Below are positions 1 through 64,000 of a stretch of 64,000 bases of DNA, piece after piece. The stretch comes from Streptomyces leeuwenhoekii. Its GTDB lineage: Bacteria > Actinomycetota > Actinomycetes > Streptomycetales > Streptomycetaceae. The notes below the pieces were generated by a model that saw only the letters and a list, made by a program, of their open reading frames with translations, was not told the origin of the DNA and ran no database searches. Where the stretch lies: the NCBI RefSeq assembly GCF_001013905.1, contig NZ_LN831790.1:3672001-3736000 (forward strand). The letters are read 5' to 3'. A program made the translations under genes and the position numbers. Numbering within the stretch: the first letter of the stretch is position 1; every line of letters begins with the position of its first letter.

Positions 1-560
1 ATCCGCAGGCCGGTGATCAGCTCGTAGATGTCGAGGATCAGTTCACGGTCGCGGAAGCCGTAGATCATGATCGTGGTGGCGCCGAGCTCCATGCCGCCGG
101 TGGCGATGCACACCAGGTGCGACGACATCCGGTTCAGCTCCATCAGCAGCACCCGGATGATCGAGGCCCGGTCCGGCACCTCGTCCTCGATGCCCAGCAG
201 CTTCTCGACGCCCAGGCAGTACGCCGTCTCGTTGAAGAACGGCGTCAGGTAGTCCATGCGCGTCACGAACGTGGTGCCCTGGGTCCACGTGCGGTACTCG
301 AGGTTCTTCTCGATGCCGGTGTGCAGGTAGCCGATGCCGCAGCGGGCCTCGGTGACCGTCTCGCCGTCGATCTCCAGGATCAGGCGGAGCACGCCGTGCG
401 TGGACGGGTGCTGCGGGCCCATGTTGACGATCAGCCGCTCGTCGTCGGCGCGGGCCGCGGTCTGGACGACCTCGTCCCAGTCGCCGCCGGTGACCGTGTA
501 GACGGTGCCCTCGGTGGTCTCGCGGGCCGAGGCCGAGGAGGGAGGAGTGTGCGTGCTCAT
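1..560 (-). CDS. nuoD: NADH-quinone oxidoreductase subunit D (partial, C-terminus outside window)
   Basis: Peripheral-arm subunit of complex I (49 kDa subunit), which lines the quinone pocket with NuoB. About 186 N-terminal residues are present; the rest lies beyond the left edge. The family signature GPQHPSTHG is at residues 48-56, followed by the conserved [11 protein letters not shown] stretch. The ATG at 558-560 overlaps the nuoC stop codon by 4 nt (ATGA), so translation is coupled. It is the fourth gene of a nuoA-B-C-D order typical of actinobacterial 14-gene nuo operons. Identification is secure; only the length cannot be judged. Confidence 0.97.
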
Positions 561-1299
561 GAGTACGACCTCCGCTGGTCCGGAGCCGGGATCTGGGCGC
601 CCTTGTACTCGACGGGGATGCCGCCGAGGGGGTAGTCCTTGCGCTGCGGATGGCCCTGCCAGTCGTCCGGCATCATGATCCGCGTCAGGGCGGGGTGACC
701 GTCGAAGACGATGCCGAAGAAGTCGTAGGTCTCGCGCTCGTGCCAGTCGTTGGTCGGGTAAACGGAGAACAGCGACGGGATGTGCGGATCGCCGTCCGGG
801 CAGCTCACCTCCAGGCGGATCACCCGGTTGTGGGTGATCGAGCGCAGGTGGTAGACGGCGTGCAGCTCGCGCCCCTTGTCGTTCGGGTAGTGGACGCCGC
901 TGACGCCGGTGCACAGCTCGAAGCGCAGGGCCGGGTCGTCGCGCAGGGTGCGGGCGACGCGGACCAGGTGCTCGCGCTCGATGTGGAAGGTCAGCTCGCC
1001 GCGGTCGACGACCGTCTTCTCGATGGCGTTGCCGGGCAGCAGGCCCTGCTCCTCCAGCGCGCCCTCCAGCTCGTCGGCGACCTCGTCGAACCAGCCGCCG
1101 TACGGCCTGCTCGCCGGCCCCGGGAGTCGGACCGAGCGGACCAGGCCCCCGTAGCCGGAGGTGTCGCCGCCGTTGTTCGCGCCGAACATGCCGCGCTGGA
1201 CGCGGATCTCCTCGCCGCCCTGGCCGCGCTGGCCGGGGAGGTTGTCGGCGGAGAGCGCCTTCTCGGGGTTGACGCCGTCTGCGTCCTGGTGCGCGTCGC

Positions 1300-1303
<4 letters not shown>
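557..1303 (-). CDS. nuoC: NADH-quinone oxidoreductase subunit C
   Basis: 30 kDa-type subunit of the complex I peripheral arm, 248 residues. The family signature [16 protein letters not shown] and the following RKDYPLGG are near the C-terminus. I chose the ATG at 1303 (product begins [10 protein letters not shown]) because it overlaps the nuoB stop by 4 nt; the open frame continues further upstream inside nuoB, but that is out-of-frame shadow. The N-terminal ~70 residues before the 30 kDa domain are polar and variable, as in other streptomycete NuoC proteins. It sits between nuoB and nuoD with overlapping junctions on both sides. Confidence 0.97.
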
Positions 1304-1854
<551 letters not shown>

Positions 1855-1867
1855 GACTAAAGGCCCC

Positions 1868-2227
1868 TCAGTCCCATTCCAGGCCGCCGCGCCGCCATAC
1901 GTACGCGTACGCGACGAAGACGGTGAGCACGAAGAGCAGCATCTCCACGAGCCCGAAAATCCCCAGGGCGTCGAAGCTGACGGCCCAGGGGTAGAGGAAG
2001 ACGATCTCGATATCGAAGATGATGAAGAGCATCGCCGTCAGGTAGTACTTGATCGGGAAGCGCCCGCCGCCGGCCGGCGTGGGGGTCGGCTCGATACCGC
2101 ACTCGTAGGCCTCGAGCTTGGCCCGGTTGTACCGCTTCGGACCGATCAACGTGGCCATGACCACGGAGAAGATCGCAAAGCCTGCCCCGAGGGCTCCCAG
2201 TACGAGGATGGGCGCATACGCGTTCAC
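1868..2227 (-). CDS. nuoA: NADH-quinone oxidoreductase subunit A
   Basis: Small membrane-arm subunit of complex I, 119 residues with three predicted membrane helices (about 5-28, 63-84 and 87-110). The conserved loop with YECGIEP lies between helices 1 and 2, and [12 protein letters not shown] follows. The GTG start at 2227 is preceded by a purine-rich gaggagcgaggagcg ribosome site. It is the first gene of the nuo operon, with a long upstream region (2228 to about 2665) that holds two Rex-like operators, suggesting redox control. Confidence 0.97.
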
Positions 2228-2337
2228 CGCTCCTCGCTCCTCTCAGTCGGCACTGACTGGTGGCGGTTCTGCGTCGGGCTCACAGCCGCCCCGGCAGTCC
2301 CACGAGCCCCGCTGGTCCCCCGACGAAGATCGCGAAC

Positions 2338-2355
2338 ATGTGAAGCAGGTCACAA
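2338..2355. promoter_or_regulatory. Second putative Rex operator (or CRP-like site) upstream of nuoA
   Basis: On the minus strand the site reads TTGTGACCTGCTTCACAT. It keeps both half-sites of the Rex consensus (TTGTGAACGCGTTCACAA), with mismatches mainly at the centre. The inner 16 bp (2339-2354) also fit TGTGA-N6-TCACA, the CRP-type consensus, so either regulator is possible. It lies about 110 bp upstream of the nuoA start. Function is inferred from the motif only. Confidence 0.5.
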
Positions 2356-2500
2356 GCCCAACTGCCTCGCATCTTATGCCTGCCGCTCTGTGATCTGCGA
2401 CACGGGGTTCCCCATGAGCTTTGTGATCTCCACCACCTGACGAAGGATCATGAAGTCGGATGAGCAGCGATCTTCATACAGGAAGCATCCGAGCAATCAC

Positions 2501-2515
2501 GATATGTGACATATC
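2501..2515. promoter_or_regulatory. Perfect AT-rich palindrome upstream of nuoA
   Basis: GATATGTGACATATC: 6-bp perfect arms around TGA. It is striking in DNA this GC-rich and lies 274 bp upstream of nuoA. It could be an operator or a small hairpin in the leader; no known regulator is assigned. Confidence 0.35.
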
Positions 2516-2548
2516 AGCTTGTCCATGCTGGTCAGGCGGATCGTCTCA

Positions 2549-2603
2549 CTATCAAGAGAGTTCCCGTGCATGCAAATTCGCGCTGGACTTGATCTCTTGA
2601 TAG
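2549..2603. repeat. 11-bp perfect inverted repeat in the nuoA upstream region
   Basis: CTATCAAGAGA at 2549-2559 is the exact reverse complement of TCTCTTGATAG at 2593-2603, with a 33-nt spacer that is also AT-rich for this genome. It lies just downstream (with respect to nuo transcription) of the stronger Rex-like site. It may form an RNA stem in the leader or be a spaced protein site; role unknown. Confidence 0.45.
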
Positions 2604-2647
2604 GGGGCGCCTGCACGCATTTGCGGGGGCACAGGAAGGGCGGCGGC

Positions 2648-2665
2648 GCGTGCACGCGTTCACGA
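2648..2665. promoter_or_regulatory. Putative Rex operator (ROP) of the nuo operon
   Basis: GCGTGCACGCGTTCACGA matches the Rex operator consensus TTGTGAACGCGTTCACAA in the core GTG-ACGCGTTCAC. In S. coelicolor the NADH/NAD+-sensing repressor Rex controls nuoA-N (established knowledge), and this site lies upstream of nuoA here. It is about 420 bp from the nuoA start codon, implying a long leader or an upstream promoter. It also lies upstream of the divergent NlpC/P60 gene. Confidence 0.68.
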
Positions 2666-2974
2666 ACTCCGCCCGGTCCGGGGTGCGCGCGTCCGACGCG
2701 GCCGTGGCGGTAATCGTTCCGTGACCTCCGCCACATTCATGAGAGCTCCATGAAAGCGGGGGTTGGCCATCTGCCCCAACCAGTGGTAAGTGAGGGGCAA
2801 TTCGGGCGTATCGACGAAAGTCCGTGATCACAGGGGGGTCACGCCGCGCCCGCAATGTCCGTTAGGGCGTCAATAAACGCCGACACGCCCGGGATTCGGG
2901 GGGTCGGACGGGCAACTGTGGCGGACGACACGTTTCTTGAAGGTATGAAGGAGCCCCTGGTACCGCTTGTACTC

Positions 2975-3847
2975 ATGTCCCACACCGCTCACATACGCAG
3001 CCACCGGAAGCCCCGCCGCAGCGCGTCGACCATCGCCATGCGGGCCGGAGTTGCCGGTGGCGTCCTCAGCACCCTGGCAGTGGCCGGGGCGTCCGGTTCG
3101 GCCAACGCGGCCGAGCCGGTGACGCAGACCCTCGAGCTGCCCACCCTGACGGCCGACCTGGCCGCCCAGATCGCCCAGTCCGCGGACGCCACCCAGCAGG
3201 CCGCCGCCAACTACGAGCTGCAGGCCGAGCGCGACGCGGCCGCCGCCCAGGCCGCCAAGGAGGCCAAGGCGGACCTGGCCGAGGCCAAGAAGAAGGCCGC
3301 GGAGAAGAAGCGGAAGGCCGAGGAGGCCGCCCGCAAGGCCGCCGCCGAGCGCGCCTCGCGCGACGCCGAGCGGGCCGCGCTCAGCGCCTCCGTGGAGATC
3401 TCCTCCGAGTCCGGGTCGAACTCCGGCTCCGGCTCCGGCTCCGCTTCCGCGAGCGTCGGTGCGAGCGCCGGCGTGAGCACCTCCACCGCGTCCGGCTCGG
3501 CCGCCGCGGTGGTCTCCTTCGTCCAGGCGCAGGTCGGCGACGCCTACGTCTCCGGCGGCACCGGCCCGAACTCCTGGGACTGCTCCGGCCTGGTGCAGGC
3601 CGCCTTCCGCCAGGTCGGCATCGACCTGCCGCGTGTCTCGCAGGCCCAGTCGACCGCGGGCACCCAGGTGTCGCTGAGCAACCTCCAGCCGGGCGACATC
3701 CTGTACTGGGGCGGCGCGGGCAGCGCCTACCACGTGGGCGTGTACGTCGGCGACGGCATGTTCGTCGGCGCCCAGAACCCGTCCACCGGCGTCGCCCTCA
3801 AGTCGCTGTCGTACGACCCGCCGAGCGGCGCGGTGCGCGTGCTGTAG
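2975..3847 (+). CDS. Secreted NlpC/P60 peptidoglycan hydrolase
   Basis: Predicted exported cell-wall endopeptidase (D-Glu-meso-DAP/LL-DAP type cleavage in the family), 290 residues. A Sec signal peptide (hydrophobic core around 24-38) ends at an SANA-A-like site. A charged Ala/Lys/Glu-rich coiled coil follows (about 70-130), then a Ser/Gly linker, then the C-terminal P60 domain with catalytic Cys203 in WDCSGLV and His253 in YHVGVYVGDG. The frame is open upstream to 2855 and an ATG exists at 2945; I prefer 2975 because it gives a normal signal peptide, with an aaggag motif upstream at a rather long distance. Coiled coil plus P60 is the RipA/SCO4202-like architecture. Confidence 0.9.
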   Translation: MSHTAHIRSHRKPRRSASTIAMRAGVAGGVLSTLAVAGASGSANAAEPVTQTLELPTLTADLAAQIAQSADATQQAAANYELQAERDAAAAQAAKEAKADLAEAKKKAAEKKRKAEEAARKAAAERASRDAERAALSASVEISSESGSNSGSGSGSASASVGASAGVSTSTASGSAAAVVSFVQAQVGDAYVSGGTGPNSWDCSGLVQAAFRQVGIDLPRVSQAQSTAGTQVSLSNLQPGDILYWGGAGSAYHVGVYVGDGMFVGAQNPSTGVALKSLSYDPPSGAVRVL

Positions 3848-3877
3848 GACGCGCGCACGTCCCTACGCCGTCCCTGT

Positions 3878-3953
3878 GCCGCGGACACGTCCGTACGCCG
3901 CGGACACGTCCGTACGCGGCCGAGACACCCGTACGCCGCGGACACATGCGTAC
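3878..3953. repeat. Four tandem 19-bp repeats
   Basis: Units start at 3878, 3897, 3916 and 3935. The first two are identical (GCCGCGGACACGTCCGTAC); the third and fourth are diverged. The array lies in the 3' untranslated region of the P60 gene and runs directly into the terminator hairpin at 3953. Confidence 0.8.
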
Positions 3954-3990
3954 GAAGGGCCGCACCCGCTTCCAGGGGTGCGGCCCTTCG
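3953..3990. terminator. Strong bidirectional terminator after the P60 gene
   Basis: A perfect 15-bp stem (3953-3967 with 3976-3990; CGAAGGGCCGCACCC arm) closes an 8-nt loop. It lacks a long T-tract, as is usual in Streptomyces. It separates the P60 gene from the convergent reductase gene. Confidence 0.85.
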
Positions 3991-4029
3991 CGCTTTCCGG
4001 TCGGGGCGAGCCGGCCGCGGACCTGGCGG

Positions 4030-4082
4030 CCGGTCAGGCCGGGGTCCGGGCCGCCGCGCGGGTCCGGCCCTGGCCTGACCGG
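4030..4082. terminator. Inverted repeat, probable terminator of the reductase gene
   Basis: 11-bp perfect arms CCGGTCAGGCC (4030-4040) and its complement (4072-4082), with a GC-rich 31-nt spacer that can fold further. It lies 26 bp beyond the stop codon of the minus-strand reductase. Confidence 0.55.
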
Positions 4083-4108
4083 CGGCCGCGGTGGCCGGCG
4101 GGGTCCGG

Positions 4109-5392
4109 TCACGCCTTCGGCGCCACCTTGGCCAGGCCGTTGATGATGCGGTCCATCGCGTCGCCGCCGCTCGGGTCGGTCAGGTTGGCCAGGAGCTTGA
4201 GCGTGAACTTCATCAGCAGCGGGTGGGTGAGGCCGCGCTGGGCCGCGATCTGCATGACCTTCGGGTTGCCGATGAGCTTCACGAAGGCGCGGCCGAGCGT
4301 GTAGTAGCCGCCGTAGGTGTCCTTCAGGACGCGCGGGTAGCGCTGCAGGGCCGCCTCGCGCCCGGCGGGCGTCGAGCGCGCGTGGGCCTGGACGATGACG
4401 TCGGCGGCGATCTGGCCGGACTCCATGGCGTACGCGATGCCCTCGCCGTTGAAGGGGTTCACCAGGCCGCCGGCGTCGCCCACGAGGAGCAGGCCGCGGG
4501 TGTAGTGGGGCTGGCGGTTGAAGGCCATGGGGAGGGCGGCGCCGCGGATCGGGCCGGTCATGTTCTCCGGGGTGTAGCCCCAGTCCTCGGGCATGGAGGC
4601 GCACCACGTCTTCAGGACCTCGCGCCAGTCCAGCTCCTTGAAGGAGTCGGAGGTGTTGAGGACGCCGAGGCCGACGTTGGAGGTGCCGTCGCCCATGCCG
4701 AAGATCCAGCCGTATCCGGGCAGCAGCCGGTCCTGGGGGCCGCGGCGGTCCCACAGCTCCAGCCAGGACTCCAGGTAGTTGTCGTCGTGGCGCGGGGAGG
4801 TGAAGTAGGTGCGGACCGCGACGCCCATCGGGCGGTCCTCGCGGCGGTGCAGGCCCATCGCCAGGGAGAGCCGGGTGGAGTTGCCGTCGGCGGCGACGAC
4901 CAGCGGCGCGTGGAAGGTGACCTCCCGCTTGTCCTCGCCGAGCTTGGCGCGCACACCGGTGATGCGGCCGGTGCGGTCGTCGACGATCGGCGCGCCGACG
5001 TTGCAGCGCTCGTGGAGGCGGGCGCCCGCCTTCTGGGCCTGCCGGGCGAGCTGCTCGTCGAAGTCGTCGCGCTTGCGGACGACTCCGTAGTCGGGGAAGG
5101 AGGCGAGTTCCGGCCAGTCGAGCTGGAGGCGGACGCCGCCGCCGACGATGCGCAGGCCCTTGTTGCGCAGCCAGCCGGCCTCCTCGGAGATGTCGATGCC
5201 CATGGCCACGAGCTGCTTGACGGCGCGCGGGGTGAGTCCGTCGCCGCAGACCTTCTCCCGCGGGAACTCCGATTTCTCCAGCAGCAGTACGTCGAGCCCT
5301 GCCCTGGCCAGGTGGTACGCGGTCGTGGAGCCGGCTGGGCCCGCGCCCACGACGATCACATCGGCGGTGTTGTCGGAGAGGGGCTCGGTCAC
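4109..5392 (-). CDS. Geranylgeranyl-reductase family FAD oxidoreductase, MenJ-like menaquinone side-chain reductase
   Basis: FAD-dependent reductase of prenyl chains, 427 residues from the chosen start. The dinucleotide motif VVGAGPAGSTTAYHLA is at the N-terminus, EFPREKVCGDGLTPRAV follows, and the second FAD motif LLVGDAGGLVNPFNGEGI is about two-thirds along. Mycobacterial MenJ of this family saturates one isoprene unit of menaquinone; nearby menG and nuo support that role by inference. I chose GTG 5392 because ggggag lies 8 nt upstream; in-frame starts at 5443 and 5464 add about 17-24 residues but have no ribosome site. It could instead act on other polyprenyl substrates. Confidence 0.85.
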   Translation of the reverse strand: MTEPLSDNTADVIVVGAGPAGSTTAYHLARAGLDVLLLEKSEFPREKVCGDGLTPRAVKQLVAMGIDISEEAGWLRNKGLRIVGGGVRLQLDWPELASFPDYGVVRKRDDFDEQLARQAQKAGARLHERCNVGAPIVDDRTGRITGVRAKLGEDKREVTFHAPLVVAADGNSTRLSLAMGLHRREDRPMGVAVRTYFTSPRHDDNYLESWLELWDRRGPQDRLLPGYGWIFGMGDGTSNVGLGVLNTSDSFKELDWREVLKTWCASMPEDWGYTPENMTGPIRGAALPMAFNRQPHYTRGLLLVGDAGGLVNPFNGEGIAYAMESGQIAADVIVQAHARSTPAGREAALQRYPRVLKDTYGGYYTLGRAFVKLIGNPKVMQIAAQRGLTHPLLMKFTLKLLANLTDPSGGDAMDRIINGLAKVAPKA

Positions 5393-5489
5393 GGCGGGAT
5401 CTCCCCAGAACTCGAAATCTGCGTGCCGACCGGCACTGGACATGGGCAGTCTATTCAGCGTCACCGATCACCGGCTGAAGGGCTGCCCC

Positions 5490-5993
5490 GTGAACCGAGC
5501 TCTCCCCGTGGTACGGCTCCGCGTCCCCACCCATGAGGACGCGGTCGCCTGGCACCGGGTGTTCGACCACCCGGACGTCATGGAGTTCCACGGCGGCAGG
5601 TCCGCCGAACTGTCCGTCTACGAGGAGCTGACCGCCCGCCAGCGCCGGCACGACGCCGAGCGCGGCTTCTGCCTGTGGACCGTGCTGGACGAGGCCGGGG
5701 ACGTCATCGGCTTCACGGGAGCCCAGCCCTGGCCGTGGGAGTGGGGCCCGACGGGCGAGATCGAGATCGGCTGGCGGCTGGGGCGGACCCACTGGGGCAA
5801 GGGCTACGTCACGGCGGCGGCCCGGGAGACGCTGCGGCGGGTGCGCGCCGCGGGCGTGCCGGGCGTGGTGGCCATGGTCGACGCCCGCAACGCCCGCTCC
5901 ATCGCGGTCACCCGGCGGCTGGGCATGAACCTGGCGGAGGTCTACACGACGCCGTCCCGGCGGGAGGGGCACTGCTACCGGCTCGCCCTGTGA
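5490..5993 (+). CDS. GNAT family N-acetyltransferase (RimJ/RimL type)
   Basis: 167 residues, GNAT fold of the RimJ/RimL-like subgroup (Acetyltransf_3). The acetyl-CoA binding stretch is visible as RLGRTHWGKGYVTAAAR (about residues 91-107), followed by NARSIAVTRRLGM. The GTG at 5490 starts 97 bp from the divergent reductase start; the frame is open upstream but overlaps that gene. The substrate (a protein N-terminus or small amine) cannot be told from sequence. Confidence 0.85.
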   Translation: MNRALPVVRLRVPTHEDAVAWHRVFDHPDVMEFHGGRSAELSVYEELTARQRRHDAERGFCLWTVLDEAGDVIGFTGAQPWPWEWGPTGEIEIGWRLGRTHWGKGYVTAAARETLRRVRAAGVPGVVAMVDARNARSIAVTRRLGMNLAEVYTTPSRREGHCYRLAL

Positions 5994-6007
5994 CGCCGCG
6001 TGCCCGA

Positions 6008-6022
6008 GGGGCCGGAGGCCCC
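6008..6022. terminator. Short hairpin between convergent GNAT and menG genes
   Basis: GGGGCC-GGA-GGCCCC, a 6-bp stem with a 3-nt loop in the 38-bp gap between two convergent stop codons. Position fits a shared terminator; the stem is short. Confidence 0.45.
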
Positions 6023-6031
6023 ACGGGGTCC

Positions 6032-6727
6032 TCAGCCCGCCTTGAACCCCCGGTGCAGCGCCACCACGCCGCCGGTGAGGTTGCGCCACGCCACCTTCGT
6101 CCAGCCGGCCCCGCCCAGGCGCGCGGCGAGCGCGGGCTGGTCCGGCCAGGCGCGGATGGACTCGGCGAGGTAGACGTAGGCGTCCGGGTTGGAGGAGACC
6201 GCGCGGGCCACCGGCGGCAGCGCCCGCATCAGGTACTCGGTGTAGACGGTGCGGAACGGCGCCCAGGTGGGGTGGGAGAACTCGCAGATGACCACGCGTC
6301 CGCCGGGCCGCGTCACCCGGTGCAGCTCGCGCAGCGCGGCGTCGGTGTCGTGGACGTTGCGCAGCCCGAAGGAGATCGTCACCGCGTCGAAGGTGTCGTC
6401 CTTGAAGGGCAGCCGGGTGGCGTCGCCGGCGGTGAACGGCAGCCAGGAGTGCCGCTGCTTGCCGACCCGCAGCATGCCGAGGGAGAAGTCGCAGGGCACG
6501 ACGTAGGCGCCGGTGCGGGCGAAGGGGAGCGACGAGGTCGCCGTGCCGGCGGCCAGGTCCAGCACCTTCTGCGCCGGACGGGCGTCGACGGCCCGGGCGA
6601 CCTCCTTGCGCCACAGCCGGGCATGGCCGAGCGAGAGCACGTCGTTGGTCAGGTCGTACCGTTCCGCCACGTCGTCGAACATCGAGGCGACTTCGTGCGG
6701 CTGCTTGTCCAGGGAGGCGCGGGTCAC
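6032..6727 (-). CDS. menG: Demethylmenaquinone methyltransferase
   Basis: SAM-dependent C-methyltransferase for the last step of menaquinone synthesis (MenG/UbiE family), 231 residues. Family signatures: [18 protein letters not shown] near residue 17, SAM-binding [13 protein letters not shown], and [12 protein letters not shown] start at 6727. It lies in the same neighbourhood as the MenJ-like reductase and mqnC, though separated by a convergent acetyltransferase. A streptomycete without ubiquinone would use it for menaquinone. Confidence 0.95.
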
Positions 6728-6757
6728 GGGCCCATTGTGGCAGCAAGGGGTGCGGCA

Positions 6758-7873
6758 TCACGGCAGCAGCCTCGGCTTCCGCCGCGCCGCCAGGTCCTCC
6801 ACCCACCCGCACAGCGGCACCAGCGCGGCGAGCAGCAGCCAGCAGACGCCGAACAGGAACCACTGGCTGCCCAGCGGCAGGTACGCCGCGCAGGCGGGCA
6901 CCCGCCAGAGCAGGTCGGTCAGCGGGACGGCCAGGATCAGCGCGATCTCGTGCCACAGGTAGACCGTGACGGCCCGCGCGTTGAGCACGGTCACCAGCCG
7001 GTCCAGCCACCGCACCCGGGCGAGCCCGGCGAGGTCCGTGCCGCGCCGGGCCTTGGCGTACAGCAGCAGCGTCACGAAACCGGCCGACCACAGGGCCTGG
7101 GCGAGCGGGTTCTCGTCGAGGTCGTAGGTGCCGTACTCGGCCTGGTGGGCCAGGGCGTACCAGAGGCCGCAGGCGAGCGCGGCCGCCGACAGGGCCACGG
7201 CCGCGGCGGGCCGTGCGCGGCGCAGCACCCCGTCGTGGTGGGCGAAGCCGAGCAGCCAGCAGAACAGGTAGGTCGCGAGGTCCGTCAGCGCGCCGCCGAG
7301 GCGGTTCTCCGGCGGCTGCCAGGCGAACGTGAACACCACGACCGGGGCGAGGGAGCCCAGCAGCACCGGCACGGGCGCCCGCCGGAACAGGCGCAGCAGC
7401 AGCGGGGAGAGCAGGACGAACCACAGATAGGTCCGCAGGTACCAGGCGATCTCCCACGCCTGCTCGGCCCACGCCTCGCCCGGCGGGTCGCCGAGCGGCA
7501 CGATCCAGTGGACGATCTCCCCGCCCGGCCGCCAGCCGTGCACCAGCATGGCGGCGACCACGAAGGCGCCCCAGAACCAGAACGGCGGCAGCAGGCGCCG
7601 GAGCCTGCGCCGGATCACCCCGGGCGCGGGCCGCCGCAGCGACTTCGCCATCAGGGTGCCGGCCAGGGCGAACATGATCCCCATCGACGGGAAGACCAGC
7701 CCGGCCCAGGCCCAGCCGAAGGTGTGGTACGTGACGACGCGGACCAGGGCGGCGGCGCGCAGGGCGTCGAAGTAGCGGTCCCGGCCCGCGGTGTCCGGGG
7801 GCCCCGGGGAGTGCGGGGCGCGGGCCGGGGCGGCGGGCGCGGGCGGCGCCGCCGCCTTGCGGTGCCTGCCCAT
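6758..7873 (-). CDS. Acyltransferase family 3 membrane protein
   Basis: 371 residues with about ten membrane helices. It belongs to the acyltransferase-3 family, which moves acyl groups onto sugars or other cell-surface molecules. The family's conserved start DRYFDALRAAALVRVVTYH contains the likely catalytic His. Its ATG overlaps the stop of the NodB-GT2 gene by 1 nt (TGATG), so the two are co-translated; it probably O-acylates the polymer made by that glycosyltransferase (inference). The substrate is unknown. Confidence 0.85.
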   Translation of the reverse strand: MGRHRKAAAPPAPAAPARAPHSPGPPDTAGRDRYFDALRAAALVRVVTYHTFGWAWAGLVFPSMGIMFALAGTLMAKSLRRPAPGVIRRRLRRLLPPFWFWGAFVVAAMLVHGWRPGGEIVHWIVPLGDPPGEAWAEQAWEIAWYLRTYLWFVLLSPLLLRLFRRAPVPVLLGSLAPVVVFTFAWQPPENRLGGALTDLATYLFCWLLGFAHHDGVLRRARPAAAVALSAAALACGLWYALAHQAEYGTYDLDENPLAQALWSAGFVTLLLYAKARRGTDLAGLARVRWLDRLVTVLNARAVTVYLWHEIALILAVPLTDLLWRVPACAAYLPLGSQWFLFGVCWLLLAALVPLCGWVEDLAARRKPRLLP

Positions 7874-10119
7874 CAGGCGGTTCCCGCCGGTGTGCCCACT
7901 TCCCCCGTCCGTTTCAGTTTCTGCCAGCGCAGCCGGCCGCCGGTGAGGGCGGTGACGCAGGAGTGGATGAGGACGAGGTACATCATCTGGCGGTAGGCGA
8001 GCTGCTGGAGCGGCATCATCAGCAGGTAGCGGTACTTCTCCCCGTCGAGGCGGAAGGCGTACGCCGCGCAGAGCATCTGCACGGCCAGCACCGCCAGCCA
8101 CGCCAGCAGCGCCGCACGGAAGTCGATGAAGATCATCGAGTAGGCGGTGAACACATCGATGAGCGGGGCGAAGAGCGGGGTGAGGATCTGGAAGAGGACC
8201 ACCAGCGGCAGCCCGACCCGGCCGAAGCGGCCCGAGGGCCCCCGGTCGGTCAGCGCCCCGCGGTGCTTCCACAGGGCCTGCATGGTGCCGTAGGACCAGC
8301 GGTAGCGCTGGGACCACAGCTGTTTCAGCGATCCCGGCGCCTCGGTCCAGGCCCGGGCGTGCTCCTGGTAGACGACCCGCCAGCCCGCGCGGTGCAGGGC
8401 GATGGTGATGTCGGTGTCCTCGGCGAGGGTGTCCTCGCTCATGCCGCCGGCCTGGAGGACGGCCTCGCGGCGGAAGGCGCCGATGGCGCCGGGGATGGTC
8501 GGCATGCAGCGCAGCAGGTCGTACATGCGGCGGTCGAGGTTGAAGCCCATCACGTACTCGATGTGCTGCCAGGCGCCGATGAGGGTGCGCCGGTTGCCGA
8601 CCTTGGCGTTGCCCGCGACCGCGCCGACGGACGGGTCGGCGAAGGGCTGCACGAGCTGCCGTACGGTCTCCGGCTCGAAGACGGTGTCGCCGTCCATCAT
8701 CACGACGATGTCGTGGCGGGCGTGCCGGACGCCGTTGTTGAGGGCGGCGGGCTTGCCCGCGTTCGCCTGCCGGACGACGCGGACGTCCGGCAGGCCGAGG
8801 GACTCGGCGATCTCCGCGGTGCCGTCCGTGGAGCCGTCGTCCACGACGATGATCTCGATCGGGTGGGTGCTGCGCGCCAGCGACCGGAGGGTGTTGGCGA
8901 TGCACTCCTTCTCGTTGTACGCCGGGACGATCACGCTCACCGGCCGGGTGACGGGCGGTCCCCAGCCGAACCGGCGCCTGTTGCGCCGCCGGTGGTGGCG
9001 GCGGGCGAGGACCAGCATCAGGCCGAAGCGGCCCAGGACGGCCACGCCCACGACCACCAGCCCGGCCGAGAGCGCCGGTACCGTCCACTCGGCGACGGCG
9101 ACGGCCGCGACGAGGGCCCTGCCCTCCCACAGGGTCGTGCCGGTGGCCCGGTGGTGGGCGGCCTGGAGGCCGCGGCCGGTGCCGGCGGCGGCAGCGCCGG
9201 GGGGCGTGCCGCCCTGGGCGGCACCGGCCGCCTCCTGCTGCTGCTGCTCCATGGCGCCGCTGACGGTGGTGAAGGTGTAGCCCTTCGCCTTCATCTTCTC
9301 GATGTACTTCGGCAGTGCCGCGATGGTCTGCGACCGGTCGCCGCCGGCGTCGTGGAAGAGCACGGAGGCGCCCTCGCCGTCCTCGGGCGTGGCCCACTGG
9401 ACGATCTTGGAGACGCCCGGCTCCTTCCAGTCGTCGCTGTCGGTGTCGATGAAGACGCTGGTGTAGCCGTCCTCGCCGAGTTGCTGGTAGACGGGCCAGC
9501 TGTAGTCGTCGATGGCGTCGGTCTGGGAGGAGTACGGCGCCCGGAAGAGCGTGGTGGTGATGCCGGCCGCGCCCGCGAGGGCGAGCTGGGTCTGCTCCAG
9601 CTCACGGGTGACGCGGGACTCGCTCTGGTAGGAGAGGTCGACGTGGGTGAAGGTGTGGACGCCCACCTCGTCGCCCTGCTCGACCATGTCCCGCACGATG
9701 TCCGGGTGGCGCGCGACCATCGAGCCGACCACGAAGAACGTGCCGGGCACGTCGTGCTTCTCCAGGATCTTCAGGACCTGTGGCGTCCAGGTGGGGTCGG
9801 GGCCGTCGTCGAAGGTGAGCACGATCGTCTTGTCGGGGACGGAGACGGTCGTGGCCCGCCCGCCCGGGAAGGTGAGGATCGGCCCGCCTTCGAGGACGTC
9901 CTCCGGTACGTCGTCGGCGCCGGCGCCGGCGCGTACGCGCTGGTCGTCGCCGACTTCCGCGCGCAGATAGCCGTCGAGGAGGAGTACCGAGGTCAGCGCG
10001 AGCAGCAGGAGCAGGGCGAGCAGGACCCGCGGCCGCTGGAGCGCGGCGGCCTTGCCCGCGGCCCGCTCGATCCGGGAGGGGGCGCGGCGGCGGCCTCGTG
10101 AGGGTGTGGTCGTGGTCAT
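7873..10119 (-). CDS. Bifunctional polysaccharide deacetylase / family 2 glycosyltransferase
   Basis: 748-residue fusion. A membrane anchor (31-50) is followed by a NodB deacetylase domain: TFDDGPD 102-108, metal ligands His155 and His159 in HTFTH, RAPYS 192-196. Next come a Gln/Ala/Gly linker, a second membrane segment (~348-370) and a processive GT2 domain: VIVPAYNE 395-402, DDGSTDGT 426-433, MDGD 474-477, EDTD 566-569, QRYRW 603-607, then C-terminal helices. QxxRW indicates a processive synthase. The layout is like the MatA/MatB-type Streptomyces enzymes for N-acetylglucosamine-type aggregating polymer. It is the middle gene of a three-gene operon. Confidence 0.92.
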   Translation of the reverse strand: MTTTTPSRGRRRAPSRIERAAGKAAALQRPRVLLALLLLLALTSVLLLDGYLRAEVGDDQRVRAGAGADDVPEDVLEGGPILTFPGGRATTVSVPDKTIVLTFDDGPDPTWTPQVLKILEKHDVPGTFFVVGSMVARHPDIVRDMVEQGDEVGVHTFTHVDLSYQSESRVTRELEQTQLALAGAAGITTTLFRAPYSSQTDAIDDYSWPVYQQLGEDGYTSVFIDTDSDDWKEPGVSKIVQWATPEDGEGASVLFHDAGGDRSQTIAALPKYIEKMKAKGYTFTTVSGAMEQQQQEAAGAAQGGTPPGAAAAGTGRGLQAAHHRATGTTLWEGRALVAAVAVAEWTVPALSAGLVVVGVAVLGRFGLMLVLARRHHRRRNRRRFGWGPPVTRPVSVIVPAYNEKECIANTLRSLARSTHPIEIIVVDDGSTDGTAEIAESLGLPDVRVVRQANAGKPAALNNGVRHARHDIVVMMDGDTVFEPETVRQLVQPFADPSVGAVAGNAKVGNRRTLIGAWQHIEYVMGFNLDRRMYDLLRCMPTIPGAIGAFRREAVLQAGGMSEDTLAEDTDITIALHRAGWRVVYQEHARAWTEAPGSLKQLWSQRYRWSYGTMQALWKHRGALTDRGPSGRFGRVGLPLVVLFQILTPLFAPLIDVFTAYSMIFIDFRAALLAWLAVLAVQMLCAAYAFRLDGEKYRYLLMMPLQQLAYRQMMYLVLIHSCVTALTGGRLRWQKLKRTGEVGTPAGTA

Positions 10120-10138
10120 GGAAGCGGCGGCGTCCCGG

Positions 10139-10576
10139 TCAGTCGGTGGCGGATGCGGAGGGCGCGTACGTAGCGGAGGGCGCGGAGGGGGTGGAAGGCG
10201 CGGAGGGTGCGGCGGAGGCGCCGCCGGTCGGTGCGGGCGCCTGCCCGGGCGGCTGCGCGCCGGCGGGGGGAGCACCGGTGGGGGCGCCGTTTCCCGGGCG
10301 CGTCTCGGCGCCCGGCGCCCGGCCGTCGTCCCGCCCGCCGCCGAAGGGCAGCAGTGAGGACGGGCTGACCGAGGTGCCGATGCCCATGAAGGCCAGGCCC
10401 AGCACGGTCGCGTAACCGAGACAGACGACTCCGAGGAGCAGGCCGAGCCGGCGCAGCAGCCTGGCCCGGCGCCCGGAGGTGTCGACGAACACGGGCCCCT
10501 CCGCGGACCCGTTGCCGCGCTTGCGGCGGCGGCCGCGCACGGCGGCGCGGCTTTCGAAGGCAGGCTCGGAATGCAT
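10139..10576 (-). CDS. Small single-pass membrane protein with Pro/Ala/Thr-rich extracellular tail
   Basis: 145 residues. A basic N-terminal region (RGRRRKRG), one membrane helix (about 43-66, LLGVVCLGYATVLGLAFMGI), then a long low-complexity Pro/Ala/Gly/Ser tail ending SASATD. It is the first gene of the polysaccharide operon, with its stop 19 nt before the NodB-GT2 start. I do not recognise the family; an accessory or scaffold role is a guess from position. Confidence 0.7.
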   Translation of the reverse strand: MHSEPAFESRAAVRGRRRKRGNGSAEGPVFVDTSGRRARLLRRLGLLLGVVCLGYATVLGLAFMGIGTSVSPSSLLPFGGGRDDGRAPGAETRPGNGAPTGAPPAGAQPPGQAPAPTGGASAAPSAPSTPSAPSATYAPSASATD

Positions 10577-10789
10577 TCCCCGGAGGCTAGGGAGCTTTGC
10601 CTGCCGAGAACTCGGGCTTCGCTGTGCGGTCCCGATGAAAAACGCCCCAGTCTGTCCGCTGCCTGGGAGAACCCGGAATTTCGCGCTCCGTGCTCAGGGA
10701 AGACCCAGCCACGCGTGCGAGGTTCACTCCTCCGGCCAGGAGAAACGGGCCACAGGAACGGGCCGCCACGAGGAACGGGAGCGTACGCC

Positions 10790-11866
10790 ATGAGGAGCAC
10801 GAGGACTCCGAGGAGTACCGGGGGCACGAGGAGTGCGAGGAGTGCGAGGGGCACGACGCATGTCCGGCACCCGGCGGCGGGGCTGGCCCTGCTGCTCGTG
10901 CTGGCCACCGCGGGATGCGCCGCGCGGGACGGCGCGGCGGACGCGGCGGACGCGGCGCCCTCCGCCTCCCCCTCCGCCTCCGCTGCTCCGGCCACCGGCT
11001 ACGCCCCCTACGTCAGCGCCACCACCGCCTCCGACCTGGACACCGCGGGCTCCCCCACGACGTACAACCTGGCGTTCGTGGTCTCCTCCGGCAGCGGCTG
11101 CGTCCCGCGCTGGGGCGGCACCCAGGCCGTCGACGACCCGGCGGTGGCCGCCCGTGTCGCGGAGCTGAAGGAGTCCGGCGCCACCGTCCGGGTCTCCTTC
11201 GGCGGCGCCTCCGGCAAGGAGCTGGCGGCCACCTGCGACAGCGCGGCGGAGCTGGCCGAGGCGTACGGCGCGGCGCTGGACGCGGCCGGGTCCACGCGGG
11301 CGGACTTCGACATCGAGGGCGACGAGCTGACCGACTCCGCCTCGGTCGCCCTGCGGTCGCAGGCGATCGCGCTGCTCCAGCGGGAACGGAGCGGCCTGGA
11401 GGTCTCCTTCACCCTTCCGGTGATGCCCTCCGGCCTCGACGCCGACTCCCTGGCGCTGCTGGAGTCCGCCAACGACCACGGCGTCCAGGTCTCCACGGTC
11501 AACCTCATGACCATGAACTACGGCGAGTCCTGGACCGGGGACATGGGCGACTACGCCGTCACCTCCGCCGAGGCCGCCCACACCCAGCTGCAGCGGGTCT
11601 TCGGCCTGTCCGACGCGGCGGCCTGGAAGGGCATGGCCCTCACCTCGATGATCGGCGTCAACGATGTCGCCGGGGAGACCTTCACCCTCTCCGACGCGGC
11701 GCAGGTGCGCGCCTTCGCCACCGGGAAGGGGATCGCCTGGGTGTCGGCCTGGGCCTCCTTCCGCGACCGGCGGTGCGGCGACGACTCGGCCGGGGAGGAC
11801 GCGTCCACCGAGTGCAGCGGGGTGGAGCAGGAGGACGGGGCGTTCGCCCAGGCGTTCTCGGGGTGA
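10790..11866 (+). CDS. Glycoside hydrolase family 18-like lipoprotein (chitinase-like)
   Basis: 358 residues, predicted exported lipoprotein. A basic N-terminus and hydrophobic core end in a lipobox-like LATAGC with Cys43. An Ala/Ser/Pro linker leads into a TIM-barrel of the chitinase type. The catalytic pattern D-x-D-x-E is at 172-176 (DFDIE), with supporting RVSFGGASG (134-142) and MTMNYG. ATG 10790 has gggag 9 nt upstream; the open frame runs further up, but that part overlaps the promoter region. Divergent from the polysaccharide operon, it might act on chitin or on a GlcNAc polymer such as the neighbour's product (inference). Confidence 0.85.
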   Translation: MRSTRTPRSTGGTRSARSARGTTHVRHPAAGLALLLVLATAGCAARDGAADAADAAPSASPSASAAPATGYAPYVSATTASDLDTAGSPTTYNLAFVVSSGSGCVPRWGGTQAVDDPAVAARVAELKESGATVRVSFGGASGKELAATCDSAAELAEAYGAALDAAGSTRADFDIEGDELTDSASVALRSQAIALLQRERSGLEVSFTLPVMPSGLDADSLALLESANDHGVQVSTVNLMTMNYGESWTGDMGDYAVTSAEAAHTQLQRVFGLSDAAAWKGMALTSMIGVNDVAGETFTLSDAAQVRAFATGKGIAWVSAWASFRDRRCGDDSAGEDASTECSGVEQEDGAFAQAFSG

Positions 11867-11871
11867 GCGGT

Positions 11872-11897
11872 ACGGGCCCCGACGGGACCCGGCCCGT
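11872..11897. terminator. Shared hairpin between convergent genes
   Basis: ACGGGCC (11872-11878) pairs with GGCCCGT (11891-11897) in the 31-bp gap between the GH18-like gene and the convergent amidohydrolase-like gene. 7-bp stem, 12-nt loop. Confidence 0.5.
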
Positions 11898-12503
11898 TCA
11901 GCGCCGCCGGTACACCAGGCGCCCCGCGACGACGGTCGCCACGCAGGCCGCGGCCCCGCGTTCGGCGAGCGCGGCCTCGTCGGGGACGTCGAAGACGGCG
12001 AACCGGGCCGCGGAGCCACGCTCCCTCGGGGGTGCGAACGTCACCGGCGCACCGCAGGCGTACGGGTCGAGCGAGGGCACCCCGCCGGGGCGTCCGATCC
12101 GGCCGACCACCGCGAGCCCGGAGCGGTGCACGGCGTCGCGCACCGCGCGGATGCGCAGTTCGCCGCAGGCCACCGCCACCGTCCCGTGGCTCAGCATGCG
12201 TTGCAGCCCGCGCCGGGCGCTGGCTCCCCAGCGGGCCTCGTCGGGTGCCAGGGCGGCCAGCGCCCGGCCGGTCAGCGGTTCGGTACCCAGCTCGTCGGCC
12301 TCGCGCGGGTCGGGGTGGTAGGCGCCCTCCAGCAGCTCGTCGCCGTACGGGTTGACGAGCCCGGGGGTGAGGATGCCGGGCCACCGGCGCAGCCTGGCCC
12401 CCGGGCGGGCGGCGGCGACTTCCTCCAGGGGGCCGGCCTCGGCGATCCAGGCGCCTTCGACGGCGAGCGCCCGGCCCCTGGAGTCCGCGTGGATCGTCAG
12501 CAC
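11898..12503 (-). CDS. Reduced imidazolonepropionase-like (amidohydrolase-fold) protein linked to mqnC
   Basis: 201 residues from GTG 12503, 8 nt after the mqnC stop, so in one operon. The N-terminus resembles the beta-sandwich and entry strand of amidohydrolases (LTPGLVNPYGDELLEGAYHPD), but the HxH metal pair that normally follows PGLID is absent. The protein is about half the length of a full amidohydrolase and ends with a typical VVAGRLVYR strand. It may be a non-catalytic relative. Position beside mqnC suggests a link to futalosine metabolism; this is inference, and deaminase activity cannot be assumed. Confidence 0.75.
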   Translation of the reverse strand: MLTIHADSRGRALAVEGAWIAEAGPLEEVAAARPGARLRRWPGILTPGLVNPYGDELLEGAYHPDPREADELGTEPLTGRALAALAPDEARWGASARRGLQRMLSHGTVAVACGELRIRAVRDAVHRSGLAVVGRIGRPGGVPSLDPYACGAPVTFAPPRERGSAARFAVFDVPDEAALAERGAAACVATVVAGRLVYRRR

Positions 12504-12511
12504 GGGCGGGG

Positions 12512-13708
12512 TCAGTTGGAGGCGAGCAGCTTCAGCTCGGGGTGCGCGGTCCCGCCCTCGATCGCCGTGGAGGAGATGTGCGAGACCACCCGGTCGTCGA
12601 CGGGGTCGTTCGCCGGGTCGTCGTGGACGACGAGGTGCTCGTACGTCGTGGACCGCTGGGCCGGGACGCGGCCCGCCTTGCGGATCAGGTCGATGATCTC
12701 CAGGCGGTTGGACCGGTGCCTGGCGCCGGCCGAGGACACCACGTTCTCCTCCAGCATGATGGAGCCGAGGTCGTCGGCGCCGTAGTGCAGGGAGAGCTGG
12801 CCGACCTCCTTGCCCGTGGTGAGCCAGGAGCCCTGGATGTGGGCCACGTTGTCGAGGAACAGGCGGGCGATCGCGATCATCCGCAGGTACTCGAAGATGG
12901 TCGCCTGCGTACGGCCCTTCAGATGGTTGTTCTCGGGCTGGTAGGTGTACGGGATGAAGGCGCGGAAGCCGCCCGTGCGGTCCTGTACGTCGCGGATCAT
13001 GCGCAGGTGCTCGATGCGCTCGGCGTTGGTCTCGCCGGTGCCCATCAGCATGGTGGAGGTCGACTCCACGCCCAGCCGGTGCGCGATCTCCATGATCTCC
13101 AGCCAGCGTTCGCCGGACTCCTTCAGCGGCGCGATGGCCTTGCGCGGCCGCTCGGGCAGCAGCTCCGCGCCGGCCCCGGCGAAGGAGTCGAGCCCGGCGT
13201 CGCGGATGCGGGTGATCGCCTCCTCGACGCTCACCCCGGAGATCCGGGCCATGTGCTCGACCTCGCTCGCCCCCAGGCTGTGGATGACGAGCTGCGGGAA
13301 CTCCTTCTTGATGGCGGCGAAGTGCTTCTCGTAGTACTCGACGCCGAAGTCGGGGTGGTGGCCGCCCTGGAACATGATCTGCGTACCGCCCAGTTCGACG
13401 GTCTCGGCGCAGCGGCGCAGGATGTCGTCGAGGTCGCGGGTCCAGCCCTTGTCGCTCTTGGGCGGGGCGTAGAAGGCGCAGAACTTGCACGCCGTGACGC
13501 ACACGTTCGTGTAGTTGATGTTCCGCTCGATGATGTACGTCGCGATGTGCTCGGTCCCGGCGTACCGGCGGCGGCGTACGGCGTCGGCGGCGGCGCCCAG
13601 CGCGTGCAGCGGGGCGTCGCGGTACAGCGCGAGCGCCTCGTCCGGGGTGATCCGCCCACCGGCGGCAGCACGGTCGAGGATGGGCTGAAGGTCGGCCTTC
13701 TCGGTCAC
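12512..13708 (-). CDS. mqnC: Cyclic dehypoxanthinyl futalosine synthase
   Basis: Radical-SAM enzyme that cyclises dehypoxanthine futalosine in the futalosine route to menaquinone; 398 residues. The SAM cluster motif is Cys70-x3-Cys74-x2-Cys77 (CVTACKFC). ELGGTQIMFQGGHHPD and the PENNHLKG stretch are family-typical. GTG start at 13708. It is a paralogue of mqnE (35430-36593), from which it is told apart by these segments. It starts a two-gene unit with the amidohydrolase-like protein. Confidence 0.96.
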   Translation of the reverse strand: MTEKADLQPILDRAAAGGRITPDEALALYRDAPLHALGAAADAVRRRRYAGTEHIATYIIERNINYTNVCVTACKFCAFYAPPKSDKGWTRDLDDILRRCAETVELGGTQIMFQGGHHPDFGVEYYEKHFAAIKKEFPQLVIHSLGASEVEHMARISGVSVEEAITRIRDAGLDSFAGAGAELLPERPRKAIAPLKESGERWLEIMEIAHRLGVESTSTMLMGTGETNAERIEHLRMIRDVQDRTGGFRAFIPYTYQPENNHLKGRTQATIFEYLRMIAIARLFLDNVAHIQGSWLTTGKEVGQLSLHYGADDLGSIMLEENVVSSAGARHRSNRLEIIDLIRKAGRVPAQRSTTYEHLVVHDDPANDPVDDRVVSHISSTAIEGGTAHPELKLLASN

Positions 13709-13778
13709 CGGGCGTCCCTTTCGTAAGGGTTGTGGACGGACCGAACCAGCCTACGCCAGCCCTTTTCCGGGGCCGACG

Positions 13779-14672
13779 TCAGGCGCCGCCGAGCCCGGTC
13801 CGCCGGACCCGTTCCTCGCCGCCGCGGACCATGGCGCTGGTGCGCTGCTTGGGCAGCGAGGCGCTCTCGCGGGCGGTCGTCCGGGCCGGCTCCCCGGGGT
13901 CCGGGACCGGCATCGGCCGCAGGCGGTGGCGGGGGATCACCCGCCGGGGCGGGCGGGTCAGGGTGATCTGGCGTACGAGCTGCTGGAAGCAGGCCAGGGA
14001 GGCGAGCCCCGGCAGGGTCGCCGTCGCCGCGTCGACGAGCGTGACGGGCAACTGGGCGACGCACAGGAGCATCGCCATGCAGGAGAAGAAGAGGACGACG
14101 GACCAGGAGTGGACCGCGCGCCGCTGGTACAGCGCGGCGCGCAGCACGGAGAGGGAGGCGACCATCCACGGCCCGTAGACCAGGAAGGGCCACCAGGAGA
14201 CCATGTCGCTCCCGGTCCGGGACGCGGCGGACCGCAGCAGGGACTCGTACGAGAACACCCCGCCGAACACGCTGACGGCGCAGGCGATGGCCGCCACCGA
14301 GGCGGCGAGGAAGTGGCTGACCGCCCGGCGGCCGTTGATCCTCCTGGGCTCGCGCACCTTGCGGTGCCCCTTCGGGGAGTCCTTCAGCGGGGGCAGTTCC
14401 GCCGTGATCTCCTGGAGGTTGCCCAGGGGCGTGCCGGGGGCGGGGGCGGTGACCGACGCCTCCGGGTAGGGGTCGCCCGGGGGCTGCTCCTCCAGGGCGT
14501 CCCGCAGCATGAAGGCCAGCTCTTCGGCGGGGTCCCAGTTCCAGTCGGGCGGCATCAGATGACCGGTGAACGCTTCGGCGGGTCGCCGGTGCCGGCCGGT
14601 GCCCATGTCGTTGGACGTCTGCATGTTGGTGGCCGAGTGCTCTCGTCGTGGGTCGATTCGTCCGTGGTACAT
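13779..14672 (-). CDS. DUF2637-like membrane protein
   Basis: 297 residues. A long polar N-terminus with NWDPAEELAFML leads to a block of four membrane helices (about 119-140, 160-182, 190-210 and 215-235) and a basic Pro/Arg-rich tail. The helix block resembles DUF2637 (streptomycete SpdB-like transfer/membrane proteins); no function is known. The start at 14672 has no clear ribosome site, and in-frame ATGs at about residues 17 and 23 are alternatives. It could be translated by coupling from the small frame upstream. Confidence 0.75.
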   Translation of the reverse strand: MYHGRIDPRREHSATNMQTSNDMGTGRHRRPAEAFTGHLMPPDWNWDPAEELAFMLRDALEEQPPGDPYPEASVTAPAPGTPLGNLQEITAELPPLKDSPKGHRKVREPRRINGRRAVSHFLAASVAAIACAVSVFGGVFSYESLLRSAASRTGSDMVSWWPFLVYGPWMVASLSVLRAALYQRRAVHSWSVVLFFSCMAMLLCVAQLPVTLVDAATATLPGLASLACFQQLVRQITLTRPPRRVIPRHRLRPMPVPDPGEPARTTARESASLPKQRTSAMVRGGEERVRRTGLGGA

Positions 14673-14685
14673 GACACGCGGCCCG

Positions 14686-14982
14686 TCATTCCGCCGACGA
14701 GAGGGCGGATGCGTCCTGGGGGGTGCCCCATCGCCGGGCGGGATCGGATTCGGATTCCAGCTCCGTCGTCACCGTCGGAAAATGCCGCGGAATGGGTTCG
14801 GTCACCTGTAGCGTGACGGGGAGCCCGTCCCGGGTCGGAGTTCTACCGGCAGTGCGTACGGAGTGCGCCGGGGCGGGAAAGTAGGTGTACGGGCCCAGCA
14901 TGACCGCGGGCCCTGTACTCCTGTTCCCTCGGTGCGGGCTGGAGATCAGACCCAGGAGACCGTCCCTGGCTGCCTTCGTCAT
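14686..14982 (-). CDS. Possible small protein upstream of the DUF2637-like gene
   Basis: 98 codons from ATG 14982, ending 13 nt before the DUF2637-like start. The frame shows a GC bias at third positions weaker than in its neighbours, and the product is Pro/Thr-rich (IPRHFPTVTTELESE) without a recognised domain. Weak support: only proximity and an open frame. The rest of the 430-bp gap (14983-15102) shows no gene. Confidence 0.3.
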   Translation of the reverse strand: MTKAARDGLLGLISSPHRGNRSTGPAVMLGPYTYFPAPAHSVRTAGRTPTRDGLPVTLQVTEPIPRHFPTVTTELESESDPARRWGTPQDASALSSAE

Positions 14983-15102
14983 ATCCCGACTAACGCCGCC
15001 CCACTCCACCGGATGCGCGGCAAATGGGTGAACGATTACCTGTATAAGTAATCTCTTCGCAGGGTCGTTCAGGCGGGATATGCGGATAGCGGAACAGCCC
15101 AT

Positions 15103-15912
15103 CTACGCCGGTACGAGGAACGGGAACGGGCCGTGGCGGCAGGCGCCGGCCAGCACCCCGAGCAAGGCCCCGGCGATCAGGAACGGCCCGTACGGGACGG
15201 CGGTCCCGCGTCCGCCCCGCCGCACGGCGACCAGCGCCCAGCCGTACAGCGCGCCGAGCAGGAGACCGGCCACGGCGCCCAGCGCCAGCGTCGCCCAGCC
15301 GTACCAGCCGAGGACGGCGCCCGCGCCGAGGGCGAGTTTCACATCGCCGAAGCCCATGCCCTCCGGGTTGAGGAGGAAGAGCACGAAGTAGCCGCCGCCG
15401 AGGGCGAGGCTGCCCAGCAGGGCGGTGGTCCACCCTCCGGCGTGTCCCGGCACCCGCGCGGCCAGGCCGAGGAGGGCGAGTGCGGCACCGGCGAGCGGGA
15501 GGGTGAGGAGGTCGGGCAGCCGCCGCACCCGGAGGTCGACGGCGGCCAGCAGCACACCGGCGGGGGCGAGCAGCAGCCAGACGGCGAGTTCGGGGCGGGG
15601 GCCGGTGGCGGCGGCGAGGGCGGCGCAGACCACCAGGGTGGCGGTGGCGAAGGCGGGGGCGCCCGGACCGTACGACGGTCCCGTCCCGGAGCCGGGCGGC
15701 GCTCCCGGCGGTGCTTGGGGCGGTGCTCCGGCCGCCGCGCACGGCCCGCACCGCGCCGGGCCGAGCCAGCCGCGGACCGGGTGCCCGGCCGGGCACTCCG
15801 TCCGCCAGGATTCGTCGGGCGGTACGGAGAACCGGTAGGCGGCGCGCGGCAGCAGCGCGCCCGTCGCCGCGCCCCACAGCGCGGCGGCGACGACGGCCGG
15901 CAGGACGCTCAT
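15103..15912 (-). CDS. Prepilin peptidase (A24 family)
   Basis: 269 residues, polytopic membrane aspartyl protease that removes type IV prepilin-like leader peptides. The catalytic GxGD-type motif is GMGFGDVKLA, and the first Asp is likely in AAVDLRVRRLPD. The N-terminal cytosolic loop keeps four cysteines (CPAGH...CGPC), with a Pro/Gly-rich insertion after them. No pilin or secretion ATPase gene is in the window, so its substrate lies elsewhere. A divergent or unlinked arrangement is common in actinobacteria, where Flp/Tad pilins are the usual clients. Confidence 0.9.
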   Translation of the reverse strand: MSVLPAVVAAALWGAATGALLPRAAYRFSVPPDESWRTECPAGHPVRGWLGPARCGPCAAAGAPPQAPPGAPPGSGTGPSYGPGAPAFATATLVVCAALAAATGPRPELAVWLLLAPAGVLLAAVDLRVRRLPDLLTLPLAGAALALLGLAARVPGHAGGWTTALLGSLALGGGYFVLFLLNPEGMGFGDVKLALGAGAVLGWYGWATLALGAVAGLLLGALYGWALVAVRRGGRGTAVPYGPFLIAGALLGVLAGACRHGPFPFLVPA

Positions 15913-16157
15913 CCCGCTGCCGCGCCACCGTCGCGCCGGGTCGGCGGGGCGGGCGGGACGCGTTCGGGCCCGCCCTCACGGGGCCGGTGCGGGCGGGCGG
16001 TGCGGCGTCGCGGCATGGCGGGCTTCCTGGCGGGTCCGGGGCGAGGGGCCGGCGGGCGCGCCGAGCCTACTGCCCCGGCACCGGACGGCCAGGGGGAAAG
16101 CCGGGAGCACCGCGCACGGGCGATGGCGTACCCGGCCGGACGCCCCGGAAAACGGCG

Positions 16158-16187
16158 AGGCCCCGGTCCGTGAAGGGACCGGGGCCT
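16158..16187. terminator. Strong terminator after the double-glycine peptide gene
   Basis: AGGCCCCGGTCC (16158-16169) pairs perfectly with 16176-16187 around a 6-nt loop. It lies 12 bp beyond the stop codon of the minus-strand peptide gene, insulating it from the prepilin peptidase. Confidence 0.85.
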
Positions 16188-16198
16188 GGCACGACTCG

Positions 16199-16399
16199 TC
16201 AGAGAGCGGCGACGTGGGCGACCACATCCGCCGAGACACCCTCGACGTTCACACCGACGCCGACACCGGCGCACACGGCGGCGACGGCGTCGACCTCCGC
16301 GAAAACGCCCGCGGAAGCACCGGCCGCGAGGCCACCGGCGATGTTGTCCAGGTCCGCCTCGGACATCTCGGCCGTCTCAACCTGGGGGGTGAGGTTCAC
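16199..16399 (-). CDS. Orphan double-glycine-leader peptide (bacteriocin/RiPP-like)
   Basis: 66 residues. The leader ends EMSEADLDNIAGG (about residues 11-23), the classical double-glycine motif (acidic ELSDxELDxIxGG) cut by C39-peptidase ABC exporters. The remaining ~43 residues are strongly Ala/Gly/Val-rich, with one Cys, two Ser and no Thr, so a lanthipeptide core is unlikely; a GxxxG-type class II bacteriocin-like peptide fits better. GTG 16399 has gaaggg 11 nt upstream. No modifying enzyme or exporter is adjacent. A strong terminator follows. Confidence 0.7.
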   Translation of the reverse strand: MNLTPQVETAEMSEADLDNIAGGLAAGASAGVFAEVDAVAAVCAGVGVGVNVEGVSADVVAHVAAL

Positions 16400-16890
16400 G
16401 ACGCACAATTCCCTTCGTAGAAACAAATTGACAACGGCGGATCTCGCCGAGGTTCACGAATTTCTCGGATTCCCGAACGGGGCTCGTCGCCGGCGTTCCG
16501 CGTGCCGAGATCAAAGCACGACGCCGGAGAGACGGCCAGTCACCGGGTGTCCGTGCCCGGATTCACCGGGTAACCAATTTCACCAGCGTGAGGAAAACAT
16601 CACCGAATACCCCCGGTTTCCTTCACACCGTCCGGGGCCCCGCGGAACCGGCGGGCGGGTGGCCGGCGATCCCGGCGCGGACGGGTCGTGGCAAATCGGG
16701 CAGCGAGTCCCGTAATTGACTGGCGTTCAGTTCGGAGATGAGGCACCGGTGAACAGTGTGCAGATCCGTCGGATTTTCCGGGACGGCGGCGAGGCGGGCG
16801 GGCGGATTCCCGCCCGGGCGGGCCACCATCGGCCCCCCCGGCTCCCGGCGGGACCCACCGGGACCCGCCCGCTCCCCCGTCACGGCTGGG
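16400..16890. other. Gap between the double-glycine peptide and mqnA
   Basis: 491 bp, less GC-rich in its first half (16400-16620), which should hold the peptide gene's promoter; I cannot pick -35/-10 boxes with confidence. The second half is GC-rich filler downstream of mqnA. A short open frame on the minus strand (16623-16883) has no domain and is not called. Confidence 0.5.
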
Positions 16891-17748
<858 letters not shown>

Positions 17749-17852
17749 CTAGCCCTCGTCCCCCGCGGTCCGGCGCCGGCCCGGCAGCGGCCCGGCCGTC
17801 CGCCGGGCGGGTGGAACGTTCAAACATTCGGGTGACGTGATCTTGACCTCTA

Positions 17853-17880
17853 TTGCTTTCCGGTGCCCGCGTGCTACGCT
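17853..17880 (+). promoter_or_regulatory. Candidate promoter of the cold-shock gene
   Basis: TTGCTT (17853-17858), 16-nt spacing, TACGCT (17875-17880). This would give a 5' leader of about 155 nt, consistent with cold-shock mRNAs. An alternative -35 (TTGACC at 17843) has a poor spacing. Confidence 0.4.
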
Positions 17881-17915
17881 CACAGCAAGTTGCAGTTTGG
17901 TTTCCCTTGCAGTAC

Positions 17916-17946
17916 AGAGCCTGCGGAGCATGTGACCGCGGGCTCT
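17916..17946 (+). promoter_or_regulatory. Stem-loop in the cold-shock gene leader
   Basis: AGAGCCTGCGG (17916-17926) pairs with CCGCGGGCTCT (17936-17946), 11 bp including one G-U, closing a 9-nt loop. It lies in the predicted long leader about 95 nt before the start codon; cold-shock leaders of other bacteria fold in a temperature-dependent way. Confidence 0.5.
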
Positions 17947-18040
17947 CGTCGTTCTTGGACGTATGCAGTTGTGCAGAATTCAACTCTTCACACTTGCTGG
18001 TTCTGGAGCAGGGCAACCCTTTTGAGCCCAAGGAGGGCTT

Positions 18041-18244
18041 ATGGCTACCGGAACCGTTAAGTGGTTCAACGCCGAAAAGGGCTTTGGTTTCATCGCCCAG
18101 GAGGGCGGCGGCCCCGACGTCTTCGTCCACTACTCCGCGATCAACGCGTCCGGTTTCCGGTCGCTTGAGGAGAACCAGCAGGTGTCCTTCGACGTCACGC
18201 AGGGTCCGAAGGGCCCGCAGGCTGAGAACGTCACCCCGGTCTGA
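18041..18244 (+). CDS. Cold-shock protein
   Basis: 67-residue single OB-fold RNA chaperone of the CspA/CspD family. RNP1 is KGFGFI and RNP2 is VFVHYSAI; the start [16 protein letters not shown] is typical. An aaggagg ribosome site lies just upstream of ATG 18041. It probably melts RNA structure at low temperature or in stationary phase. Monocistronic, with its own leader and a strong terminator. Confidence 0.97.
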
Positions 18245-18257
18245 TAAGCAGTACCCA

Positions 18258-18291
18258 AGGAGCCCCGCGCCGTTCCGGCGACGGGGCTCCT
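18258..18291. terminator. Terminator of the cold-shock gene
   Basis: AGGAGCCCCG (18258-18267) pairs with 18282-18291, and an inner CGCCG/CGGCG stem (18268-18272 with 18276-18280) continues it to about 15 bp with one bulged A. It ends in TGCCCTTTCC. Confidence 0.85.
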
Positions 18292-18380
18292 GCCCTTTCC
18301 CGCCGCTTTCCGGGGCCGCCCCGTCCGCTTCCGGCCCGTCCCTCGGGCCGCCGCCCCGGTGAATTCCCGGCGAATTCTTC

Positions 18381-18956
18381 TCATACGTGCTGCATGATCA
18401 GTACGAACGTCGTCCCCGGTTCCAGCGCTTGGTAGGTGTGCGGCACATCTCCGCGATACGCCATGTAGTCCCCGGGCCCCAGCTCTACGCTCTCGCCCCG
18501 AGGCCCCGCCTTCATCCGTCCCGTACTGACGACGAGATGCTCGACCGTCCCCGGAATGTGCGGGTCCGATTCCCGTGCCGGGCCCGGCTCGGCCCGCATG
18601 CGGTAGATGTCCCGCCGGGCGCCGGGCGGGCAGGCGGCCAGCAGCGTGCCGACGAAGCTCGCCCGTTCCGACGTGACCTGGGGCCCCTCCCCGGCCCGGA
18701 TCACCTGGACCGACGACACCGGCGGCTCCACCAGGGCGCTGAACGGCACCCCCAGCGCCACCGCGAGCGCCCAGATGGTCTCCATGCTCGGGTTGCCGCC
18801 CGCCGCCTCCAGCTGCGACAGGGTGGACTTGGCGATGCCGGCCCGCTTGGCCAGCTCGGACAGCGACAGCCCGGCCCGGGTCCGTTCGCGGCGCAGGGAG
18901 GCGGCGATCCAGTCGAGGGGCAGGCGGGACGGGAGGGCGGCGGCGTCATCCGGCAT
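18381..18956 (-). CDS. XRE-family regulator with C-terminal cupin domain
   Basis: 191 residues. An N-terminal helix-turn-helix (about 14-68, GLSLSELAKRAGIAKSTLSQLE) is followed by a cupin sensor domain (about 110-188, HIPGTVEHLVVSTGRM and PGDYMAYRGDVPHTYQA). Cupin-XRE proteins of the PuuR/SutR type often repress a neighbouring transport or catabolic gene. ATG 18956 has ggag 8 nt upstream. It is divergent from azlCD across 68 bp holding a perfect palindrome; control of azlCD is inferred. Confidence 0.88.
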   Translation of the reverse strand: MPDDAAALPSRLPLDWIAASLRRERTRAGLSLSELAKRAGIAKSTLSQLEAAGGNPSMETIWALAVALGVPFSALVEPPVSSVQVIRAGEGPQVTSERASFVGTLLAACPPGARRDIYRMRAEPGPARESDPHIPGTVEHLVVSTGRMKAGPRGESVELGPGDYMAYRGDVPHTYQALEPGTTFVLIMQHV

Positions 18957-18980
18957 GTCGTTCGCTCCATCGGTACGATC

Positions 18981-18996
18981 GTTCGTCTTGACGAAC
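18981..18996. promoter_or_regulatory. Perfect 16-bp palindromic operator between xre-cupin and azlC
   Basis: GTTCGTC-TT-GACGAAC, 7-bp perfect arms. It overlaps the -35 box of the predicted azlC promoter and lies 25 bp upstream of the regulator's own start, the classic place for a repressor that controls both directions. Confidence 0.7.
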
Positions 18997-19017
18997 AGGG
19001 GTCTCGCTGTCCATCGT
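18988..19017 (+). promoter_or_regulatory. Candidate azlC promoter, giving a leaderless transcript
   Basis: TTGACG (18988-18993), 18-nt spacing, CATCGT (19012-19017). The -10 box ends 7 nt before the ATG at 19025, so transcription would begin at or very near the A of ATG. No ribosome site precedes that ATG, which fits leaderless translation. Confidence 0.5.
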
Positions 19018-19024
19018 AGAAAAC

Positions 19025-19759
19025 ATGCGTTCGGCACAGCGAACAAGCGGGAACTCCGCCTCCCCGCCGCCTCCTCCCTCGCCCGCCCGTGATCCCGAGC
19101 TTCTCCGGGACGTCGTCCTCGTCGGTCTCGCCGGTGGGATCGTCGGCGTGTCGTTCGGCGCCATCTCCGTCGCGGGCGGGCTGCCGGTGTGGGTGCCCGT
19201 GGTGATGTCACTGGTGGTGTACGCGGGTTCGGCCCAGTTCAGCGCGGTCGGCGTGCTGCTCGCCGGGGGCGGTCCGCTCGCCGCGGCGGCGACGGGCCTG
19301 CTGCTCAACACCCGGCTGGCGGCCTTCAGCCTGGCAGTCGCCGGGATTCTCGGCCGGGGATGGCCGTCGCGGCTGCTGGGAGCCCATCTGGTCACCGACG
19401 AGACGGTGGCGTTCGCGCTCGCCCAGCAGGACCCGGGGCGCCGCCGGGCGGCGTTCTGGCTCTCCGGCTGCGCGCTGTTCGCGCTGTGGAACGTGGGCGT
19501 CCTGGCCGGGGCGCTGGCCGGTACCGCCCTCGGCGACACGGCCGTCTACGGTCTGGACGCCGCCTTCCCCGCCGTCCTGGCCGCCCTGGTGCTCCCTGCG
19601 CTCCGCGAGGACGCAAGCCTGCGCCGGGCCGCCCTGCCCGGTGCCGCGCTGGCGCTGGCGGTGACCCCGGTCGTCCCGGCGGGGGTGCCGGTGCTGCTGG
19701 CGCTGGCGGGGCTCCTCCTCCACCGCGGTGGCGCCCGGCCCGAGGGGCGGCCTGCGTGA
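19025..19759 (+). CDS. azlC: AzlC family branched-chain amino acid exporter, large subunit
   Basis: 244 residues. After a Pro/Ser-rich N-terminus, about seven membrane helices of the AzlC family, with the family core GISFGAIS-like GVSFGAISVAGGLPVW and YAGSAQFSAVGVL. AzlC and AzlD form a two-part exporter for branched-chain amino acids or analogues (azaleucine resistance in Bacillus). The stop overlaps azlD by 4 nt. Control by the divergent cupin regulator is likely from the intergenic palindrome. Confidence 0.9.
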   Translation: MRSAQRTSGNSASPPPPPSPARDPELLRDVVLVGLAGGIVGVSFGAISVAGGLPVWVPVVMSLVVYAGSAQFSAVGVLLAGGGPLAAAATGLLLNTRLAAFSLAVAGILGRGWPSRLLGAHLVTDETVAFALAQQDPGRRRAAFWLSGCALFALWNVGVLAGALAGTALGDTAVYGLDAAFPAVLAALVLPALREDASLRRAALPGAALALAVTPVVPAGVPVLLALAGLLLHRGGARPEGRPA

Positions 19760-20070
19760 ACGCGACGGTGGCGGTGATCCTGGCGCTGGCGGCCGGGACG
19801 TACGTCCTGCGGCTGGCCGGCCCGGTGCTGCACGGCCGGGTCACCCTCCCGGCGCGGGTGCGGGAGCTGCTGTCCGCCGGGGCGGTGGTGCTGCTGGTCG
19901 CGCTGCTGGCCACCGGGGCGCTGACCGAGGGCGGGGGCTTCGCGGGCTGGGCGCGTCCGGCCGGGGTGCTGGCGGGGGCCGTACTGGCCTGGCGGCGGGC
20001 GCCGTTCGCGGTCGTCGTCCTGGGCGCGGCGGGCGTGGCGGCGCTGCTGCGGGCGGTGGGGGTGGAGTGA
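19756..20070 (+). CDS. azlD: AzlD family transporter, small subunit
   Basis: 104 residues with three to four membrane helices, matching AzlD (TYVLRLAGPVL near the start). The GTG at 19756 overlaps the azlC stop (GTGA), so synthesis of the two subunits is coupled. It is needed with AzlC for export in the characterised Bacillus system. Confidence 0.88.
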   Translation: MNATVAVILALAAGTYVLRLAGPVLHGRVTLPARVRELLSAGAVVLLVALLATGALTEGGGFAGWARPAGVLAGAVLAWRRAPFAVVVLGAAGVAALLRAVGVE

Positions 20071-20090
20071 GGACGGAAATGAGTACCCGG

Positions 20091-20153
20091 CCCGGCCGTC
20101 GGTGGCGGCCGGGGGGTGGGCGGGGGCGCGGCCCGGCTGTCGGTGGCGGCCGG
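20091..20153. repeat. 22-bp direct repeat pair before the methyltransferase
   Basis: Two copies, 20091-20112 and 20132-20153, differ at one base; each ends GTCGGTGGCGGCCGG. The second ends 14 bp before the methyltransferase start codon and may include its translation signal. Confidence 0.65.
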
Positions 20154-20167
20154 TAGGGTCCGCGCCC

Positions 20168-20803
20168 ATGACCGACACCGATCACCTCACCGCCACCCGC
20201 ACCTTCTACGACGCCATCGCCGAGGACTACGCCGAGCACTTCCGCGGTCAGGTGGCCGGCGCGCCCCAGGACCTGGAGGTGCTCGCCGCCTTCGCCCGGC
20301 TCGTCGGACCGGGGGCCGAGGTCGCCGACCTGGGCTGCGGGCCCGGCCGGGTGACCGCTCACCTGGCCGGGCTGGGGCTGCGCGTCTTCGGCCTGGACCT
20401 GTCCGCCTCGATGCTCGCCGTCGCCCGCCGCGAGAACCCGCACCTGCGCTTCGAACAGGGCTCGATGCTGGAGCTGGACCGGCCGGACGGGTCACTGGCG
20501 GGCGTGGTCTCCTGGTACTCCAGCATTCACACCCCGGCGGAGGAACTCCCGGACCTGTTCGCCGAGTTCCGGCGGGTGCTGGCGCCCGGCGGGCATCTGC
20601 TGCTCGCCTTCCAGGCCGGTGACGCGCCGCTCCGCCTCGACCGGCCCTTCGACCGCCCGGTCGGCCTCGACTTCCAGCGGCGGCGGCCGGAGCGCATGGC
20701 CGGGCTGCTTCAGGACGCCGGTTTCACCCTTCACTCGCGGACGCTGCGGGAACCGGGCGAGACGGAGTCGGCTCCGCAGGCTTTCCTGATCGCCCGCCGC
20801 TGA
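20168..20803 (+). CDS. SAM-dependent class I methyltransferase
   Basis: 211 residues. The SAM-binding motif VADLGCGPGRVTAHLAG is at about 57-73, followed by the acidic loop GLDLSASML and the post-I segments SLAGVVSWYSSIHT and FRRVLAPGGHLLLAF. The substrate is unknown. Its last 80 bp overlap the 3' end of the convergent MFS gene on the opposite strand. Confidence 0.85.
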   Translation: MTDTDHLTATRTFYDAIAEDYAEHFRGQVAGAPQDLEVLAAFARLVGPGAEVADLGCGPGRVTAHLAGLGLRVFGLDLSASMLAVARRENPHLRFEQGSMLELDRPDGSLAGVVSWYSSIHTPAEELPDLFAEFRRVLAPGGHLLLAFQAGDAPLRLDRPFDRPVGLDFQRRRPERMAGLLQDAGFTLHSRTLREPGETESAPQAFLIARR

Positions 20804-21923
20804 GCTCGGGCACCAGGGTGGCCAGGCCCACCAGGGCCAGGGCGGCGCCCAGCCAGAGGGGAGCGCGCAGGCCCCACACGTCGATCCCGACGGCCCCGAG
20901 CGAGGAGCCGACGATGATGCCGAGGGTGATGAAGGAGGAGTGGACGGTGTTCACCAGCGGGCCGGCGTTGCCGGTCCGCTGGACCCGGGTGATCATCGCC
21001 GGGTTCATGGTCACGCCGACCAGGCCGATGCCCAGCATGCACAGCACGGCCGGTGCCGGCAGATCGGCGAGGAGGGCGAAGCCCGCCAGGAACATCGTGT
21101 TCAGGACCAGACCGGCGGCCAGGACCGGGACGGCGTACCGGTCGGCGAGGCGGCCGACGACGGTGTTGCCGACCACGGTGGCGGCGCCGTAGGCGATGAG
21201 CAGCAGGGGGACGGTGCCCGCGGAGAAGCCGGTGACCTCCGTGAGGATCGGGTTGAGGTAGCTGAAGGCGGAGAAGGTGGCGCCGATGACCAGCATGCTG
21301 GTGGAGAGCACCAGCCACAGCTTCGGGTTGCGGAAGACACCGATCTCCTGCCGGAAGCCGCCCTCGCTCGCGGCGGCTTCCAGGCGCGGCACGCCCACCA
21401 GGGTCACCACGGCCGCCACCAGGGCGAGCGCCGAGATCGACCAGAACGCCGCGCGCCACCCGTAGCGCTCGCCGACCAGGGTGGACAGGGGCAGGCCCAG
21501 CAGCGTGCCGAGCATCAGCCCGTTCATGGCGACGGCGATCGCCCGGCCGCGCACCTCGGGCCGGGTGATCCGGGCGCACAGCGAGATGCCGATGCCGAAG
21601 AACGCCTGGGAGGCGATGCCGGTGATGATCCGGGCGGTCATCATCACCCCGTAACCGGTCGCGGTGGCGGCCAGCACGTTGCCCGTCAGGAAGACGGCGA
21701 ACAGCACCATCAGCGCCGTCCGCGGGGGCAGTTTCATCAGCGCCACGGTCAGGAACGGCCCGCCGGCGGCCATGGCCACCGCGAAGGCGGTGATCAGGTA
21801 GCCGATCTGCGGGACGGTGGCGTTCAGGCCGTCCGCCATCTGCGGCATCAGCCCTGCGACGACGAACTCGCTGGTCACCATGGCGAAGATGCCAAGGGCC
21901 AGGACGTACACGGCTCGGGGCAC
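20724..21923 (-). CDS. MFS drug-efflux-type transporter (DHA1 family)
   Basis: 399 residues with 12 predicted helices. The start LALGIFAMVTSEFVVAGLMP is typical of the AraJ/Bcr-like DHA1 group that exports drugs or sugars. I chose GTG 21923 because aggag lies 6 nt upstream; an ATG 15 codons upstream lacks a site. The gene follows the tetR gene on the same strand across 93 bp, so control by that regulator is likely. Its 3' end overlaps the convergent methyltransferase by 80 bp. Confidence 0.88.
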   Translation of the reverse strand: MPRAVYVLALGIFAMVTSEFVVAGLMPQMADGLNATVPQIGYLITAFAVAMAAGGPFLTVALMKLPPRTALMVLFAVFLTGNVLAATATGYGVMMTARIITGIASQAFFGIGISLCARITRPEVRGRAIAVAMNGLMLGTLLGLPLSTLVGERYGWRAAFWSISALALVAAVVTLVGVPRLEAAASEGGFRQEIGVFRNPKLWLVLSTSMLVIGATFSAFSYLNPILTEVTGFSAGTVPLLLIAYGAATVVGNTVVGRLADRYAVPVLAAGLVLNTMFLAGFALLADLPAPAVLCMLGIGLVGVTMNPAMITRVQRTGNAGPLVNTVHSSFITLGIIVGSSLGAVGIDVWGLRAPLWLGAALALVGLATLVPELSGGRSGKPAEPTPSRPVPAASASEG

Positions 21924-22016
21924 GGTCCACTCCTGTCGTTCGCGACGGTTATGTATCGAGCAGTTCAAAACTTGGCCAGGAGAAGAGCCCCCTGGACCAG
22001 AAGGCTTCTCGGTGCG

Positions 22017-22616
22017 TCAGCGCGTCAGCGCGTCCATCGCGGTGTCGGCGATGGCCTCCAGGACGGACCGGTCGGCGCCGCCCTGGCTGGAGACCCGCAG
22101 TCCGGCGATGGTCGCGTTGAGGAAGCGGGCCAGCGCCTCGGGCTCGCGCGCGGAGGTGACGCTGCCGTCCCTGCGGCCCGCCTCCATGACGGCCCGGTAG
22201 GCGGCGAGACGGAGGTCGGCGTCCCGCTCCAGCAGGGCCGCCGCCCCGCTGTCGCGGTCGCCCAGCTCGACGATGGTGTTCACACCGAGGCAGCCGAGCG
22301 CCCGGCCGAAGGCCGTCCGGTGCTCCGCCTCTCCCTCGATCACGCCGGAGAGCAGCGTCCGGATCCGCTCGGCGGCCGGCCGTGCGGGGTCCTCGAGGAC
22401 GGCTTCCTGGGGCGCGCGCTTGGTGTCGAGGTAATGGGCGAGCGCCCGCTCGAACAGGTCGTGCTTGCTCTTGAACGTGTTGTAGATGCTGCTGCGCCCC
22501 AGACCGGTGGCGTCGCACAGGTCCTGGGTCGAGGTGGCCTCGTAGCCCTTCTCCCAGAACGTGCGCATCGCCGCGTCCAGGGCCCGCTCCTCGTCGAAGG
22601 TCCTCGGTCGGGCCAT
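22017..22616 (-). CDS. TetR/AcrR family regulator
   Basis: 199 residues. N-terminal HTH (RTFDEERALDAAMRTFWEKG, then TSTQDLCDATGLGRSSIYNTF) and a C-terminal ligand-binding region like the TetR_C group seen in QacR-type repressors next to efflux genes. ATG 22616 follows the HATPase stop by 10 nt. It probably represses itself and the downstream MFS gene (inference from order and the palindrome at 22638-22655). Confidence 0.88.
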   Translation of the reverse strand: MARPRTFDEERALDAAMRTFWEKGYEATSTQDLCDATGLGRSSIYNTFKSKHDLFERALAHYLDTKRAPQEAVLEDPARPAAERIRTLLSGVIEGEAEHRTAFGRALGCLGVNTIVELGDRDSGAAALLERDADLRLAAYRAVMEAGRRDGSVTSAREPEALARFLNATIAGLRVSSQGGADRSVLEAIADTAMDALTR

Positions 22617-22626
22617 GACAGGGAGA

Positions 22627-23103
22627 CTAGCATGGTTTTGGATCGGAGGTTCCAATACGTTGTTCCGTCATGTCGGCCTCTTTCAGCGGGAGTTCCGCCC
22701 ACACCGTCTTGCCGACGTCCCGCCCGGCGACCCCCCAGGCGCGGGAGAAGGCGTGGACGAGGTGCAACCCCCGGCCGCCCTCGCCCTCGTCCTCACCGGA
22801 CGCCGCGGGGGCGGGGAGGCGGTCGTCCCGGGCGTCGCTCACCTCGATACGGAGGGTGGCATCGGGCAGGAACAGCAGGAGCCGCAGCTCGAAGTCCCGG
22901 CCGGGCACGCGGCCGTGGGTGACGGCGTTGGCGGCGAGCTCCGCGACGACGTGCTGGACGGCGTCGTTCACATCGCCGCCGTACGGGAAGCCCCAGGCGT
23001 CCAGTTGCTGCCCGGCCAGCCGCCGGGCCAGGCGGGCACCGCGCGGGGTGGCACTGAGGCGCTGGGCCAGTTCGTCGGTGGGGGTGGAGATTTCGGCGTT
23101 CAC
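22627..23103 (-). CDS. ATP-binding protein, anti-sigma/HATPase type
   Basis: 158 residues with the GHKL ATPase fold of RsbW-like proteins: VAELAANAVTHGRVPG (N-box) and GEGGRGLHLVHAFS (G-box). Streptomyces has many such single-domain kinases, often beside an XRE/DUF5753 gene and a DUF397 gene as here (WhiJ/AbaA-like loci). GTG start at 23103, divergent from the XRE gene. Target unknown. Confidence 0.88.
   Translation of the reverse strand: MNAEISTPTDELAQRLSATPRGARLARRLAGQQLDAWGFPYGGDVNDAVQHVVAELAANAVTHGRVPGRDFELRLLLFLPDATLRIEVSDARDDRLPAPAASGEDEGEGGRGLHLVHAFSRAWGVAGRDVGKTVWAELPLKEADMTEQRIGTSDPKPC
22638..22655. promoter_or_regulatory. Inverted repeat just upstream of tetR
   Basis: TTGGA (22638-22642) and TCCAA (22651-22655) flank 8 nt. 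Placement 22 bp before the tetR start, inside the last codons of the preceding gene, suits an autoregulatory TetR operator. Confidence 0.45.
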
Positions 23104-23234
23104 GGGACCGAGCGTGGCCGGTTGTCCCTACGCTGACCAGGGACGACGACGCGACGGTACGTAGCCGTACGCCTGCGCTGGGTGAGGCGTACGGGGCGTC
23201 GGTCGTGACCACGGTGACACGAGGCGGTGGGTGC

Positions 23235-24098
23235 GTGACGGAGGAACGGGAGCGGAGGCCGGAGACGCCGGCCGAGGCGGAGGGCACGACGGGGCTGTTC
23301 ACCGCCCTGGGCAAGATGCTCAAGCTGCTGCGGGAGCGGAAGGGGCTCACCCAGAAGGAGTTCGGACTGCTCGTGGGGTACGGGCCGGACGCCGTGTCGG
23401 CCATGGAACGGGGGGTGCGGGTTCCACGCCCGGAGCTGCTGGAGAAGGCGGACGAGATCCTGGACGCGGGGGGTCTGCTGAAGCAGGCGATTCCCGAGGT
23501 GAAGGAGGCGATGAAGAGGGCGCGGACTCGGCATCCGGAGTGGTACCGGAGTTACGCCGGGCTGGAGGCGGAAGCGGTCGAGCTGCACTTCTACGCCAAC
23601 CAGGGCGTGCCGGGGCTGTTGCAGACCGAGGACTATGCGCGGGCCGTGTTCACTCAGTGGCGACCACTGCTGAGCGAGGAGACCATCGAGAAGCGCGTGG
23701 CTGACCGACTGGCCCGGCAGCAGGTTTTCGAACGGTGGCCACCGCCGATGTGCAGTTACGTACTGGAAGAGGTCGTTTTGCAACGACCGATCGGTGGACC
23801 GGCTATCCACGCAGCGCAACTACGGAATCTGTTGCGCATCGGAAGGATGCGCAACGTAGAGATCCAGGTGTTGCCGACTATGCGACAGGAACACCCCAAC
23901 CTGGACAGTGCGTTCAACCTCCTGACGCCCAAGGGACACGGTCAGGTGGCCTACATGGAGGCACAGGGCTATCCACGCCTGATCACGGACCCTGAAGAGG
24001 TACGACAGATCGCTGATCGCTATGGGATCATGCGCGCACTGGCACTCAACCCGATGGAGTCCCGGGCCCTGATCGAAAAGATGTTGGGGGAGCTGTGA
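23235..24098 (+). CDS. XRE/DUF5753 regulator (WhiJ-like)
   Basis: 287 residues. Helix-turn-helix in the N-terminal third (LRERKGLTQKEFGLLVGYGPDAV) and a DUF5753 C-terminal domain (HFYANQGVPGLLQTEDYA, SYVLEEVVLQRPIGG). These regulators typically work with a DUF397 partner, encoded next with a 4-nt overlap. The GTG at 23235 is preferred for its nearby gaggcggtgg; a start at 23205 adds ten residues. Middle codons (23750-24000) are less GC-biased than neighbours, a possible sign of recent transfer of these paralogous loci. Confidence 0.9.
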   Translation: MTEERERRPETPAEAEGTTGLFTALGKMLKLLRERKGLTQKEFGLLVGYGPDAVSAMERGVRVPRPELLEKADEILDAGGLLKQAIPEVKEAMKRARTRHPEWYRSYAGLEAEAVELHFYANQGVPGLLQTEDYARAVFTQWRPLLSEETIEKRVADRLARQQVFERWPPPMCSYVLEEVVLQRPIGGPAIHAAQLRNLLRIGRMRNVEIQVLPTMRQEHPNLDSAFNLLTPKGHGQVAYMEAQGYPRLITDPEEVRQIADRYGIMRALALNPMESRALIEKMLGEL

Positions 24099-24403
24099 AC
24101 ACGGACAACCTCGCCTGGTTCAAGTCCACCTATAGCAGTGGTGCTGGTGGCGAATGCCTGGAGGCCGCCTACACCTGGCGCAAGTCCAGCCGCAGCGACG
24201 GGGAAGGCGGAGAGTGCGTCGAGGTCGCCTACCCCTGGCACAAGTCCAGCCACAGCGGCGGGGAAGGCGGAGACTGCGTCGAGGTCGCCGCCTGTGCCCG
24301 TACTGTTCACATCCGGGACTCCAAGAATCCCGCCGGGCCCCGGCTCACCCTCTCCCCCACCGCCTGGTCGGCCTTCCTCGGGTGGGAGCCGGTCGCTGGC
24401 TGA
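24095..24403 (+). CDS. DUF397 protein with threefold N-terminal repeat
   Basis: 102 residues; DUF397 proteins are usually 60-80. The family's opening motif is present three times in tandem 20-residue units starting at Trp8, Trp28 and Trp48 (W-x-K-S-[ST]-x-S-x-G-x-G-G-[ED]-C-[LV]-E). Only then comes the usual ending VHIRDSKNP...SPTAWSAFLGW. Units 2 and 3 are nearly identical, unit 1 is diverged. GTG start overlaps the XRE stop by 4 nt. Partner of the XRE regulator; the effect of the extra units is unknown. Confidence 0.88.
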   Translation: MNTDNLAWFKSTYSSGAGGECLEAAYTWRKSSRSDGEGGECVEVAYPWHKSSHSGGEGGDCVEVAACARTVHIRDSKNPAGPRLTLSPTAWSAFLGWEPVAG

Positions 24404-24476
24404 GTTCCTCGCGGCCGAGCGGATCACCCTGGTCGAGTCCCCGCCACCGCCGTTGTCCCCCGGCCACCGGCAGGCG

Positions 24477-25112
24477 ATGGACCGCGCCTGGGACGAGGCC
24501 GTACGGGCCAATCCCGCGTTCTTCGACGGGCCGACGGTGGGGTGCGCGGGACTGGAGTGGCGTCCGGAGCGCGAGCTGGTGATCTCGTGGTCCAGACTGA
24601 CCTACCGCCACCGGACGCTGCGCCGGATCCCCGGCGCCCCATGGCTGCCGTCGCTGTTCGTGGCCGTTCTCCAGCCGACGCACGACGGGCGCCTGCTGGT
24701 CGGCCGGATGGCGGGGTGGACGGCCGCGCCCGGGCGCTGGCAGTTGCCCGGCGGCACCGTCGAACCGCCCTCCGGTGCGGACGAACCGCTCGACGCCGCC
24801 GCCCTGCGCGGGCACGCCGCCCGCGAACTGGACGAGGAGACCGGCATCGGCACCGACCCGGCCGGGCTCGCCCTCTGGCGTGTGGTGCGGAACGACGTGG
24901 GGAGCGTGGGCGCGCTGTTCCTCGCCCCGCCCCTGCCCGCGTCGCGCGTACGGGAACGCTTCGAGGCCCTGGTGTCCGCCGAGGCCGCGGCGGGACGGGA
25001 GCCGGAGCTGGACCGGATCGCCCTGGTGCGCTCCCCGGCCGGGCTCGCGGAGCTGCGCGGACCACGGGTGGGCTACCTGGAACCGGTCCTCGGGCAGCCG
25101 TGGTCCGGCTGA
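24477..25112 (+). CDS. NUDIX hydrolase domain protein
   Basis: 211 residues from ATG 24477. The Nudix box is recognisable as GGTVEP...GHAARELDEETGIG (G-x5-E-x-RELDEETG spacing, with an insertion after GGTVE). The N-terminal part resembles a lipoprotein-like or phosphoesterase accessory region. The frame is open further upstream into the DUF397 gene, but I see no ATG or GTG there; TTG 24453 is the only nearby alternative. Substrate unknown. Convergent with the acyl-CoA ligase gene across 28 bp. Confidence 0.8.
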   Translation: MDRAWDEAVRANPAFFDGPTVGCAGLEWRPERELVISWSRLTYRHRTLRRIPGAPWLPSLFVAVLQPTHDGRLLVGRMAGWTAAPGRWQLPGGTVEPPSGADEPLDAAALRGHAARELDEETGIGTDPAGLALWRVVRNDVGSVGALFLAPPLPASRVRERFEALVSAEAAAGREPELDRIALVRSPAGLAELRGPRVGYLEPVLGQPWSG

Positions 25113-25140
25113 CGCCCGCCGGCGTGCTCGTCCGCCCTCG

Positions 25141-27069
25141 TCAGCTCTCGTACAGGCTCTCCACCACGTCCGCGTAGTCCCGCAGTACCAGGTCGCGCCG
25201 GAGTTTCATGGACGGTGTCAGGTGGCCGGTCTCCTCCGTGAAATCCCGGGGGAGGACGGCGAAGCGGCGGATGGTCTCCGGGCGGGAGACGAGCTTGTTG
25301 GCCTCGTCGACGGCGCGTTGCAGGACGGCCCGGAGGTCGGGGTCGTCGACGAGGAGTTCCGTCGGGACCGGGTGCTTGCCGTTCATGCGGCGCCAGTGGG
25401 TGACGCCGGGCGGGTCGAGGGTGATGAGCGCGGTGACGTAGGGACGGCGGTCGCCCAGTACCAGGCACTGGGAGATGAGCGGGTGGGCGCGCAGCCAGTT
25501 CTCCAGGGGCGCCGGGGCGACCGTGGTGCCGCCCGCCGTGATCAGCAGTTCCTTCTTGCGGCCGGTGATCGTCAGGTAGCCCTCGTCGTCCAGGCTGCCG
25601 AGGTCGCCGGTGGCCAGCCAGCCGTCGGGGGCGGCGGGGACCACGCCGCCGGCCTGCGGGTCCCAGTAGCCGTGCAGGACCTGCTCCCCGGAGATCAGGA
25701 TCTCGCCGTCGGCGGCTATGCGGACCCGGGTGCCGGGCAGCGGCCACCCCACGGTGCCCAGGCGCGGGCGGAGCGGCGGGGTCACCGTCGCCGCGCCGGT
25801 CGTCTCGGTCAGGCCGTAGCCCTCGAAGATCTGGATGCCGGCCCCGGCGTAGAAGGCGGCCAGGCGGCGGCCGAGCGGGGAGCCGCCGCAGATCGCGTAA
25901 CGGACCCGGCCGCCCATGGCGTTGCGGATCTTGCGGTAGACGAGGGGGTCGTAGAAGGCGCGGGCCGTCTTCAGGGCGCTGCCCGGCCCGCCGCCCCGGC
26001 CGGTCTGCCGGGCCTCCAGCGCCTCGCCGTAGCGCACGGCGACCGACTCGGCCCGGTCGAACGACGTGAGCCGGCCGCCCGCCTCCGCCTTGGCGCGGGC
26101 GGTGTTGAAGACCTTCTCCAGCATGTACGGGATGGTCAGCAGACAGGTCGGTCTGAAGGCCGCCAGGTCCGGCAGCAGGTCCTCCGCCTTCAGGCTGGGC
26201 GCGTGGCCGAGCCGGACGCGGGCGCGGACACAGGCGACGGCCACCATGCGGCCGAAGACATGGGACATGGGGAGGAAGAGCAGGACCGACGGCTCCTCAC
26301 CGGCCTGCGCCCGGAACACCGGGTACAGGAGTTCGATCGCGTTGTCGACCTCGGCGAAGAAGTTGCCGTGGGTGAGCGCGCAGCCCTTGGGGCGGCCGGT
26401 CGTGCCGGAGGTGTAGATCAGGGTGGCGAGGGTGTCGGGGCCGAGCATGCCCCGGCGGACGTCCACGTCGGTGTCCGGCACCGGGGCGCCCACCTCGGCC
26501 AGTTGGTCCACGTGACCCTGCTCGATCACCCACACCTTGCGCAGGTCCGGGAGGCGGTCCAGCTCGGGCCCGAGGGCCGCGGCCTGCCCGGCCGTCTCGG
26601 TGACGAGGACGACCGCGCCGGAGTCCTGGAGGATCCAGCGGGTCTGGAAGACCGAGGAGGTGGGGTAGACCGGGACGGTCACCAGGCCCGCCGCCCACGC
26701 GGCGAAGTCGAGCAGGGTCCACTCGTACCGCGTCCGCGCCATGACGGCGATCCGGTCGCCCGGCTTCAGGCCCTCGCCGATCAGCCCCTTGGCCACCGCC
26801 CGTACCTGCGCGGCGAATTCGGCCGCCGTCACGTCCACCCAGCGCCCCTGCCGCGTCCTGCGGCTGAGCACCACCGTGCCGGGGGCCGCGGCGGCGTTCT
26901 CGAAGGGCAGGTCGGCGAGCGAGCCGTGCCGCACGGGTGGCGCGAGCGGCGGTACGTACGCCTCCCGCACCACCCCGTCCAGCCTCCGGGTCTCCGGTTC
27001 GACCAGCACGGGGCCGGGAGCGTCGTCGTAGGCCGCGGAGGGCGCGAAGGAGGGAAGCGGGGTGGACAC
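25141..27069 (-). CDS. Long-chain acyl-CoA ligase (AMP-forming)
   Basis: 642 residues, ANL superfamily enzyme that activates fatty acids to acyl-CoA via an acyl-adenylate. P-loop YTSGTTGRPKG at 219-229, A5 motif GYGLTETTG, A7/A8 motifs GWLATGDLG and ITGRKKELL, and a C-terminal lid. It resembles FadD15-type ligases. I chose GTG 27069 because aggag lies 6 nt upstream; the frame is open far upstream without coding character. A TTAC-N6-GTAA palindrome about 200 bp upstream matches sites in front of the nearby thiolase/fabG genes, suggesting joint control. Confidence 0.93.
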   Translation of the reverse strand: MSTPLPSFAPSAAYDDAPGPVLVEPETRRLDGVVREAYVPPLAPPVRHGSLADLPFENAAAAPGTVVLSRRTRQGRWVDVTAAEFAAQVRAVAKGLIGEGLKPGDRIAVMARTRYEWTLLDFAAWAAGLVTVPVYPTSSVFQTRWILQDSGAVVLVTETAGQAAALGPELDRLPDLRKVWVIEQGHVDQLAEVGAPVPDTDVDVRRGMLGPDTLATLIYTSGTTGRPKGCALTHGNFFAEVDNAIELLYPVFRAQAGEEPSVLLFLPMSHVFGRMVAVACVRARVRLGHAPSLKAEDLLPDLAAFRPTCLLTIPYMLEKVFNTARAKAEAGGRLTSFDRAESVAVRYGEALEARQTGRGGGPGSALKTARAFYDPLVYRKIRNAMGGRVRYAICGGSPLGRRLAAFYAGAGIQIFEGYGLTETTGAATVTPPLRPRLGTVGWPLPGTRVRIAADGEILISGEQVLHGYWDPQAGGVVPAAPDGWLATGDLGSLDDEGYLTITGRKKELLITAGGTTVAPAPLENWLRAHPLISQCLVLGDRRPYVTALITLDPPGVTHWRRMNGKHPVPTELLVDDPDLRAVLQRAVDEANKLVSRPETIRRFAVLPRDFTEETGHLTPSMKLRRDLVLRDYADVVESLYES

Positions 27070-27266
27070 GGGCGGCTCCTGGAACGTGCAGCGGCATCGT
27101 CGCCGTGCTGCATGACGTACGAACGGGCCCCGCGCGGCGGGGCGTTCACCGGCAGGAGGGGGGAGAGGGGTTACCGGCGGTCGGCTACGGGATCGTACGG
27201 CGCCCGCGTGGGGAGTTTGTGCGGGTTCGGAGACGGTCCGGCGACGGGGCTGTGCAGCTCCGGGGG

Positions 27267-27280
27267 TTACGAGCGAGTAA
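27267..27280. promoter_or_regulatory. TTAC-N6-GTAA palindrome upstream of the acyl-CoA ligase
   Basis: TTACGAGCGAGTAA has the same half-sites and spacing as the palindrome at 28847-28860. It lies about 200 bp upstream of the minus-strand ligase start, in a GC-rich gap of 440 bp (27070-27509) with no gene. Confidence 0.5.
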
Positions 27281-27352
27281 GTCCGTTTCGTGCGGGCGGA
27301 TCGCCGCGCCGACTTGTGAACGCCCCTCACATCCGGCCGCGTAAGGCGATCA

Positions 27353-27513
27353 GTTCCGGCCACGCACGACGGTCAGGGCCGGACGCGTACGACGGCCGGT
27401 CCGGCCGGGCACGGCGGTCAGTCCGGCCGCGTACGGCGACGAGCGCCCGGCCGGGCACGGTGGTCAGGTCCGGCCGGGCACGGTGGTCAGGTCCGGCCGG
27501 GCACGGTGGTCAG
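27353..27513. repeat. Degenerate ~23-bp tandem repeat array
   Basis: About seven units of period 22-24 bp. The last two, 27468-27490 and 27491-27513, are identical; the consensus core is TCCGGCCGGGCACGGTGGTC. Older units to the left are diverged. The final unit covers the stop codon of the minus-strand thiolase (27510-27512), so the array lies right at the gene's 3' end. Confidence 0.8.
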
Positions 27514-28796
27514 GCCCGCTCCAGGACGGCCGCCACGCCCTGGCCGCCCGCCGCGCAGATCGAGATCAGGCCCCGCCCCGGACGCTCGCGCTCGGCGAGC
27601 AGCGCGGCCAGCGTCGCCACGATCCGGGCGCCGGTCGCCGCGAAGGGGTGGCCGGTGGCCAGGGAGGACCCGGCCACGTTCAGACGGGCGCGGTCCACCG
27701 TGCCCAGGCCCCGCTTCTCCCAGGCGGCCAGCGTCGCCAGCACCTGCGAGGCGAACGCCTCGTGGATCTCCACGAAGTCGAAGTCCGCGAGGGCGAGCCC
27801 GGTCCGCTCCAGCAGCCGCGGGACCGCGTACGCCGGGGCCATCAGCAGCCCGTCCTCGCCGCCCGCGACGTCACCGGAGACGAAGTCGACGGCCGCCGTC
27901 TCACAGGCGGACAGGAAGGCGAGCGGCTCCAGCCCGCGGGCCGCCGCCCACTCCTCGGAGGCGAGCAGGACCGTCGCCGCGCCGTCGGTCAGCGGGGTGG
28001 AGTTGCCCGCCGTCATGGTGGGTCCGGGGTGGTCCAGACCGAACACCGGCCGCAGGGCGGCCAGTTTCTCCGGCGTGGAGTCCGGGCGCAGGTTCTGGTC
28101 GCGGGCCAGGCCCCGGAAGGGGACGACCAGGCCCTCGAAGAAGCCGCGTTCGTACGCCGCCGCGAGCCGCCGGTGACTGGCCGCCGCCAGCTCGTCCTGG
28201 GCCTCGCGGGTGATGCCCCAGGCGCGGGCGGTGACGGCGGCGTGCTCGCCCATCGACAGGCCGGTGCGCGGCTCGGCGTTGCGCGGGATGTCGGGGACCA
28301 GATGGGCGGGCCGGATCTTCGCCAGCGCCTTCAGCCGGGCGCCGGCCGTCCTGGCCCGGCGGGCTTCGAGCAGGATGCGGCGCAGCGCGTCGTTGACGCC
28401 CAGGGGCGCGTCGCTCGCCGTGTCGGCGCCGCCCGCGACCGCCGACTCGATCTGCCCGAGGGCGATCTTGTTGGCGGCGGTGATGACGGCCTGGAGGCCG
28501 GTGCCGCACGCCTGCTGGACGTCGTGGGCGGGGGTGCGGGCGTCGAGCCGCGAGGCGAGGACCGTCTCGCGGGCGAGGTTGAAGTCCCGGCTGTGCTTGA
28601 GGACCGCCCCGGCGACGAACTCCCCCACCGCGCCGGACCCCGCCAGCCCGTACCGCTCGACGAGACCGTCCAGGGCGGCCGTCAGCATCTCCTGATTGGA
28701 GGCGGTGGCGTACGGGCCGTCGGAGCGGGCGAAGGGGATGCGGGCGCCGCCCACGATCGCGACGCGGCGCGCCTGCGGCGGTTCAAGGGGGCTCAT
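27510..28796 (-). CDS. Acetyl-CoA C-acyltransferase (thiolase, FadA2/FadI-like)
   Basis: 428 residues, degradative-type thiolase. Nucleophile Cys97 in QQACGTGLQAV, EIHEAFAS, active His in NVAGSSLATGHPFAATGAR, and second Cys in LISICAAGGQG. Family N-box NVNGGAIALGHP is varied to NVAGSSLATGHP, as in mycobacterial FadA2. ATG 28796 has gaggag upstream. Divergent from fabG-maoC; the trio corresponds to M. tuberculosis Rv0243-Rv0242c-Rv0241c, suggesting beta-oxidation or chain modification of acyl-CoA. Confidence 0.92.
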   Translation of the reverse strand: MSPLEPPQARRVAIVGGARIPFARSDGPYATASNQEMLTAALDGLVERYGLAGSGAVGEFVAGAVLKHSRDFNLARETVLASRLDARTPAHDVQQACGTGLQAVITAANKIALGQIESAVAGGADTASDAPLGVNDALRRILLEARRARTAGARLKALAKIRPAHLVPDIPRNAEPRTGLSMGEHAAVTARAWGITREAQDELAAASHRRLAAAYERGFFEGLVVPFRGLARDQNLRPDSTPEKLAALRPVFGLDHPGPTMTAGNSTPLTDGAATVLLASEEWAAARGLEPLAFLSACETAAVDFVSGDVAGGEDGLLMAPAYAVPRLLERTGLALADFDFVEIHEAFASQVLATLAAWEKRGLGTVDRARLNVAGSSLATGHPFAATGARIVATLAALLAERERPGRGLISICAAGGQGVAAVLERA

Positions 28797-28831
28797 CTCG
28801 ACCTGCTCCTCAACCTTGCACGACAGGGTGA

Positions 28832-28844
28832 TTACCTCCGGTAA
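28832..28844. promoter_or_regulatory. TTACC-TCC-GGTAA palindrome near the thiolase start
   Basis: A perfect 13-bp palindrome, 36 bp upstream of the thiolase start. It carries the same TTAC/GTAA half-sites as the adjacent palindrome but with one base less between them. Confidence 0.55.
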
Positions 28845-28845
28845 C

Positions 28846-28861
28846 CTTACTCCAGAGTAAG
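28846..28861. promoter_or_regulatory. CTTACT-CCAG-AGTAAG palindrome between thiolase and fabG
   Basis: A perfect 16-bp palindrome, 35 bp upstream of the fabG start and next to the 28832-28844 palindrome. Two operators side by side in a 100-bp divergent region suit a TetR-type repressor acting in both directions; the tetR gene at 31168-31959 is the obvious candidate. Confidence 0.65.
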
Positions 28862-28896
28862 CACACGAGCATCGTTCGGCAGTCTGGGAGACGCAC

Positions 28897-30219
28897 ATGG
28901 CCGACCGCTATCTGAGCTTCACCGGCACCGCGCCCGGCCGCTTCCTGACCCGCCGCCTGGGCCTTCCGCAGCCCGCGGCCCTGCGGCGCTGGTCCCCCGA
29001 GCGGCCGGTCCTGGAGGGCGGCCTGCTCCACCTCACCGCCGGGGTGTCCACGCTCCCCGCGGACGCCCCGGACGCCGGTCTTCCGGCCGTCCTCGCCCGG
29101 GCCGGGCTCGGCGCGGACACCGGCCGGCCCGCCGCCGTCGTCCTGGACGCCACCGGGGTGCGGGACGTGGCCGGGCTGGACGGGGTGCACGCGGCGCTGC
29201 ACCCGGTGGTGCGGTCGGTCGCGGCGAGCGGCCGGGTGGTCGTCCTGGGCTCCCCGCCCGACCCCGCCGACCACCACCAGGCCGCCGCCCAGCAGGCGCT
29301 GGAGGGCTTCGCCCGCTCGCTCGGCAAGGAGATCGGCCGGGGCAGGACCGTCAATCTGGTCCGGCTCACCGACGCGCCGTCCGCCGAGTCGACCCTGCGC
29401 TTCCTGCTCTCCCCCAAGTCCGCCTACGTCAGCGGTCAGGTCGTCGAGGTCGGCGCCGGGCGGATCACCGCGCCGGAGGACTGGGCGCGCCCGCTGGCCG
29501 GGCGCACCGCCCTGATCACCGGCGCCGCACGCGGCATCGGCGAGGCGGTCGCCGAGACCCTGGCCCGGGACGGCGCCCGGGTCGTGGTCCTCGACGTGCC
29601 GGGGGCCGAACCGGACGCCCGCCGGGTCGCCGAACGGCTCGGCGGCACCGCCCTCGCCCTCGACATCACCGCCGCCGACGCGGGCGAGCGGATCGCCCGC
29701 GCCCTGCCCGACGGCCTCGATCTGCTCATCCACAACGCGGGCATCACCCGTGACCGGCGGCTGGTCAACATGCCCGCCGAACGCTGGAGTTCCGTCCTCG
29801 ACGTCAACCTGGCGAGCGTGCTGCGCACCACCGACGCGCTGCTGGCGGCCGGGGCGGTCCGGCCCGGCGGGCGGATCGTCGCGACGGCCTCCATCGCGGG
29901 CCTGGCCGGAAACGCGGGCCAGACCAACTACGGGGCGAGCAAGGCGGGCGTGGTCGGTCTGGTGCGTTCGCTGGCGCCGCGCGCGCTCGGCGAGCACGGG
30001 GTGACGGTCAACGCGGTCGCCCCGGGCTTCGTGGAGACCCGGATGACCGCGGCGATCCCCCTGCTCATCCGCGAGGCGGGCCGCCGGATGAACTCCCTCG
30101 CCCAGGGCGGACTGCCCGTCGACGTCGCCGAGACCACCGCCTGGCTCGCCCACCCCGCCTCCGGCGCGGTCAACGGGCAGGTCGTCCGGGTCTGCGGCCA
30201 GAGCCTGCTGGGGGCCTGA
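28897..30219 (+). CDS. Two-domain 3-oxoacyl-ACP/CoA reductase (FabG4-like)
   Basis: 440 residues, well above the ~250 of normal FabG, as in mycobacterial high-molecular-weight FabG4. An N-terminal degenerate Rossmann-like domain (1-195) precedes a complete SDR: TGAARGIG 208-215, N280-A-G, Ser332, Tyr345 and Lys349 in YGASK, and PGFVETRM. Known FabG4 is NADH-dependent and acts on acyl-CoA. Its stop overlaps the MaoC start by 1 nt. Divergent from the thiolase. Confidence 0.92.
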   Translation: MADRYLSFTGTAPGRFLTRRLGLPQPAALRRWSPERPVLEGGLLHLTAGVSTLPADAPDAGLPAVLARAGLGADTGRPAAVVLDATGVRDVAGLDGVHAALHPVVRSVAASGRVVVLGSPPDPADHHQAAAQQALEGFARSLGKEIGRGRTVNLVRLTDAPSAESTLRFLLSPKSAYVSGQVVEVGAGRITAPEDWARPLAGRTALITGAARGIGEAVAETLARDGARVVVLDVPGAEPDARRVAERLGGTALALDITAADAGERIARALPDGLDLLIHNAGITRDRRLVNMPAERWSSVLDVNLASVLRTTDALLAAGAVRPGGRIVATASIAGLAGNAGQTNYGASKAGVVGLVRSLAPRALGEHGVTVNAVAPGFVETRMTAAIPLLIREAGRRMNSLAQGGLPVDVAETTAWLAHPASGAVNGQVVRVCGQSLLGA

Positions 30220-31109
30220 TGACCACGCCCGCCTCGCCGTCCTCGCCGTCGTCCTCGCCGTCCTCGTCGCCGGTGGTCACCACCCTCACCAGGGCGCCCG
30301 CCCTGCCGCCGCTGCTGGCCCGCGGGGCCCTGCTCTCCCCCCTCAAGCGGCCCCGCCCGGACGCCGCCTTTCCCCGCACCCGGCTGCTGCTGCCGGGGGC
30401 CCGCGCCGACCTCGCCCGGCTGGCCGCCTACGAGCGGGTGTGCGGCTTCCCGGCCGGGGAGAGCGGCCTGCCGGTCACCTATCCGCACCTGCTCGGCTTC
30501 CCACTGGCGATGCGGCTGATGAGCGGCCGGGACTTCCCGCTGCCGCTGCTCGGGCTCGTCCACACCTCGATCACCGTGACCCGGCGGGCGGCCATGCCGG
30601 CCGGCGAGGCGTACGACATCGCCGTCCACGTCGCCGGGCTGGCGCCGCACCGGCGGGGCACCGAGGCGACGGTCGTCACCGAGGCACGGGCGGGCGGGGC
30701 CGTCGTCTGGGAGTCGGCGAGCACGTATCTGGCGCGCCACCGCACCGCGCCGGGCGGCGGCCGGCGCCCCGAGGCGGAGCACCGGCCGCTGCCCGCCCGG
30801 GCCGAATGGCGCCTCGCCGCCGACCTGGGACGCCGCTACGGTGCCGTGTCCGGCGACCGGAACCCGATCCACCTGCACCCGCTCACCGCCCGGCTCTTCG
30901 GCTTTCCCCGCGCCCTCGCGCACGGCATGTGGACCCTCGCCCGGTGCCTCGCCGCGCACGGCACGCCCGAGGCGGTGTCGGTCCGGGCCGCGTTCCGGGC
31001 CCCGGTGCTGCTGCCGGGGACGGTGACGTACGGGGCGCGGGACGGGCGGTTCGAGCTGCGCGGCCCGGACGGCCGGCCGCATCTGACGGGGACCGTCGAC
31101 CCGGCCTGA
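30219..31109 (+). CDS. MaoC-like (R)-hydratase/dehydratase (HtdX-like)
   Basis: 296 residues, double hot-dog fold. The hydratase-2 catalytic set is in YGAVSGDRNPIHLHP: Asp213, Asn215 and His218. An N-terminal Ser/Pro repeat (SPSSPSSSPSSSP) from a tcg-rich tandem tract is variable decoration. It would hydrate enoyl-CoA or dehydrate the 3-hydroxyacyl product of the FabG4-like enzyme, with which it is translationally coupled (TGATG). Corresponds to Rv0241c HtdX by context. Confidence 0.88.
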   Translation: MTTPASPSSPSSSPSSSPVVTTLTRAPALPPLLARGALLSPLKRPRPDAAFPRTRLLLPGARADLARLAAYERVCGFPAGESGLPVTYPHLLGFPLAMRLMSGRDFPLPLLGLVHTSITVTRRAAMPAGEAYDIAVHVAGLAPHRRGTEATVVTEARAGGAVVWESASTYLARHRTAPGGGRRPEAEHRPLPARAEWRLAADLGRRYGAVSGDRNPIHLHPLTARLFGFPRALAHGMWTLARCLAAHGTPEAVSVRAAFRAPVLLPGTVTYGARDGRFELRGPDGRPHLTGTVDPA

Positions 31110-31167
31110 CCCGCCACCGCTCCCGGCCGGGCGGGACGCGGGACACCCGCCCGGCCCGAGCGGACGC

Positions 31168-31959
31168 CTACCCGGCCCGGGCGACCCGCGCGCGCTCGGG
31201 CTCGGGCTCGTGCTCGCCCACGTCCTCGCCCTCGTACTCGAGGTCGCGCTCGTGCTCGCCCTCGTGCTCGTCGTCCCGCGGCGGGGTCCAGGGGCGGCCC
31301 GCCATCAGGTCGCCCAGGCCCGCCCAGGCGAAGTTCATCAAGGTCGCCGCCGCCTGCCTCGCCGTGACGCCCTCGGTGCCGCCCGCCCAGTCGGCGAGCG
31401 ACTCGGCGGCGCCGACCAGGGCCTCCGCGAGCCCGGCGACGTCCCGCTCGGGCAGGCCGGGGCCGCCCGGACCCGCCGCACCACGGGTACAACCGGGCCC
31501 CTGGGCGGGGGCCTCCCGGGCCGCAGCGGCGATCAACTGCGTCACGAACGCCACGATCTCCTGGCGCATGGCGGCGACCTCGGCGGCGAACGGCTCACCG
31601 TGCGTACGGGCCTGGAGGTGCAGCACCTTCCAGCCGTGCGGATGCCGGGCGGTGTGCGTGAAAAAGGCCCGCAGACCGGCCCAGAGGCGGCGGTCTGCGG
31701 GCAGTCCGGGGCGGACCCCGGCGCGGACGGCCTCGGTCAGCGCCCGCGCCTCGCGGCGGATGCAGGCGGTGAAGAGGTCTTCCTTGGAGTTCAGGTACAG
31801 GTACACCAGCGGCTTGGACACGCCCGCCAGTTCGGCGATCTCGTCCATCGACGCGGCCCGGTAGCCGCGCTCCCCGAAGATCCGTACGGCGGCGTCCAGC
31901 ATCTGCTGCTCACGGACCGCACGCGGCATCCGCTTGGTCTTCCCGGTACCCATGCGCAT
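31168..31959 (-). CDS. TetR family regulator of the lipid module (candidate)
   Basis: 263 residues. HTH near the N-terminus (EQQMLDAAVRIFGERGYRAAS, EIAELAGVSKPLVYLYLNSKEDLF), ligand domain, then an unusual acidic tail with repeated EHE/EGE (about 228-255). The start is 31959 or the ATG two codons later; neither has a clear ribosome site. A near-palindrome CGTACGG-T-CCGTGCG (31963-31977) touches the start and may be autoregulatory. Convergent with maoC, it is the natural candidate for the TTAC...GTAA operators, but the self-site differs, so this is uncertain. Confidence 0.82.
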   Translation of the reverse strand: MRMGTGKTKRMPRAVREQQMLDAAVRIFGERGYRAASMDEIAELAGVSKPLVYLYLNSKEDLFTACIRREARALTEAVRAGVRPGLPADRRLWAGLRAFFTHTARHPHGWKVLHLQARTHGEPFAAEVAAMRQEIVAFVTQLIAAAAREAPAQGPGCTRGAAGPGGPGLPERDVAGLAEALVGAAESLADWAGGTEGVTARQAAATLMNFAWAGLGDLMAGRPWTPPRDDEHEGEHERDLEYEGEDVGEHEPEPERARVARAG

Positions 31960-32008
31960 CAGCGTACGGTCCGTGCGGCGCTCCTCGGGTCACCGCCGGA
32001 AGGGGCGG

Positions 32009-33325
32009 TCAGGCGGCGGCCGGCACCGGTCCCTGGTCCCGCTCCCGGTCCCGCGCCGGCTCCGGCTCGTCGAGCGGCGAGCTGTGGGCCGTGTCGTACG
32101 CCGTGCGGTCGAGCAGGCCCTCGCGGGCCGACACGAGGACCGGCACCAGCGCCTGGCCGGCGACGTTGGTCGCGGTGCGCATCATGTCCAGGATCGGGTC
32201 GATCGCCAGCAGCAGGCCGACGCCCTCCATGGGCAGGCCGAGCGTGGACAGGGTCAGGGTCAGCATGACCGTCGCGCCGGTCAGACCGGCCGTGGCGGCG
32301 GAGCCGACCACCGAGACGAACGCGATCAGCAGGTAGTCGCCGACGTTGAGCTGGATGTCGAAGATCTGCGCGACGAAGATCGCGGCGATCGCCGGGTAGA
32401 TCGCGGCGCAGCCGTCCATCTTGGTGGTGGCGCCGAACGGCACGGCGAAGGACGCGTACTCCTTCGGGACGCCGAGGCGCTCGGTGACCTTCTGGGTCAG
32501 CGGCATGGTGCCGACCGAGGAACGGGAGACGAAGGCGAGCTGGATCGCGGGCCAGGCGCCCTTGAAGAACTGCAGCGGGTTGGCCTTGGCCACGGTGGCG
32601 ATCAGCGCCGGGTAGACCACGAACAGCACGATCGCGCAGCCGACGTAGATGTCGGCGGTGAAGGTGGCGTACTTGCCGATCAGGTCCCAGCCGTAGCTGG
32701 CGATGGCGTTGCCGATCAGGCCGACCGTGCCCAGCGGGGCAAGGCGGATGACCCACCACAGGGCCTTCTGGAGGAGTTCGAGGACGGACTCGCTCAGGGT
32801 GAGGATCGGCTGGGCCTTCTCGCCGAGCTGGAGGGCGGCGATACCGGCGACGGCGGCCATGAAGACGATCTGCAGCACGTTCAGCTCGGTGAACGGCGTG
32901 ATCACGTCGGTGGGCACGATGCCGGTGAGGAAGTCGATCCAGGAGCCGGTCTTCTCCGGCTTGCCGCCGTCGGCCGGGGTGAGGCCGGTGCCGGCGCCGG
33001 GGTTGGTGACCAGGCCGATGACGAGGCCGATGGCCACCGCGATCAGCGAGGTGATCATGAACCAGAGAAGGGTGCGGGTCGCCAGGCGGGCCGCGTTGTT
33101 GACCTTCCGCAGGTTGGTGATCGACACCAGGATCGCGAAGAAGACGAGCGGGGCGACGGCCAGCTTCAGCAGGCCGATGAAGGTGCCACCGACCTTCTCG
33201 AGGGTGGTGACCAGCCAGGACAGGTCCTGGCTGCGGGCCAGCCAGCCGAGCAGGACGCCCAGGACGAGACCGGCGATTATCTGGGCCCAGAAGGGCACCT
33301 TGAAGGACTTCGTGTTCGTGGACAC
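32009..33325 (-). CDS. Dicarboxylate/amino acid:cation symporter (DAACS family)
   Basis: 438 residues, about eight helices plus hairpins of the GltP/DctA/TcyP family. Substrate-site signatures: SRSSVGTMPLT (HP1 serine stretch), TTKMDGCAA (TM7 region, NMDG-like) and TAGLTGATVM. GTG 33325 has ggag 7 nt upstream; an upstream TTG is too close to it. The family takes up glutamate, aspartate, C4-dicarboxylates or L-cystine. A cysteine-containing leader peptide 82 nt upstream points to sulfur-amino-acid control and hence possibly cystine (inference). The C-terminal tail is charged and cytosolic. Confidence 0.9.
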   Translation of the reverse strand: MSTNTKSFKVPFWAQIIAGLVLGVLLGWLARSQDLSWLVTTLEKVGGTFIGLLKLAVAPLVFFAILVSITNLRKVNNAARLATRTLLWFMITSLIAVAIGLVIGLVTNPGAGTGLTPADGGKPEKTGSWIDFLTGIVPTDVITPFTELNVLQIVFMAAVAGIAALQLGEKAQPILTLSESVLELLQKALWWVIRLAPLGTVGLIGNAIASYGWDLIGKYATFTADIYVGCAIVLFVVYPALIATVAKANPLQFFKGAWPAIQLAFVSRSSVGTMPLTQKVTERLGVPKEYASFAVPFGATTKMDGCAAIYPAIAAIFVAQIFDIQLNVGDYLLIAFVSVVGSAATAGLTGATVMLTLTLSTLGLPMEGVGLLLAIDPILDMMRTATNVAGQALVPVLVSAREGLLDRTAYDTAHSSPLDEPEPARDRERDQGPVPAAA

Positions 33326-33407
33326 GGGCAAGCTCCGTTGGGGACGCGCAGAGACGTTGAGGACGCGCAGTGACTGACGTGGAGGACGGCGGGCCGGGGG
33401 GAGGACG

Positions 33408-33509
33408 TCAGGGGCGACAGGTCGCGGACGCGCACCGACAGAGGTCCACGTGCAGGCGCGCCACGAGCGCGACGCTCGGGGGTGTGGTGGGCGCGGCTGC
33501 TGAGTTCAT
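33408..33509 (-). CDS. Cys-containing putative leader peptide upstream of the symporter
   Basis: 33 codons, ATG 33507-33509 to TGA 33408-33410. The C-terminal half reads RLHVDLCRCASATCRP, matching the short streptomycete 'putative leader peptide' pattern R-x-HVDL-x-R-x-[AS]SA-x-C. Three TGT/TGC codons fall within eight codons near the end. No ribosome site precedes the ATG, but a promoter -10 box ends 7 nt before it, so the mRNA would be leaderless. It ends 82 nt before the symporter GTG. Mycobacterial leaderless polycysteine ORFs act as cysteine-responsive attenuators; the same logic is inferred here. Confidence 0.65.
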   Translation of the reverse strand: MNSAAAPTTPPSVALVARLHVDLCRCASATCRP

Positions 33510-33516
33510 GCACAGG

Positions 33517-33546
33517 ACTTTAACACTTGGCCTTTGAGACCCCCAA
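33517..33546 (-). promoter_or_regulatory. Promoter of the leader peptide-symporter transcript
   Basis: On the minus strand: TTGGGG (33541-33546), 18-nt spacing, TAAAGT (33517-33522), then 7 nt to the ATG. The spacing places the transcription start at the leader peptide's initiation codon. Confidence 0.6.
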
Positions 33547-33594
33547 AGCCTCACTTTTAGAGGCAGGGGACGATTCCGTCCATTGAACGCAAAG

Positions 33595-33629
33595 CGCCCC
33601 GGTTTCCGGGGTGTTCGGAAACCGGGGCG
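33595..33629. terminator. Strong terminator downstream of the DUF4229 gene
   Basis: CGCCCCGGTTTCCG (33595-33608) pairs perfectly with 33616-33629 around a 7-nt loop, a 14-bp stem. It terminates minus-strand transcription from DUF4229 and insulates the symporter promoter. Between it and the DUF4229 stop (33630-33739) there is no gene. Confidence 0.88.
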
Positions 33630-33739
33630 TCGGAGTATGTGACGGACCTTACGCGGTCCTTACGCCGCCCTTCACATCCGCGGTCGCTGCGGCCGTTGCG
33701 CCATTGCGCTCGCCACCGAGGGCGCCGAGGGCGCGATCC

Positions 33740-34039
33740 TCAGGAGGTCTGGCCCTGTGCGCGCGCCGTGTCGTCGGCCAGGTCCTCCTGGCTGCGGTTG
33801 GCGTCCAGGTTCGCCTTCATCCGGTCCACCCGGCGCACCACCTGCTCGGAGGCCCGGTCCCGCTCCTGGCGCAGCACGACGAAGCTGATCGGGGCCGAGA
33901 TCACCAGGGCGAGCAGGATGATCCACATGCCGTTGGAGTCACCGAGGCCGCGGGGGAAGACGCCGGAGTAGACGAGGCCCCAGACGACCACGAGGCAGCC
34001 CGCGAAGATCCCGAGGCGCTTCAGCGTGTAGCGGAGCAT
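33740..34039 (-). CDS. DUF4229 membrane protein
   Basis: 99 residues: two membrane helices (about 9-28 and 38-58) and a charged helical C-terminus (RQERDRASEQVVRRVDRMKANLDAN). The pattern LRYTLKRLGIFAGCLVVVW matches actinobacterial DUF4229 proteins, function unknown. ATG 34039 is followed by its own terminator, so it is probably monocistronic. In actinobacteria this small protein often lies close to menaquinone genes, as mqnE is here at 35430. Confidence 0.8.
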   Translation of the reverse strand: MLRYTLKRLGIFAGCLVVVWGLVYSGVFPRGLGDSNGMWIILLALVISAPISFVVLRQERDRASEQVVRRVDRMKANLDANRSQEDLADDTARAQGQTS

Positions 34040-34140
34040 CTCAATCCACTCTTCCGTTCCGAAGGGTCCGTACGTCCCCAAAGGGGCACCCGGTCCAGTG
34101 AAGCACGCCGGGAGACCGATCATGCGGTGGGGGTGTGCGG

Positions 34141-34665
34141 TCAGGTCAGCGGCAGCAGCATGGTGATGTCGTCGCGGTCGTCGCCCGGGGCGACCCTGAT
34201 CGCGTCGGGGACGCGGCCGACCTCCTTGTAGCCGCAGGAGGCGTAGAACCGCTCCAGACCGAGCCCGCCCCGGCAGGTCAGCCGGATCGCCTCGATCCCG
34301 TCGATGCCGCGGGCCGCCCGCTCGGCGGCGGCCAGCAGGTCCCGGCCGTACCCCTTGCCCTGGTGGCGGGGGTGGACCATCACCGTGTAGAGCCACAGCC
34401 AGTGGGTCATCAGCCGGTGCGTGTTGAAGGTGAGGAACGCGGTGGCGGCCACCTCGCCCGCCTCGTCGTGCCCGACGAGCAGCCGGGTCCGCCCCTCCGC
34501 CATGGCCACCATGTGCTTGACCAGCTCCGGACGGATGTCCTCGCGCGTCACCGGCGGCACGAAACCGACGGAGCCGCCCGCGTTGGAGACGTCGGTCCAC
34601 AGCTCCAGGACGCCTTCGCGCAGGGCGGGCGTGATGGCCGGATCGAAAGTGAAAGTAAGGGACAC
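34141..34665 (-). CDS. GNAT family N-acetyltransferase
   Basis: 174 residues. Acetyl-CoA loop VMVHPRHQGKGYGRDLLAAAE at about 94-114, followed by LERFYASCGYKEVGR, the usual beta6-beta7 end. GTG start at 34665. Substrate not predictable. Stands between DUF4229 and udgX on the same strand. Confidence 0.85.
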   Translation of the reverse strand: MSLTFTFDPAITPALREGVLELWTDVSNAGGSVGFVPPVTREDIRPELVKHMVAMAEGRTRLLVGHDEAGEVAATAFLTFNTHRLMTHWLWLYTVMVHPRHQGKGYGRDLLAAAERAARGIDGIEAIRLTCRGGLGLERFYASCGYKEVGRVPDAIRVAPGDDRDDITMLLPLT

Positions 34666-34744
34666 GTGGCCATCGTAGCCATTACCCCCGGCGGCTCGGC
34701 GCCCCGCGTCGGCCCTCCGGCCCCGGGACGCGCACCACCACCCG

Positions 34745-35398
34745 TCAGCCGAGAGCCCGGGCGGCCACCCGCAGATCCGACACGAGTCCCTGGTAGGCGC
34801 CCTCCCGGTCCTCCGCCCGCAGCACCGCCGAGGGGTGCGCGGTCGGCACCAGCCGCTCCGGACGGCCGTGGATCTCCTCCTCCAGGACCGTGCCGCGCAC
34901 CTCGGTGACCCGGAACGACGACCCGAGCAGCGCCTTCCCGGCGGTGGCGCCGAGCACCACGATCAGCTCGGGCTCCACCAGCGCCAGCTCGGCGGCGAGC
35001 CACGGCCCGCACGCCGTCGTCTCCCGCAGGGTCGGCGCCTTGTGGATCCGGCGCTTGCGGGGCTCGGCCCGGGTGAACTTGAAGTGCTTGACGGCGTTGG
35101 TGACATACGCCTCGCCCGGGTCGATGCCCGCCTCGGCCAGGGCGCGGTCCAGCAGCTTGCCCGCGGGCCCGACGAACGGCCGGCCCTGCCGGTCCTCCTG
35201 GTCGCCGGGCTGCTCGCCCACCAGCATCACCCGCGCGCCGGTGTCCCCGGCGCCGAAGACGGTCTGCGTGGCGTCCCGGTGCAGCGGGCAGCCCCGGCAC
35301 CCGGCGGCGGCCTCGCGCAGCGCGGCGAGGCCGGCGCCGTCCGGGACGAAGGGCGCGGCGTTGTAGGCGTCCTCGGGCGCGGAGGTACGGGGGCTCAT
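34745..35398 (-). CDS. udgX: Uracil-DNA glycosylase of the UdgX type
   Basis: 217 residues, Fe-S uracil-DNA glycosylase superfamily. Motif A GEQPGDQED (61-69), the UdgX-specific loop KRRIHK (115-120) with His119, and motif B VPTAHPSAVLR near the C-terminus. Fe-S cysteines visible: Cys34, Cys37, Cys130. In M. smegmatis UdgX the loop histidine forms a covalent bond with the abasic sugar after uracil removal, sequestering the site. The loop distinguishes it from ordinary family 4 UDG. Ends 31 nt from mqnE's end side; likely separate unit. Confidence 0.9.
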   Translation of the reverse strand: MSPRTSAPEDAYNAAPFVPDGAGLAALREAAAGCRGCPLHRDATQTVFGAGDTGARVMLVGEQPGDQEDRQGRPFVGPAGKLLDRALAEAGIDPGEAYVTNAVKHFKFTRAEPRKRRIHKAPTLRETTACGPWLAAELALVEPELIVVLGATAGKALLGSSFRVTEVRGTVLEEEIHGRPERLVPTAHPSAVLRAEDREGAYQGLVSDLRVAARALG

Positions 35399-35429
35399 CC
35401 CCGCCGGGTACCCCGCGCCCGCCCGGGCC

Positions 35430-36593
35430 TCACACCCGCATCGGCTGGGGGGAGTCGCGGCGGGCCGGGTCCGGACCGTCGTACTCCCGGATGATCTCGT
35501 ACCGCGTGTTGCGCTCCACCGGCCGGAAACCGGCGTCGCGGATCAGGTCCAGCAGGTCCTCGCGGGTGAGCTTGTTCGGCGTGCCGTAGTTGTCGGCGTC
35601 GTGCGTGATCTTGTACTCGACGACCGAGCCGTCCATGTCGTCGGCGCCGTGCTGGAGGGCGAGCTGGGCGGTCTGGACGCCGTGCATGACCCAGAAGACC
35701 TTGACGTGCGGCACGTTGTCGAACAGCAGCCGCGAGACCGCGAAGGTCTTCAGCGCCTCGGCGCCGGTCGCCATCTGCGTCCGGGCCTGGAGGCGGTTGC
35801 GGATCTTGCCGTCCTTCATGTCGACGAAGTCGTGCTGGTAGCGCAGCGGGATGAAGACCTGGAAGCCGCCGGTCTCGTCCTGGAGCTCGCGCAGCCTGAG
35901 CACGTGGTCGACGCGGTGGCGGGGCTCCTCGATGTGCCCGTACAGCATGGTGCACGGGGTCTTCAGACCCTTCTCGTGCGCCAGGCGGTGGATGCGGGAC
36001 CAGTCCTCCCAGTGGGTGCGGTGGTCCACGATGTGCTGCCGGACCTCCCAGTCGAAGATCTCCGCGCCGCCGCCGGTCAGGGACTCCAGACCGGCGTCGA
36101 TCAGCTCGTCGAGGATCTCGCTCGCGCTCAGCCCGGAGATCGTCTCGAAGTGGTGGATCTCGGTGGCGGTGAACGCCTTCAGGGACACGTCCGGCAGGGC
36201 GGCCTTCAGCTCCCGCAGCGAGCGCGGGTAGTAGCGCCACGGCAGGTTCGGGTGCAGGCCGTTGACGATGTGCAGCTCGGTGAGGTTCTCCGACTCCATC
36301 GCCTTGGCCAGCTTCACGGCCTCCTCGATGCGCATCGTGTACGCGTCCTTCTCCCCCGGCTTGCGCTGGAAGGAGCAGTAGGCGCAGGAGGCCGTGCAGA
36401 CGTTGGTCATGTTGAGGTGGCGGTTGACGTTGAAGTGGACGACGTCGCCGTTCTTCCGCGTCCGCACCTCGTGCGCGAGGCCGCCGAGCCAGGCCAGGTC
36501 GTCCGACTCGTACAGCGCGATGCCGTCCTCGCGGGTCAGCCGCTCACCGGAGCGGACCTTCTCCTCCAGCTCGCGCTTGAGCCCGACGTCCAT
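35430..36593 (-). CDS. mqnE: Aminodeoxyfutalosine synthase
   Basis: Radical-SAM enzyme that joins 3-enolpyruvylbenzoate to an adenosyl moiety, second step of the futalosine pathway; 387 residues. Cluster motif Cys66-x3-Cys70-x2-Cys73 (CTASCAYC). Other landmarks: NGLHPNLPWRYY, SLTGGGAEIFDWEVRQ, IPLRYQHDF. ATG 36593 has agagg upstream. Paralogue of mqnC; the NGLHP/AEIFD segments assign it to MqnE. Clustered with ubiX, a ubiA-type prenyltransferase and a ubiD-type decarboxylase. Confidence 0.95.
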   Translation of the reverse strand: MDVGLKRELEEKVRSGERLTREDGIALYESDDLAWLGGLAHEVRTRKNGDVVHFNVNRHLNMTNVCTASCAYCSFQRKPGEKDAYTMRIEEAVKLAKAMESENLTELHIVNGLHPNLPWRYYPRSLRELKAALPDVSLKAFTATEIHHFETISGLSASEILDELIDAGLESLTGGGAEIFDWEVRQHIVDHRTHWEDWSRIHRLAHEKGLKTPCTMLYGHIEEPRHRVDHVLRLRELQDETGGFQVFIPLRYQHDFVDMKDGKIRNRLQARTQMATGAEALKTFAVSRLLFDNVPHVKVFWVMHGVQTAQLALQHGADDMDGSVVEYKITHDADNYGTPNKLTREDLLDLIRDAGFRPVERNTRYEIIREYDGPDPARRDSPQPMRV

Positions 36594-36696
36594 GCCGATA
36601 CCTCTTTCCTGTGACAGTCCGTGACAGACTCGGACCACCGTACTCCCCCGCCCCGCGGGCGGGGGGACCCGCACGACGGCGCCCGGCGCCGCCCCC

Positions 36697-37152
36697 TCAC
36701 ACCTCTTCCGGCAGCTCCCCCACCCGGTTCTCCCACTTGGTCGAGAGCACGATGGTGGTGCGGGTGCGGGAGACACCCCGGGTGCCGCTGAGCCGGCGGA
36801 TGATCTTCTCCAGTCCGTCCACGTCGGTCGCGCGCACCTTGAGCATGTAGGAGTCGTCGCCCGCGATGAACCAGCAGTCCTCGATCTCCGACAGGTCCTT
36901 CAGCCGGCGCGCCACGTCCTCGTGGTCGGCGGCGTCGGAGAGCGAGATGCCGATCAGGGCGGTGACGCCGAGACCGAGCGAGGCGGAGTCCACGGTGGCC
37001 CGGTAGCCGGTGATGACCCCGGCCGCCTCCAGCCGGTTGATGCGGTCGGTGACACTGGGTCCCGACAGGCCGACGAGGCGCCCCAGCTCCGCGTAGGAGG
37101 CCCGGCCGTTCTCCCTCAGGGCCTGGATGAGCTGCCTGTCCACCGCGTCCAT
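36697..37152 (-). CDS. Lrp/AsnC family regulator
   Basis: 151 residues: winged HTH (AVDRQLIQALRENGRASYAELGRLVGLSGPSVTDRINRL) and a RAM effector-binding domain (VTALIGISLSDAADHEDV, CWFIAGDDSYMLKVRA). Sits upstream of mqnE on the same strand (103-bp gap), within the menaquinone group. Effector is probably an amino acid; whether it controls menaquinone genes is unknown. Confidence 0.9.
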   Translation of the reverse strand: MDAVDRQLIQALRENGRASYAELGRLVGLSGPSVTDRINRLEAAGVITGYRATVDSASLGLGVTALIGISLSDAADHEDVARRLKDLSEIEDCWFIAGDDSYMLKVRATDVDGLEKIIRRLSGTRGVSRTRTTIVLSTKWENRVGELPEEV

Positions 37153-37284
37153 GCGATCGAAGCCTTCCGCTGAAGAGGTCTGTCTGAGACCTGAGGAGTT
37201 CCTGAAACGTGTGGGGAGATGGTGCTCTGTGGGGGGGTCGCTCTTCGGGGCCGGGTCCGGCGGGAGGGGTCCGGTGAGGGGCGC

Positions 37285-37986
37285 TCAGTCGGCCGTGGGT
37301 GCCCCGCCCCCGGTCGCCGTGCGCGACCCGCCGCCGAGGTCGCCCTTCCAGCGCCGGTAGAGCCGGTGCTCGACGCCCGCCGCGTCGAGGACCCGCCCGG
37401 CGACGAAGTCGACCAGGTCCTGGATGTGCGTCGCCCCCGCGTAGAAGGCCGGGGAGGCGGGCACCACGGCCGCGCCCGCGTCGTCCAGCGTCACCAGGTG
37501 GCGCAGGGTCCGGCCGTCCAGCGGGGTCTCCCGGACGGCGACGACCAGCGTGCGCTTCTCCTTCAGGGTCACGCTCGCCGCCCGCTGGAGCAGGTCCTTC
37601 GACAGCCCGAGGGCGACCCCGGCCACGCACGCCGTCGAGGCGGGGACGATGATCATGCCCTGGGCGGGGTACGACCCCGAGGACGGCCCGGCGGCCAGGT
37701 CGCCCGCGCTCCAGTGCCGAACCCCGGCGAGGTCCACGTCGAAGGCGTCCGGTGTGCCGTCGGCCCCGCGGGACAGCCACCGCCGCAGGTCGTCGCGCCA
37801 GTGGGCGTCCCGGTAGGAGATGCCGGTCTCGTCGAGCAGGGTGAGCCGCGAGGCCCGGCTGACGACGAGATCGACGCTCTCGCCGGCGGCGAGCAGGGCA
37901 CGCAGCACCGCCGCGGCGTAGGGGGTGCCGGATGCTCCGGAGACCCCCACGATCCAAGGCGTGCGCTGCGATTCCCCTGCGTTCAC
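37285..37986 (-). CDS. ubiX: Flavin prenyltransferase UbiX
   Basis: Makes prenylated FMN, the cofactor of UbiD-type decarboxylases; 233 residues, slightly longer than usual because of a Gly/Thr-rich tail. Landmarks: GVSGASGTPYAAAVLRAL (FMN phosphate site), MIIVPAST, and LVVAVRETPLDGRTLRHL. GTG start at 37986. Its product activates the decarboxylase at 39013-40470, which explains the linkage. Confidence 0.93.
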   Translation of the reverse strand: MNAGESQRTPWIVGVSGASGTPYAAAVLRALLAAGESVDLVVSRASRLTLLDETGISYRDAHWRDDLRRWLSRGADGTPDAFDVDLAGVRHWSAGDLAAGPSSGSYPAQGMIIVPASTACVAGVALGLSKDLLQRAASVTLKEKRTLVVAVRETPLDGRTLRHLVTLDDAGAAVVPASPAFYAGATHIQDLVDFVAGRVLDAAGVEHRLYRRWKGDLGGGSRTATGGGAPTAD

Positions 37987-38113
37987 GTCTTGAGCGTACC
38001 GGTGGGAGGCGCGGTCCTCAGGACCGGTCCGCCTCCTTCGGGGCCCGGGGCGGGGCCGGGGCGGCGGCCGGTGACACGGGCCGACCTGCGCACGCGCGGG
38101 GTCCGCCGCCGGA

Positions 38114-39016
38114 TCAGACGGTCAGACCGCGCACCAGCAGGTCCAGCAGCGCGCACACGAACAGGGCGATGCCGATGAATCCGTTGACGGAGAAGAACGC
38201 CCGGTTCAGGCGGGACAGGTCGTGCGGGCGGACGATGGAATGCTCGTAGACGAAGGCACCGGCGACGATCAGCAGGCCCAGCCAGAAGAAGGCGCCGGCG
38301 CCGGTGGCGAGGGCGTACCAGACGAACAGGCCGGTGGTGACGGTGTGGCAGGCGCGGGCGCCCCAGATCGCGGCCGGGATGCCGAAGCGGGCCGGGACCG
38401 ACTTCACGCCGATCTCCCGGTCGGTCTCGACGTCCTGGCAGGCGTAGATCAGGTCGAAGCCGCCGATCCAGACACCGACCGCCAGACCGAGGATCACCGC
38501 GTCCCAGGACCACTCGCCGGTGACGGCGAGCCAGCCGCCGATGGGGCCCATGGCCTGGGCGAGGCCGAGGATGGCCTGCGGGAAGTTGGTGAACCGCTTG
38601 CCGTAGGGGTAGACCACCATCGGGATCACCGCGACGGGGGCGAGGGCGAGGCAGAGCGGGTTGAGCAGGGCCGCCGCACCCAGGAAGACGGCCAGCGCGA
38701 TCAGCGCGCCCGTCCAGGCGTGCCTGACCGACATCGCGCCGGTGACCAGCTCGCGGTGGGCGGTGCGCGGATTGCGGGCGTCTATCTCGCGGTCGATGAT
38801 CCGGTTGACGGCCATGGCGAAGGTGCGCAGGCCCACCATGCAGACGGTGACCAGCAGCAGCCTGACCCAGTGGATGTTCCCGTCCCACCGGTGCATCGCG
38901 GTGAGGGTGGCGATGTAGGCGAAGGGCAGCGCGAAGACCGAGTGCTCGATCATGACCAGGCGCAGGAACGCCTTGGTGCGACCCGGCTGCGGGATCGCCG
39001 CGGAAGCCGAACTCAC
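38114..39016 (-). CDS. mqnP: UbiA-family prenyltransferase, MqnP-like
   Basis: 300 residues, about eight membrane helices. Both Asp-rich motifs are present: [12 protein letters not shown] and [13 protein letters not shown]. In futalosine-pathway actinobacteria this UbiA homologue is proposed to prenylate 1,4-dihydroxy-6-naphthoate. GTG 39016 overlaps the decarboxylase stop (GTGA). The order decarboxylase-prenyltransferase-ubiX is an operon-like block. Confidence 0.9.
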
Positions 39017-40470
39017 AGGCCGTACTCCTTCCAGCGGCGGCTGACCTTGGCCGCCGTCTCGGGGTCGGACTCCACCATGTCGGGCCAGCCGCCGTCGCGC
39101 GTGTAACCCTCCTCGGGCCACTTCCTGGTGGCGTCGATGCCCGCCTTGCCGCCCCAGAACTGCTGGTAGGAGGCGTGGTCGAGGTGGTCGACGGGGCCTT
39201 CGACGACGGTCAGGTCGCGGGCGTAGTCCGTGTTGCCGAGCGCGCGCCAGGCGACTTCGTGCAGGTCGTGCACGTCGCAGTCACTGTCCACGACGACGAT
39301 CAGCTTGGTCAGGGACATCATGTGGGCGCCCCAGATGGCGTGCATGACCTTCTGGGCGTGCTTGGGGTACTTCTTGTCGATCGAGACGATCGCGCAGTTG
39401 TGGAAGCCGCCCGCCTCGGGCAGGTGGTAGTCCACGATGTCCGGCACGATGATCTTCAGCAGGGGGAGGAAGAAGCGCTCGGTCGCGCGGCCGAGCGGGC
39501 CGTCCTCCGTCGGCGGGCGGCCGACGACGATCGACTGGAGCAGCGGGCGCCTGCGCATGGTGACGCAGTCGATGGTGAGCGCCGGGAAGGGCTCCTGCGG
39601 GGTGTAGAAGCCGGTGTGGTCGCCGAACGGCCCCTCGGGCAGCATCTCGCCGGGCTCCAGCCAGCCCTCCAGCACGACCTCCGCCTGCGCCGGGACCTGG
39701 AGCGGGACCGTCTTGCAGTCGACCATCTCGATCCGCTTGCCCGCGACGAACCCGGCGAACAGGTACTCGTCGATGTCGCCGGGGAGCGGGGCGGTGGAGG
39801 CGTAGGTCACGGCGGGCGGGCAGCCGAAGGCGATGGCGACCGGCAGGCGCTCGCCGCGCCGGGCCGCCACCTGGTAGTGGTTGCGGCTGTCCTTGTGGAT
39901 CTGCCAGTGCATGCCGATGGTGCGCTTGTCGTGGCGCTGGAGGCGGTAGAGCCCGAGGTTGCGGATGCCCGTCTCCGGGTCCTTGGTGTGGGTCAGGCCC
40001 AGGTTGAAGAAGGAGCCGCCGTCCTTGGGCCAGGTGAACAGGGCGGGCAGCTTCTCCAGGTCGACGTCGTCGCCGCGCAGCACGACCTCCTGCACGGGGG
40101 CGTCCCCGGGCTTGACCTTCTTCGGCGGTACGTGCGTCATCGCGCCGAGCTTGCCGAACGCCTCGCGCACGCCGACGAACCCGTGCGGCAGCTCGGGCTT
40201 CAGCAGCCCGCCGATCTTGTCGGAGATGTCGCCGTACGACTTCAGGCCGAGCGCCTTCAGCAGCCGCCGGTCGGTGCCGAAGACGTTCATCGCCAGCGGC
40301 ATCGACGAACCCTTCACGTTCTCGAAGAGCAGCGCCGGGCCGCCGGCCTTGTTCACCCGGTCGACGATCTCCCCGACCTCCAGATACGGGTCGACCTCGG
40401 CCTTGATGCGCTTGAGGTCGCCCTCGCGCTCCAGAGCCCTGAGCAGGGAGCGAAGATCGTCGTAAGCCAT
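39013..40470 (-). CDS. Menaquinone biosynthesis decarboxylase (UbiD family)
   Basis: 485 residues, prenyl-FMN-dependent decarboxylase. Landmarks: [12 protein letters not shown], the central [13 protein letters not shown] and [13 protein letters not shown] (metal/prenyl-FMN region), [12 protein letters not shown], and [12 protein letters not shown] near the end. ATG 40470. It removes the carboxyl group from the prenylated dihydroxynaphthoate in the late futalosine pathway and needs the UbiX product encoded nearby. First gene of the block with mqnP and ubiX. Confidence 0.93.
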
Positions 40471-40557
40471 GGGGTCCAGTATCCCCGAGCGGTTACCCTG
40501 GCCCTGTACCCGGGGGGCCGCGCCCCGGGCCCCGACGACCTTCGCTGGAGAGGCCCC

Positions 40558-40917
40558 ATGCTCCGGGTGCTGATGTTCCTCGTGCCGCTGGCGTTGAGCG
40601 TCTACGCGTTCATCGACTGCATCAGCACGAAGGACGAGGACGTCCGTCACATGCCCAAGCCGCTGTGGGCGATCCTCGTGCTGCTGTTCCCGCTGGTGGG
40701 CTCGGTCTCCTGGATCATCGCCGGCAAGCGGCGCAGCCCGGCCGCCGAGGGCTGGTCCGGGGTGCGGTCCGGCGCCGGCCGGTCGCGCCAGTGGGTCGCG
40801 CCCGACGACAACCCCGAGTTTCTGAAGTCCCTCGGCGAGGAGAAGGCCGGGGACGGGGGCACGGACCGGGACCCGGACGAGGACGGGGACCCGGGCGAGG
40901 GTCCCAGGAGCGGCTGA
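40558..40917 (+). CDS. PLDc_N-type small membrane protein
   Basis: 119 residues: two membrane helices (about 3-20 and 38-55) with [39 protein letters not shown] between them in one continuous family motif region, typical of the phospholipase D N-terminal (PLDc_N/cardiolipin synthase N) fold without the catalytic part. An acidic Gly/Asp/Glu tail follows. ATG 40558 has ggagag upstream. Divergent from the decarboxylase; commonly found in this place in streptomycetes. Function unknown. Confidence 0.82.
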
Positions 40918-40997
40918 CCCCGAGACCGCGGAATCGGCGTCCCGAGGGGCGGCGCAGGCGCACACGGCGTCTGCGCCGCCCCTCGGCCGTCAGCGGG

Positions 40998-42632
40998 TCA
41001 CGGGGCCGGGAAGGCCGCGGGGACGGGGGCGGTGGGGGCGCCGGCGGTGTTCCACAGGTCGCACTTGTGGTCCCGCGGGAACGTGGTGCCCGAGGTGATG
41101 CCCTCGGGGGCGAGGGTCTGGACCTGGGGGAAGAGGGGCCAGCGCGGCGCGTCGGCGGCGTACGGGAGGCCGGTCTTCGCGAAGTTGGTCCAGTAGCCCA
41201 GCATCCGGTCCGCCAGGGCGTTCTGGGCGGGGGTGCCGCTGACGCCGCCGAAGACGTACCGGATCTCCGAGCCGTGCGGGGCGCCGAGCGGGAAGCCGAC
41301 CGGCAGGTTCAGGTAGTCCATGGCGTGCCGGTCGGCGAACTCGTACTGGTACGACCGGGTGTGCGCGGCCATCAGGCCCGCCGTGCGGGACTGCGGGCAC
41401 GCGAACTGGGAGTCGGTGAGGACCGCGCCCAGGGCCTCGGCGGGGGTGCCGTGGTCCGTCAGCGGATAGCGGGCGAGGACCGCGTCGGCCCGGTCGCCGT
41501 ACAGGGCGCGGACGGCCACCGGGTAGCCGGCGGCGGTCAGTTGCCGGCCGGCCAGGTCGTAGGCGGTCGCCACCGACAGCCGGCCCTCGTCGGCGGTGGT
41601 GCCCTGGAGCACGGGGACCCGGTGGAACCGCCCGCTCTCCAGCGCCTCGTTCACCTGGAGCGGCAGGACCCTGCCGTCGACGTTGGGGACCCAGCGGGCG
41701 GTGGGGCTCAGCGAGGCGCTGAGCAGCTCGCCGGCCGGCTTGGCGCGCAGGCAGGCCACGTCCGCGCAGCCCAGGCCGGCCGCCCAGGCGGAGCCGTTGC
41801 GCTGCTGGGAGTCCTGGGTGGGCAGGGTGAACCCGCAGCCGGACTGGGCGACGGCCCGGTCGAACAGGCCGAGCGCGCGGGGCGAGACCAGGTGCTGGCA
41901 GACGCTGCCGCCGCCCGCCGACTCGCCGAAGACCGTCACATTGCCGGGGTCGCCGCCGAACGCGGCGATGTTGTCCCGCACCCAGCGCAGGGCGGCCTGC
42001 TGGTCGAGCAGGCCGTAGTTGCCGGAGATGCCCTGGGCGGACTCGGCGGCCAGACCGGGGTGGGCGAAGTAACCGAAGGCGCCGAGGCGGTAGTTGAGGT
42101 GGACGGTGACCACGTCGCCCCGCGCGGCCAGCTTGCCGCCGTCGTAGAACGACCCGGAGCCGATGGTGAAGCCGCCGCCGTGGATCCACACCATGACCGG
42201 GCGCTTGAGCACCGAGCGCTGCGCGGGGGTGTGGACGTTGAGGTAGAGGCAGTCCTCACTGGGCGTGCCGGGTCCGGCCAGGTCCCCCCACGGGGTGGAG
42301 GAGGGGCCCTGCATGCAGGGGTTGCCCGGCGCGGTGGCGTCCCGGACGCCCGTCCAGCTCGCGGGCGGGGACGGCGGCTTCCACCGCCGGTCGCCGGTGG
42401 GGGGCGCGGCGTAGGGGATGCCGAGGTAGGCGTGCGCGGTCTCCCCCGCCTTCCCCTGCACCTGCCCGTACCGGGTGGTGACGATCGGCCCCTCGGCCGC
42501 CGCGGCGGGGACGGCGGACAGGCCGACGGCCGACAGCAGCAGGGCGCCCGACAGGACCCCCGCCCGTCGCGTCCATGACAATAGCGAGCGTTTCGGGACC
42601 CTGGCCGGGCGTCCCGCGAGCGGACCGGACAT
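40998..42632 (-). CDS. Secreted type B carboxylesterase
   Basis: 544 residues, alpha/beta hydrolase. Sec signal peptide (core 24-42, cut near AAAA-EG). Oxyanion loop HGGG 151-154, nucleophile Ser238 in FGESAGGGS, acid in the TADEGRL region, and His in PHGSEIRYVFGG. It cleaves carboxylic esters outside the cell; natural substrate unknown. ATG 42632 has ggagg 5 nt upstream. Divergent from the double-MerR regulator across 184 bp, so likely controlled by it (inference). Confidence 0.92.
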   Translation of the reverse strand: MSGPLAGRPARVPKRSLLSWTRRAGVLSGALLLSAVGLSAVPAAAAEGPIVTTRYGQVQGKAGETAHAYLGIPYAAPPTGDRRWKPPSPPASWTGVRDATAPGNPCMQGPSSTPWGDLAGPGTPSEDCLYLNVHTPAQRSVLKRPVMVWIHGGGFTIGSGSFYDGGKLAARGDVVTVHLNYRLGAFGYFAHPGLAAESAQGISGNYGLLDQQAALRWVRDNIAAFGGDPGNVTVFGESAGGGSVCQHLVSPRALGLFDRAVAQSGCGFTLPTQDSQQRNGSAWAAGLGCADVACLRAKPAGELLSASLSPTARWVPNVDGRVLPLQVNEALESGRFHRVPVLQGTTADEGRLSVATAYDLAGRQLTAAGYPVAVRALYGDRADAVLARYPLTDHGTPAEALGAVLTDSQFACPQSRTAGLMAAHTRSYQYEFADRHAMDYLNLPVGFPLGAPHGSEIRYVFGGVSGTPAQNALADRMLGYWTNFAKTGLPYAADAPRWPLFPQVQTLAPEGITSGTTFPRDHKCDLWNTAGAPTAPVPAAFPAP

Positions 42633-42772
42633 CGGCACCTCCGTACGGAAGGGTGGGGGGCAATGGTCACCGCAGTGTCGGCGTCCCCCCGGCCGCCCGG
42701 CATCGCGTAAACCACCAGCCTTCCGCCGCGGACCGTGCCGCGACCCGATCCCTTCCAGCCGATGCCCATGCC

Positions 42773-42810
42773 GATGCCGATATCCGAGACCGATGCCGAT
42801 ATCCGAGACC
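42773..42810. repeat. Two 19-bp direct repeats before the MerR-type gene
   Basis: GATGCCGATATCCGAGACC at 42773-42791 and again at 42792-42810, followed by GATGACATGACG, which starts a third unit at the initiation codon (42817). A regulator with two DNA-binding domains is encoded immediately after, so a repeated operator is plausible. Confidence 0.7.
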
Positions 42811-42816
42811 GATGAC

Positions 42817-43566
42817 ATGACGAACGAACGCCGCCTCCGCTCCGTGGACCTGGCCCGCCTGGCCGGTGTCTCGACCCAGCAGATCCGCAACTACGAGGAG
42901 GCCGGTGTGCTGCCGCCGGCCGGCCGGACCGCGTCCGGCTACCGCGTCTTCCACGAGGCGCACCGCCGCGCCCTGCTCGCCTTCCGGGCGCTGCTGCGGG
43001 GGTACGGGCCGGTCACCGCGGCGCGGATCATGCGGGCGGTCCACGCCGGTGACGTGCCGGGCGCCCTCGCCCTCGTGGACGCAGCGCACGCCGCCCTGCA
43101 CGAGGAGCGCCTGTCGCTGGGGGCCGCGCGCCGGTCCCTGGAAGCCCTGGCGCGGGAGGACCCCGGGCCGCCGCCCCGCGCGGGCCTGCGCATCGGGGAG
43201 GTGGCCGGGCTGCTCGGCGTACGGACCTCCGCGCTGCGGGTGTGGGAGGCGGCCGGACTCCTCGCCCCCCGCCGCGAGCGGGGCACCGGACACCGGGTGT
43301 ACGACCCGGCCGACGTCCGCGACGCCCGTCTGGTCCACGCGCTGCGCCGCAGCCACCACCCGCTGGACCGGATCCGGCCCGTCCTGGACGAGCTGCGCCG
43401 CGCGGGCGGCAGCGACGCCCTGCGCTCGGCGCTCACCGCGCGCGAAGAGGCGCTCACCTCCCGTACGCGCGCCATGCTGGAGGGGGCGGGGAGCCTGCAC
43501 GGCTACCTCGGCCACCTCGACGGCGCCGCGGGCGGCGCTACGGGCCCGGCTCCAGCAGCTCGATGA
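42817..43566 (+). CDS. Tandem MerR-domain regulator (TioE-like)
   Basis: 249 residues with two MerR helix-turn-helix domains in one chain: residues 7-45 (SVDLARLAGVSTQQIRNYEE) and about 125-165 (RIGEVAGLLGVRTSALRVWE). Usual MerR proteins have one and dimerise. A helical region follows, with no metal-binding cysteines. This is the TioE family layout. ATG 42817 sits directly after two 19-bp repeats. Divergent from the esterase; its last 29 bp overlap the convergent SRPBCC gene. Confidence 0.88.
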   Translation: MTNERRLRSVDLARLAGVSTQQIRNYEEAGVLPPAGRTASGYRVFHEAHRRALLAFRALLRGYGPVTAARIMRAVHAGDVPGALALVDAAHAALHEERLSLGAARRSLEALAREDPGPPPRAGLRIGEVAGLLGVRTSALRVWEAAGLLAPRRERGTGHRVYDPADVRDARLVHALRRSHHPLDRIRPVLDELRRAGGSDALRSALTAREEALTSRTRAMLEGAGSLHGYLGHLDGAAGGATGPAPAAR

Positions 43567-43951
43567 GCCGCTCGAACCGCGCCCGCCAGCGCTGCTCGGA
43601 CTCCCGCTCGTCCTCGAACTCGTGGGTGAAGCGGAGCGCCGCGCCGTCCTCCCCGTCCCGCTCCAGGTGGAAGCGGACGCGCCCGCCGCCCTCGACCGTG
43701 TACTCGGCGACCCGGTCCACGTCCCACGCGGTGATCCGCCCGGCCCCGACCCCGCGCAGCGCGACCGCGCCGCCGAGCCGGGGCTCCAGCACGTCGGCCG
43801 GGGTGTACCAGGCGGCGAGCCCCACCTCGGTGGCCAGTGCGGGCCAGACCTTCTCCATGGGCCGGGGAAGCCGCACCAGGAAGTGCAGGATGTGCGTGTT
43901 CCCGTGGGTCTGGCTCATGCCCTGTTCGATGGATCCGGTCATTCCGGTCAT
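43538..43951 (-). CDS. SRPBCC/AHSA1-type protein
   Basis: 137 residues with the START-like fold: HILHFLVRLPRPMEKVWPALAT, WYTPADVLEPRLGG, and the C-terminal ARFERLIELLE helix. Members bind hydrophobic ligands or act as Hsp90 activator-like proteins; function here unknown. ATG 43951 with gagg about 8 nt upstream is chosen; ATG at 43918 is an alternative. Its 3' end overlaps the MerR-type gene by 29 bp. Confidence 0.82.
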   Translation of the reverse strand: MTGMTGSIEQGMSQTHGNTHILHFLVRLPRPMEKVWPALATEVGLAAWYTPADVLEPRLGGAVALRGVGAGRITAWDVDRVAEYTVEGGGRVRFHLERDGEDGAALRFTHEFEDERESEQRWRARFERLIELLEPGP

Positions 43952-43990
43952 GACACCAGCCTCACCCCTGGCCGGGGGATGCGCACGTGG

Positions 43991-44581
43991 TCAGGGGCGC
44001 TGACCTGGCTTGTCGACCACGGCGCGACGCAGGACGGCGGTGTTGCCGGTGACGGTCCCTTCCTCCACGTCCGCGTGGTCCTCACGGGCCACACTCCGCT
44101 CGCCCAGGAACTCCTGGGTCTCCTCGTCGAAGATCCACTCGTCCCGGGTGGGGTGGTCCGGATCCTCCCGGGTGATCGCGACACCCGTGCGGCCGGCGGC
44201 GTCGGCCGCGTTCTCGACGAGGGCCAGCCGCCCGGCGTCGTCCACCCGCCCGGCCACCTCCTCGGCGTGGTCGCGCACGGTGGTGTCGCGCGGCAGCCGG
44301 GCGACGGCGGCGGCGTGTCTCCGGGCGGCGCGGCGGGTGTTCCGGGTGACGTTGGTGGCGATGCCCAGCAGCCAGGGCCTCAGGGACCCCCCGTCCGCGT
44401 CCAGCCGTTCACGCAGCCGCCAGGCGTCCAGGAAGGTGAGCGAGACGACGTCCTCGGCGGCGGCCCAGTCGCCGGTGAGCCGGAACGCGTGGTTGCAGAC
44501 GGAGCGCGCGTACGCGTCGAAGAGGTCACCGGAGGCGTCGTGGTCCCCCGCGCGGATGCGTGTCCGCAGATTCGTGTCCAC
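43991..44581 (-). pseudogene. Chimeric remnant: ECF sigma factor N-terminus joined to a CU044_5270-like C-terminus
   Basis: 196-codon open frame. Residues 1-~118 are a normal ECF sigma-70 region 2 (YARSVCNHAFRLTGDWAAAED, LTFLDAWRLRERL, RPWLLGIATNVTRNTRRAARRH). No region 4 follows. Instead residues ~121-196 (DEWIFDEETQEFLGER, TTAVLRRAVVD-like NTAVLRRAVVDKPG) resemble the end of CU044_5270 family proteins, which are usually encoded just after such sigma genes. An in-frame deletion fusing the two genes explains this. Lacking region 4, it cannot recognise a -35 element in the normal way. The family match is from memory of the pattern, not a search. Confidence 0.7.
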
Positions 44582-44606
44582 GCCCCTTCACCTGTCCGCA
44601 CGACGA

Positions 44607-44644
44607 AGGCCGGTTCCCGTGACCCAGGTCACGGGAACCGGCCT
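44607..44644. terminator. Very strong terminator after ccsB
   Basis: A perfect 17-bp stem (44607-44623 with 44628-44644; arm AGGCCGGTTCCCGTGAC) with a 4-nt loop, 16 bp beyond the ccsB stop and upstream of the chimeric sigma frame, which it isolates from the cytochrome operon. Confidence 0.92.
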
Positions 44645-44659
44645 GTCGGGCTGGGGGGT

Positions 44660-45793
44660 TCAGAACCCGACGGTCTGGAGCGCCCCGAGGCCGACGTCGG
44701 CGTAGGAGTGCTTGCCGGAGACGAAGATGTTCACGCCGTAGTAGTTGAACAGCCAGCAGCCGAAGGCCAGCAGCGCCAGGTAGGCGGCCTTGCGGCCCTT
44801 CCAGCCGGCGGTGGCGCGGGCGTGCAGGTAGCAGGCGTAGGCGACCCAGGTGATGAAGGACCAGACCTCCTTGGGGTCCCAGCCCCAGTAGCGGCCCCAG
44901 GCGTCGCCCGCCCAGATGGCGCCCGCGATGATCGTGAACGTCCACAGCGGGAAGACGGCGGCGTTGACGCGGTAGGCGAACTTGTCCAGGGAGGCCGCGG
45001 CGGGCAGCCGGTCCAGCACGGAGCCGGCGAACCGGCCCGGGGTGCCGCCGGTGGCCAGCTTGTTCTCGAAGTTGTCCTTGAACAGGTAGAGGATCGTGGC
45101 CACCGCGCCGACGTAGAAGACCGCGCCGCAGAAGATCGCCGTGGAGACGTGGATGTACAGCCAGTACGAGTGCAGCGCGGGCACGAGCTGGTCGCTGGCG
45201 GTGTACAGCACGGTGACGGCGAGACCGAGGTCGAGCAGGACCGTGGTGGCCAGCGGCAGGCCGAGCCAGCGGACGTTCTTCTTCAGGGCGAGCAGCGCCA
45301 GGTACACGCCGACGGCGACCGTGGTGAGGGTGATGTTGAACTCGTACATGTTGCCCCACGGCGCCCGCTGCACCGACAGGGCCCGCGCGAGCACGCCGCC
45401 GAACTCCACGAGGAAGCCGAGCGCGGTGAGGGAGATGGCGATCCGCCCGTAGAGGTCGCCCTTCTCGGTCCCGCCGTGCGCGCCCGGCCCGTCGGGCACG
45501 TCCCGGGCGCCCGGCGTGGCCCGGACGACGACCTGGGGCCGCTCCAGTACGGCGGTGGAGCCGGCCTTCTGCACGGTCACGGCCGGGGCCTCGGACCGGG
45601 CGGGCGCGGTGAGCGCGGCGGCGGTGCGGCCGACCTTGCTGCGGCTGCCGAAGAGCCACTCCGCGATGTAGGCGAAGAAGGCCAGGGTGTAGACGGCCAT
45701 CGCGGAGTAGATCAGCACATTGCTGATGCTCGCGAGGTTCTCGTTGGTCGCGGCGGCCAGTTCGGTCGCGGCGGTTGCGGCGGCGAGAGTCAC
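44660..45793 (-). CDS. ccsB: Cytochrome c biogenesis protein CcsB (haem handling)
   Basis: 377 residues, about eight helices. The WWD-type haem-binding motif is WGWDPKEVWSFITW near the C-terminus, with flanking histidines HSYWLYIHVS and LHARA. CcsB with ResB forms the system II cytochrome c synthase that delivers haem and attaches it to CxxCH apocytochromes. An extra Ala/Pro-rich cytosolic loop (about 60-110) follows the first helix. GTG 45793 overlaps the resB stop by 4 nt. Last gene of tlpA-ccdA-resB-ccsB. Confidence 0.95.
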   Translation of the reverse strand: MTLAAATAATELAAATNENLASISNVLIYSAMAVYTLAFFAYIAEWLFGSRSKVGRTAAALTAPARSEAPAVTVQKAGSTAVLERPQVVVRATPGARDVPDGPGAHGGTEKGDLYGRIAISLTALGFLVEFGGVLARALSVQRAPWGNMYEFNITLTTVAVGVYLALLALKKNVRWLGLPLATTVLLDLGLAVTVLYTASDQLVPALHSYWLYIHVSTAIFCGAVFYVGAVATILYLFKDNFENKLATGGTPGRFAGSVLDRLPAAASLDKFAYRVNAAVFPLWTFTIIAGAIWAGDAWGRYWGWDPKEVWSFITWVAYACYLHARATAGWKGRKAAYLALLAFGCWLFNYYGVNIFVSGKHSYADVGLGALQTVGF

Positions 45794-47538
45794 TTCTTCT
45801 CAGCCCTCTCGGCAGGTGCGGCTGCGGGGTCGGGGGTGTCCGGGGGACCGGACGGTGCGGAGGGGTCGGGTTCGGGGGCGCCGGGCGCCCGCTCGTACAG
45901 GATCCCGGCGAGCTCGCCGAGCTCCTCGGGCACCTTGGCGGACTCGCTGCGGCCGAGGCCGGCCATCTCGACGACGGTGACGCCGTCGGCTCCCTTGACG
46001 GCCCGCACCCACACCCGGCGGCGCTGGATGAACAGGGAGCCGGCGAGGCCGAAGATGGCGACGACGGCACCGGCGAGCGCCCAGCCGCTGGCGGGCTGAC
46101 GGGCGATCTGGAAGCCCGCCCACTCCTTGACGCCCTCGAAGGTGACCGAGCCGGCCCCGTCCGGGAGGGTCATGGTCTGGCCGATCGCGAGCTGCTTCTT
46201 GAACAGCTTCCCGTCGGAGTCCTTGAACTCCTTCAGGTTCTTCTTGTCGAGCTGGTAGACGCTCTGCGGGATGCCCGAGTCGACGCCGAGGTCGCCGTGG
46301 TAGGCGGAGAGCGCCAGCATCGGGTTGATCAGCGCGGGGAACTGGGACAGCATCGTCGTCCCCTTCCCGCCGTAGGTGGGCAGGAAGAAGGCGTTGAAGC
46401 CGAGCTGCTCCTTCTTCCCCGCGGCGTTGCGGTAGCCGTCCATCACCTTGACGGCGCCGGAGGAGGTGACGTTGCCGTCCAGCGGCAGCAGCGCGACGGC
46501 CTCGCGGTCCATGACCACGTTGCCCTTGCCGTCCCTGACCGTGAGCACGGGCGCGTAGCCGTGGCTGACGAGGTAGACCTTCGAGCCGTCGATCTTCAGC
46601 GGCTCGTTCACCTTGATGGTGGTCTTCTTCTCCTCGCCGTAGGCGCCGACGCTGTAGGTGACGTCCGCCTCGTAGGTGCGCGGGGTGCCGCGGTTGGGCC
46701 CGGTCGCCTCGTAGGTGCCCTTGAAGTCCTTCAGGACGAAGCTGAACGGCTCCAGGTCGTCGGGGGTGAACAGGGTGCCGGACTTCTGGTCGTCGTACTG
46801 GGTGAGGGTGTTGGAGAAGCCGTCGCCCTCCAGGATCAGCTTGTTGCCCTCGAACTTGAAGAGCTGGCCCCAGGCGAAGGCGATCAGCATCACGATCAGC
46901 GCGATGTGGAAGGCGAGGTTGCCCACCTCGCGCAGGTAGCCCTTCTCGGCGGCGACGGCGTCACCGGCGGCGTGGGCGCGGAAGCGGCGCTTCTTCAGCA
47001 GGGCGAGCGCGGCCTCGCGGACCTGCTCGGGTTTGGCCTCGGTGCGCCAGGTGGTGTAGGCGGGCAGCCGGGTCAGCCGCTTGGGGGCCTTGGGCGGGCG
47101 GCCGCGGAGCTGGCCGACGAACTGCCAGGTGCGCGGCACGATGCAGCCGATGAGGGAGACGAACAGCAGGATGTAGATCGCGGAGAACCACACCGAGCTG
47201 TAGACGTGGAAGAGGCCGAGCTTGTCGTAGACCGGCGCCAGGGTCTCGTGCCGCTGCCGGAAGTCCTCGACCTTGGTGGCGTCGATGCCGGTCTGCGGGA
47301 TCAGCGAGCCCGGGATGGCGCCCAGCGACAGCAGCAGGAGCAGCAGCAGCGCCACCCGCATCGAGGTGAGCTGCCGCCAGAACCAGCGGGCCCAGCCGAT
47401 GACGCCCAGGGAGGGCAGATGGGGGGCGTCCTCCTGGGGGGCCGTGGAGAGCTGCGAGCCGGCGGCGCCCAGCTCCTGGTCGTCGGCGCCGTCCGGGGCC
47501 CGGCCGGCCGGGGCGGTGTCGGTCGTGGTCTTGCTCAT
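45790..47538 (-). CDS. resB: Cytochrome c biogenesis protein ResB (Ccs1)
   Basis: 582 residues. Three N-terminal helices (about 60-80, 115-140, 210-232), a large extracytoplasmic domain and a fourth helix near 500, the ResB/Ccs1 topology. Landmarks: SLGAIPGSLIPQ, YLREVGNLAFHIALIV (conserved His) and GFQIARQPASGW. Partner of CcsB in haem ligation. ATG 47538 overlaps the ccdA stop by 1 nt. The charged C-terminal tail is Pro/Asp-rich. Confidence 0.95.
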   Translation of the reverse strand: MSKTTTDTAPAGRAPDGADDQELGAAGSQLSTAPQEDAPHLPSLGVIGWARWFWRQLTSMRVALLLLLLLSLGAIPGSLIPQTGIDATKVEDFRQRHETLAPVYDKLGLFHVYSSVWFSAIYILLFVSLIGCIVPRTWQFVGQLRGRPPKAPKRLTRLPAYTTWRTEAKPEQVREAALALLKKRRFRAHAAGDAVAAEKGYLREVGNLAFHIALIVMLIAFAWGQLFKFEGNKLILEGDGFSNTLTQYDDQKSGTLFTPDDLEPFSFVLKDFKGTYEATGPNRGTPRTYEADVTYSVGAYGEEKKTTIKVNEPLKIDGSKVYLVSHGYAPVLTVRDGKGNVVMDREAVALLPLDGNVTSSGAVKVMDGYRNAAGKKEQLGFNAFFLPTYGGKGTTMLSQFPALINPMLALSAYHGDLGVDSGIPQSVYQLDKKNLKEFKDSDGKLFKKQLAIGQTMTLPDGAGSVTFEGVKEWAGFQIARQPASGWALAGAVVAIFGLAGSLFIQRRRVWVRAVKGADGVTVVEMAGLGRSESAKVPEELGELAGILYERAPGAPEPDPSAPSGPPDTPDPAAAPAERAEKK

Positions 47539-48308
47539 CAGATCCCCACAGTGAAGCCGTTGGACCAGGTCTGCATGGACTGCACGATGCTGTCCCAGGC
47601 GCCGGTCAGCAGCAGCAGACCGGTGGCGATCATCATCGTGCCGCCGATGCGCATCACCCACGTGTAGTGGCGCTTGACCCAGCCGAAGGCGCCGAGGGCC
47701 TTGCGGAAGGCCACCGCGGCGAGCACGAAGGGCAGGCCCAGGCCCAGGCAGTAGGCGATGGTCAGGATCGCGCCGCGCCCGGCGGTGCCCTGCTCGGATG
47801 AGAGGATCAGCACGGACGACAGGGTGGGGCCGATGCACGGCGTCCAGCCGATGCCGAACAGCGCGCCCAGCAGGGGGGCGCCGACCAGCCCGCTCACCGG
47901 CCGCCGGTGGAGGCGGAACTCGCGCTGGGTGAGCCAGGGCATCAGGCCCATGAAGAAGACGCCCATGAGGATCATGAGGACGCCCAGGACCTTGGTCAGC
48001 ACGCCCCGGTTGGCCTGGAGCGTCTCCCCGAAGAAGCCGAACAGCGCGCCGCTGGAGACGAAGACGGCCGTGAAACCGAGGACGAAGAGCGAGGCGCCGG
48101 CCACCATCCGGCCGCGCCGCGCCTCGGCGAGGTCGGTGCCGGTGACTCCGGTCACGTACGACAGATAGCCGGGGACCAGGGGCAGGACGCACGGCGAGAA
48201 GAAGGAGACGAGGCCGCCGAGGAGGGCGATGGGCAGGGCCACCAGCAGGGCGCCGTTGAGCACCGTGCCGTTGTAGCCGGTCGCCGCGAGCGTGGACAGC
48301 GCGCTCAC
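47538..48308 (-). CDS. ccdA: Thiol-disulfide transporter CcdA
   Basis: 256 residues, six helices of the DsbD/CcdA family. The redox cysteines are in FSPCVLPLVPGY (helix 1) and GWTPCIGPTLSS (helix 4). It passes electrons from cytosolic thioredoxin across the membrane to the TlpA/ResA protein, which keeps apocytochrome thiols reduced. GTG 48308 begins 1 nt after the tlpA stop. Confidence 0.95.
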   Translation of the reverse strand: MSALSTLAATGYNGTVLNGALLVALPIALLGGLVSFFSPCVLPLVPGYLSYVTGVTGTDLAEARRGRMVAGASLFVLGFTAVFVSSGALFGFFGETLQANRGVLTKVLGVLMILMGVFFMGLMPWLTQREFRLHRRPVSGLVGAPLLGALFGIGWTPCIGPTLSSVLILSSEQGTAGRGAILTIAYCLGLGLPFVLAAVAFRKALGAFGWVKRHYTWVMRIGGTMMIATGLLLLTGAWDSIVQSMQTWSNGFTVGI

Positions 48309-48309
48309 G

Positions 48310-48942
48310 TCACTTCTCCGCCAGAACCGGTTCGAGCATCGAGCGCAGCTTCTCCTCGCTGAGTGCCTGGAGGGTGCGCGCGGCGATCTTCCCGTCCCGG
48401 TCGATGACGAGCGTGGACGGGATGGCCTGCGGGTTGAGCGTGCCCTTCTCGAAGCGGAGCATCAGCTTGCCCGTCGGGTCGTACAGGCTCGGGTAGGTGA
48501 CCCCGTACTCCTTCTCGAAGGCCCGGGCCGGACCGGTGGAGGTGTCGCGGGTGTTGATGCCGACGAACTGGACGCCCTGGTCCTTGACGTCCTCGTAGAC
48601 CTTCTGGAAGTGCTTCGCCTCGGCGCGGCAGGGCGGGCACCAGGAGCCCCACACGTTGAGGACGACGACCTTGCCTTTGTAGTCGTCGACGTCGAGCTGC
48701 TTGCCGTCGACGGTCTCGCCGGACAGGTCGGGGGCGTCGGCCCGCTCACCCTTGCCGACCGTGGCGATGCCGTCGGAACCGGTGATGAAGTGGGTGTCGC
48801 CGCCTCCGCCGGAGGTCCCACCGGACCCGCACGCGGAGACGAGCAGCGCGGCCACGGCGGCACCGGCGCCCAGGGCGGCGCGGCGGCGGACACGGGCGGT
48901 GGCGCGGTTCGAGCGCAGGGGGGCGCGGCTGGCGGCACTCAT
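48310..48942 (-). CDS. TlpA/ResA-like thioredoxin lipoprotein
   Basis: 210 residues. Signal and lipobox LLVSAC (Cys38), a Gly/Ser linker, then a thioredoxin fold with active site WGSWCPPCRAE and cis-Pro in NPQAIPSTLVID. It reduces disulfides of apocytochrome c outside the membrane, using electrons from CcdA. First gene of the four-gene maturation operon. Confidence 0.94.
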   Translation of the reverse strand: MSAASRAPLRSNRATARVRRRAALGAGAAVAALLVSACGSGGTSGGGGDTHFITGSDGIATVGKGERADAPDLSGETVDGKQLDVDDYKGKVVVLNVWGSWCPPCRAEAKHFQKVYEDVKDQGVQFVGINTRDTSTGPARAFEKEYGVTYPSLYDPTGKLMLRFEKGTLNPQAIPSTLVIDRDGKIAARTLQALSEEKLRSMLEPVLAEK

Positions 48943-49008
48943 GTGAAAAGTTTCGCATGTCCGTTCCGGGGATCTTTCGCACCCCCCTCACGCGCGGAAA
49001 GCCGCATT

Positions 49009-50247
49009 TCAGAGCCGCTTCCACCCGGCGGCCGGCGCCTGTCCGACATCGAGGGTGCGCCATGCGTCCAGCACCTGTGGCCGCTGGACGTCCAGCCAGT
49101 CGGTGAACTGCCGGAAGGAGACCATCCGGATGTCCCCGCCCTTCTCCCTCTCCCGCGCGATGTACTTCAAGGCCTCCTCCACGGCGTCCATGTAGATGCC
49201 GCCGTTCCACTCCTCGAAGTGGTTGCCGATGAAGAAGGGTGCCCTGTTTGTCTCGTATGCCCGCTTGAAGCCGGAGATGTACGCCTGCGCCGACTGTTCC
49301 CGCCATCCGGGGTAGTTGTGGGCGGGCGCCCTGGTGGAGTTGAGCGACTGGTTGGCGAGCATGTTGTAGTCCATCGAAAGGACCTCGAACGAACGTCCGG
49401 GGAAAGGTATCTGCTGCAACGGCAGGTCCCATATCCCCTGCCGCTTGACCGGCCAGACCTGGCGACCGCCGGGCGAGGAGGCGTCGTAGCGCCAGCCGAG
49501 CTCGCGGGCGACGGGCAGCAGGTTCTCCTGGCCCAGCAGACAGGGCGTACGGCCGCCGGTGAGCTCCTTGTCGTAGTCGAAGGGCAGGGACGGCAGATCG
49601 GTCCAGCCGGTGTGGGTCCGCCACCGCGTCACGAAGGACTTCGCCTGCTCGATCTCACTGCGCCACTGCCGCGGGGTCCAGTGGGCGACACTGCCCCGCC
49701 CGCCGCAGAAGTGCCCGTTGAAGTGGGTGCCGATCTCGTGGCCCTCCAGCCAGGCCCGGCGGACGTACGTCAGGGTCTCCTTGATGTGCGCGTCGGTGAG
49801 GTAGCCGATGTCGGAGGCGCCGCGCGGATTGTTCGGCGGGTCGTAGAGCCGCTTCTTCGACTCGGGCAGCAGATACAGGCCCGAGAGGAAGAAGGTCATG
49901 TGCGCGCCGTGCTCCTTGGCGAGGTCCAGGAAGCGCGGGAAGAGGCCGTTGCCGACCTCCCCGGCCCCGTCCCAGGAGAAGACGACGAACTGCGGCGGGG
50001 TCTGGCCGGGCTCCAGCGGCACCGGCCGTTCCGGCTGGTGGGGCTGGCTGCCGGTGTACGAGGTGGAGCCGTCGCCGATGGGCCGGGCGGGCGGCGCGGT
50101 GGTGCCGGACGCGGACGGCCGGCCGCCGGAACCACCGGCGTGCCGCGTCCCGTCCGTCACCGTGTGGGAGCCGCAGCCGGCCAGCCCGGCGCCGGCCGCG
50201 GCGCCCGCGCCGAGCCCGAGCATTCCCCTGCGGGAGAGAGTGCGCAT
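49009..50247 (-). CDS. Tat-type lipoprotein with polysaccharide deacetylase-like fold
   Basis: 412 residues from ATG 50247 (a GTG six codons upstream is possible). The N-terminus RTLSRRGMLGLG is a twin-arginine signal ending in lipobox LAGC (Cys25). The body resembles NodB-like deacetylases: FVVFSWDGAGE with Asp93, GAHMTFFLSG, and the metal pair His175-x3-His179 in GTHFNGH. The family TFDDGP motif is altered to FSWDGAG, so activity is not certain. A cell-surface role in glycan modification is inferred. Separate from the cytochrome operon by a 66-bp gap. Confidence 0.8.
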   Translation of the reverse strand: MRTLSRRGMLGLGAGAAAGAGLAGCGSHTVTDGTRHAGGSGGRPSASGTTAPPARPIGDGSTSYTGSQPHQPERPVPLEPGQTPPQFVVFSWDGAGEVGNGLFPRFLDLAKEHGAHMTFFLSGLYLLPESKKRLYDPPNNPRGASDIGYLTDAHIKETLTYVRRAWLEGHEIGTHFNGHFCGGRGSVAHWTPRQWRSEIEQAKSFVTRWRTHTGWTDLPSLPFDYDKELTGGRTPCLLGQENLLPVARELGWRYDASSPGGRQVWPVKRQGIWDLPLQQIPFPGRSFEVLSMDYNMLANQSLNSTRAPAHNYPGWREQSAQAYISGFKRAYETNRAPFFIGNHFEEWNGGIYMDAVEEALKYIAREREKGGDIRMVSFRQFTDWLDVQRPQVLDAWRTLDVGQAPAAGWKRL

Positions 50248-50434
50248 CGCATCCCCGTTCGTCACGTCCTCTGGGTGGTCACCCAGTCAGAGGACGCGAC
50301 AAAGGGGGAGGTTCCGGAAATCCATGCGCTTTACGAAAATACGTGCGGCATATGCGCGAGAACTCCGGAAGAACGCGGGCGCGGGCCGCCCGTGACGGAG
50401 GCCACCCGGCCGCGGCGCAGGCCCCCGGCCGGGA

Positions 50435-51121
50435 TCACGCCCCGTACGCCTTGCTCTTCCCCTTGACCGGCTTGGCGCCCGCCAGCAGGTGGGCGGGGAC
50501 GAGATCGCGGGCCGGCTCGGTGTAGCCGACGGACACGATCCGGTCGCCCTGGTACGTGAACGAGGTCAGCGACGCGAGCGTGCACTGCCGCTTGCGCGGG
50601 TCGTGCCACAGCCGGCGGCGCTCGACGTACGACCGCACGATCCAGATCGGCAGCTGGTGGCTGACCAGCACGGCCTCATGGCCGCGCGCCCGGTCCTTGG
50701 CCGCGTCCAGCGCGCCCATCATGCGCACCACCTGGTCGACGTACGGCTCGCCCCACGACGGCCGGAACGGGTTGACCAGATGCCGCCAGTTCTCCGGCCG
50801 GCGCAGCGCGCCGTCCCCGACGCCGAAGGTCTTGCCCTGGAAGATGTTGTCGGCCTCGATGAGCCGCTCGTCGGTGGCCAGGTCCAGCCCGTGCGCCTTG
50901 GCGATCGGCGTCGCCGTCTCCTGCGCCCGCTCCAGCGGGGAGGCGACGACGTAGGTGATGTCACGGGGGGCGAGGTGCTCGGCGACCCGGTCGGCCATCC
51001 GGCGGCCCAGCTCGGACAGGTGGTAGCCGGGCAGCCGGCCGTAGAGCACGCCGGTGGGGTTCTCCACCTCGCCGTGCCGCATCAGGTGGACGACGGTGAT
51101 GTCGTCGCCGGTGCCGCTCAT
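50435..51121 (-). CDS. Histidine phosphatase (phosphoglycerate mutase-like)
   Basis: 228 residues. Catalytic RHG in [15 protein letters not shown] near the N-terminus, PLERAQETA with the conserved Arg/Glu, and the second His in VLVSHQLPI. The family spans phosphoglycerate mutase-like phosphatases of many substrates. Its ATG overlaps the hemL stop (ATGA), so it is made with HemL; a role in haem metabolism or a general phosphatase role cannot be decided. Confidence 0.88.
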
Positions 51122-52434
51122 GCGGTCGCCTCCGCCGCCGCCCGCGCCGCCACCGGGAGCGCGTCGGCGATCCGCTGGACCGCCCGCTCGTCGTGCGCGG
51201 TGGACACGAACCAGGACTCGAAGGCCGACGGCGGCAGGTAGACGCCCTGCGCGAGCATCGCGTGGAAGAAGGCGTTGAAGCGGAACGCCTCCTGCGCCTT
51301 GGCGTCCGCGTAGTCGCGCACCGGCCGGTCGGTGAAGAACACGGAGAACATGTTGGAGGCGGTCTGCAGCGTGTGCGCCACGCCCTCCTTGCTCAGCGCC
51401 TCGGTGACCAGGGCCTGGATCTGCGCGGAGACGGCGTTGACCTTCTCGTACGCCGCGTCGTCGAGCAGCCGGAGCTGGGCGAGACCGGCGGCGGTGGCGA
51501 CCGGGTTCCCGGAGAGGGTGCCGGCCTGGTAGACGGGGCCGGCCGGGGCCAGGTGCGCCATGACGTCGGCGCGCCCGCCGAAGGCCGCGGCCGGGAAGCC
51601 GCCGCCCATCACCTTGCCGAAGGTCATCAGGTCGGGGACGACCCCGTCGATCCCGAACCACCCGGCGCGGCTGGTGCGGAACCCGGTCATCACCTCGTCG
51701 GAGATGTACAGCGCGCCGTTCTCGGCGCACAGGTCCTTCAGGCCCTGGTTGAACCCGGGCAGCGGCGGTACGACGCCCATGTTGCCCGGCGACGCCTCGG
51801 TGATCACGCAGGCGATCTCCCCGGGGTGGGCGGCGAAGGCGGCCCGCACCGCGTCGAGGTCGTTGTAGGGCAGGACGATGGTGTCGCCCGCCTGCGCGCC
51901 CGTCACCCCCGGGGTGTCGGGCAGCGCGAAGGTGGCGACACCGGAGCCGGCCGCGGCGAGCAGCGAGTCGACGTGCCCGTGGTAGCACCCGGCGAACTTG
52001 ACCACCTTGGAGCGCCGGGTGAAGCCGCGGGCCAGCCGGATCGCCGACATGGTGGCCTCGGTGCCGCTGGACACCAGGCGCACCTGCTCCAGCGGCGCGA
52101 TGCGGTCCACCATCTCCTCGGCGAGCGCGACCTCGCCCTCACCGGGCGTGCCGAAGGAGGTGCCGCGCGCGACCGCCTCCTGCACGGCGGCGATCACCTC
52201 GGGGTGCGCGTGCCCGAGGATCATCGGACCCCAGGAGCAGACGAGGTCGACGTACTCCCGCCCGTCGGCGTCGGTCAGATACGGCCCGGTGCCGGACACC
52301 ATGAACCGGGGCGTGCCTCCCACGGCGCCGAAGGCGCGCACCGGGGAGTTCACGCCGCCGGGCGTGACGGCCGCCGCACGGTCGAACAGAGCCTGCGAGG
52401 CTGGGGCTTCGTATGGATATGCCAGATCGCTCAT
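51118..52434 (-). CDS. hemL: Glutamate-1-semialdehyde 2,1-aminomutase
   Basis: PLP enzyme giving 5-aminolevulinate in the C5 tetrapyrrole pathway; 438 residues. Landmarks: [40 protein letters not shown], and PLP lysine in [16 protein letters not shown] 52434. Supplies haem for the cytochromes whose assembly genes lie just downstream of it in the window. Its leader carries an unusual series of GAGAAG-type repeats. Confidence 0.97.
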
Positions 52435-52899
52435 GACCTGCGACTTCTCCGACCTTCTCCGTCGTGCTTCTCGGGCTTCTCGCGCGTCCTTGGCTTCTCG
52501 GGTCCCGGTCGCCAGTGACCTCCTCAGGGTAGGCCAGCGGTGCGGACGGCAGCGGGGCGCGGGGGGCGGGCGGGCCCCCGGGGGCGGCGCGGACGGGGCC
52601 AGGGCGGGGCCGGAGAGGGCCGGTCGGCGGGCGGCGGCGGGCGGCGGGCGGCCCCGCTCGGCGCCCCGCCGGAAAGCGGCGGCAACGGCACTGGTCGGAC
52701 AACCAGCCACGGAGCCCCATCGTCTGCAAGACTGGAGGCCATACACGGAGTTCACACGGGCATGCGTGCGGGGGCTGCTCTCCTGCGGACAGATGTTCCA
52801 CCGCACGTTTCGGCGCGCGGCCGTGGGGGAGGTCACTGACACGATGATCGGGTTGCGCGGCCGGGGCCACGCGTCCTAGAAAAGCAGTCGGGTGGAGAT
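52435..52899. other. hemL leader and upstream divergent region
   Basis: 465 bp. Next to hemL (52442-52500) five CTTCTC blocks on the plus strand read as repeated GAGAAG in the hemL mRNA. The remainder is very GC-rich and open frames in it show no domain or codon bias. Promoters for hemL and the divergent hypothetical gene must lie here; I cannot place boxes with confidence. Confidence 0.5.
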
Positions 52900-53526
52900 A
52901 TGCATCGCGGTGGCGGACTGGGCGAGGGGACCGGCGACCTGGGTCCTCGGCGCGCCCGGCGGGGAAGGCACCGGCGCGACGCGGAGGAAACGACCGAAGC
53001 ACGCCGGGCACACGGCGCACCGCGCGAGCCGGACCGGCTGGACCACGGGGTCGACCGACTGAGGGCGGGGAGCAGGAATGGTGGCCGGGTGGGGGTGACG
53101 TACAAGTACTTCGGCGCGCCCGACGGCGCGACCGCGGCCCGCGTCCCGATCTCGATGCGCCCCGAGGAACTCGGCGGCGACGAGCTCGGCATGAACGGCA
53201 TGTTCACCAAGATCAAGCCGGAGACCATGGCGGCCATGGTCCTGACCGGCATCGAGGGCGTGCCCCTGCACCGCGTGCCCCCGCTGGAGCTCGTCGTCCT
53301 CCACCCCGACTACGCCGTCGTCAAGCTCCCCATGACCGTCGTCGACCCCCTGCGCGGCATCGGCGAGGAGGCGGTCGGCGCGGCGGCCTTCATCTGGTCC
53401 ACGGTCCCGGACCGGGGCGGCCCCCGGGACGCGTTCGCGGTGTACCGGCTGCTGCACGAGTGGCAGGACTTCAGCCACCGGTTGCACGAGGCGGGGCATC
53501 AGCCGTACTGCCTGGTGTGGCCCTGA
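52900..53526 (+). CDS. Conserved hypothetical protein
   Basis: 208 residues from ATG 52900. The first ~65 are basic and low-complexity; residues from about 66 (VTYKYFGAPDG) are compact and coherent, with AARVPISMRPEELGGDELGM, ETMAAMVLTGIEGVPLHRVPP and a C-terminal EWQDFSHRLHEAGHQPYCLVWP. No domain recognised. GTG 53095 is a serious alternative start, since the upstream ribosome site (ggtggag) is only 2 nt from ATG 52900. Divergent from hemL. Confidence 0.72.
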   Translation: MHRGGGLGEGTGDLGPRRARRGRHRRDAEETTEARRAHGAPREPDRLDHGVDRLRAGSRNGGRVGVTYKYFGAPDGATAARVPISMRPEELGGDELGMNGMFTKIKPETMAAMVLTGIEGVPLHRVPPLELVVLHPDYAVVKLPMTVVDPLRGIGEEAVGAAAFIWSTVPDRGGPRDAFAVYRLLHEWQDFSHRLHEAGHQPYCLVWP

Positions 53527-53715
53527 GCGGAGGGCCCACCGGGTTCGGGCGGGGTCGTCGAACCCCGCCGCACGGGCGGCTGTGGCGAGCGGCGCGGCGG
53601 GCGGTCACCGGGTACGAGCGGTGCCCGGCCGGTGCGAGGGCGACCGGGCCGGGCACGGTGTGCTGTGCTGTGATCCACGCGAGCGGGGTCCGCATGGGCT
53701 GCGATGTCCTGCCTC

Positions 53716-53928
53716 TCAGTCCGAGGTGTGCTCCAGGCAGGGCCCTACGGCGGAGTCCGGCAGACGCGCCCGGTACTCCTGTTCGTCGATCTCCTCGTAG
53801 CCCAGCTTCCAGTACGCGGTGGCGTCGCGGAGGTTGTACACGGCCTGCGCGGCCTCGCCCTCCTTGACGAAGTAGCGTGCGCGAGGGCCGGGAGACGGAT
53901 CCGTGCCGGTCGTGGTTTCGTCGCTCAA
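53716..53928 (-). CDS. Small phage-like protein
   Basis: 70 residues from an apparent TTG start (53928) with aggggaac upstream, 9 nt after the stop of the next gene. The middle, RYFVKEGEAAQAVYNLRDATAYWKLGYEEIDEQEY in outline, resembles small proteins found after tail genes in actinophages (a Trp-x-x-LGY-x-E-I pattern). Function unknown. The plus-strand side 53527-53715 has no gene. Confidence 0.6.
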   Translation of the reverse strand: MSDETTTGTDPSPGPRARYFVKEGEAAQAVYNLRDATAYWKLGYEEIDEQEYRARLPDSAVGPCLEHTSD

Positions 53929-53937
53929 CGCGTTCCC

Positions 53938-54654
53938 CTAGTCGGAGATCTTGTGCCAGGTGATGCGGGGCGCGCGTACCTCGACCCGCTGCACCGTGCT
54001 GTTCTCCGCCACGCGGCCCTCGGCGGCGGCGACGATGCGGAGGGTGGCCCGGTCGCCCACGACGACGTTCACGGTGAGGGAGCCCTGGCCGACGTGGCAG
54101 GCCTGGTAGCCGTTGCCCGCGGCCGGGAAGCCGTACTGGTGCTGCACCAGACCGTAGCCGCGCAGGACGGCCTCGTTGTCACGCTGCAGGCCGAACGACA
54201 TCCACACGTTGGTGCTGAACCTGGCGGTGGCGCAGATCTGCCCCACGGCCATGGCCGTGACCTGGTACACCCCTGGCTCCGGCAGCGTCGCCACGCAGTC
54301 GGTGGGGGTCCACTCGCCGTTGATGGGCAGCGAGCGGCTCTGGCCGGCGGCCTGACCGTAGACGGGCGTGAGACGGGCGCCGATGGCCCATGTGTCGGGG
54401 CAGTTGTCGCCCCCGGTGTCGGTGACGTCGATGTCCACGGAGCGCGCGGCGCCGATGTTCGCGCCGCGGTCGATCCCCGAGGGAACCGTCCGCGGAACCA
54501 GCAGCCCGTCGGGTGTGCACCGCAGTGCGTTGCAGTCGTCCGGGCTGATGACCGGTTCGAGTTCGTACGGATCGTTGCGCCTGCCGGTGCCGGTGACCTG
54601 GATGCAGGAGGTGCTCACGATGTCCGTCTGGCCCGGCTGAGGAGGTACTGTCAT
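53938..54654 (-). CDS. Phage tail-like hypothetical protein
   Basis: 238 residues from ATG 54654 with ggga 7 nt upstream; the frame is open to 54813, but that part lacks coding character. The opening CIQVTGTGRRNDPYEL and the later ECs of beta-strand-rich sequence (SLPINGEWTPTDC, VYQVTAMAVGQICATARF, SLTVNVVVGDRATLRI) look like minor tail or appendage proteins of actinophages, where 'VTGTGTxxDPY' openings are common. Paired with the 70-residue protein, it may be a remnant of an integrated element. No integrase, portal or att site is visible. Confidence 0.6.
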   Translation of the reverse strand: MTVPPQPGQTDIVSTSCIQVTGTGRRNDPYELEPVISPDDCNALRCTPDGLLVPRTVPSGIDRGANIGAARSVDIDVTDTGGDNCPDTWAIGARLTPVYGQAAGQSRSLPINGEWTPTDCVATLPEPGVYQVTAMAVGQICATARFSTNVWMSFGLQRDNEAVLRGYGLVQHQYGFPAAGNGYQACHVGQGSLTVNVVVGDRATLRIVAAAEGRVAENSTVQRVEVRAPRITWHKISD

Positions 54655-54959
54655 AACACTTCCCTGATGGTGTGTGAGGTGCGAGCAGAAATGCGCTTCG
54701 GTCTGCCCGTCGAGGGAGGGCACCGTGAACCGAGCCTCCCGGCAGGGGAGTTCGGCCCTCCCAGCAGGGGAACTGAGCCACACATTCGCCGATGGCTGGG
54801 GATGCCTCTTCACTCGAAGCTAGGATCCGCCGAACGAATGCACTACCGCGCGGAAAGTGTTTTTCGGGTTATCGGGTAGTGAAATGAATTCACCCTATTA
54901 TCTGGAATACGCGGCCGGGTGATGATTCTCATCCCTGATCGCCGAACTATCCGAACGAA
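54655..54959. other. AT-richer gap beside the phage-like pair
   Basis: 305 bp. The segment 54840-54950 is clearly less GC-rich than its surroundings and contains the probable promoter of nothing on the plus strand; it is downstream of the histidine kinase and upstream of the phage-like gene. No tRNA or attachment-like repeat seen. Confidence 0.4.
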
Positions 54960-56567
54960 CTATCCGAAGAGGCTGTGCGGAAGACCCTGGTTCTCCGCGG
55001 CGCCCCCGCCCACCGTGAAGCCGATCACCGAACCGCCCCCCTCCCGCCGGTGTGCGAACGGGGCTCCGCCGTGGGCGAGCGCCACCTCCCGCACGATGGA
55101 CAGGCCGAGGCCCGAGCCGGGCAGGGAGCGGGCGTCGGCGGCGCGGTAGAAGCGGTCGAAGACGCGGACCAGGTCGCAGTCGGCGATGCCCGGGCCGCGG
55201 TCGAGGACCTCGATACGGACCGTGCCGGGACGGGCGGGCCCGGCGACGGCGACCTCGATCGGCGCCGTGCCGTCCCGGTCGAACTTCGCGGCGTTCTCCA
55301 CCAGGTTGGACAGCGCGCGGGTCAGCATGCCGGGTCGGCCGACGGCCCTGGTGTCGCCGCACGCGCGGACCGTTATCCTCCGGCCGGTACGGCGCCGTAC
55401 CAGCACCGCGACCTCGTGGGCGAGCTCGGCGAGGTCCACCTCCCGCGGGGGCTCGGTGTCGGACTGGCCGGCCGCCAGATCGACCAGCTCGTTGACGAGA
55501 TCGGTCAGTTCACGGGCCTCCTGGCCGAGGTCGGCGACCAGTTCCTCGCGGGCCGCGGGCGGCAGTTCGTCGATGCGGCGCAGCAGCGAGATGTTGGTCC
55601 GCAGCGAGGTGAGCGGCGTACGCAGCTCGTGGCCGGCGTCCTGGACCAGGCGGCGCTGGTCCTCCTCCGACTGGGCGAGGCGGCCCAGCATGCGGTCGAA
55701 GGCGCGGCCGAGGCGGCCGACCTCGTCGTAGCCGGTGACCGGGACCTGGATGCCGAGGCGGCGGGTGCGGGCGACGTCCTCGGCGGCGGCGGTCAGCGCC
55801 ACCAGGCGCCGGGTGATGCGCCGGGCCAGCCACCAGCCGAAGAGCCCGGCGGCGGTGACGACCGCGGCCATCAGGATCAGGGTCCGCCGCTGGAGCGCCC
55901 GCAGCAGGTCCTCGGTGTCGCTGAACTCCTGCGCCACCTGCACCGCGCCCCGTCCGTCGCCGAGGGCGACGGTGGCGATGCGGTAGACGTCGTCGCCGAC
56001 GTCGATGTCCCGGTGCTGGACCATCCGTCCGGCCACGGGGGCGCCCGCCGTCCTGCGGTCGGCGTCGGTGACCGGCAGCCGCGGGCTCGACGCGTCGGTG
56101 ACGGTGCCGTCCGGTCCGAGCACCTGCACGTCGGTACGGGCCGGGCGCACCAGATCGTGGCCGGGCGCGCTGGAGGAGAAGTCGGCGGGGGACATCGGGG
56201 TCTCCCGGACCTCGTTGCGCAGGTCCTGCACCACCTGCGCGAAGACCGTCTCGTGGTCCACGCGGACCAGGCGGGCGGCGGCGTTGTACGACAGCACGCC
56301 GACGAGGACGGTGACCACCGCGGTGACGGCCGCGAACGACACCGCGAACGTGGTCCGCAGCGACAGCAGCCAGGGCCGCCGCCCGGCCGCCTGCCGCCCG
56401 GCTCCCGAAGACCCGGCCCTCGAAGACCCGGCTCCCGAAGATCCCGCCCCCGAAGACCCCAGCCCCGAGGACCCCGCCGGCCGTGTCCCGGCCCGCCGCC
56501 CGCCGGTCGCGCCTCCCGCCGCCCTCCACCCGGCCCACGGCCGGCGGGCCCGGCCCAGGCGGCCCAC
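54960..56567 (-). CDS. Sensor histidine kinase (MprB-like)
   Basis: 535 residues. After a Ser/Gly/Ala repeat tail (32-57) come helix 1 (~70-93), an extracytoplasmic sensor loop, helix 2 (~238-258), HAMP, HisKA with His in QDAGHELRTPLTSL, and HATPase with N-box LVENAAKFDRD and G-boxes DRGPGI and GSGLGLSIV. The kinase autophosphorylates and passes phosphate to the regulator encoded immediately before it (stop and GTG adjacent, TGAGTG). The signal is unknown; MprAB relatives respond to envelope stress. Confidence 0.92.
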   Translation of the reverse strand: MGRLGRARRPWAGWRAAGGATGGRRAGTRPAGSSGLGSSGAGSSGAGSSRAGSSGAGRQAAGRRPWLLSLRTTFAVSFAAVTAVVTVLVGVLSYNAAARLVRVDHETVFAQVVQDLRNEVRETPMSPADFSSSAPGHDLVRPARTDVQVLGPDGTVTDASSPRLPVTDADRRTAGAPVAGRMVQHRDIDVGDDVYRIATVALGDGRGAVQVAQEFSDTEDLLRALQRRTLILMAAVVTAAGLFGWWLARRITRRLVALTAAAEDVARTRRLGIQVPVTGYDEVGRLGRAFDRMLGRLAQSEEDQRRLVQDAGHELRTPLTSLRTNISLLRRIDELPPAAREELVADLGQEARELTDLVNELVDLAAGQSDTEPPREVDLAELAHEVAVLVRRRTGRRITVRACGDTRAVGRPGMLTRALSNLVENAAKFDRDGTAPIEVAVAGPARPGTVRIEVLDRGPGIADCDLVRVFDRFYRAADARSLPGSGLGLSIVREVALAHGGAPFAHRREGGGSVIGFTVGGGAAENQGLPHSLFG

Positions 56568-57395
56568 TCAGCCCTCCCGCAGCACGTAACCCACGCCGCG
56601 CACGGTGTGGATCAACTGCGGCGCGCCCGGCTCGTCCAGCTTGCGGCGCAGGTAGCCGACGTACACGGCGAGGTTCTTGGAGCCGGGGCCGAAGTCGTAG
56701 CCCCAGATGCGGTCGTAGATGGTGGAGTGGTCCAGCACGATGCCAGCGTTGCGCACCAGCAGCGCCAGCAGCTCGAACTCGGTGCGGGTCAGCTCCAGCT
56801 CCCGCTCGCCCCGCCACGCGCGGCGGGCCTGCGGGTCCATGCGCAGCCCGGCCGCCTCCACCGGCCGCACCGCGGTCCGCGCGGGCGCCTGGCCCGGCGC
56901 CGCCTGCCCGGCCGCGTCCGGTGCGCCCGCCGGTGCCTGCGCGCCTCCCGCCGTCTGCGCCCCGCCCGGTGCCTGCGGCGGCGCCCCCGGGACGTCCCCG
57001 AACGGGCCGTAGCCTCCCGCCTCCACCGGGCTGGTGCGGCGCAGCAGCGCGCGCAGCCGGGCGAAGACCTCCTCCACGTCGAACGGCTTGACGACGTAGT
57101 CGTCCGCGCCCGCGTCGAGACCGGCGATCCGGTCCTGGGTCTCCACGAGCGCCGTCAGCATCAGGATCGGCGTGCGGTCGCCCTCCGCGCGCAGCGCCCG
57201 GCAGACCTGGAGTCCGTCCATGCCGGGCATCATCACGTCCAGCACGAGCACGTCGGGGCGGCCGCGCCGGGCCCGCGCCAGCGCCTCGACGCCGTCGGCG
57301 ACCGCCGTGACCTCGTAACCCTCCAGGGTCAGGGCCCTCTCCAGGGCGTGGCGGATGGCGCGGTCGTCCTCGGCGAGCAGAACAGTCTGGGGCAC
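56568..57395 (-). CDS. OmpR/PhoB-type response regulator (MprA-like)
   Basis: 275 residues, about 45 longer than usual. Receiver domain with phospho-Asp in LVLDVMMPGMDG, conserved Lys in VVKPF; a winged-helix DNA-binding domain at the C-terminus (TRTEFELLALLVRNAG, YVGYLRRKLDEPG, HTVRGVGYVLRE). The extra length is a Pro/Ala/Gly linker (about 123-180). Its ATG at 57395 begins the two-gene operon with the kinase. Confidence 0.93.
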   Translation of the reverse strand: MPQTVLLAEDDRAIRHALERALTLEGYEVTAVADGVEALARARRGRPDVLVLDVMMPGMDGLQVCRALRAEGDRTPILMLTALVETQDRIAGLDAGADDYVVKPFDVEEVFARLRALLRRTSPVEAGGYGPFGDVPGAPPQAPGGAQTAGGAQAPAGAPDAAGQAAPGQAPARTAVRPVEAAGLRMDPQARRAWRGERELELTRTEFELLALLVRNAGIVLDHSTIYDRIWGYDFGPGSKNLAVYVGYLRRKLDEPGAPQLIHTVRGVGYVLREG

Positions 57396-57470
57396 GCGTC
57401 CAGTCTGCCAAGGCCGCCCGCGGTGCGGGCCGGGGTGCGGACACCCCGGGCCGCTCTTCTTACCGGCCTC

Positions 57471-58076
57471 TCACCCGGTGGCCCGCAGCGCGGCGAGCTG
57501 CTCCTCGAACGGGACCACCTGCGGCGTCCGCCCGGCCGGAGGCCGGGCCGCCGTCCCGCGCGCCAGTGCCGCCAGCTCCCCCGCGGCCCGCTCGATCCGC
57601 CCGTCCAGCCCCCCGGCGCCCCAGTCCTCGGCGGCGGCGTACACACCGGTGGGGACCACGACCGCGTGGAAGTGGGCGAAGAGCGGGCGCAGGGCGTGGT
57701 CGAGGACGAGCGAGTGGCGGGGGCTGCCGCCGGTCGCGGCGATCAGGACCGGCTTGCCCGCGAGGGCGTCCCGCTCGTGCGCGCTCAGCACGTCGAAGAA
57801 CGACTTGAACAGCCCGCTGTACGAGCCGGAGAACACCGGCGTGACGGCGATCACCGCGTCCGCCCCGGCCACCTCCGTGAACGCGGCGGACAGCTCCCGG
57901 CCCGGGAACCCGCTGGTGAGGTGGTGCGCGATCGGCACGGCCAGGTCGCGCAGCTCGATCACCCGGACCCGGTCCGGCGCCGTGCCGGAGCCGGTCGCGG
58001 CGGCGGCCAGCCGGTCGCCCAGCAGCCGGGTGGAGGACGGGACGCCCAGTCCCGCCGAGACGACGACGAGCTTCAT
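57471..58076 (-). CDS. NADPH-dependent FMN reductase (CE1759/SsuE-like)
   Basis: 201 residues, flavodoxin-like fold: VVVSAGLGVPSSTRLLGDRL at the N-terminus and AVIAVTPVFSGSYSGLFKSFFD around the flavin site. The family supplies reduced FMN to a partner monooxygenase. ATG 58076 overlaps the stop of the LLM oxidoreductase gene (ATGA), the typical pair. The substrate of the pair is unknown. Confidence 0.9.
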   Translation of the reverse strand: MKLVVVSAGLGVPSSTRLLGDRLAAAATGSGTAPDRVRVIELRDLAVPIAHHLTSGFPGRELSAAFTEVAGADAVIAVTPVFSGSYSGLFKSFFDVLSAHERDALAGKPVLIAATGGSPRHSLVLDHALRPLFAHFHAVVVPTGVYAAAEDWGAGGLDGRIERAAGELAALARGTAARPPAGRTPQVVPFEEQLAALRATG

Positions 58077-59236
58077 CGGGCGGCCACCTCCTTGCCGGTC
58101 TCCCCGGTCCGCCCGGTCCGCCCGGTCTGCCCGGCCTGCCCGGCCTGCCCGGTCTCCTCGGGCTGCGGCCTGGCGGCCAGCAGGGAGGCGTGGGTCGGCG
58201 CGTCCGGCACATGGGCCGGGCGGCCGATGGCGAACTCCTTGCGCAGCACCGGCACGACCTCCTCGCCGAGCAGGTCGATCTGCTCCAGCACGGTCTTCAG
58301 GGGCAGGCCGGCGTGGTCGATGAGGAAGAGCTGGCGCTGGTAGTCGCCGGCGTACTCGCGGAAGCCCAGCGTCTTCTCGATCACCTGCTGCGGCGACCCC
58401 ACCGTCAGCGGGGTCTGCGCGGTGAACTCCTCCAGCGACGGGCCGTGCCCGTAGACGGGCGCCACGTCGAAGTACGGCCGGAACTCGCGCACCGCGTCCT
58501 GCGAGTTCCGCCGCATGAACACCTGCCCGCCGAGCCCGACGATCGCCTGCTCGGGCGTGCCGTGCCCGTAGTGGGCGTACCGGGTCCGGTACAGCTCGAC
58601 CATCCGCCTGGTGTGGTCGGCCGGCCAGAAGATGTTGTTGTGGAAGAAGCCGTCGCCGTAGTACGCGGCCTGCTCGGCGATCTCCGGGGAGCGGATCGAG
58701 CCGTGCCAGACGAAGGGCGGTACGCCGTCCAGCGGGCGCGGCGTGGCGGTGAAGCCCTGCAGCGGGGTGCGGAACTTGCCCTCCCAGTCGACCACGTCCT
58801 CGCGCCACAGCCGGTGCAGCAGGGCGTAGTTCTCGATCGCGAGGTTGATGCCCTGCCGGATGTCCTGGCCGAACCACGGGTAGACCGGGCCGGTGTTGCC
58901 GCGGCCCATCATCAGGTCGACCCGGCCGTCCGCCAGGTGCTGGAGCATCGCGAAGTCCTCGGCGATCTTCACCGGGTCGTTGGTGGTGATCAGCGTGGTG
59001 GACGTGGACAGGATCAGCCGCCGCGTCTGCGCCGCGATGTATCCGAGCATCGTGGTCGGCGACGACGGCACGAACGGCGGGTTGTGGTGCTCGCCGGTGG
59101 CGAAGACGTCGAGACCCACCTCCTCGGCCTTCAGCGCGATGGCGACCATGGCCTTGATGCGCTCCCGCTCGGTGGGCGTACGGCCGGTCGTCGGGTCCGG
59201 CGTGACGTCGCCGACGGTGAAGATCCCGAACTGCAT
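58073..59236 (-). CDS. LLM-class flavin-dependent oxidoreductase (CE1758 family)
   Basis: 387 residues, luciferase-like TIM barrel: MQFGIFTVGDVTPDPTTGRTP, FATGEHHNPPF, GRVDLMMGRGNTGPVY. The C-terminal ~25 residues are a Gly/Gln/Thr/Arg repeat (GQAGQAGQTGRTGRTGETG) encoded by a 9-bp tandem tract around 58092-58150. Uses FMNH2 from the reductase encoded next. A MarR gene is upstream on the same strand, and a GTTGA-N4-TCAAC palindrome sits at its promoter. Confidence 0.92.
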   Translation of the reverse strand: MQFGIFTVGDVTPDPTTGRTPTERERIKAMVAIALKAEEVGLDVFATGEHHNPPFVPSSPTTMLGYIAAQTRRLILSTSTTLITTNDPVKIAEDFAMLQHLADGRVDLMMGRGNTGPVYPWFGQDIRQGINLAIENYALLHRLWREDVVDWEGKFRTPLQGFTATPRPLDGVPPFVWHGSIRSPEIAEQAAYYGDGFFHNNIFWPADHTRRMVELYRTRYAHYGHGTPEQAIVGLGGQVFMRRNSQDAVREFRPYFDVAPVYGHGPSLEEFTAQTPLTVGSPQQVIEKTLGFREYAGDYQRQLFLIDHAGLPLKTVLEQIDLLGEEVVPVLRKEFAIGRPAHVPDAPTHASLLAARPQPEETGQAGQAGQTGRTGRTGETGKEVAAR

Positions 59237-59255
59237 GGTCGCTCAACCTCCAGTT

Positions 59256-59269
59256 GTTGACCGTTCAAC
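59256..59269. promoter_or_regulatory. Palindromic operator at the LLM oxidoreductase promoter
   Basis: GTTGACCGTTCAAC, 5-bp perfect arms and 4-bp centre, 20 bp upstream of the LLM start. On the minus strand a TATAGT -10 box (59268-59273) touches it, so a bound protein would block transcription start. The neighbouring MarR protein is the natural candidate. Confidence 0.65.
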
Positions 59270-59382
59270 TATAGCGTCGAACGGCACCCTGGCCGGTTGT
59301 ATTCCGCGGCGTCCTCACATGGGGGATCCCGGGACGTCCGGGACGACGCGCGGGACGATCCGTCCCCGGGGGCCGGCCGCGA

Positions 59383-59865
59383 TCAGGCCCCGTCGCCGCC
59401 CGCCCGCAGTCGCGCCACCTGGACCGTGCCGAACTCCGCAGTCCGCCGCAGATGGCCGATGAGCAGCGTGAGCTGCGCCTCGTCGAGGTCGTCGAAGAGC
59501 GTTACCCAGCCGTCGCCCAGCCGCTCCCACATCCGCCGGAAATCGGTGATCTTCTCCGGCACCGTCGCCACCAGCACCCGCCGCCGGTCGGCCGCGTCCC
59601 GCTCCCGGACCACGTACCCCGCCTTCTCCAGCCGGTCCACCAGCCGCGTCGCCGCACCGGTGGTCAGACCGGTCAGCTCGGCGATCCGGCCGGTCGTCAC
59701 CGGCCGCCCGTCCTCCAGTACGAGCAGGTTCAGGCACTGCAGGTCGGTCGGGTGCAGGCCCAGCCGGTCGGCGGCGGCCTGGGTGAGCAGGGCGTAGGAG
59801 GCCAGATACCGGCGGGAGACGGCGGACAGCTCGTCCAGCAGCCGCTCCCGCGCCGTGTCGGTCAT
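59383..59865 (-). CDS. MarR family regulator
   Basis: 160 residues, winged [59 protein letters not shown] in outline, with the DxRxxxV wing. ATG 59865 has gagggg upstream; GTG four codons earlier is an alternative. Located 117 bp upstream of the LLM/FMN reductase pair on the same strand, it probably represses them through the palindrome at 59256-59269. MarR proteins next to flavin oxidoreductases often sense quinones or phenolics. Confidence 0.9.
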
Positions 59866-60012
59866 ACCGCTCACCCCTCCCGGTCCGCACCGCGGGGCGG
59901 ACACCGGTCCACGCCGCGGTCTTCCGTCACCTCTCACGGATGTATCCCACGCGTGGCCGAGGCCAGGCGCCCTCCATCAGGTGACAGTCCGGGCGCGGAC
60001 GGCCTGGGGCGG

Positions 60013-60054
60013 GCGGCAGGCGGCAGGCGGCAGGCGGCAGGCGGCAGGCGGCAG
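60013..60054. repeat. Six perfect 7-bp tandem repeats before ynfA
   Basis: GCGGCAG repeated six times without mismatch (60013-60054), ending 21 bp before the ynfA start codon. It lies over the expected promoter/leader and ribosome-binding region. Such tracts can change in copy number by replication slippage. Confidence 0.85.
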
Positions 60055-60075
60055 GGCACGTGCGAAGCTGCCCGC

Positions 60076-60414
60076 ATGCTCATCCTCCGCTCCGCCGCCC
60101 TGTTCACCGTCGCCGCGCTCTTCGAGATCGGCGGCGCCTGGCTGGTCTGGCAGGGCGTACGGGAGCACCGGGGCTGGCTCTGGGTGGCCGGCGGCGTCCT
60201 GGCCCTCGGGGCGTACGGCTTCGTCGCCACCTTCCAGCCCGACGCCCACTTCGGCCGCATCCTGGCCGCGTACGGTGGGATCTTCGTCGCCGGGTCGATC
60301 CTGTGGGGCGTGGTCGCGGACGGCTACCGCCCCGACCGCTGGGACATCGCGGGGGCGCTGATCTGCCTCGCCGGCATGGCGGTGATCATGTGGGCGCCGC
60401 GCAACGGCGGCTGA
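60076..60414 (+). CDS. YnfA/UPF0060 family small membrane protein
   Basis: 112 residues with four membrane helices; sequence is typical of UPF0060: [44 protein letters not shown], and the C-terminal [19 protein letters not shown]. The family is small-multidrug-resistance-like; E. coli YnfA is reported to export dyes. ATG 60076 follows six 7-bp repeats. Confidence 0.92.
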
Positions 60415-60575
60415 CGGGCGGACCCCGGGGCCGCGCGACGGCCCCGCGCCCACGCCCCGCCGGCCGGCGGTCCGGTCACCGGACGCCCCGGCCGCCCGTG
60501 CGCGGCCGTCGCCTACCCTGGGCCCCACCCGGCCCGTGAACCCGTACCCGCGTACCCGCACCCGAGGAGCAGCCC

Positions 60576-61352
60576 ATGGCCACCGCCGCCCCGTCCGCCG
60601 CCTCCCGCATCGCCGTCGTCACCGGTGCGAGCAGCGGTATCGGCGCCGCCACGGCACGGCAGCTCGCCGCCGCCGGCTACCGGGTCGTGCTGACCGCCCG
60701 CCGCAAGGACCGCATCGAGGCGATCGCCGAGGAGATCACCGCGGCCGGCCACTCGGCCACGGCGTACCAGCTCGACGTCACCGACCGCGCCGCGGTGGAC
60801 GAGTTCGCGACGGCGTTCAGGACGATCGGTGTCCTGGTCAACAACGCCGGCGGTGCCCTCGGCCTGGACCCGGTGGCGACCGGCGACCCCGAGGACTGGC
60901 GCCGGATGTACGACACCAACGTCCTCGGCACCCTGCACCTCACCCAGGCCCTGCTGCCCAAGCTGGAGGCGAGCGGCGACGGCACGGTGGTCGTCGTCTC
61001 CTCCACCGCCGGCCACGGCACCTACGAGGGCGGCGCCGGCTATGCCGCCGCCAAGCACGGCGCCCACGTCCTGGCCGAGACCCTGCGGCTGGAGATCGTC
61101 GGCCGCCCGGTCCGCGTCGTCGAGATCGCGCCCGGCCTGGTGAAGACGGAGGAGTTCGCGCTGACCCGCTTCGGCGGCGACCGGGAGCGTGCGGCCAAGG
61201 TCTACGAGGGCGTCCGGGACCCGCTCACCGCCGACGACGTCGCCGAGACCATCACCTGGGCGGTCACCCGCCCCAGCCACGTCAACATCGACCTCCTCGT
61301 CGTCCGCCCGCGCGCCCAGGCGTCCAACACGAAGGTGCACCGGGAGGCGTGA
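60576..61352 (+). CDS. Short-chain dehydrogenase/reductase (YdfG-like)
   Basis: 258 residues, classical SDR: cofactor motif VTGASSGIGAATARQLA, RR after beta2 (ARRKDR) suggesting NADP, NNAGG, VVVSSTAGH with catalytic Ser, and YAAAKHG with Tyr-Lys. Resembles the YdfG 3-hydroxy-acid dehydrogenase group (serine/threonine-type beta-hydroxy acids). ATG 60576 has gaggag upstream. Substrate not certain. Convergent with rtcB. Confidence 0.92.
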   Translation: MATAAPSAASRIAVVTGASSGIGAATARQLAAAGYRVVLTARRKDRIEAIAEEITAAGHSATAYQLDVTDRAAVDEFATAFRTIGVLVNNAGGALGLDPVATGDPEDWRRMYDTNVLGTLHLTQALLPKLEASGDGTVVVVSSTAGHGTYEGGAGYAAAKHGAHVLAETLRLEIVGRPVRVVEIAPGLVKTEEFALTRFGGDRERAAKVYEGVRDPLTADDVAETITWAVTRPSHVNIDLLVVRPRAQASNTKVHREA

Positions 61353-61364
61353 CGCTCCCGGTGC
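61337..61364. terminator. Terminator overlapping the SDR stop, between SDR and rtcB
   Basis: GCACCGGGAG (61337-61346) pairs perfectly with 61355-61364. The 8-nt loop contains the SDR stop codon. With only 27 bp between the convergent stops it can serve both genes. Confidence 0.75.
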
Positions 61365-61379
61365 GCAGGCGACGGGCCG

Positions 61380-62573
61380 TCAGCCCTTCACGCAGACGAC
61401 CTGCTTGAGCTTCGCCACCACCTCCACCAGATCCCGCTGCTGGTCGATGACCTGCTCGATCGGCTTGTAGGCGCCCGGGATCTCGTCCACGACGCCGGAG
61501 TCCTTGCGGCACTCCACGCCCCGGGTCTGCTCCTCCAGGTCCTGGGTGGTGAAGCGCCGCTTGGCGGCGTTGCGGCTCATGCGCCGGCCGGCGCCGTGCG
61601 AGGCCGAGTTGAACGCCTTGTCGTTCCCGAGGCCCCTGACGATGTACGAACCCGTGCCCATGGAGCCCGGGATGATGCCGTAGTCGCCCGAGCCTGCGCG
61701 GATCGCGCCCTTGCGGGTGACGAGCAGGTCCATGCCGTCGTAGCGCTCCTCGGCCACGTAGTTGTGGTGCGCGCTGATCTCCGGCTCGAAGGCGGGCTTC
61801 GCCTTCTTGAACTCCTTGCGGATCACGTCCTTCAGGAGGGCCATCATGATCGAGCGGTTGTACCTGGCGTACTCCTGCGCCCAGAACAGGTCGTTGCGGT
61901 ACGCCGCCATCTGCGGCGTGTCCGCCACGAAGACGGCGAGGTCGCGGTCGACCAGGCCCTGGTTGTGGGGGAGCTGCCGGGCCACGCCGATGTGATGCTC
62001 GGCCAGTTCCTTGCCGATGTTGCGGGAGCCGGAGTGCAGCATCAGCCAGACGGCTCCGTCGGCGTCCAGGCACACCTCGACGAAGTGGTTGCCGCCGCCC
62101 AGCGTCCCCATCTGCCGGGCCGCGCGCTCCGCACGGAAGCGGACCGCCTCGGCGACCGAGCCGAACCGCTCCCAGAAGCCGTCCCATCCGGCCGTCGCGA
62201 ACCCGTGCAGCCGCCCGGGGTCGACCGGGTCGTCGTGCATCCCGCGTCCCACCGGTATCGCCTGCTCGATCCGCGACCGCAGCCGGGACAGGTCCCCCGG
62301 CAGGTCGTTCGCCGTCAGCGACGTCTTCACGGCGGACATCCCGCACCCGATGTCGACGCCCACCGCCGCCGGGCACACCGCGCCCCGCATGGCGATGACG
62401 GAGCCGACCGTGGCGCCCTTGCCGTAGTGCACGTCGGGCATCACGGCCAGTCCCTCGATCCACGGCAGCGTGGCGACGTTCCGCAACTGCTGCAGCGCCA
62501 CCTCCTCCACCGAGGCGGGGTCGGTCCACATCCGGATCGGCACCCGCGCGCCCGGCAGCTCCACGTACGACAT
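61380..62573 (-). CDS. rtcB: RtcB-type RNA ligase
   Basis: 397 residues, GTP- and Mn-dependent ligase joining 2',3'-cyclic phosphate or 3'-phosphate to 5'-OH RNA ends. Metal and guanylylation landmarks: AVGVDIGCGMSAV (Cys ligand), GTLGGGNHFVEV, MLHSGSRNIGK and ISAHHNYV, and HGAGRRMSR near the C-terminus carrying the nucleotide-linked His region. Shorter than archaeal RtcB (~480) but usual for this bacterial subgroup. ATG 62573 has gagg 5 nt upstream. No archease or RNA-repair partner is adjacent. Confidence 0.95.
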   Translation of the reverse strand: MSYVELPGARVPIRMWTDPASVEEVALQQLRNVATLPWIEGLAVMPDVHYGKGATVGSVIAMRGAVCPAAVGVDIGCGMSAVKTSLTANDLPGDLSRLRSRIEQAIPVGRGMHDDPVDPGRLHGFATAGWDGFWERFGSVAEAVRFRAERAARQMGTLGGGNHFVEVCLDADGAVWLMLHSGSRNIGKELAEHHIGVARQLPHNQGLVDRDLAVFVADTPQMAAYRNDLFWAQEYARYNRSIMMALLKDVIRKEFKKAKPAFEPEISAHHNYVAEERYDGMDLLVTRKGAIRAGSGDYGIIPGSMGTGSYIVRGLGNDKAFNSASHGAGRRMSRNAAKRRFTTQDLEEQTRGVECRKDSGVVDEIPGAYKPIEQVIDQQRDLVEVVAKLKQVVCVKG

Positions 62574-62790
62574 CTCAGCCTCATTCCCCCGGAAAACGAA
62601 CAGAAGTCTCAATGCGCAAAACCGGCGCCAGGGTCAACGAAACCGGACGACGGACCGGCGGCCACGGCAGCGCGTGCGATACACATTGTCTCCGGGGGGC
62701 GCCCCCGTGCGGCAAGCGAATAACCAGCAGGGACACTGAAGGACCGACCACCCGGCCACCGTCCAGGCCACCGTCGAGAGGAGCCCTACC

Positions 62791-63687
62791 GTGCAGCGGA
62801 AGGCGTACGTACCCGGCGTCGCCGCCCTCCTCGCGGCGGTGCTGGCCGGCTGCACGGGCGGCTCCGGCGACGGCGGCACGACCGACGACGCCAACCCGGG
62901 CGGCACGGGCCGGGCGACGGCCGCGGCCGAGCCGGGCAGGTACCGCACGCTGCCCGAGCCCTGCGGCGCGGTCGGCCAGGAGATGCTCGACTCGCTCCTG
63001 CCCGGCATCGCGGAGATCGTGGACGAGGAGCAGCGCGAGAAGGCGTACGACGGCGAGGCGACGCTCACCTACGACACCGACCGCAAGGTCGGCTGCCGCT
63101 GGAAGGTGGAGTCGGCGGACGCCGTCGACCATCTGCTCGTCGACTTCGAGCGGGTGGTGTCGTACGACTCGGCGGTGAGCGACGACAGCGAGGCCGAGCG
63201 GGTCTTCGCGACGAAGGCGGAGGCGGCCGACCTGCCCGAGCCGGAGCCCGAGTCCGAGTCGGAGTCAGAGTCGGCTTCGGAGTCGGAGTCCGGTTCCGGC
63301 GAGGACGGCGCGGCCTCCTCCGCCGGCGCGAGCACCTCGTCCTCCCCCAGCCCGTCCGCCTCCTCCTCGGCCGCCGCCTCCGGGAGCGCGTCCCAGGACG
63401 CCGCCCCGGGCACCTCGCAGAGCCCCTCCGCCGGCGCGTCCACCGACCTCCAGCCCCGCCTCCTCGACGACCTCGGCGACGAGGCGTTCCTCGACGACGA
63501 GCTGAGCGCCTCCGGCTCGACGGCCGAACAGCGCACGGTGACTGTGGCGTTCCGCACGTCCAACGTCATCGTGACCATCGAGTACGCGGAGCAGCCGGCG
63601 ACGGTGGGGGTCGTCCCGGACAGCGCGGAATTGCAGGACAGGGCGCGGAAACTGGCCGCCCGGCTGGCGGACACGCTGAGCGGCTGA
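62791..63687 (+). CDS. DUF3558-type lipoprotein with low-complexity insert
   Basis: 298 residues. Signal with lipobox LAGC (Cys21), a short linker, then a DUF3558-like domain opening (LPEPCGAVGQEMLDSLLPG, VGCRWKVE) and a closing half (RTVTVAFRTSNVIVTIEYA, LQDRARKLAARLAD). The two halves are split by about 85 residues of PESESESE-, SASSS- and SPSPS-type sequence. GTG start at 62791. Surface protein of unknown role; followed by a second lipoprotein gene of similar start. Confidence 0.85.
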   Translation: MQRKAYVPGVAALLAAVLAGCTGGSGDGGTTDDANPGGTGRATAAAEPGRYRTLPEPCGAVGQEMLDSLLPGIAEIVDEEQREKAYDGEATLTYDTDRKVGCRWKVESADAVDHLLVDFERVVSYDSAVSDDSEAERVFATKAEAADLPEPEPESESESESASESESGSGEDGAASSAGASTSSSPSPSASSSAAASGSASQDAAPGTSQSPSAGASTDLQPRLLDDLGDEAFLDDELSASGSTAEQRTVTVAFRTSNVIVTIEYAEQPATVGVVPDSAELQDRARKLAARLADTLSG

Positions 63688-63822
63688 CCGGTCGTCGGGC
63701 CGCCGGGGCGAGCACGGCCGAGGTGCCCCGCAGGCGCCCGCACCGATTCCCCACCGCGTACCGTGACCCCTCGGACCCGTTCCGGACCGCAGGAACCACG
63801 AGCGTCATGAGTGAAGGAACCA

Positions 63823-64000
63823 TGCAGCGACGAGCCCAGCGAGACCAGCGAGCCCAGCGACCCCGGCGAGCCGGGCGCCTTCCCCGCGTCCTTGTCTGCG
63901 CGGTCGCCGTCCCCGTGATGCTGGCCGCCGCCGGCTGCTCCTCCGACTCCGGCTCCGGCTCCGGTGACGAGGGCGGCAAGGCGGCGAAGAGCACCGCGTC
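63823..64000 (+). CDS. Second lipoprotein, partial (paralogue of the preceding gene)
   Basis: The N-terminal ~59 residues only; the gene runs off the right edge. MQRRAQRDQRAQR resembles the start VQRKA of the previous protein. A basic region with an imperfect AQRxQRAQRP repeat is followed by a hydrophobic core and lipobox AAAGC, then a Ser/Gly linker. A ribosome site gaagga lies just upstream; an in-frame ATG at 63808 is an alternative. By position and start it is likely another DUF3558-type lipoprotein. Confidence 0.7.

Follow-up and report, generated by a model that had tools for sequence, protein, structure and literature searches.

Comparison across actinobacterial genomes suggests that a DAACS symporter gene of Streptomyces leeuwenhoekii, lying in the 64,000-nt stretch of DNA analysed here (hereafter the window), is controlled by a cysteine-responsive leader-peptide attenuator and that the substrate of the symporter is most likely cystine or a closely related sulfur amino acid. 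We regard this reading as a whole as probable, and the Cys-responsive leader in particular is well supported by the sequence comparisons. The first-pass annotation had already placed a leader with Cys codons here; the operator-like palindrome, the invariant UGU codon, the apparent selection on the HVDLxR peptide and the C-rich spacer described below go beyond it. A widespread cysteine sensor can now be narrowed down to its likely functional elements, a single codon and a handful of residues in the peptide.

In the mechanism that we envisage, ribosomes would start at the 5' AUG of the leader. With ample Cys-tRNA they would complete the leader and depart, and the naked C-rich spacer would let Rho end transcription ahead of the symporter gene. 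Under Cys-tRNA shortage, the ribosome would halt at the UGU codon at position +11 (counted from the His of the peptide motif), aided by nascent D-L-x-R in the exit tunnel, and symporter expression would go ahead. A palindrome over the -35 region is probably the target of a distinct transcription factor, which probably also acts at the cysteine desulfhydrase gene cds1; in Streptomyces uptake would be set by both factor and leader.

Leader frame, promoter and related leaders

The leader frame (33408..33509, minus strand) comprises 33 codons, from the ATG at 33509 to a stop ending at 33408, and is probably leaderless. A direct read bore out the initial description of the frame: its C-terminus is RLHVDLCRCASATCRP, three of its final ten codons encode Cys (TGT, TGC and TGT), and 82 nt separate its stop from the symporter GTG at 33325. 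The frame passes the NF042934 'putative leader peptide' profile (31 bits against a cut-off of 27) and fails the NF042936 profile for the Ms4527A Cys-rich leader (24.4 bits against 45). On the minus strand TTGGGG (33546-33541) is followed by 18 nt, TAAAGT (33522-33517), 7 nt and the ATG. The promoter proposed at first thus keeps its spacing, and its -35 hexamer (33541..33546, often TTGAGG in aligned relatives) is reinterpreted as one arm of a conserved palindrome; the -10 is of the extended type, TGT-TAAAGT (33517..33525). A promoter scan with the E. coli consensus found nothing at the leader, and an Rfam search of window positions 32900-34100 gave no match. Upstream of the promoter, the terminator scan detected an intrinsic-terminator-like hairpin (33595..33629, minus strand), which probably belongs to the preceding gene.

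Conservation within the genus was assessed in 80 Streptomyces loci that were retrieved with the symporter protein, and not the leader, as query; being the best 80 of 591, they are near relatives. A leader peptide was found within 500 nt upstream of the symporter in 79 of these 80. The sole miss, L081, retains the operator, the -10, the start and HVDLC, and its sequence diverges after HVDLC. Together with the window, 78 of 81 loci were parsed in detail, L078, L081 and L103 being dropped for want of an automatic anchor or a leader. A start rule demanding an in-frame ATG or GTG with TAnnnT 4-9 nt ahead of it is satisfied in 76 of the 78 parsed loci from the best 80 of 591 (ATG in 65, GTG in 11), against a background of 196 of 14447 RTG triplets (1.4%) in the parsed Streptomyces loci. 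All 76 starts share a spacing of 6-7 nt and a TGn extended -10, the TGn not being demanded by the rule. Alignment across streptomycetes, the check suggested at the outset, thus shows that the Cys codons and the predicted leaderless layout are conserved among these best 80 of 591. In S. lividans TK24, according to the accessible part of PMC8079986, 17% of transcripts are leaderless and the -10 is TAnnnT, and among the eight attenuator leaders given there none is of the present type. Table 4 of the same paper, as far as it is accessible, lists an S. lividans 'metL' leader before metNIQ, with three Cys plus Met codons, which might respond to cysteine.

Of 26 genomes from the genus, 15 contain an orthologue-class symporter (E < 1e-200) and the others paralogues only. 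The class-wide search covered 246 genomes, of which 121 gave a match, distant paralogues included, and yielded a set of 50 orthologues (30 assigned and 20 hand-picked from the list; L120 is the window's own). A leader precedes 41 of the 50, 36 by the first rule and five more by a relaxed rule; neither rule found one in the remaining nine (L145, L146, L162-L165 and L167-L169; L168 offers 238 nt upstream). No leader was found upstream of any of 20 hand-picked paralogues (L176-L195, with just 75 nt upstream of L191) or in any of 30 cds1 upstream regions. Comparison thus shows that a frame of leaderless type ending in D-L-x-R-x5-C precedes the symporter clade in many actinobacterial families.

Comparison likewise shows that related leaders precede other sulfur genes. 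In the window's genome, eight NF042934 matches exceed the cut-off, the window included, and a ninth leader falls below it. Seven of the eight other leaders precede sulfur genes according to Pfam or NCBIfam: cysteine dioxygenase, sulfatase, ThiS with CysKM, sulfite/nitrite reductase, ABC genes of taurine/sulfonate type (assigned below curated cut-offs), SfnG and rhodanese. Downstream of the eighth is a glutathione-S-transferase-like gene, judged by eye only. In a sample of the class, NF042934 at E 0.001 had matches in 74 of 98 genomes, 63 of which exceeded the cut-off, and in none of 14 control genomes; relaxing E to 10 brought up weak matches in 10 of the 14 controls, all below the cut-off. 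From this sample 29 loci were parsed, L009 being the thirtieth. Profile searches of eight downstream proteins, the others being read by eye, identified a rhodanese, two sulfite/nitrite reductases, a cysteine dioxygenase, a flavin reductase, a luciferase-like monooxygenase and two DUF4395 proteins. DUF4395 membrane proteins lie downstream of the Cys leaders L227, L230, L252 and L253 (by Pfam for L227 and L253, by eye for the rest), pointing to a sulfur role for DUF4395. The Cys leader L107 (G000:C3:2332457-2332513) stands ahead of cysteine dioxygenase, a Cys-degrading enzyme and a target that fits poorly with induction by Cys shortage.

NF042934, classed as cis_reg_atten, describes peptides with the same C-terminal motif and size, whose relatives stand before sulfur genes; it is a peptide profile, and codon choice, operator and spacer lie beyond its description. 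Canestrari 2020 reportedly described mycobacterial polycysteine leaderless attenuators. From what is accessible of PMC9094748, PMC9031893, PMC4633059 and PMC13236596, such attenuators resemble the window leader in being short frames of leaderless type that have Cys codons close to the stop and lie ahead of sulfur genes. The present leader, by contrast, contains no Cys run, precedes another gene, is accompanied by an operator-like site and, as noted, does not reach the cut-off of NF042936. Our literature search, which read titles and abstract openings and had subscription papers mostly outside its scope, found no report on a symporter leader or a UGU rule, and none under the name 'Ms4527A'.

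The symporter and its substrate

The symporter gene (32009..33325, minus strand) matches PF00375 with 348.8 bits (cut-off 27.9). Its start is best read as the GTG at 33325, which has CGGAG ahead of it, the frame being open to a TTG at 33331. It encodes a TcyP-like insertion, KMDGCAAIYP, and KMDGCA[AS][IV]YP occurs in the window symporter and in all 49 aligned orthologues (50/50). Nine TcyP sequences have GQNGCAGLYP, with the same inserted residue in GCA. TcyP/YdjN of E. coli also resembles the window symporter in belonging to PF00375 and in having SRSS in hairpin 1, with a similar RSS found in SstT and one paralogue as well; identity to TcyP is about 30%, the same as to GltP and DctA.

The leading alternative is that the symporter carries another substrate (cysteate, sulfocysteine, aspartate, glutamate or C4-dicarboxylates) and belongs to the cysteine regulon for another reason, which we consider a real possibility, if the less probable one. 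DctA is the best of the curated transporter profiles with good E-values, followed by GltP and SstT, all below their cut-offs, and the matches include no TcyP model; the closest solved chains are named aspartate transporter. The best tree places the symporter clade with the paralogues (96/83), with long branches and with TcyP sequences that are all near relatives of E. coli TcyP, and joining the clade to TcyP is not rejected (AU p 0.347). Against another substrate stand the TcyP-type insertion, present in 50/50 orthologues and lacking its inserted residue in 19/19 paralogues (L191 dropped) and in E. coli GltP, DctA and SstT, and the presence of both the leader and a candidate operator in common with cds1. 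For the earlier proposal of cystine as substrate, the insertion speaks in favour and the tree is neutral as to a grouping with TcyP; on these comparisons, cystine is a plausible substrate. If so, a likely substrate can be offered for transporters that are annotated only as dicarboxylate/amino acid symporters. Directly after the symporter lies a gene that by eye encodes a TetR-type regulator (31168-31959, minus strand), possibly part of the neighbouring fatty-acid-type genes.

The UGU codon and the peptide motif

No variation is seen at H, D, L, C(+4), R, S(+8) or C(+11) in the 78 parsed leaders (from the best 80 of 591), and a single leader has I for V. Pairwise comparison of the H, V, D, L and R codons in these leaders counted 6137 synonymous and 77 non-synonymous differences, a strong indication that H-V-D-L-x-R (33435..33452, minus strand, H-V-D-L-C-R in the window) is under selection at the peptide level while its codons drift.

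The Cys codon at +11 behaves otherwise. Situated six codons past the R of H-V-D-L-x-R, it is UGU in every examined leader with Cys there: in 78/78 Streptomyces leaders (from the best 80 of 591), in 36/36 leaders of the class list under the first rule (21 of them outside Streptomyces) and 5/5 under the relaxed rule, in 7/7 other leaders of the window's genome with Cys at +11 (L113 lacks it), and in 29/29 NF042934 loci (27 together with L235 and L240). These sets overlap in part, L120 being the window and L158 and L242 one and the same leader. The remaining Cys codons are TGC in 12 of 12 cases in the leaders outside Streptomyces, and 45 TGC and 12 TGT in the 27 NF042934 loci; in the 78 leaders from the best 80 of 591, C(+4) is TGC in 61 and TGT in 17, and C(+6) is TGC in 30 and TGT in 31. 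Among Cys codons of long frames nearby, TGT accounts for 23/237, 38/598 and 26/159 (6-16%). Since the leaders are related, no probability is assigned to the UGU counts; the profile reads peptide sequence and the leader played no part in selecting the symporter loci, so the UGU does not stem from the choice of sequences.

Consequently, the UGU at 33417..33419 (minus strand) is likely to be the single control codon. The stop follows 0-4 codons later in the 78 leaders (from the best 80 of 591), and nine orthologues (L148-L155 and L158) contain just one Cys codon in the segment from H to the stop. Given these nine, the likeness to 'polycysteine' attenuators drawn in the first-pass annotation does not extend to all members. 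Slower wobble decoding of UGU may explain the preference for it over UGC, and the nascent chain may perhaps assist the stall. An RNA polymerase pause motif as the reason for UGU was discarded, as G follows the next base in 18 of 27 cases only. In uORFC-8-2, the cysS attenuator of Rhodobacterales, the uORF likewise contains Cys codons; according to the accessible portion of PMC8632094 they are tandem, with UGC dominant and a terminator, whereas the window leader has UGU at one fixed place.

A more specific proposal is that across the class one leader-peptide family relies on a single codon-specific site, a wobble-decoded UGU six codons past the Arg of D-L-x-R, which forms together with the nascent D-L-x-R in the tunnel a Cys-tRNA-sensitive stall for which one Cys codon is enough, and that this site controls many sulfur genes, among them the gene of a probable cystine importer; we advance it tentatively, as a little short of an even chance. 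If it is true, a synonymous change of UGU to UGC alone should weaken the cysteine response.

A related alternative is an arrest peptide in which nascent D-L-x-R senses, beyond Cys-tRNA charging, a sulfur metabolite or the redox state, with UGU as the arrest site. The conservation of the peptide speaks for it, as a pure codon counter would need Cys codons only, and so do the leaders with a single Cys and the constant distance from motif to UGU. On the other hand, the conserved end is a Cys codon, a simple fit to tRNA sensing, and we judge such an arrest peptide to be rather doubtful.

The spacer, the output step and the operator-like palindrome

Between leader and symporter lies an untranslated, C-rich and G-poor spacer (33326..33407, minus strand), a candidate Rho loading region. 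It includes the symporter Shine-Dalgarno sequence CGGAG (33333..33337, minus strand), 7 nt before the GTG; relatives have GGAG near the same place, and in some, such as L026, a short inverted repeat (CGGA-N5-TCCG) immediately upstream of the GTG contains the Shine-Dalgarno sequence. A stretch with C exceeding G between leader and gene, the hallmark sought for a Rho-dependent attenuator, is found in all 78 parsed Streptomyces loci (from the best 80 of 591), in the 36 listed class-wide leaders and in the 90 nt past all eight other leaders of the window's genome. The median skew of the spacers is 0.233 (78 loci, from the best 80 of 591), compared with -0.044 upstream of cds1 (30 loci) and -0.011 upstream of paralogues (15 loci). 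Against random stretches, 51 of the 78 spacers (from the best 80 of 591) exceed the 95th percentile and 13 the 99th, and within 10 kb, both strands included, 0.06% of stretches equal the window's best 78-nt stretch.

A classical attenuator with a GC hairpin and a U run was rejected, as the terminator scan found no intrinsic terminator in the window spacer; in the 78 spacers (from the best 80 of 591) T content is at most 4 per 8 nt in 67 and at least 5 in 11. The accessible part of PMC1262725 describes actinobacterial cys-operon leaders that likewise have Cys codons near the stop and no terminator found, with Rho weakly proposed; its Cys cases come from Mycobacterium, P. acnes and B. longum, with none from Streptomyces and none ahead of a symporter. 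Rho-dependent termination is our best, tentative guess for the output step. In Rho-dependent attenuation at tnaC, a short peptide is followed by a Rho-type spacer, and by analogy the window leader may work in a similar manner. A ribosome stalled at +11 would leave most of the C-rich region downstream of it, which makes it hard to see how the stall would block Rho.

Translational attenuation, in which the leader region pairs with the symporter Shine-Dalgarno sequence and a stalled ribosome frees it, has a precedent in cysteine genes of M. smegmatis, according to the portion of PMC13236596 at hand. In single-strand folding predictions without pseudoknots or proteins, however, the unpaired probability of the Shine-Dalgarno sequence is 0.311 in real and 0.319 in shuffled sequences (76 leaders, from the best 80 of 591) and lies below the shuffled mean in 31 of the 76. 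The predicted stall raises openness in 44 of the 76 (from the same best 80 of 591), and in the window openness falls from 0.54 to 0.39. Sequestration by the leader was accordingly set aside as the output step, and we consider translational attenuation unlikely.

The palindromic operator-like site CTTTGGGGGTCTCAAAG (33532..33548, minus strand; consensus by comparison CTTTGAG-N3-CTCAAAG) overlaps the -35. A third half-site (33554..33558, minus strand) is AAAAG here, with one mismatch, and CAAAG in most relatives, and the alignment reads CAAAG-N5-CTTTGAG-N3-CTCAAAG over the -35. The palindrome occurs with at most two mismatches in 76/76 Streptomyces promoters (from the best 80 of 591), is exact in 44 and lies 21-22 nt from the leader start; 69 of the 76 have an exact CAAAG third half-site. 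In a separate set from the genus, 12 of 15 have it with at most two mismatches, L132 has three, and it is absent from L133 and L134. In other families (L135-L169) the best match has at least three mismatches.

In the window's genome just two sites have at most one mismatch, one in the symporter promoter and one upstream of cds1, which encodes the L-cysteine desulfhydrase Cds1 (NF052478, 609 bits against a cut-off of 600). The gene was found in 38 of 41 genomes, and 30 loci were fetched: 17 have the palindrome with at most two mismatches, one with three and 12 with 5-6, while 0 of 600 shuffled control stretches have it with at most two. This shared candidate operator would tie symporter uptake to cysteine breakdown. 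By eye, the palindrome at cds1 (L171/L196, G000:C3 ~7081335-7082569) lies farther upstream of a TATGAT-like box, so a common factor might serve as activator of cds1 and as repressor of the symporter. A survey of 15 kb of frames around cds1 revealed several regulators by eye, none of which was assigned to the palindrome. That the operator regulates while the leader is minor or vestigial would accord with the palindrome's presence in all 76 Streptomyces promoters (from the best 80 of 591) and before 17 of 30 cds1 genes, and is very unlikely in view of the other families (L135-L169), which have the leader without such a palindrome, and of the strong selection on the leader peptide. Upstream of cds1 in some Streptomyces (L215-L218, L220 and L221), a second type of promoter, with CTATGG followed by CAAAG and then by GTTTG and GCAGGTG, was seen by eye in place of the palindrome.
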